A model generated the notes under the pieces. It worked only from the letters and a program-made list of their open reading frames with translations. It searched no databases and was not told the DNA's origin. The position numbers were made by a program, and so were the translations under genes. 12,819 bases of DNA from JAUWCW01 sp030609125 [NCBI: Candidatus Rokuibacteriota bacterium] (GTDB lineage Bacteria; JAUVQV01): the NCBI GenBank assembly GCA_030609125.1, contig JAUWCW010000022.1, forward strand, positions 1 to 12,819, in the 5' to 3' direction. Shown piece by piece: positions 1 to 12,819 of this stretch (positions are counted from its first letter, which is position 1; every line of letters begins with the position of its first letter).

Positions 1-623
1 GGCTTTTCGACCTGGACAATACGCTCTATCCTCAGGCGTCCGGCCTCTTTGCCGCCATCGACGCCCGCATCAACCGCTACCTGCAGAAGTATTTCGACGT
101 CGGGTGCGAACGGGCGGATACGGTGCGAAGGGACTACTTTCACCGCTACGGCCTGACGCTGGTGGGCCTGATGCGGGAACGGGGTGCCGATCCCGACCAC
201 TACCTGGAATATGTCCACCGGGTGGAAGTGGGGAATTACCTCCGGCCCAACGAGAGACTCAGGTCCGTCCTGAAGTCGCTTCCGGCCCCCAAGGCCATAT
301 TCACCAACGGATCGCGCACCCATTCGGTCGCCGTCATGCGTGCCCTCGGGGTGGAGGAGCTCTTCGAGGATATTTTCGACATCGCCTCCGTCGATTTCAT
401 TCCCAAACCGGACCCGCGCTCCTACCGGATGGTGCTGGACCGCCTCGGGGTCGAGGGGGAGGAAGCGGTGCTGGTGGAAGACCTGGAGAAGAACCTGCCG
501 CCGGCGAAGGATCTCGGCATGAGGACCGTCCTGGTGGGCCGAACCTGCGGCAACGGCGCCGCCGATTACGTTCTCGAATCGCCGGAGGAACTCCCCTCGG
601 TGCTCGCCGGGCTTTCCGGGTGA
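1..623 (+). CDS. HAD-family hydrolase, pyrimidine 5'-nucleotidase-like (5' end outside the window)
   Basis: The reading frame is already open at base 3 and ends at TGA 621-623, giving about 206 visible residues; the N-terminus lies upstream of the window. HAD motif I is at the edge (FDLDNTLY, with the nucleophile and acid/base aspartates). An alpha-helical cap follows. Motif II is the Thr in IFTNGS, motif III the Lys in IPKPDP, and motif IV lies in VLVEDLEKN followed by AKDLGM. This order matches HAD subfamily IA, and the FDLDNTLYP start with the TNG motif is typical of the SDT1/pyrimidine 5'-nucleotidase branch (phosphate release from nucleotide monophosphates in the cytosol). A general phosphatase of the same fold is possible; the substrate cannot be read from sequence. 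The gene converges on the cytochrome operon with only one base between the two stop codons, so it is probably unrelated to it. Confidence 0.88.
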   Translation, partial: LFDLDNTLYPQASGLFAAIDARINRYLQKYFDVGCERADTVRRDYFHRYGLTLVGLMRERGADPDHYLEYVHRVEVGNYLRPNERLRSVLKSLPAPKAIFTNGSRTHSVAVMRALGVEELFEDIFDIASVDFIPKPDPRSYRMVLDRLGVEGEEAVLVEDLEKNLPPAKDLGMRTVLVGRTCGNGAADYVLESPEELPSVLAGLSG

Positions 624-624
624 A

Positions 625-3600
625 TCACTCCCCGGCGCCGCGCCGCCGGGGCTCCGCCGGCTCTCTCTCCGGGAAATGGTACTGCCGGTACAGCTCCAGA
701 GTGTCCTCCCCGTGGCACTCCTTGCAGAGGGAACCTCCTATGGAGAAGGTGCTGCGCTCCTTGAGAAAGCTGTTCTGCGAGTCGCCGTCAAGGGGGACCC
801 CCATCCCCGAGCGGGACGTGTCCGGCTCCCAGCGGTGCACGTCGTGGCAGGTGGCGCAGGAGATGTACCCGCGGTTTTTTTTCTCACCCTCGGCGTCATA
901 CAGGGCGAGGGACGAGGCGGACCCGAAGAGAGAGCTCTGCCTCCGGACGAAGGGACGGCTCACCATCCCCTTGCCGGGATAGGAGACGAGATGAGCTTCT
1001 ATCCGGGGGGGTACGGTGGCCTCGTCGATCCCCTCCTCCTCGTGACAGCCGCGGCAATATCTGCTCTGCGGGTCCTCTCCCGGCCCGGTTTCCCGGCTCC
1101 AGAGAAAGGGCAGATGCCGGGCGTTGTGGACGCTGTGGCAGGAGCCGCACACACCGCTCTCGTCCGCCGTGAGGCCGTCAAGATTCATGGTGTCCGGCGC
1201 CGTTACGCGAAGGTCGTGGTCGGTGCCGACTACCATTGAGCGCTGGGCGTGGCAGGGAAAGCAGAGCGGTGAGTAGCCGTCGGCCTCCATGCGGAGAAAG
1301 CTCGTCGCCGGGCCCCCTTCCACCGTGACCGTCCCGCCCCCCGCAGATGAGGGTGACCAGATGTGGGGGTTGTGGCAGGTCCCGCAGGAGACCTTTCCGC
1401 GGAAGTACTTCCGGCCCGAGGGCAGGTAGAGGGGCAGTTCCTTTCCCGGATTGGCCCCGGGACTCATCGCGAGCGGGTGATCGGCGCCTCCCTCTCCCCT
1501 TTCGTGACAGCGCAGGCAGATCTCGCTCCCGTAGGATTCTTCCTTCTCGAGAGGATACGGCCACATGAGCAGCTTCTGTCCTCCGTGGGCAAGGTGACAG
1601 ACTTCGCAGAGGCCCTCCCCGTCCCCCTTCGCGCTGAGGTCGTGCTTCGTTCCCGCTACGGGGCTTTCAGCGGAATGGCATTTCAGGCAGAGGGGAGAAC
1701 GGCCGGAGGAGGGACTGACGAGAAAGCTGGTGCTGTTGTCTCCGGGACTGAAGAAATCTCCCTTGTCGGCCGGGTTGAAGGGGTTCCAGACGTGGGTGTC
1801 GTGGCAGCCGTCGCAGTCGACCGCCCCCATCTCGGGGTTCTCGCCGACCACGTCGGGGACGGGGTGGGTCCGCTCGCTGACAACGTTGCCCTGGGCAAAG
1901 GAGCCGTCGCTGTGGCAGTCGGTACAGAAGGGGAATAGCCTGCCGGGCTCTCCGGGGCTGGGCTCGACCTCGCGCGCCCACGAGTCCCCGAGACCGCTGC
2001 TGTGGGCAAGATGGCACGCCCCGCAGGTCCCGGTACTGGAAGCGGTTTCGCCGAGGCGGTTTTTTTCCCCCGGGAAGTAGAGGGCCAGGTCGTGCTTCGT
2101 CCCCTTGACGGCCTCCTGCCTGCGGTGGCAGCCGAGACAAAGCTCGGCCCTCTTTTCCCCGGATTTGAGCCGGAGAGAGTACTCCACGGGGTCGCGGTGA
2201 ACGTCGTGGCAGGTGGCGCAGGTGAGAAGCCCCCGCTTCAGCCGCCGGCCGTCGTCCCAGAAGAGAGGAAGGTCGCGTCCGCCCGTCCCCCCCGAGGGTG
2301 TGACACCCAGGATGTGGCCGAAGTAACCTCTCATGGGAACCGACCCCTCCAGGCCGTGACAGTGCCAGCAGACCTTTTCGATCACGCTCCCCCCCATCCC
2401 CGTCTCCTCCAAAGGGATGTTCCACCCGTGGCTGCTGTGGCAGGACCCGCAGGTGTCGCGGCCGTGGGGAGTCGATGCCATTTCCTGCATGGCGGTGTGA
2501 CAAAGCGTGCAGGAATAGTTCTCCAACGGCAGCACGAGGCCTGTCCCCTCCGGCTCTCCTCCGTGGGCCCTGTGACAGGTGAGACAGACCACCTCTCCGT
2601 CGGGTCCCGTCGTTCCGCCGGCCTCGAGAAAGGCCGTGGACACCGACGCCTTCCCGGGTTTGACCGCAATCGGATGGGTGCCGAAGTCGGCGGTCTTCGG
2701 TGCCAGGGAGTTCTGCGCTCTGTGGCAGTACAGGCAGAGGGCCTGCCTGCTCACGACGAGCCCCGCCGTTTCCTTGAGGCTGCCGTGGGCCTTGTGACAG
2801 GAGAGGCACTGCACCGTGTCTTTCCCCCCCATGATTCCGCCGTAGCCGACGAGCTTGGTGAGCTTCGCCTTGTCCTGTTCTCCGACAGTGGCGCCCACGG
2901 GGTGGTTCCAGCTGTTGGATCCGTCGAAATGAGGCCCATGACAAGCACGGCAGAGGGTGTCGAGAGCGGAAGGAGACTCTGCCAGAAGGCTGCCCTTTTT
3001 CCCGAGGCCGGCGGCATTGTGGGCCCGATGGCAGGAAAGGCAGCCTACCCGTCCTTTCAAGAAGGGATGATTTCCTTCGCCTCCCGCGGCTGAAGAGTGG
3101 CTCTCGTGGCACTGGAGGCAGAGTGTACCGTCCGCAGTCGCCCCTTTCAACAGGTCCTCCCGCGGCGCCCGGTGCAGGGCGTGACATGTCGAGCACGACG
3201 GGCCGCTCCCGGCGACGGTGTGGCTGGCGCCTCCCGGCCCCGCACCTTCCGTGCTGGGGTTGTCACTGTGGCAGCCGGCGCAGAGCCTGCTGGCCGTGCT
3301 CTGGCGTATCAGGCCTCGGCCGGAAGCGCGGTGGATCCTGTGGCAGGAATCACACGTCGGCCGGCTCTTACCCCTGCCGGCCCCACCGCTTGACGGGGAG
3401 GGGTGGTTCCCCCCCTTCCTTCCTCCCCTGCCGGGATGGCACGTGAGGCAGTGGGCGGAGTAGCCCTTTCTGAATCGCATGAAGGTGGCAACGCCCTCGG
3501 TCTGCACGTGGGGATTGTGGCAGGTGCCGCAGGAGGCCCGCACCCCCGGGCCCGGCTCAGTGGAGCGGCCGTCGGCACGGTGCTGCAGCCCCGACCACGT

Positions 3601-3852
3601 GGAGCGGCGCGAGTCGCGGACCGGCCCGTTGTGGCAGCTGTAGCACATGTCCCGCTCGCCGGGAGCCGAGGCGTCGCGAAGTGAGAGGAAGTTGAAGAGG
3701 TCCGACTTCTCCTGCTCGATGCGTTCGAGGTGGCAGACTCCGCAGCGGCGAGGGAGGGTTGGACTTCCGGCGCCCTTCTCCTCTTCCGCCCCGAGTGGCC
3801 CTGCGAGCAGCAGGAAACCTGCCAGGAGGAACAGGGAGCAGAGACGGGGCAT
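625..3852 (-). CDS. 30-haem secreted c-type cytochrome (doubled-CXXCH type)
   Basis: A protein of 1075 aa with a Sec signal peptide (MPRLCSLFLLAGFLLL, likely cut near residue 22) and no later membrane segment, so it is exported to the periplasm or beyond. I count 30 CXXCH motifs, first Cys at 37, 70, 108, 135, 167, 191, 220, 245, 271, 301, 349, 373, 423, 448, 468, 495, 545, 572, 610, 643, 680, 722, 749, 779, 823, 864, 902, 933, 999 and 1043: about one haem per 36 residues. Many odd-numbered sites read CXXCHxxH, and recurring HP or GTKHDL-type histidines offer second axial ligands. The expected role is long-range electron transfer in extracellular respiration, as for other giant multihaem cytochromes of Geobacter relatives. 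The frame is open up to 4104, but the start at 3852 gives the signal peptide and overlaps the preceding stop (TAATG), implying coupled translation. It is the last gene of the operon. Confidence 0.93.
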   Translation of the reverse strand: MPRLCSLFLLAGFLLLAGPLGAEEEKGAGSPTLPRRCGVCHLERIEQEKSDLFNFLSLRDASAPGERDMCYSCHNGPVRDSRRSTWSGLQHRADGRSTEPGPGVRASCGTCHNPHVQTEGVATFMRFRKGYSAHCLTCHPGRGGRKGGNHPSPSSGGAGRGKSRPTCDSCHRIHRASGRGLIRQSTASRLCAGCHSDNPSTEGAGPGGASHTVAGSGPSCSTCHALHRAPREDLLKGATADGTLCLQCHESHSSAAGGEGNHPFLKGRVGCLSCHRAHNAAGLGKKGSLLAESPSALDTLCRACHGPHFDGSNSWNHPVGATVGEQDKAKLTKLVGYGGIMGGKDTVQCLSCHKAHGSLKETAGLVVSRQALCLYCHRAQNSLAPKTADFGTHPIAVKPGKASVSTAFLEAGGTTGPDGEVVCLTCHRAHGGEPEGTGLVLPLENYSCTLCHTAMQEMASTPHGRDTCGSCHSSHGWNIPLEETGMGGSVIEKVCWHCHGLEGSVPMRGYFGHILGVTPSGGTGGRDLPLFWDDGRRLKRGLLTCATCHDVHRDPVEYSLRLKSGEKRAELCLGCHRRQEAVKGTKHDLALYFPGEKNRLGETASSTGTCGACHLAHSSGLGDSWAREVEPSPGEPGRLFPFCTDCHSDGSFAQGNVVSERTHPVPDVVGENPEMGAVDCDGCHDTHVWNPFNPADKGDFFSPGDNSTSFLVSPSSGRSPLCLKCHSAESPVAGTKHDLSAKGDGEGLCEVCHLAHGGQKLLMWPYPLEKEESYGSEICLRCHERGEGGADHPLAMSPGANPGKELPLYLPSGRKYFRGKVSCGTCHNPHIWSPSSAGGGTVTVEGGPATSFLRMEADGYSPLCFPCHAQRSMVVGTDHDLRVTAPDTMNLDGLTADESGVCGSCHSVHNARHLPFLWSRETGPGEDPQSRYCRGCHEEEGIDEATVPPRIEAHLVSYPGKGMVSRPFVRRQSSLFGSASSLALYDAEGEKKNRGYISCATCHDVHRWEPDTSRSGMGVPLDGDSQNSFLKERSTFSIGGSLCKECHGEDTLELYRQYHFPEREPAEPRRRGAGE
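628..2220 (-). repeat. Tandem four-haem modules in the C-terminal half of the 30-haem cytochrome
   Basis: Protein-level repeat at residues 545-1075: units at 545-679, 680-822, 823-998 and a half unit at 999-1075. Each full unit runs CXXCHxxH, then CXXCH followed by a Gly-Thr-x-His-Asp-Leu stretch (GTKHDL, GTKHDL, GTDHDL), then a second CXXCHxxH (CGACHLAH, CEVCHLAH, CGSCHSVH), then a final CXXCH. SFL before the second haem recurs in units 2, 3 and 4. The last unit stops after two haems. Residues 108-544 instead show shorter two-haem pairs (CXXCHxxH plus CXXCH). Confidence 0.7.
630..651. other. GC-rich inverted repeat at the convergent 3' ends
   Basis: The arms CCCCGGCG (630-637) and CGCCGGGG (644-651) are perfect 8-bp complements around a 6-base loop. 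The hairpin sits just past the HAD stop codon and inside the last codons of the oppositely oriented 30-haem cytochrome gene. It could slow or protect transcripts from either side. No T-run follows on either strand, so it is not a standard intrinsic terminator. In this GC-rich coding sequence it may be fortuitous. Confidence 0.3.
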
Positions 3853-4055
3853 TACTCCATGGCGCGCTTGAAGATGTAGAACGCCCCCTTGACCTCTCCC
3901 TGACTGGTGGTGAAGGGGGACACTCCGACCAGCTGCCATCCCTCCTGGCCGGCCTTGTTGATGCGGGTCAGGTCCAGTCCCGACTTGGGCATGCCCCCGA
4001 ACATGTCGGGGTGAGGCACATAAACCTGTCCGTATTCCCAGCGTTTCTCCGCCAT
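3852..4055 (-). CDS. Small DUF4177-like protein
   Basis: A 67-aa protein without signal peptide or membrane helix, so probably cytosolic. The pattern WEYGQVYV near the N-terminus, then LTRINKAGQEGWQLVGV and GAFYIFKR at the end, matches the compact beta-alpha-beta layout of DUF4177-type proteins, whose function is unknown. ATG at 4055 is preceded by GGGAG with about 7 nt spacing. Its TAA shares a base with the ATG of the 30-haem cytochrome gene (TAATG), so the two are probably co-translated. The long cytochrome frame also covers this stretch, but the conserved small-domain pattern, ribosome site and coupling make this the real gene. Whether it acts in expression, assembly or regulation of the cytochrome cannot be told. 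Confidence 0.8.
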   Translation of the reverse strand: MAEKRWEYGQVYVPHPDMFGGMPKSGLDLTRINKAGQEGWQLVGVSPFTTSQGEVKGAFYIFKRAME

Positions 4056-4083
4056 CGCTTTCTCCCTGTTGCGATTGTCTTCG

Positions 4084-4112
4084 AAGATAACAGATTTTCA
4101 GCATCCTTTACA
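4084..4112 (-). promoter_or_regulatory. Possible internal promoter upstream of the DUF4177-like gene
   Basis: The 80-nt gap between the NHL gene and the DUF4177-like gene is the largest inside the operon. On the minus strand it contains TGTAAA (4107-4112), a 17-nt spacer and TATCTT (4084-4089) with an extended TG just before it. The -35 is a poor match (3 of 6), so this is a weak candidate. It would let the DUF4177-like and 30-haem genes be expressed separately from the rest. Confidence 0.22.
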
Positions 4113-4135
4113 GCCCCGCGAGGACAGCCGGTGCC

Positions 4136-5083
4136 TTAGTTTCGGCCCGGGATTTGAAGGGCCCGCACGCGGCCGGCTCCCATTTCCAGGACGAAAACCG
4201 TCGATCCCCTGACGGCGAGGCTGACGGGGTTGCTGAAGATAAGCGGCTTGTTGTCCGCCCCGCAAAGGGTGGATTGGTATCCCCCCTGCAAGTCGTAGAC
4301 CTGGATGACCCCGAGGTAGTTGTCCGCCACCAGCAGCAGGTTCTCGCCCCAGAGGCCCAGCCCCGCCGGCCGGTAGAGGGTGCCCTCGGTGACCCCGAAC
4401 TCGCCGAACTCAAGCAGCGGGTCGCCGGCGGGAGTGAAGATCTTTATCCTGCTGTTGAGGGAGTCGGAGACGATGATCCTTCCCAGGGGGTCCTGGAGGA
4501 GTCGGAAGGGGTAGCGGAACTTGCCGGGCCCGTCGCCGAGCTCTCCCCACTGAACTGATGGTGTTCCCTCAAGGTCGTAGACCTTGACGCTGTGCGCCTC
4601 GTTGTCGACAACGAAGCACTGGCCCCTGGCGACTTCAACTCCCACAGGCTCGGTGGGACTCTCCCCGCCGCCCGTCGGAAACTCTCTTATCCGCTCGCCT
4701 TTCTGGTTGATGACGACGATTTTTCCCGCTCCCGATGCGGCCAGGTAGAGATTGTCGTCGCCGCCCACGTCGAAGCCGAGATACGAAGCGGAGCTTCCTC
4801 CAGGCAGTTTGGTGGCGGAGAGGAACTTGCCCTCGAGCCCGTAGCTGATCACGCGGGCGTTGAGGTCATCGAGGACGAAGAGACGGTCTCCGTGAAGGGT
4901 GAGGTCTGCGGGCTGACGCAGGGGAACCGTCGCGGCGCTGCTGATGGTAAAGAGAGGAGCGGTCTTCAAACAGGCCGCTCCGCCGGGGCTTCCCGCCACG
5001 AGACAGAGGGCGACCGCCGCCGCCCCGGCCGCCGCTTGCCGCCGGAGCCTGCTTTCAAGTATGAGGGTCCTGAGAAGCACCAT
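4136..5083 (-). CDS. NHL-repeat beta-propeller protein, exported
   Basis: A 315-aa protein with an N-terminal hydrophobic export signal (about residues 18-31; mature part probably starts between 31 and 38). Six consecutive blade-like repeats follow, each with a hydrophobic strand, a VxD/VSD-type turn and an ending such as RVISYGLEGK, KIVVINQKGE, SVKVYDLEG, RIKIFTPAGD, VIQVYDLQGG or RVRALQIPG, as in NHL propellers. It has no CXXCH, so no c-type haem. NHL proteins often lie beside multihaem cytochrome genes in Geobacter relatives; a scaffold or assembly role outside the cytosol is inferred. Start choice: ATG at 5083 lies only 2 nt after GGGAG, whereas the next codon, GTG at 5080, has 5-nt spacing and may be the true start. 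The gene begins 9 nt after the tri-haem cytochrome stop. Confidence 0.85.
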   Translation of the reverse strand: MVLLRTLILESRLRRQAAAGAAAVALCLVAGSPGGAACLKTAPLFTISSAATVPLRQPADLTLHGDRLFVLDDLNARVISYGLEGKFLSATKLPGGSSASYLGFDVGGDDNLYLAASGAGKIVVINQKGERIREFPTGGGESPTEPVGVEVARGQCFVVDNEAHSVKVYDLEGTPSVQWGELGDGPGKFRYPFRLLQDPLGRIIVSDSLNSRIKIFTPAGDPLLEFGEFGVTEGTLYRPAGLGLWGENLLLVADNYLGVIQVYDLQGGYQSTLCGADNKPLIFSNPVSLAVRGSTVFVLEMGAGRVRALQIPGRN

Positions 5084-5092
5084 CTCTCCCGG

Positions 5093-5749
5093 CTACTGCT
5101 TCTGGGGGAAATACCACTTGGCCCCTCGGGAGAGGATGAAGAAGTCGGGGAGTTTCTCCAGTGAGGCCTCCGCCTTCGACGAGAGTCCCGGCCTCGCGTA
5201 GCGGGCCATCTTCCCCTTCCCGTGGCACTGCGTGCATCCCGGACCGCGGTCGAAGCACTTCTGTCTGTCGATGACCCGGTCTCTCAGGGCCGCCAGGTCC
5301 CTTGTGCTCCCGTCCAGCGGGGCGTCGAGCTTCAGAAAGAGCTTCTTCGCCGCGGTCCCTTCCGCCTCGCCCTCTTTCAGGGGTCGCGGCGGACGGTCCC
5401 AGACCAGGTCGGGCTGTTCACCCGACGCCCCAGCCCAGTGACAGACGAGACACTCGAGAAAGCCGGCGTGCTGGTTGAAGAAGGCCGGCTTTACGCCTTC
5501 TCCGGGATGGGGCGGCAGGGAGTGGCACTTGCCGCAGAAGGAGGCGGACTCGGGATGCTCCGGCGGCCCCGTCGGCAGATGGAGGGTGGCGCCTGCCATC
5601 ATGGTCCGCCTCTGCTCCAGGAGCCGGCTCTTCATCTCCGTCCAGTCGGAGGCGTCGTGACGCGGCCACGCGACGAAAACGGCCAGCGCCGCGAGGGCCG
5701 TGAAGAGCGCCGCCGCCGCCGGGGACCCCTTCCGCGAGGACCCGCTCAC
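5093..5749 (-). CDS. Membrane-anchored tri-haem c-type cytochrome
   Basis: A 218-aa protein starting at GTG 5749, which overlaps the TGA of the preceding gene as GTGA, with GAGGAG 5 nt upstream. The frame runs open far upstream, but that part is antisense-like and rich in Arg/Gly. Residues 10-28 form one membrane helix with the basic SSRK stretch before it, so the rest should face the periplasm. Three CXXCH motifs are present, first Cys at 72 (CGKCH), 100 (CLVCH) and 172 (CTQCH), with further histidines at 57, 65, 81 and 94 that could ligate haem iron. An extra Cys at 165 lies close to the third site. Placed directly after the cytochrome b gene, it is a good candidate to receive electrons from it. 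I do not recognise a named family. Confidence 0.85.
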   Translation of the reverse strand: MSGSSRKGSPAAAALFTALAALAVFVAWPRHDASDWTEMKSRLLEQRRTMMAGATLHLPTGPPEHPESASFCGKCHSLPPHPGEGVKPAFFNQHAGFLECLVCHWAGASGEQPDLVWDRPPRPLKEGEAEGTAAKKLFLKLDAPLDGSTRDLAALRDRVIDRQKCFDRGPGCTQCHGKGKMARYARPGLSSKAEASLEKLPDFFILSRGAKWYFPQKQ

Positions 5750-6738
5750 AGCTCCTCCTCCTCCTCGATCTCCGCGGTGCTCTCCCGGGCCCTGCGCGCC
5801 AGGGGATGAAAGGGGTCGTCCTTCACGAACTGCCGGAAGTTCTCCATCGCCATGGCCCGCTCTCCCATCTTCCTGAGGACGACGGCCATGTTGTACCGCG
5901 CCTGCGAGTAGCCGGGGTAGCGCTCCAGCGCCCGGCGGTAGTGGAAGAGCGCATCGACGTATTTTTCCTCCTTCGCCAGCAGGTTCCCCGCCTTGAGTTC
6001 TTCCTCGACGGTCTCTTTCTCGAGACTTTGCTCGTTCTCTTCTGCCTCCTCGGCTGTCTTCTTGCCGATGCTCGCGAGGCGCTCTTGCTCCTGGATCTGA
6101 AAGGCGCGGTGGTGCCCGGCCACCTTGGCCGCCGCCAGCTCCTCCGACATGGATCCTGTGATCCAGGTCCACTGGGGCACGAACCGCCCCTCCCAGGTCA
6201 GGACGCCGTAGAGGTGCCAGAGTGCGACCGCCAGGAGCAGGAGGGAGAGTCCGCGGTGCAGGTGGGCAAGAAGTCCCACGGCGGGCAGGAGGCTGTAGGA
6301 ACCGAAATACTCCCAGAGCCCGACGCCGATTCCCGTCAGGGACAGTCCCGTCAGAAGAAGGCCCGTGCCCCAGTAGAGGGCCTTCTGGGAGGGGCGGAAG
6401 AGATCGGCCTCGGGCCGTTCGTCTTCGCCGCCGAGGAGGTAGCCGGCCTGTCGTCGCAGGTCCGTCCAGTCTCCCTTTTTCCAGCCCAGGGGGAAGGTGG
6501 ACCAGTTGCGCCCCTCAATGTACCCTCGCACGAAGAGGTAGGTCGCATGGTAGCCGATGAGCGTGAGGGCCGCCATGCCCGACCACTGGTGAACCCGGTA
6601 CCAGAGGTCAAGATCCATGCCCGCCGGCACCGGGGAGCCGGCGATGACGTACCCGGTGCCCAGTGCTCCCAGCGCGGCGAGGATCAGGGCCCCGTGCTGC
6701 AGCCGCAGGTGCAGGCTCATTCTGGGAATAGTTTTCAC
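5746..6738 (-). CDS. Cytochrome b561-like four-helix membrane protein fused to TPR repeats
   Basis: A 330-aa protein starting at GTG 6738 (GGGAGGT 8 nt upstream), 6 nt after the previous stop. Four membrane segments lie at about residues 15-33, 50-70, 120-142 and 153-180. Candidate haem b ligands are His15, His50, His64, His159/161 and His175 within or near these helices, the layout of formate dehydrogenase/hydrogenase-type b561 subunits. The charged 71-118 loop points to the cytosol, giving both termini inside. After a Glu-rich, coiled-coil-like stretch (about 197-250), residues 245-312 carry two TPR-like units (LLAKEEKYVDALFHYRRALE, then YNMAVVLRKMGERAMAMENF). The likely role is menaquinol oxidation in the inner membrane, passing electrons to the flanking anchored cytochromes. 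The cytosolic TPR tail is unusual for such a subunit and suggests a protein partner. Confidence 0.87.
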   Translation of the reverse strand: MKTIPRMSLHLRLQHGALILAALGALGTGYVIAGSPVPAGMDLDLWYRVHQWSGMAALTLIGYHATYLFVRGYIEGRNWSTFPLGWKKGDWTDLRRQAGYLLGGEDERPEADLFRPSQKALYWGTGLLLTGLSLTGIGVGLWEYFGSYSLLPAVGLLAHLHRGLSLLLLAVALWHLYGVLTWEGRFVPQWTWITGSMSEELAAAKVAGHHRAFQIQEQERLASIGKKTAEEAEENEQSLEKETVEEELKAGNLLAKEEKYVDALFHYRRALERYPGYSQARYNMAVVLRKMGERAMAMENFRQFVKDDPFHPLARRARESTAEIEEEEEL

Positions 6739-6744
6739 AGCCGT

Positions 6745-7590
6745 TTACCTCCCTCTCAGCAGGCCGACGAGAGCCCGCAACGCGAGACCGAGCAGCAGCA
6801 TCCAGTAGAGAACGGAAAAGGACCATCCCGCCAGGCCGAGCCTCCAGCCGGGAAGAACGAGAGGATTCATGCCCGCCCCCCGGAGACTCCCCTCCGAAGC
6901 GCCGTCGTGGCAGCGTCCCGCCGGGCCGGAGGGGATGGCGCCGGAGGTGCATGTGCCGGCCAGCTGCCCGGGGTTGACCGACGACTCCTCGTTGTCGGGG
7001 GCAAGGATGCGGTGCGCCGTGTGGCAGTCGGGACAGGAGGGAGCGCGCCTGTTTCCCCGGGAGAGGGCGAGGTAGTGCACGTCCCGGAAATAGGTTCGAA
7101 CGTGATCCGCTTCGGTGTGGCAGGCGGCGCACTGGCGGACCTCCCCGGCAAGGTCCCGCCGGGTGATCTCCTTCAGCGACGAGGCGGGGTGACAGACCAT
7201 GCAGGAGATCTTCTCCGCCTTCGTCTCCCCGTGCACGCTGGTCGTGTAGGTCCAGAAGAGAGACTCGTGTGAGTAGGGATTGCCCCTCTGGTCGCGCTGG
7301 TGGCAAACCTGCCCGCAGCTGATCTCCTTCGAGGCGTCCTGGTGGGGAATGGCGGAGATGTCCGAGTGGCACTCGCGGCAGTTGAGCAGAGAGTGCACTG
7401 AGGATTCGAAAAAGGAGGCGGAAACGCCGAGCTGCCTCGCCTCGCCCCCCTTCTGGGCGAAAAATCCCTCCAGCCCGTGGCAGCGGTAGCAGTCCTCATC
7501 GTCGGCGCCGTGACAGACGACGGGCATCAAGAAGAGCAGCAGCCCGGCCGTCAGGAAACGGAGCCCCGCCTTTAGTCCGCTATTCAACAT
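6745..7590 (-). CDS. Multihaem c-type cytochrome with C-terminal membrane anchor
   Basis: A 281-aa protein with a signal peptide (hydrophobic 9-25, likely cut near 29) and one C-terminal membrane helix at about 255-277 followed by a basic end, so the haem domain lies in the periplasm against the inner membrane. Five CXXCH motifs have first Cys at 34, 71, 130, 154 and 186. Two non-standard candidates are CGQVCH (Cys92, CX3CH) and a CX12CH from Cys214 to His228. Recurring S-V-H or D-V-H stretches before the motifs (SSVHSLLN, TSVHGETK, RDVHYLAL) could give distal ligands. ATG 7590 overlaps the tonB-like gene by 11 nt and has GAGGT close upstream. With the cytochrome b gene just downstream it fits a quinol-oxidising membrane complex; haem number is 5 certain, up to 7. 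Confidence 0.88.
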   Translation of the reverse strand: MLNSGLKAGLRFLTAGLLLFLMPVVCHGADDEDCYRCHGLEGFFAQKGGEARQLGVSASFFESSVHSLLNCRECHSDISAIPHQDASKEISCGQVCHQRDQRGNPYSHESLFWTYTTSVHGETKAEKISCMVCHPASSLKEITRRDLAGEVRQCAACHTEADHVRTYFRDVHYLALSRGNRRAPSCPDCHTAHRILAPDNEESSVNPGQLAGTCTSGAIPSGPAGRCHDGASEGSLRGAGMNPLVLPGWRLGLAGWSFSVLYWMLLLGLALRALVGLLRGR

Positions 7591-8764
7591 AGAACCTCAC
7601 GTCCACGTGCACCTCGGCCCTGACCCTGTCGAACGACCACCCGCCGATGGCCTTCTCGACAGCATCGATCAGCTTGCTGAACCCCTGTCTCTCTTCCTGC
7701 CTGGGACGCTTGACGTGAACCCCGGTGATGTTCCCGCCGTCATCCACGTCGACCACAAGGTAGACCCTGCACCAGCCCTGCTGAAAATTGCTCTTCGTGA
7801 AGATTAGCCCAGGATAGGTTATGTAGTCAAAATTCTCCTCGATGGCGGTAGGCGGGTAGCTTTTGACGACCATCTGGACACGGCGATCCAGGCTCTTTAC
7901 ATCCGGCTCGATATGCCTCTCCTCCGCTTTTCCCCCCTGCCCCGGTCGGTAGATGCCGACGAAGGCGAGACGACCGCCCTTTTTCAGGTCCTTTGTCTGC
8001 GGTGGTGGAGTCAGGTAGCCTGGCACGTCGTGAAAGACGATCGTGTACGGGCCGAAGGGCAGGTCTTCAAAGAAGGCCCGCCCCGGCTGTGTCATTCCGA
8101 GAGGGATCCCGTCGGGACGGCGGATCTCGAAGGAGGCCCCCGGAACGTCGTTGATGATAACCTCCACCTCGACGCTGCGGGTGTACTTGCCGACGAAGAC
8201 GATCTTGCTCTCTGCCTCCAGCGTTTTGGTGCTGATGGGGGGGGTTTTGTGTCCCGGCACGGGATGGAAGGTCGCGGTGTAGTCCCCCGTGGGCACGTCT
8301 TTCCGCGTCCAGAAGGTGCCGAAGCCGTAATACTCCGTGGGGCCGGAGACCGTGAAGGTGGCGGCGGACAGATCGGTGACAACGCTCAAGACCGTCTCGC
8401 CTGCGGCCTCTTCTTCTTCGGGCGGTGGGATTTCTCCCAGGACGTCTTCGATACCGCCGGACTCCTCATCGGAGACAACAGTCTCTTCCCCTATCGTCTC
8501 GGGGCCTTTTTCAAGGACTTTTGCATCGGGCGGGGGTAGCTTCCTTGAAGGTGCCGGCCGCGGATCCCCGGATATATCCGAGACCGTCTGGAAAAGCCGA
8601 ACGACCATGAGCTTCTCCCTCTCCTTTTCCTCCTCCGCCCACTGGTAGATCTGGATTCCTCCGATGAAGACGAAGATGTGGATGAAGACGGAGGCCCCGA
8701 TGGCTATGACAGTCGCCAGCCGCTCCCGGCGCGTTTTCTGGGTTTCGGGATTGATTTCTACCAT
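7580..8764 (-). CDS. TonB-like energy transducer with two tandem beta domains
   Basis: A 394-aa protein with a single N-terminal membrane helix (about 17-38, containing an SxxxH-like SVFIHIF pattern as in TonB) and a cytosolic basic N-terminus. A short Pro-rich part (RPAPSRKLPPP) and a Glu-rich segment (89-123) follow. Residues 125-195 and 199-273 form two similar domains, each ending with a Tyr-Thr stretch, a VPG turn, TPP and an I/AFVG strand. The C-terminal domain (about 290-394) begins with SYPPTA and has GWCRVYLVVDVDDGGNITGV and the IGGWSF signature of TonB C-terminal domains. TonB spans the periplasm and passes ExbB/ExbD-derived energy to outer membrane receptors. It is larger than the usual 240 aa or so because of the inserted repeats. 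No strong ribosome site precedes ATG 8764; it starts 28 nt after exbD and may be coupled to it. Confidence 0.85.
   Translation of the reverse strand: MVEINPETQKTRRERLATVIAIGASVFIHIFVFIGGIQIYQWAEEEKEREKLMVVRLFQTVSDISGDPRPAPSRKLPPPDAKVLEKGPETIGEETVVSDEESGGIEDVLGEIPPPEEEEAAGETVLSVVTDLSAATFTVSGPTEYYGFGTFWTRKDVPTGDYTATFHPVPGHKTPPISTKTLEAESKIVFVGKYTRSVEVEVIINDVPGASFEIRRPDGIPLGMTQPGRAFFEDLPFGPYTIVFHDVPGYLTPPPQTKDLKKGGRLAFVGIYRPGQGGKAEERHIEPDVKSLDRRVQMVVKSYPPTAIEENFDYITYPGLIFTKSNFQQGWCRVYLVVDVDDGGNITGVHVKRPRQEERQGFSKLIDAVEKAIGGWSFDRVRAEVHVDVRFYVE
7946..8392 (-). repeat. Two-unit protein repeat inside the TonB-like protein
   Basis: Residues 125-195 (8180-8392) and 199-273 (7946-8170) align by eye. 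Unit 1 has DVPTGDYTATFHPVPGHKTPP and unit 2 has LPFGPYTIVFHDVPGYLTPP at the same place, followed by KTLEAESKIVFVGKYT and KDLKKGGRLAFVGIYR. The pattern resembles PEGA or other small surface beta domains, but I cannot assign the family with certainty. Confidence 0.7.
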
Positions 8765-8792
8765 TGCGGGCGGGGCATGAGAGGACTCGCTG

Positions 8793-9200
8793 TCAGGGCT
8801 TTTCTTCTTCCGTGGGCAGGGCGATATTCGTGATCCCCGCCTGGAGCAGCTCGTCGAGCACGTCGATGACGATCCGGTACCTGACCCCTTGGTCGCTCTT
8901 GACGAGGACGAAGCTCTCCGGGCTGCCTGCGATCTTCTCCAGGGTGCCCTGGCCGAGAGCCCCCAGTTCCACCGCCTCTCCGTCGAGGTAAAGTTTCTCT
9001 TCCTTGTCGATGGAGATGATCACGTTTTCCTGGGAAATGTCCTGCTGCACCGTGGACTGGGGCAGGCGCATCTCTATGCCCTTTTCGACGTTGAAGACCG
9101 TTCCGACCATGAAGAAGATGATAAGCAGGAAGGTGATGTCCGCCATGGAAGCGGTGGGGATGATCTCCGCCTCGTCTTCGAAGCTGCGCTTAAATTTCAA
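8793..9200 (-). CDS. exbD: ExbD/TolR-family proton-channel subunit
   Basis: A 135-aa protein of normal family length. A short cytosolic N-terminus (FKRSFEDEAEIIPTASM) leads into one membrane helix at about 21-38 that carries the conserved Asp21 (MADITFLLIIFFMV), the proton-carrying residue of ExbD/TolR. A periplasmic domain follows, with VIISIDKEEKLYLDGEAV and the ending VLDELLQAGITNIALPTEE. It start at TTG 9200: there is an in-frame TGA six codons upstream and no ATG or GTG between, and a G-rich ribosome site lies before it. It overlaps exbB by 11 nt. With ExbB it forms the motor that uses proton-motive force to drive the TonB-like protein encoded next. Confidence 0.93.
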   Translation of the reverse strand: MKFKRSFEDEAEIIPTASMADITFLLIIFFMVGTVFNVEKGIEMRLPQSTVQQDISQENVIISIDKEEKLYLDGEAVELGALGQGTLEKIAGSPESFVLVKSDQGVRYRIVIDVLDELLQAGITNIALPTEEEKP

Positions 9201-9855
9201 GGTATTCCCCCCCGATCATGTCTCGCTGAGCAGTGCGCCTGGCGAGTTTCTCTTCCAGATCGGTGAGGCCGTCCAGGAACTTGATGGAGCTTTCCTGCAT
9301 TTCCAGAACAAAGCGGTTGATCCAGTGTATGAAGATGTACTGGGCGAAGACGGTGGGAATGGCCACGCCGAGGCCCCCCGCGGTGGTGATGAGGGACTGG
9401 GAGATGCCGCCCGCCACCACCTGCGGGTCGCCGAGCCCGCTGGCCGCTATGGACTCGAAGGCCTTGACCATGCCGATGACGGTCCCGAAAAAGCCGATGA
9501 GCGGCGACAGTTTGCCGATTGTCCCCAGGACGATGAGGTTGCGCTCCATCTTGGCCACTTCCACCGAGCCCGACCCTTCGATGGCCTTTTCGATCTCCTC
9601 CCTGCTGCGCTGGTGTTTCTTGAGGGCTTCCCGGAAGACGGAACCGAGCGGGCCCTGGTACTCCTCGCAGATCGCGGCGGCCTCCTCGATCTGGTTGCCG
9701 CTCAGCGCCTCGTTGATCTTCGTCATGAATTCCTTGGTGTCCATGCGGGCGCGGCGAAGGAACCAGAAGCGCTCGGCTATGATGGCCAGGGACATAATGG
9801 AGAGAACCGCCAGCGGATACATGACGGGCCCGCCCCTGATGAAAAGTTCTAGCAT
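9190..9855 (-). CDS. exbB: ExbB/TolQ/MotA-family proton-channel subunit
   Basis: A 221-aa inner membrane protein with three membrane segments (about 12-33, 108-130 and 150-178) and the family signature in the second and third: GTIGKLSPLIGFFGTVIGM, then the GGISQSLITTAGGLGVAIPT helix with conserved small residues and hydroxyls lining the channel. The cytosolic part between helices 1 and 2 is alpha-helical, as in ExbB. ATG 9855 has AAGGAG with 6-nt spacing and lies 58 nt after the 13-haem cytochrome. The adjacent exbD and TonB-like genes favour ExbB over TolQ, since no tolA, tolB or pal is present. It builds the pentameric ring around ExbD. Confidence 0.93.
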   Translation of the reverse strand: MLELFIRGGPVMYPLAVLSIMSLAIIAERFWFLRRARMDTKEFMTKINEALSGNQIEEAAAICEEYQGPLGSVFREALKKHQRSREEIEKAIEGSGSVEVAKMERNLIVLGTIGKLSPLIGFFGTVIGMVKAFESIAASGLGDPQVVAGGISQSLITTAGGLGVAIPTVFAQYIFIHWINRFVLEMQESSIKFLDGLTDLEEKLARRTAQRDMIGGEYLEI

Positions 9856-9913
9856 TGTTCGCTCCTTCGCGGTCTGTCGGTTTAGGGTCGGCGGGGATCT
9901 CTGCCGACCGGCG

Positions 9914-11305
9914 TCAGTGCCTCCCGTGGCAGGGCGAGCAGATCTCGTTGTAGGTCGCCAGGCGGAGGCGGTTCTCCTCGTCCGCCCCGATCCCGGCGGG
10001 CCCTCTCAGCACACCCCGTTCGTGGGGGTTGTGGCAGGTGACGCAGGTTATGGTGTTGTTTGCTTCGAGAGGGAGGATGACGAGCCGCTCCCCCTCGTAG
10101 TCGCGCAGGGTCCTGAGCATCTCTTCGGGGATCTCACGGAGGTGCTCTCCGCTCGGGTGGGGACCGAGGGGATGACAGGAGAAACAGAGTGACTTCGGGT
10201 CGTCCGTGAAGTCGTTCGGTCCCAGCTCGAACCCCTCTTCGGGCAGGGTCACGTGACAGTAGAGACACTGTTTCTTCCTGAGGTTCCCCGCATCGTCTAT
10301 CTGATCGTGCGGGTTGAGATTGACCACGGAGCGGCCCTCGTGGCAGCGGACGCAAAAGTCTTCCACTGCGTTGTAGGGACCTCCCCTGAGAAAGCGGGGA
10401 TTGTCCTTTGTTACCGTGTTGTCGCACTCGTACGGGTCGTGGCAGGTGACACAGGTGATCTTCTCGTTTTCCAGGGGAAAATCGGAAAAGTCCATCTTCC
10501 AGGATCCCGGGCTGGACACCACCCCGAGGGGATGGTGAACCGCTTCTTCGTGGCAGCGCTGGCACATGGCGTCGGCGTCGCCTTCCTTGCGAAAGCTGAC
10601 GGGGACGCCTGGCTGGGGAGTGTCCCGGTGGCAGGAGAGACAGAAGATCTTGCCGCCGTGAGGGTTGATGCCGCGGCCCTCGATGAGAAGAAGAGAGTAC
10701 TCTTCCCGGAGGGAAGGATAGAGAAGGGTCGAGCCGTGCGCCTGGTGGCAGCTGAGGCAGGTCACGCTCTTGCGGGGCTGGTTGCCTCTCGGATAATGCG
10801 TCGCGTCAACGCCGTCATGACACTTTCGGCAGAAGGGACTCACGCCCCCGGAGCCGAAAGGGAAGGGCTCGGCCAGCTTGCCCCGCGTCGAGCCCGGGTC
10901 GGTGGCGTGGCACCTGGTGCACTCCAGGCTGTCGTGGGAGTTGGTGAAACCCTCCTCGTCGCCGTCTCCGGCGGAGGGGGCGAGGGAACTCGCCGCGGGG
11001 ATGTGTACCACCGCTCCACCCTCTGTTCCTTCGGGGAGAATCACGATCCAGAAGTTCTTCTTCCCCTCCTTGTGACAAGTCAGGCAGGAATGGGCCACGA
11101 CGGCGTGCGGCCCTTCCTGCTCGGGGGTGAAGATGCGCGTGCCCGCGCCGCCGTCTTCCACGGGGCTCTTGTGACAGTGCAGGCAGCCTTCGCGAAGGTG
11201 GGGATTGAGGATTCTCTCGCCGGCGCGCACCGGGACTGAAGTTGCGCCGCACCACGCCGCCAGCAGAACCGCAAGCAGAAGTGATTTGTAGGTCCTTGGA
11301 ATCAT
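9914..11305 (-). CDS. 13-haem secreted c-type cytochrome
   Basis: A 463-aa protein with a Sec signal peptide (hydrophobic 8-20, likely cut after VRA at 28) and no other membrane segment. Thirteen CXXCH motifs have first Cys at 41, 74, 129, 159, 183, 222, 248, 285, 318, 347, 374, 421 and 456; the last ends three residues before the C-terminus. Three read CXXCHxxH or similar (CLSCHQAH, CVTCHDPY, CVTCHNPH), and NPH and HP stretches recur as likely second ligands. The wide haem spacing (about one per 36 aa) resembles the 30-haem protein, though the sequences differ. It is probably a periplasmic or outer-membrane-associated electron carrier. ATG 11305 starts 5 nt after the previous stop; the frame stays open to 11770, but that part shadows the small upstream gene. 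Confidence 0.92.
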   Translation of the reverse strand: MIPRTYKSLLLAVLLAAWCGATSVPVRAGERILNPHLREGCLHCHKSPVEDGGAGTRIFTPEQEGPHAVVAHSCLTCHKEGKKNFWIVILPEGTEGGAVVHIPAASSLAPSAGDGDEEGFTNSHDSLECTRCHATDPGSTRGKLAEPFPFGSGGVSPFCRKCHDGVDATHYPRGNQPRKSVTCLSCHQAHGSTLLYPSLREEYSLLLIEGRGINPHGGKIFCLSCHRDTPQPGVPVSFRKEGDADAMCQRCHEEAVHHPLGVVSSPGSWKMDFSDFPLENEKITCVTCHDPYECDNTVTKDNPRFLRGGPYNAVEDFCVRCHEGRSVVNLNPHDQIDDAGNLRKKQCLYCHVTLPEEGFELGPNDFTDDPKSLCFSCHPLGPHPSGEHLREIPEEMLRTLRDYEGERLVILPLEANNTITCVTCHNPHERGVLRGPAGIGADEENRLRLATYNEICSPCHGRH

Positions 11306-11310
11306 GACTT

Positions 11311-11715
11311 CTATTCCTCTTCCCTGACAGCCCTTACCGCCGAGCGTATCACAAAGATCCGCTTGTTGTTGCTGCGGGGGTCGGCGGGAAAGAGATAGAA
11401 GCCGTTGCCGAGGAGCCCGGCGCCTATCGACGTGCCCCGCAGGGCCTCGCCGTCCCTGAAGGTTACGACCATGCGCTTGCCGATCTTGTCTTTTGGAAGC
11501 TGCAGCTTGCGCTCGCTGTAGTTCCGGTCCCCCTCCAGGGAATGGACGAAAAAGACGGCTTTCAACTCCTCCAGGCGCACCTCGACAAGGCGGGAAGATG
11601 CCCCGGGGTGACTCTCCTCGATGGTGAAGGTCTCCCTGAGGGGCTTGAAGTCGGAAGTGCTTCCCCTGACGGTCCGCCCCGACCGGTAGCGGGCTACCAC
11701 TTGCTGAGTTGCCAA
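11311..11715 (-). CDS. Small conserved protein with two similar halves, DUF6982-like (first gene of the operon)
   Basis: A 134-aa protein without signal peptide or membrane helix, so cytosolic. The N-terminal half has VVARYRSGRTVRGSTSDFKP and a LKAVFFVHSLEG strand; the second half repeats the scheme with MVVTFRDGEALRGTS, GFYLFP and RIFVIRSAVRAV. This looks like two small Sm-like beta units, as in DUF6982-type proteins common in deltaproteobacterial genomes (family name from memory). The start is TTG 11715: the codon directly upstream is an in-frame TAA, and GGAG lies 7 nt before it, so no longer version is possible. It leads the operon, 5 nt before the 13-haem cytochrome. Its role is unknown; a regulatory or assembly function is only a guess. 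Confidence 0.78.
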   Translation of the reverse strand: MATQQVVARYRSGRTVRGSTSDFKPLRETFTIEESHPGASSRLVEVRLEELKAVFFVHSLEGDRNYSERKLQLPKDKIGKRMVVTFRDGEALRGTSIGAGLLGNGFYLFPADPRSNNKRIFVIRSAVRAVREEE

Positions 11716-11837
11716 TTATTCTCTCCGGTGATGCTGCCGGAAGACTTGCAGATGGAGGAGAAAAAGTCAACGTTTCAGAGGATGTTTGATCTATAATGGA
11801 CGGTGGGTGACGAGCGCTCGAAGCATGGGAGGGCAGG
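11716..11837. promoter_or_regulatory. Divergent intergenic region between the cytochrome operon and the cupin gene
   Basis: This 122-nt gap must hold the promoters of both divergent units. On the plus strand there is a perfect TATAAT at 11792-11797, about 40 nt before the cupin start; the hexamer 17 nt upstream (AACGTT, 11769-11774) is a poor -35. On the minus strand TTGACT (11765-11770) is a good -35, but the hexamer 17 nt further (AAGTCT, 11742-11747) is a poor -10, so the operon promoter may need an activator. The two -35 elements overlap, so activity in one direction could exclude the other. Confidence 0.5.
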
Positions 11838-12173
11838 ATGAAAGCCTATCGCATCAGGGATTTCTTCGATCCTAAATTCAACGAGTACATCGTGGGCCCG
11901 AAACAGACCGGGAGCCGTGGGACGTACCTTGCTTACGGCGAGGTCGACCCGGGGGCGAGCAGGCGGCTCTCTCCCGGGAAGGGGCACGAGGAGATCCTGA
12001 CGGTCCTCTCCGGAAGCGCTCTGCTGAAAAGCGCCTCAGGCGAACTGGCCCTTGTCGAGGGGGACGCGGTCTACCTGGACCAGGACTTCGAAGGGGAACT
12101 TGAGGCCGGGGTGGACCGGGCGGTGCGCTACCTCTCTTCCGGAGGGCACGTCCCGGGCGGTCATGACCACTGA
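11838..12173 (+). CDS. Small cupin-domain protein
   Basis: A 111-aa cytosolic protein with ATG 11838 preceded by GGGAGGGCAGG. The single beta-barrel shows the cupin scheme: VDPGASRRLSPGKGHEEILTVLSG (first motif, with His50 and Glu52 as possible metal ligands), then SGELALVEGDAVYLDQD (second motif). The canonical pair of histidines in motif 1 is reduced to one. The C-terminus is His-rich (GGHVPGGHDH), which could bind metal. The substrate or metal is not evident; small single-domain cupins range from enzymes to ligand sensors. It is transcribed away from the cytochrome operon and followed by 296 nt without an established gene. Confidence 0.82.
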   Translation: MKAYRIRDFFDPKFNEYIVGPKQTGSRGTYLAYGEVDPGASRRLSPGKGHEEILTVLSGSALLKSASGELALVEGDAVYLDQDFEGELEAGVDRAVRYLSSGGHVPGGHDH

Positions 12174-12232
12174 CGGGCCGCTGGCAAGGCGCAGGCGGGG
12201 GCTTCTATCTCTGTCCCGCCGAGGGAAAACAC

Positions 12233-12261
12233 TTGACATTTCACCGGTCAGATTCGAGAAT
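12233..12261 (+). promoter_or_regulatory. Likely sigma70-type promoter of the polysaccharide export gene
   Basis: Perfect TTGACA at 12233-12238, a 17-nt spacer, and GAGAAT at 12256-12261 (4 of 6 matches to TATAAT). It lies about 209 nt upstream of the export gene start, so the transcript would have a leader of about 200 nt, in which the structure described next is located. Confidence 0.6.
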
Positions 12262-12316
12262 CACACGGAAGTTTGCTGATTTACAGTATTTTTTGCATCG
12301 ATCAGGAGGCTGAGTC

Positions 12317-12427
12317 ATGCTCGGTGTTGTCGGGTCCCATCGTACCAAGGGCGCGCAGTCTCTGCGCGGCGATGGTGGCGGTTGCAAGGCACCACCCGGC
12401 AGCGAAGATCCGTCTTTTTCTTGGTGA
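12317..12427 (+). CDS. Possible 36-aa leader peptide
   Basis: An ATG at 12317 has a near-ideal ribosome site, AGGAGG at 12304-12309 with 7-nt spacing, and opens a 36-codon frame ending at TGA 12427, 42 nt before the export gene. The peptide (MLGVVGSHRTKGAQ at its start, GSEDPSFSW at its end) has no signal peptide or recognisable domain. The same bases form strong RNA helices, so this could be a translated leader that controls folding, or the ribosome site may be coincidental. Confidence 0.35.
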   Translation: MLGVVGSHRTKGAQSLRGDGGGCKAPPGSEDPSFSW

Positions 12428-12455
12428 CTACCGGCCCGTCCTGGTGCGGGCCCGG
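12325..12455 (+). promoter_or_regulatory. Structured 5' leader RNA upstream of the export gene, class unknown
   Basis: A long-range helix pairs 12325-12335 with 12394-12404 (11 bp including three G-U pairs). Inside it, CCATCG (12337-12342) pairs with CGATGG (12370-12375), and within that CGCGCAG (12352-12358) pairs with CTGCGCG (12362-12368) around a TCT loop. GGTG (12374-12377) could instead pair with CACC (12390-12393), giving a competing fold. A further hairpin, GGCCCG with CGGGCC (about 12433-12452), sits just before the G-rich ribosome site of the export gene. The layout suggests a regulatory leader or riboswitch, but it matches no riboswitch consensus I know. Confidence 0.42.
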
Positions 12456-12469
12456 GGGGGAGGGATGCT

Positions 12470-12819
12470 ATGTTTTCCAGTGTGCATAGAATTGCGGGTT
12501 GTGTGTTCCTGGTGCTGCTCTGCGTCTCCTGTGCGGGTCCTCCTGAAGTCGGCATAACCGAAGACACGCTTTACGAGGAGGCGGTTTACGACTACTTCAA
12601 GCACGACTACGAGCTCGGTCCGGGGGACGTTCTGGAAATCGTCTACCACTACACGCCCAAGCCGGAAACCAGGGTCTACCTCATAGCCGTCGGGGACGTG
12701 ATGAGGGTGGAATTCACCTACCATCCCGGGATGAACAGAGAGCTGACGGTTCGACCCGACGGCAACATCACCGTTCCCCGCAAAGGACAGGTGGAGGTTA
12801 TAGGGCTGACGGCCCTGGA
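12470..12819 (+). CDS. Wza-like polysaccharide export lipoprotein (3' end outside the window)
   Basis: ATG 12470 has GGAGG about 6 nt upstream, and 116 codons are visible before the window ends. The N-terminus is a lipoprotein-type signal (hydrophobic 8-20, Cys21 in VSCAG; the -3 position is Cys, so the lipobox is imperfect). YELGPGDVLEIVY then marks the start of the polysaccharide export domain, and LTVRPDGNITVPRKGQVEV with GLTA is the typical continuation seen in Wza and related outer membrane exporters. A second GDV motif (VGDVMRVEF) follows the first by about 28 residues, a partial duplication of the domain start. It should form the outer membrane exit pore for capsule or exopolysaccharide; matching synthesis genes are expected downstream. 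Confidence 0.88.
   Translation, partial: MFSSVHRIAGCVFLVLLCVSCAGPPEVGITEDTLYEEAVYDYFKHDYELGPGDVLEIVYHYTPKPETRVYLIAVGDVMRVEFTYHPGMNRELTVRPDGNITVPRKGQVEVIGLTAL

What the first reader, a model, noticed from the sequence alone, without database searches (positions are those of the whole stretch)
7580..9855. A complete ExbB-ExbD-TonB motor embedded between multihaem cytochrome genes
Seen: exbB, exbD and a tonB-like gene lie in the middle of an 11-gene same-strand run, overlapping or abutting neighbours that encode a 13-haem and a membrane-anchored multihaem cytochrome. Known: TonB systems normally accompany TonB-dependent receptors and nutrient uptake, and none is encoded in the window. Inference: proton-motive force may be used at the outer membrane for electron export, for example to gate a conduit, to load or release the large cytochromes, or to recover a soluble shuttle or metal. 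A plainer alternative is that the motor serves iron uptake needed to make about 51 haems.
Basis: partly seen in the sequence, partly recalled or inferred. Interest (0 to 1): 0.78.

Follow-up and report, generated by a model that had tools for sequence, protein, structure and literature searches.

The report
TonB motor inside electron-export operon
A little-known bacterium has built a proton-powered pulling motor, of the kind bacteria normally use to import scarce nutrients, into the middle of a gene set that looks made for pushing electrons out of the cell, and the core of this arrangement recurs in two other genomes, one of them from a different phylum.

Summary
In detail: exbB, exbD and a tonB-like gene (7580-9855, minus strand) sit in an 11-gene run with 51 CxxCH motifs. 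The TonB label needed proof, because Pfam and NCBIfam do not recognise it. A profile-profile comparison does (96% probability), and the transmembrane S-x3-H and the proton-path residues D25/T148/T181 are kept.

MHC1-exbB-exbD-tonB recurs in G001 (same order). The whole order MHC1-exbB-exbD-tonB-MHC2-cytochrome b-MHC3-NHL-MHC4 recurs in G310, of another phylum. Six further genomes carry the cytochrome module without a motor, so the motor is an optional part of a conserved module. Motor-linked ExbB and MHC1 each form a well-supported group. Cytochrome b carries a TPR tail where the motor is present (2 of 2) and not elsewhere (0 of 6). The genome has another TonB, next to an iron/cobalamin/haem-type ABC ATPase, and a TonB receptor, which weakens the plain iron-uptake reading.

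Best reading: a dedicated, divergent Ton motor serving an outer-membrane step of this pathway. The step is unknown; export or assembly of the large cytochromes is my first guess. Evidence is comparative only, from three genomes.

The parts
9914..11305 (-). MHC1, 13-haem cytochrome, probably periplasmic or secreted; partner gene of the motor cassette
   Evidence: 13 CxxCH, start ATG 11305; 55% identical to its G001 counterpart, which is cut at its N-terminus; groups with the G001 and G310 copies 100/99
9190..9855 (-). exbB, proton-channel subunit of the motor
   Evidence: PF01618 E 1.5e-30; T125 and T158 align with E. coli ExbB T148 and T181, Q153 with E176; 51-53% identical to the G001 and G310 copies
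8793..9200 (-). exbD, TTG start, overlaps exbB by 11 nt
   Evidence: PF02472 E 5.7e-28; D21 aligns with E. coli ExbD D25
7580..8764 (-). divergent TonB: N-terminal TM with S25-x3-H29, linker, two Ig/CnaB-like domains (about 121-270), TonB-like C-terminal domain (about 290-394)
6745..7590 (-). MHC2, membrane-anchored multihaem cytochrome (5 CxxCH + 1 CX3CH), overlaps tonB by 11 nt
   Evidence: fused to the cytochrome b in G310
5746..6738 (-). cytochrome b561-type subunit with C-terminal TPR tail
   Evidence: PF01292 E 2e-12 and TPR models; tail seen in the two motor-bearing modules only
5093..5749 (-). MHC3, 3-haem, N-terminally anchored
4136..5083 (-). NHL-repeat beta-propeller, probably secreted
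   Evidence: PF01436, hydrophobic N-terminus; conserved in the module
3852..4055 (-). 67-aa DUF4177 protein
   Evidence: PF13783 E 2.6e-6; no counterpart found in the other modules by phmmer
625..3852 (-). MHC4, 30-haem cytochrome
   Evidence: 30 CxxCH; conserved in the module
11311..11715 (-). DUF6982 protein, first gene of the run
   Evidence: PF22478 E 3e-24; no counterpart found in G310's stretch by phmmer

Best explanation
A dedicated Ton-type motor is an optional part of a conserved electron-export module. SHOWN by sequence: ExbB and ExbD homologues with the proton-path residues, a divergent TonB with the transmembrane S-x3-H and a TonB-like C-terminal domain, and a fixed gene order with a cytochrome b/multihaem module in two phyla. 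INFERRED: MHC2 + cytochrome b + MHC3 oxidise the quinol pool and pass electrons through MHC1 and MHC4 towards the outside. ExbB/ExbD turn proton-motive force into movement of TonB, whose C-terminal domain pulls on an outer-membrane partner that is encoded elsewhere and serves this pathway. The step I think most likely is translocation or assembly of the large secreted cytochromes and the NHL protein; opening an outer-membrane conduit is second. The TPR tail on cytochrome b may dock the oxidase to the motor.
For: Same order MHC1-exbB-exbD-tonB in G001, and MHC1-exbB-exbD-tonB-MHC2/cytochrome b/TPR-MHC3-NHL-MHC4 in G310 of another phylum. tonB overlaps the cytochrome gene MHC2 by 11 nt in both the window and G310, which suggests conserved translational coupling. 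Motor-linked ExbBs form one group among 33 rows (99/97) and motor-linked MHC1s among 17 rows (100/99). The TonB C-terminal domain is 46% identical between the two phyla and matches a 16-sequence TonB profile at 96% probability, E 4.4e-9. TPR tail on cytochrome b: present in 2 of 2 motor modules that can be read, not found in the corresponding gene of 6 of 6 motor-less ones. A nutrient-type TonB and a receptor lie elsewhere in the genome. Precedents: Ton-dependent protein secretion, PopC/Oar (PMC6434023, passages); CbcL, a fused diheme-b plus multihaem inner-membrane cytochrome (PMC9129911, passages).
Against: Only three genomes carry the motor, and in one of them the contig ends inside tonB. 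Six genomes have the module without a motor (no exbB, exbD or tonB match at E <= 0.1 in the stretches searched; for the rest of G266's stretch at E <= 1e-3), so the motor is not needed for the module as such. No outer-membrane partner is recognised in the run. The window's ExbB has Gln where 29 of the 32 rows with a residue have Glu (E176 position), so this copy's activity is not certain. TPR and motor could be linked by shared descent only. The trees of neighbouring genes do not tell one story: NHL of window and G310 do not group, and G001's ExbB joins G310's rather than the window's. No expression, localisation or mutant data. The module's role in electron export is inferred from families.
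Confidence: 0.5

Rival explanations
1. Plain metal or haem uptake: the motor energises an ordinary TonB-dependent receptor and is co-regulated with cytochromes because about 52 haems need iron.
For: ExbBD-TonB systems normally do this; the genome has one TonB-dependent receptor, at C6, whose best NCBIfam match is the siderophore-receptor subfamily, below its cut-off.
Against: That receptor is not in the operon. A separate canonical TonB sits beside an iron/cobalamin/haem-type ABC ATPase. The cassette stays with a specific cytochrome (MHC1) in two phyla and in fixed order, and its TonB domain is outside the range of the Pfam/NCBIfam TonB models. 28 of 28 high-scoring ExbB loci from outside the phylum (those given loci) show no frame with two or more CxxCH in flanks of up to about 1.5 kb.
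Confidence: 0.17
2. Mediator or shuttle import: the motor drives uptake of a soluble redox shuttle or metal complex that is reduced by the periplasmic cytochromes.
For: In Pseudomonas putida, deleting the TonB complex cut mediator reduction rate and current by more than 50% (PMC12319065, abstract).
Against: No receptor recognised in the operon; a 30-haem and a 13-haem cytochrome suggest direct rather than shuttled transfer (inference).
Confidence: 0.13
3. Tol-like envelope scaffold: the motor holds the outer membrane close to the inner membrane at the cytochrome complex, shortening the electron path, without moving cargo.
For: ExbB scores higher against TolQ than ExbB, in NCBIfam (111 v 68 bits, both under cut-off) and against solved structures (63 v 45 bits); ExbD scores higher against TolR than ExbD in NCBIfam (59 v 44 bits, under cut-off). 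Ig-like domains in the TonB linker could be spacers.
Against: The TolQ preference is not special: the genome's C128 ExbB and the G001 and G310 copies show it too. ExbD matches ExbD structures better than TolR ones. The genome has its own Tol-like cluster at C129. Many of the high-scoring ExbB loci hold a TonB-type gene.
Confidence: 0.12
4. Genetic accident: motor genes landed in a cytochrome operon and have no joint function.
For: Rare in the sample: TonB domain found in 2 of 386 genomes searched; six genomes have the module without it.
Against: Same order, a conserved tonB/MHC2 overlap, and grouping of ExbB and MHC1 across two phyla.
Confidence: 0.06

Closest known systems
ExbB-ExbD-TonB (Ton) system
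   Same: ExbB and ExbD families, D25/T148/T181 equivalents, TonB-like TM with S-x3-H, C-terminal domain matching TonB by profile comparison
   Different: TonB domain not recognised by Pfam/NCBIfam; no receptor nearby; fixed inside a multihaem operon; Ig-like domains in the linker in the window's order; Gln at the E176 position in this copy
Ton-Oar system secreting PopC in Myxococcus xanthus (PMC6434023, passages)
   Same: A Ton motor used for export rather than import, as proposed here
   Different: Has a TonB-dependent transporter (Oar) in its cluster; no cytochromes described there in the passages read
CbcL / CbcBA inner-membrane cytochromes of Geobacter (CbcL from PMC9129911, passages; CbcBA only named in PMC12133095, passages)
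   Same: b-type membrane part plus periplasmic multihaem part; fused in CbcL and in G310
   Different: Different haem numbers; sequence relationship not tested; no motor known in those systems (recalled)
19-gene multihaem cluster of Deferribacter (PMC13186404, passages)
   Same: Many multihaem cytochromes with a b561-type gene in one cluster
   Different: Homology to this module not tested; in the passages read, TonB appears in iron-uptake context, not in that cluster
Tol-Pal (TolQRA)
   Same: Same motor superfamily; ExbB scores slightly TolQ-like
   Different: No Pal or TolB recognised in the run; the genome has a separate Tol-like cluster

Membership tests
ExbB/TolQ (PF01618) | Family profile over curated cut-off | tested here: met
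   106 bits v 22.9
ExbD/TolR (PF02472) | Family profile over curated cut-off | tested here: met
   98 bits v 25.4
ExbB or TolQ, ExbD or TolR equivalogs (NCBIfam) | Equivalog model over curated cut-off | tested here: not met
   Best: TolQ 111 of 221 bits, TolR 59 of 127 bits; ExbB and ExbD models lower
ExbBD proton channel | ExbD D25, ExbB T148 and T181 (named in PMC12965293, passages) | tested here: met
   D21, T125, T158 align with these positions
ExbBD proton channel | Conserved Glu at the E176 position of ExbB (importance recalled) | tested here: not met
   Q153 (codon CAG) in the window; Glu in 29 of the 32 rows with a residue, G001 and G310 included
TonB | N-terminal TM with S-x3-H | tested here: met
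   S25/H29 in window, S27/H31 in G001, S24/H28 in G310; the SHLS name is from PMC12965293 on TolA
TonB | C-terminal domain by Pfam PF03544 / NCBIfam TIGR01352 | tested here: not met
   No match
TonB | C-terminal domain by sensitive comparison | tested here: met
   hhalign 96%, E 4.4e-9; 12.5 bits in register as a single test, no shuffle of 20,000 reported at or above it; but E only 0.06-0.17 among 3,353 proteins
TonB | C-terminal fold | tested here: inconclusive
   beta-beta-alpha-beta model at pLDDT 45; 9 of the top 10 PDB hits are TonB or TonB-homologue (FusB) domains, but E 0.5-3.3
TonB | Binds a TonB box of an outer-membrane receptor | not testable with these tools
   Needs biochemistry
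Nutrient-uptake Ton operon | Receptor, binding protein or ABC importer nearby | tested here: not met
   None recognised among the 11 genes
Tol-Pal | TolB and Pal beside TolQRA | tested here: not met
   None recognised in the run; a Tol-like cluster lies at C129
CbcL-type quinol oxidase | b-type membrane domain joined to a periplasmic multihaem domain | tested here: met
   Adjacent genes in the window, fused in G310
CbcL-type quinol oxidase | Sequence homology to CbcL | not tested
   No CbcL sequence was fetched

The most novel reading that the evidence does not exclude
Electron export in these bacteria contains a proton-motive-force-driven mechanical step at the outer membrane: the quinol oxidase docks a dedicated Ton motor through the TPR tail of its cytochrome b, and the motor's specialised TonB domain exports or seats the large cytochromes, or opens their conduit, so that respiration and construction or opening of the outer circuit are coupled in one complex.
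Probability: 0.18. Interest if true: 0.9.

Novelty: new variant of a known kind. Interest (0 to 1): 0.7.

Why it matters
Extracellular electron transfer is usually pictured as passive hopping across the envelope. A motor kept with the cytochrome genes in two phyla would mean that some lineages spend proton-motive force on getting the outer circuit built or opened. How very large cytochromes cross the outer membrane is poorly understood in many lineages (recalled), and this gives a concrete gene set with which to test a Ton-driven route. The motor-less modules in other genomes provide natural controls.

Tried and rejected
Both genome-contig scans gave no loci (MHC1 profile; ExbB profile). I draw no conclusion from them, since ExbB is common and the patterns chosen were narrow; they also left all organisms unnamed. 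The TonB domain against PDB sequences: nothing and a chance-like hit to IFT81. MHC1 and MHC4 against PDB sequences: nothing at the thresholds used. Whole-protein AlphaFold model: only the helix and Ig-like domains were confident; its PDB hits are mostly Ig/CnaB-type surface proteins. PEGA repeats (my first guess for the middle) had no Pfam support. I first read the conserved ExbB ending IGGEYLEI as a protein motif; it overlaps the G-rich stretch before, and the TTG start of, exbD in all three genomes, so I dropped it. I first thought MHC3 missing in G310; it is there in another frame, with 3 CxxCH. The motor was sought in the phyla of two motor-less modules: 0 of 9 (E <= 1e-70) and 0 of 4 (E <= 1e-60). 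In the NHL tree the window and G310 copies do not group (window with G159, 97/97), and the MHC4 grouping of window, G001 and G310 is weak with long branches (83/88), so I do not claim transfer of the whole operon. In the ExbB tree G001 joins G310 rather than the window (99/88), against taxonomy; unexplained.
Full report
WHAT IS THERE. The window is a whole contig (G000:C107) of a fragmented 2.3 Mb genome in 376 contigs. Eleven genes run on the minus strand from 11715 to 625: DUF6982, a 13-haem cytochrome (MHC1), exbB, exbD, a tonB-like gene, an anchored cytochrome with 5 CxxCH and one CX3CH (MHC2), a b561-type cytochrome with a TPR tail, a 3-haem anchored cytochrome (MHC3), an NHL protein, a 67-aa DUF4177 protein and a 30-haem cytochrome (MHC4). 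exbB/exbD and tonB/MHC2 each overlap by 11 nt. A consensus scan shows no minus-strand terminator-like site.

IS IT A TONB? Pfam and NCBIfam give no TonB match for the 394-aa protein, and PF03544 finds other TonBs in this genome but not this one. Four results support the label. (a) A profile grown from four TonB-type seeds in hand to 44 hits (overlapping loci repeat some proteins) places the window protein next after the last of those hits, in register, but only at E 0.06-0.17 among 3,353 proteins, and at E 40 before iteration. As a single test it scores 12.5 bits; of 20,000 shuffles none was reported at or above that (15,331 sequences, the real one included, were reported; best shuffle 10.2). 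(b) Its tail is 46% identical to that of the corresponding G310 protein, and that two-row profile matches a 16-row TonB profile at 96% probability, E 4.4e-9. (c) A single-sequence AlphaFold model of the tail (pLDDT 45, low) has beta-beta-alpha-beta order, and 9 of the top 10 PDB hits are TonB or TonB-homologue (FusB) domains, though at E 0.5-3.3. (d) The transmembrane segment keeps S-x3-H in all three genomes. The middle of the protein is modelled as two Ig/CnaB-like domains. The region is shared with G001 (46% identity; G001's copy is cut by the contig end before the TonB domain) and absent from G310.

IS THE MOTOR LIKELY TO WORK? ExbD D21, ExbB T125 and T158 align with E. coli D25, T148 and T181, named as shared proton-transport residues in PMC12965293 (passages). 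But Q153 stands at the E176 position, where 29 of the 32 rows with a residue have Glu, G001 and G310 included. That this Glu matters is recalled, not looked up: the two papers listed do not hold the term E176. It could be a real change or a base error; I cannot tell.

CONSERVATION. In G001 (same order, other family) MHC1-exbB-exbD-tonB lie in the same order on a 3.3 kb contig, and the end of an MHC4 lies on another contig; the rest of its operon was not found or sought further. In G310, of another phylum, all of MHC1 (12 CxxCH)-exbB-exbD-tonB-[MHC2+cytochrome b+TPR fused]-MHC3-NHL-MHC4 (30 CxxCH) lie in order; only DUF6982 and DUF4177 are not seen. The tonB/MHC2 overlap is 11 nt there too. ExbB is 53% identical between window and G310, as high as within the window's order (51%). 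The three ExbBs form one group of 33 rows (99/97) and the three MHC1s one group of 17 rows (100/99; that tree warns of long branches, G310's MHC1 among them).

THE MODULE WITHOUT THE MOTOR. Searching 290 genomes with MHC1 gave matches at E <= 1e-30 in 8, the window's own included; searching 386 with MHC4 gave matches at E <= 1e-80 in 10, own included. I fetched 13 stretches after the first and 8 after the second, not every match, and one more while checking. MHC2-cytochrome b-MHC3-NHL-MHC4 in order is seen in six genomes without a motor: G087, G227, G266, G112, G159 and G171. In G266 the third gene has 3 CxxCH but does not match the window's MHC3; in G171 MHC2 is followed by one 641-aa gene with 3 CxxCH, which I take for a fused b-type + MHC3 although the b561 Pfam profile does not match it. 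No exbB, exbD or tonB match was found in the stretches of G087, G227 (two), G171, G112, G159, G356 (two) and the first 2.7 kb of G266's contig at E <= 0.1, nor in the main G266 stretch at E <= 1e-3. An MHC1-type gene is directly upstream of MHC2 in G087, G227, G171 and, weakly (37 bits), G159; in G266 MHC1-type genes lie on the other strand beyond MHC4 and in G112 none was seen. G356 has partial or rearranged modules. So the motor cassette looks like an optional insert between MHC1 and MHC2.

RARITY. The TonB-domain profile finds 2 of 386 genomes (G000 and G310; G001's copy is cut off) at E <= 1e-4, and 1 of 3 in G310's own phylum. ExbB of this type: 0 of 9 in the phylum of G266 (E <= 1e-70), 0 of 4 in that of G087 (E <= 1e-60); the tool warns that an empty answer without a known positive shows nothing. 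The 386 genomes span 327 genera and nearly all lie outside the window's phylum, so large phyla were probably sampled thinly and rarity in nature is not settled. Of 28 high-scoring ExbB loci from outside the phylum (those given loci), 0 have a frame with two or more CxxCH in flanks of up to about 1.5 kb; of 20 of them extended to at most about 8 kb each side, 1 has a frame with three or more (L075, 21 CxxCH).

A CORRELATED PART. The cytochrome b of the window and of G310 carries a long tail (159-160 residues after the last hydrophobic segment) with TPR repeats. None of the six motor-less modules has a TPR match in the corresponding gene at E <= 0.01; 43-96 residues follow the last hydrophobic segment in five of them, and G171's is the 641-aa gene. 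In b561-type subunits the C-terminus is expected on the cytoplasmic side (recalled), where ExbB also has its bulk (recalled). The tail may dock oxidase and motor together. Shared descent of the two motor-bearing operons is an equally good reason with n = 2.

OTHER MOTORS IN THIS GENOME. Four PF01618 places exist: the window, C128 (exbB-exbD after a long protein that looks like TPR repeats, not tested), C129 (with exbD-type and TonB_C-type genes, Tol-like) and C287 (weak). A canonical TonB at C169 follows the end of an ABC ATPase whose best matches are corrinoid, ferric-hydroxamate and haem transporters, under the curated cut-offs; it is a fragment at a contig end. One TonB-dependent receptor is at C6. 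So uptake seems to have its own TonB, which weakens but does not remove the iron-uptake reading; the contig breaks may hide more.

TOL OR TON? By NCBIfam both subunits score higher against TolQ/TolR than ExbB/ExbD, all under cut-off, and ExbB also matches TolQ structures better, while ExbD matches ExbD structures better. The genome's C128 ExbB and the G001 and G310 copies show the same TolQ preference, and many of the high-scoring ExbB loci hold a TonB-type gene, so I read this as not decisive.

LITERATURE. Searches in the held open-access library for multihaem cytochromes with exbB/exbD/TonB terms listed no paper whose title or abstract start describes such an operon; most listed papers were seen as listings only. 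I read passages of PMC13186404, PMC3543383 and PMC5317091 and searched the main text of two recent papers on electron-transfer cytochromes, PMC12133095 and PMC12977616, which do not hold the terms TonB or ExbB. Subscription papers and preprints were not searched. Relevant precedents: Ton-dependent secretion of PopC (PMC6434023, passages); loss of mediator reduction in a P. putida TonB-complex deletion (PMC12319065, abstract); CbcL as a fused diheme-b and multihaem inner-membrane cytochrome (PMC9129911, passages).

VERDICT. A divergent Ton motor has been adopted by a conserved cytochrome b/multihaem module in two phyla. That it serves an outer-membrane step of this pathway is my best reading (0.5); the particular step is open. 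It is a new variant of a known kind, with interest resting on a testable link between proton-motive force and the outer part of electron export.

Noticed in passing
9397-9399 (exbB codon 153, minus strand): Gln (CAG) stands where most ExbBs compared have Glu (E. coli E176 position, 29 of 32 rows with a residue); G001 and G310 have Glu.
   Followed up: partly
7955-8404 (tonB-like middle): Two Ig/CnaB-like domains in the periplasmic linker of TonB, present in the window and G001, absent in G310.
   Followed up: partly
9190-9216: The conserved ExbB C-terminus IGGEYLEI overlaps the G-rich stretch before, and the TTG start of, exbD in all three genomes, so its conservation may reflect translation signals.
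   Followed up: yes
L135 1-4042: In G310, directly upstream of the motor operon, an 11-CxxCH cytochrome, a second NHL protein and a thioredoxin/AhpC-type protein.
   Followed up: no
L041 646-6798 and L043 11217-17749: In two motor-less genomes the module has beside it, in the same order, a PPIC-type isomerase, cytochromes with 25 and 16 CxxCH and a beta-propeller (PQQ or lactonase type).
   Followed up: no
L133, L139: In G356 and G227 a second, larger MHC4 relative (2,148 aa at a contig end and 2,526 aa; 35 and 37 CxxCH) follows a cytochrome that matches both MHC2 and MHC3.
   Followed up: no
12470-12817: Start of a polysaccharide-export (PF02563) gene on the plus strand, cut by the contig end.
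   Followed up: no
11838-12173: A small cupin-like protein (below Pfam cut-offs) on the plus strand, divergent from the operon.
   Followed up: no
L012 3522-7671 (G000:C128): Another exbB-exbD pair follows a 1,013-aa protein that looks like TPR repeats; no TonB-type gene was recognised beside it.
   Followed up: no
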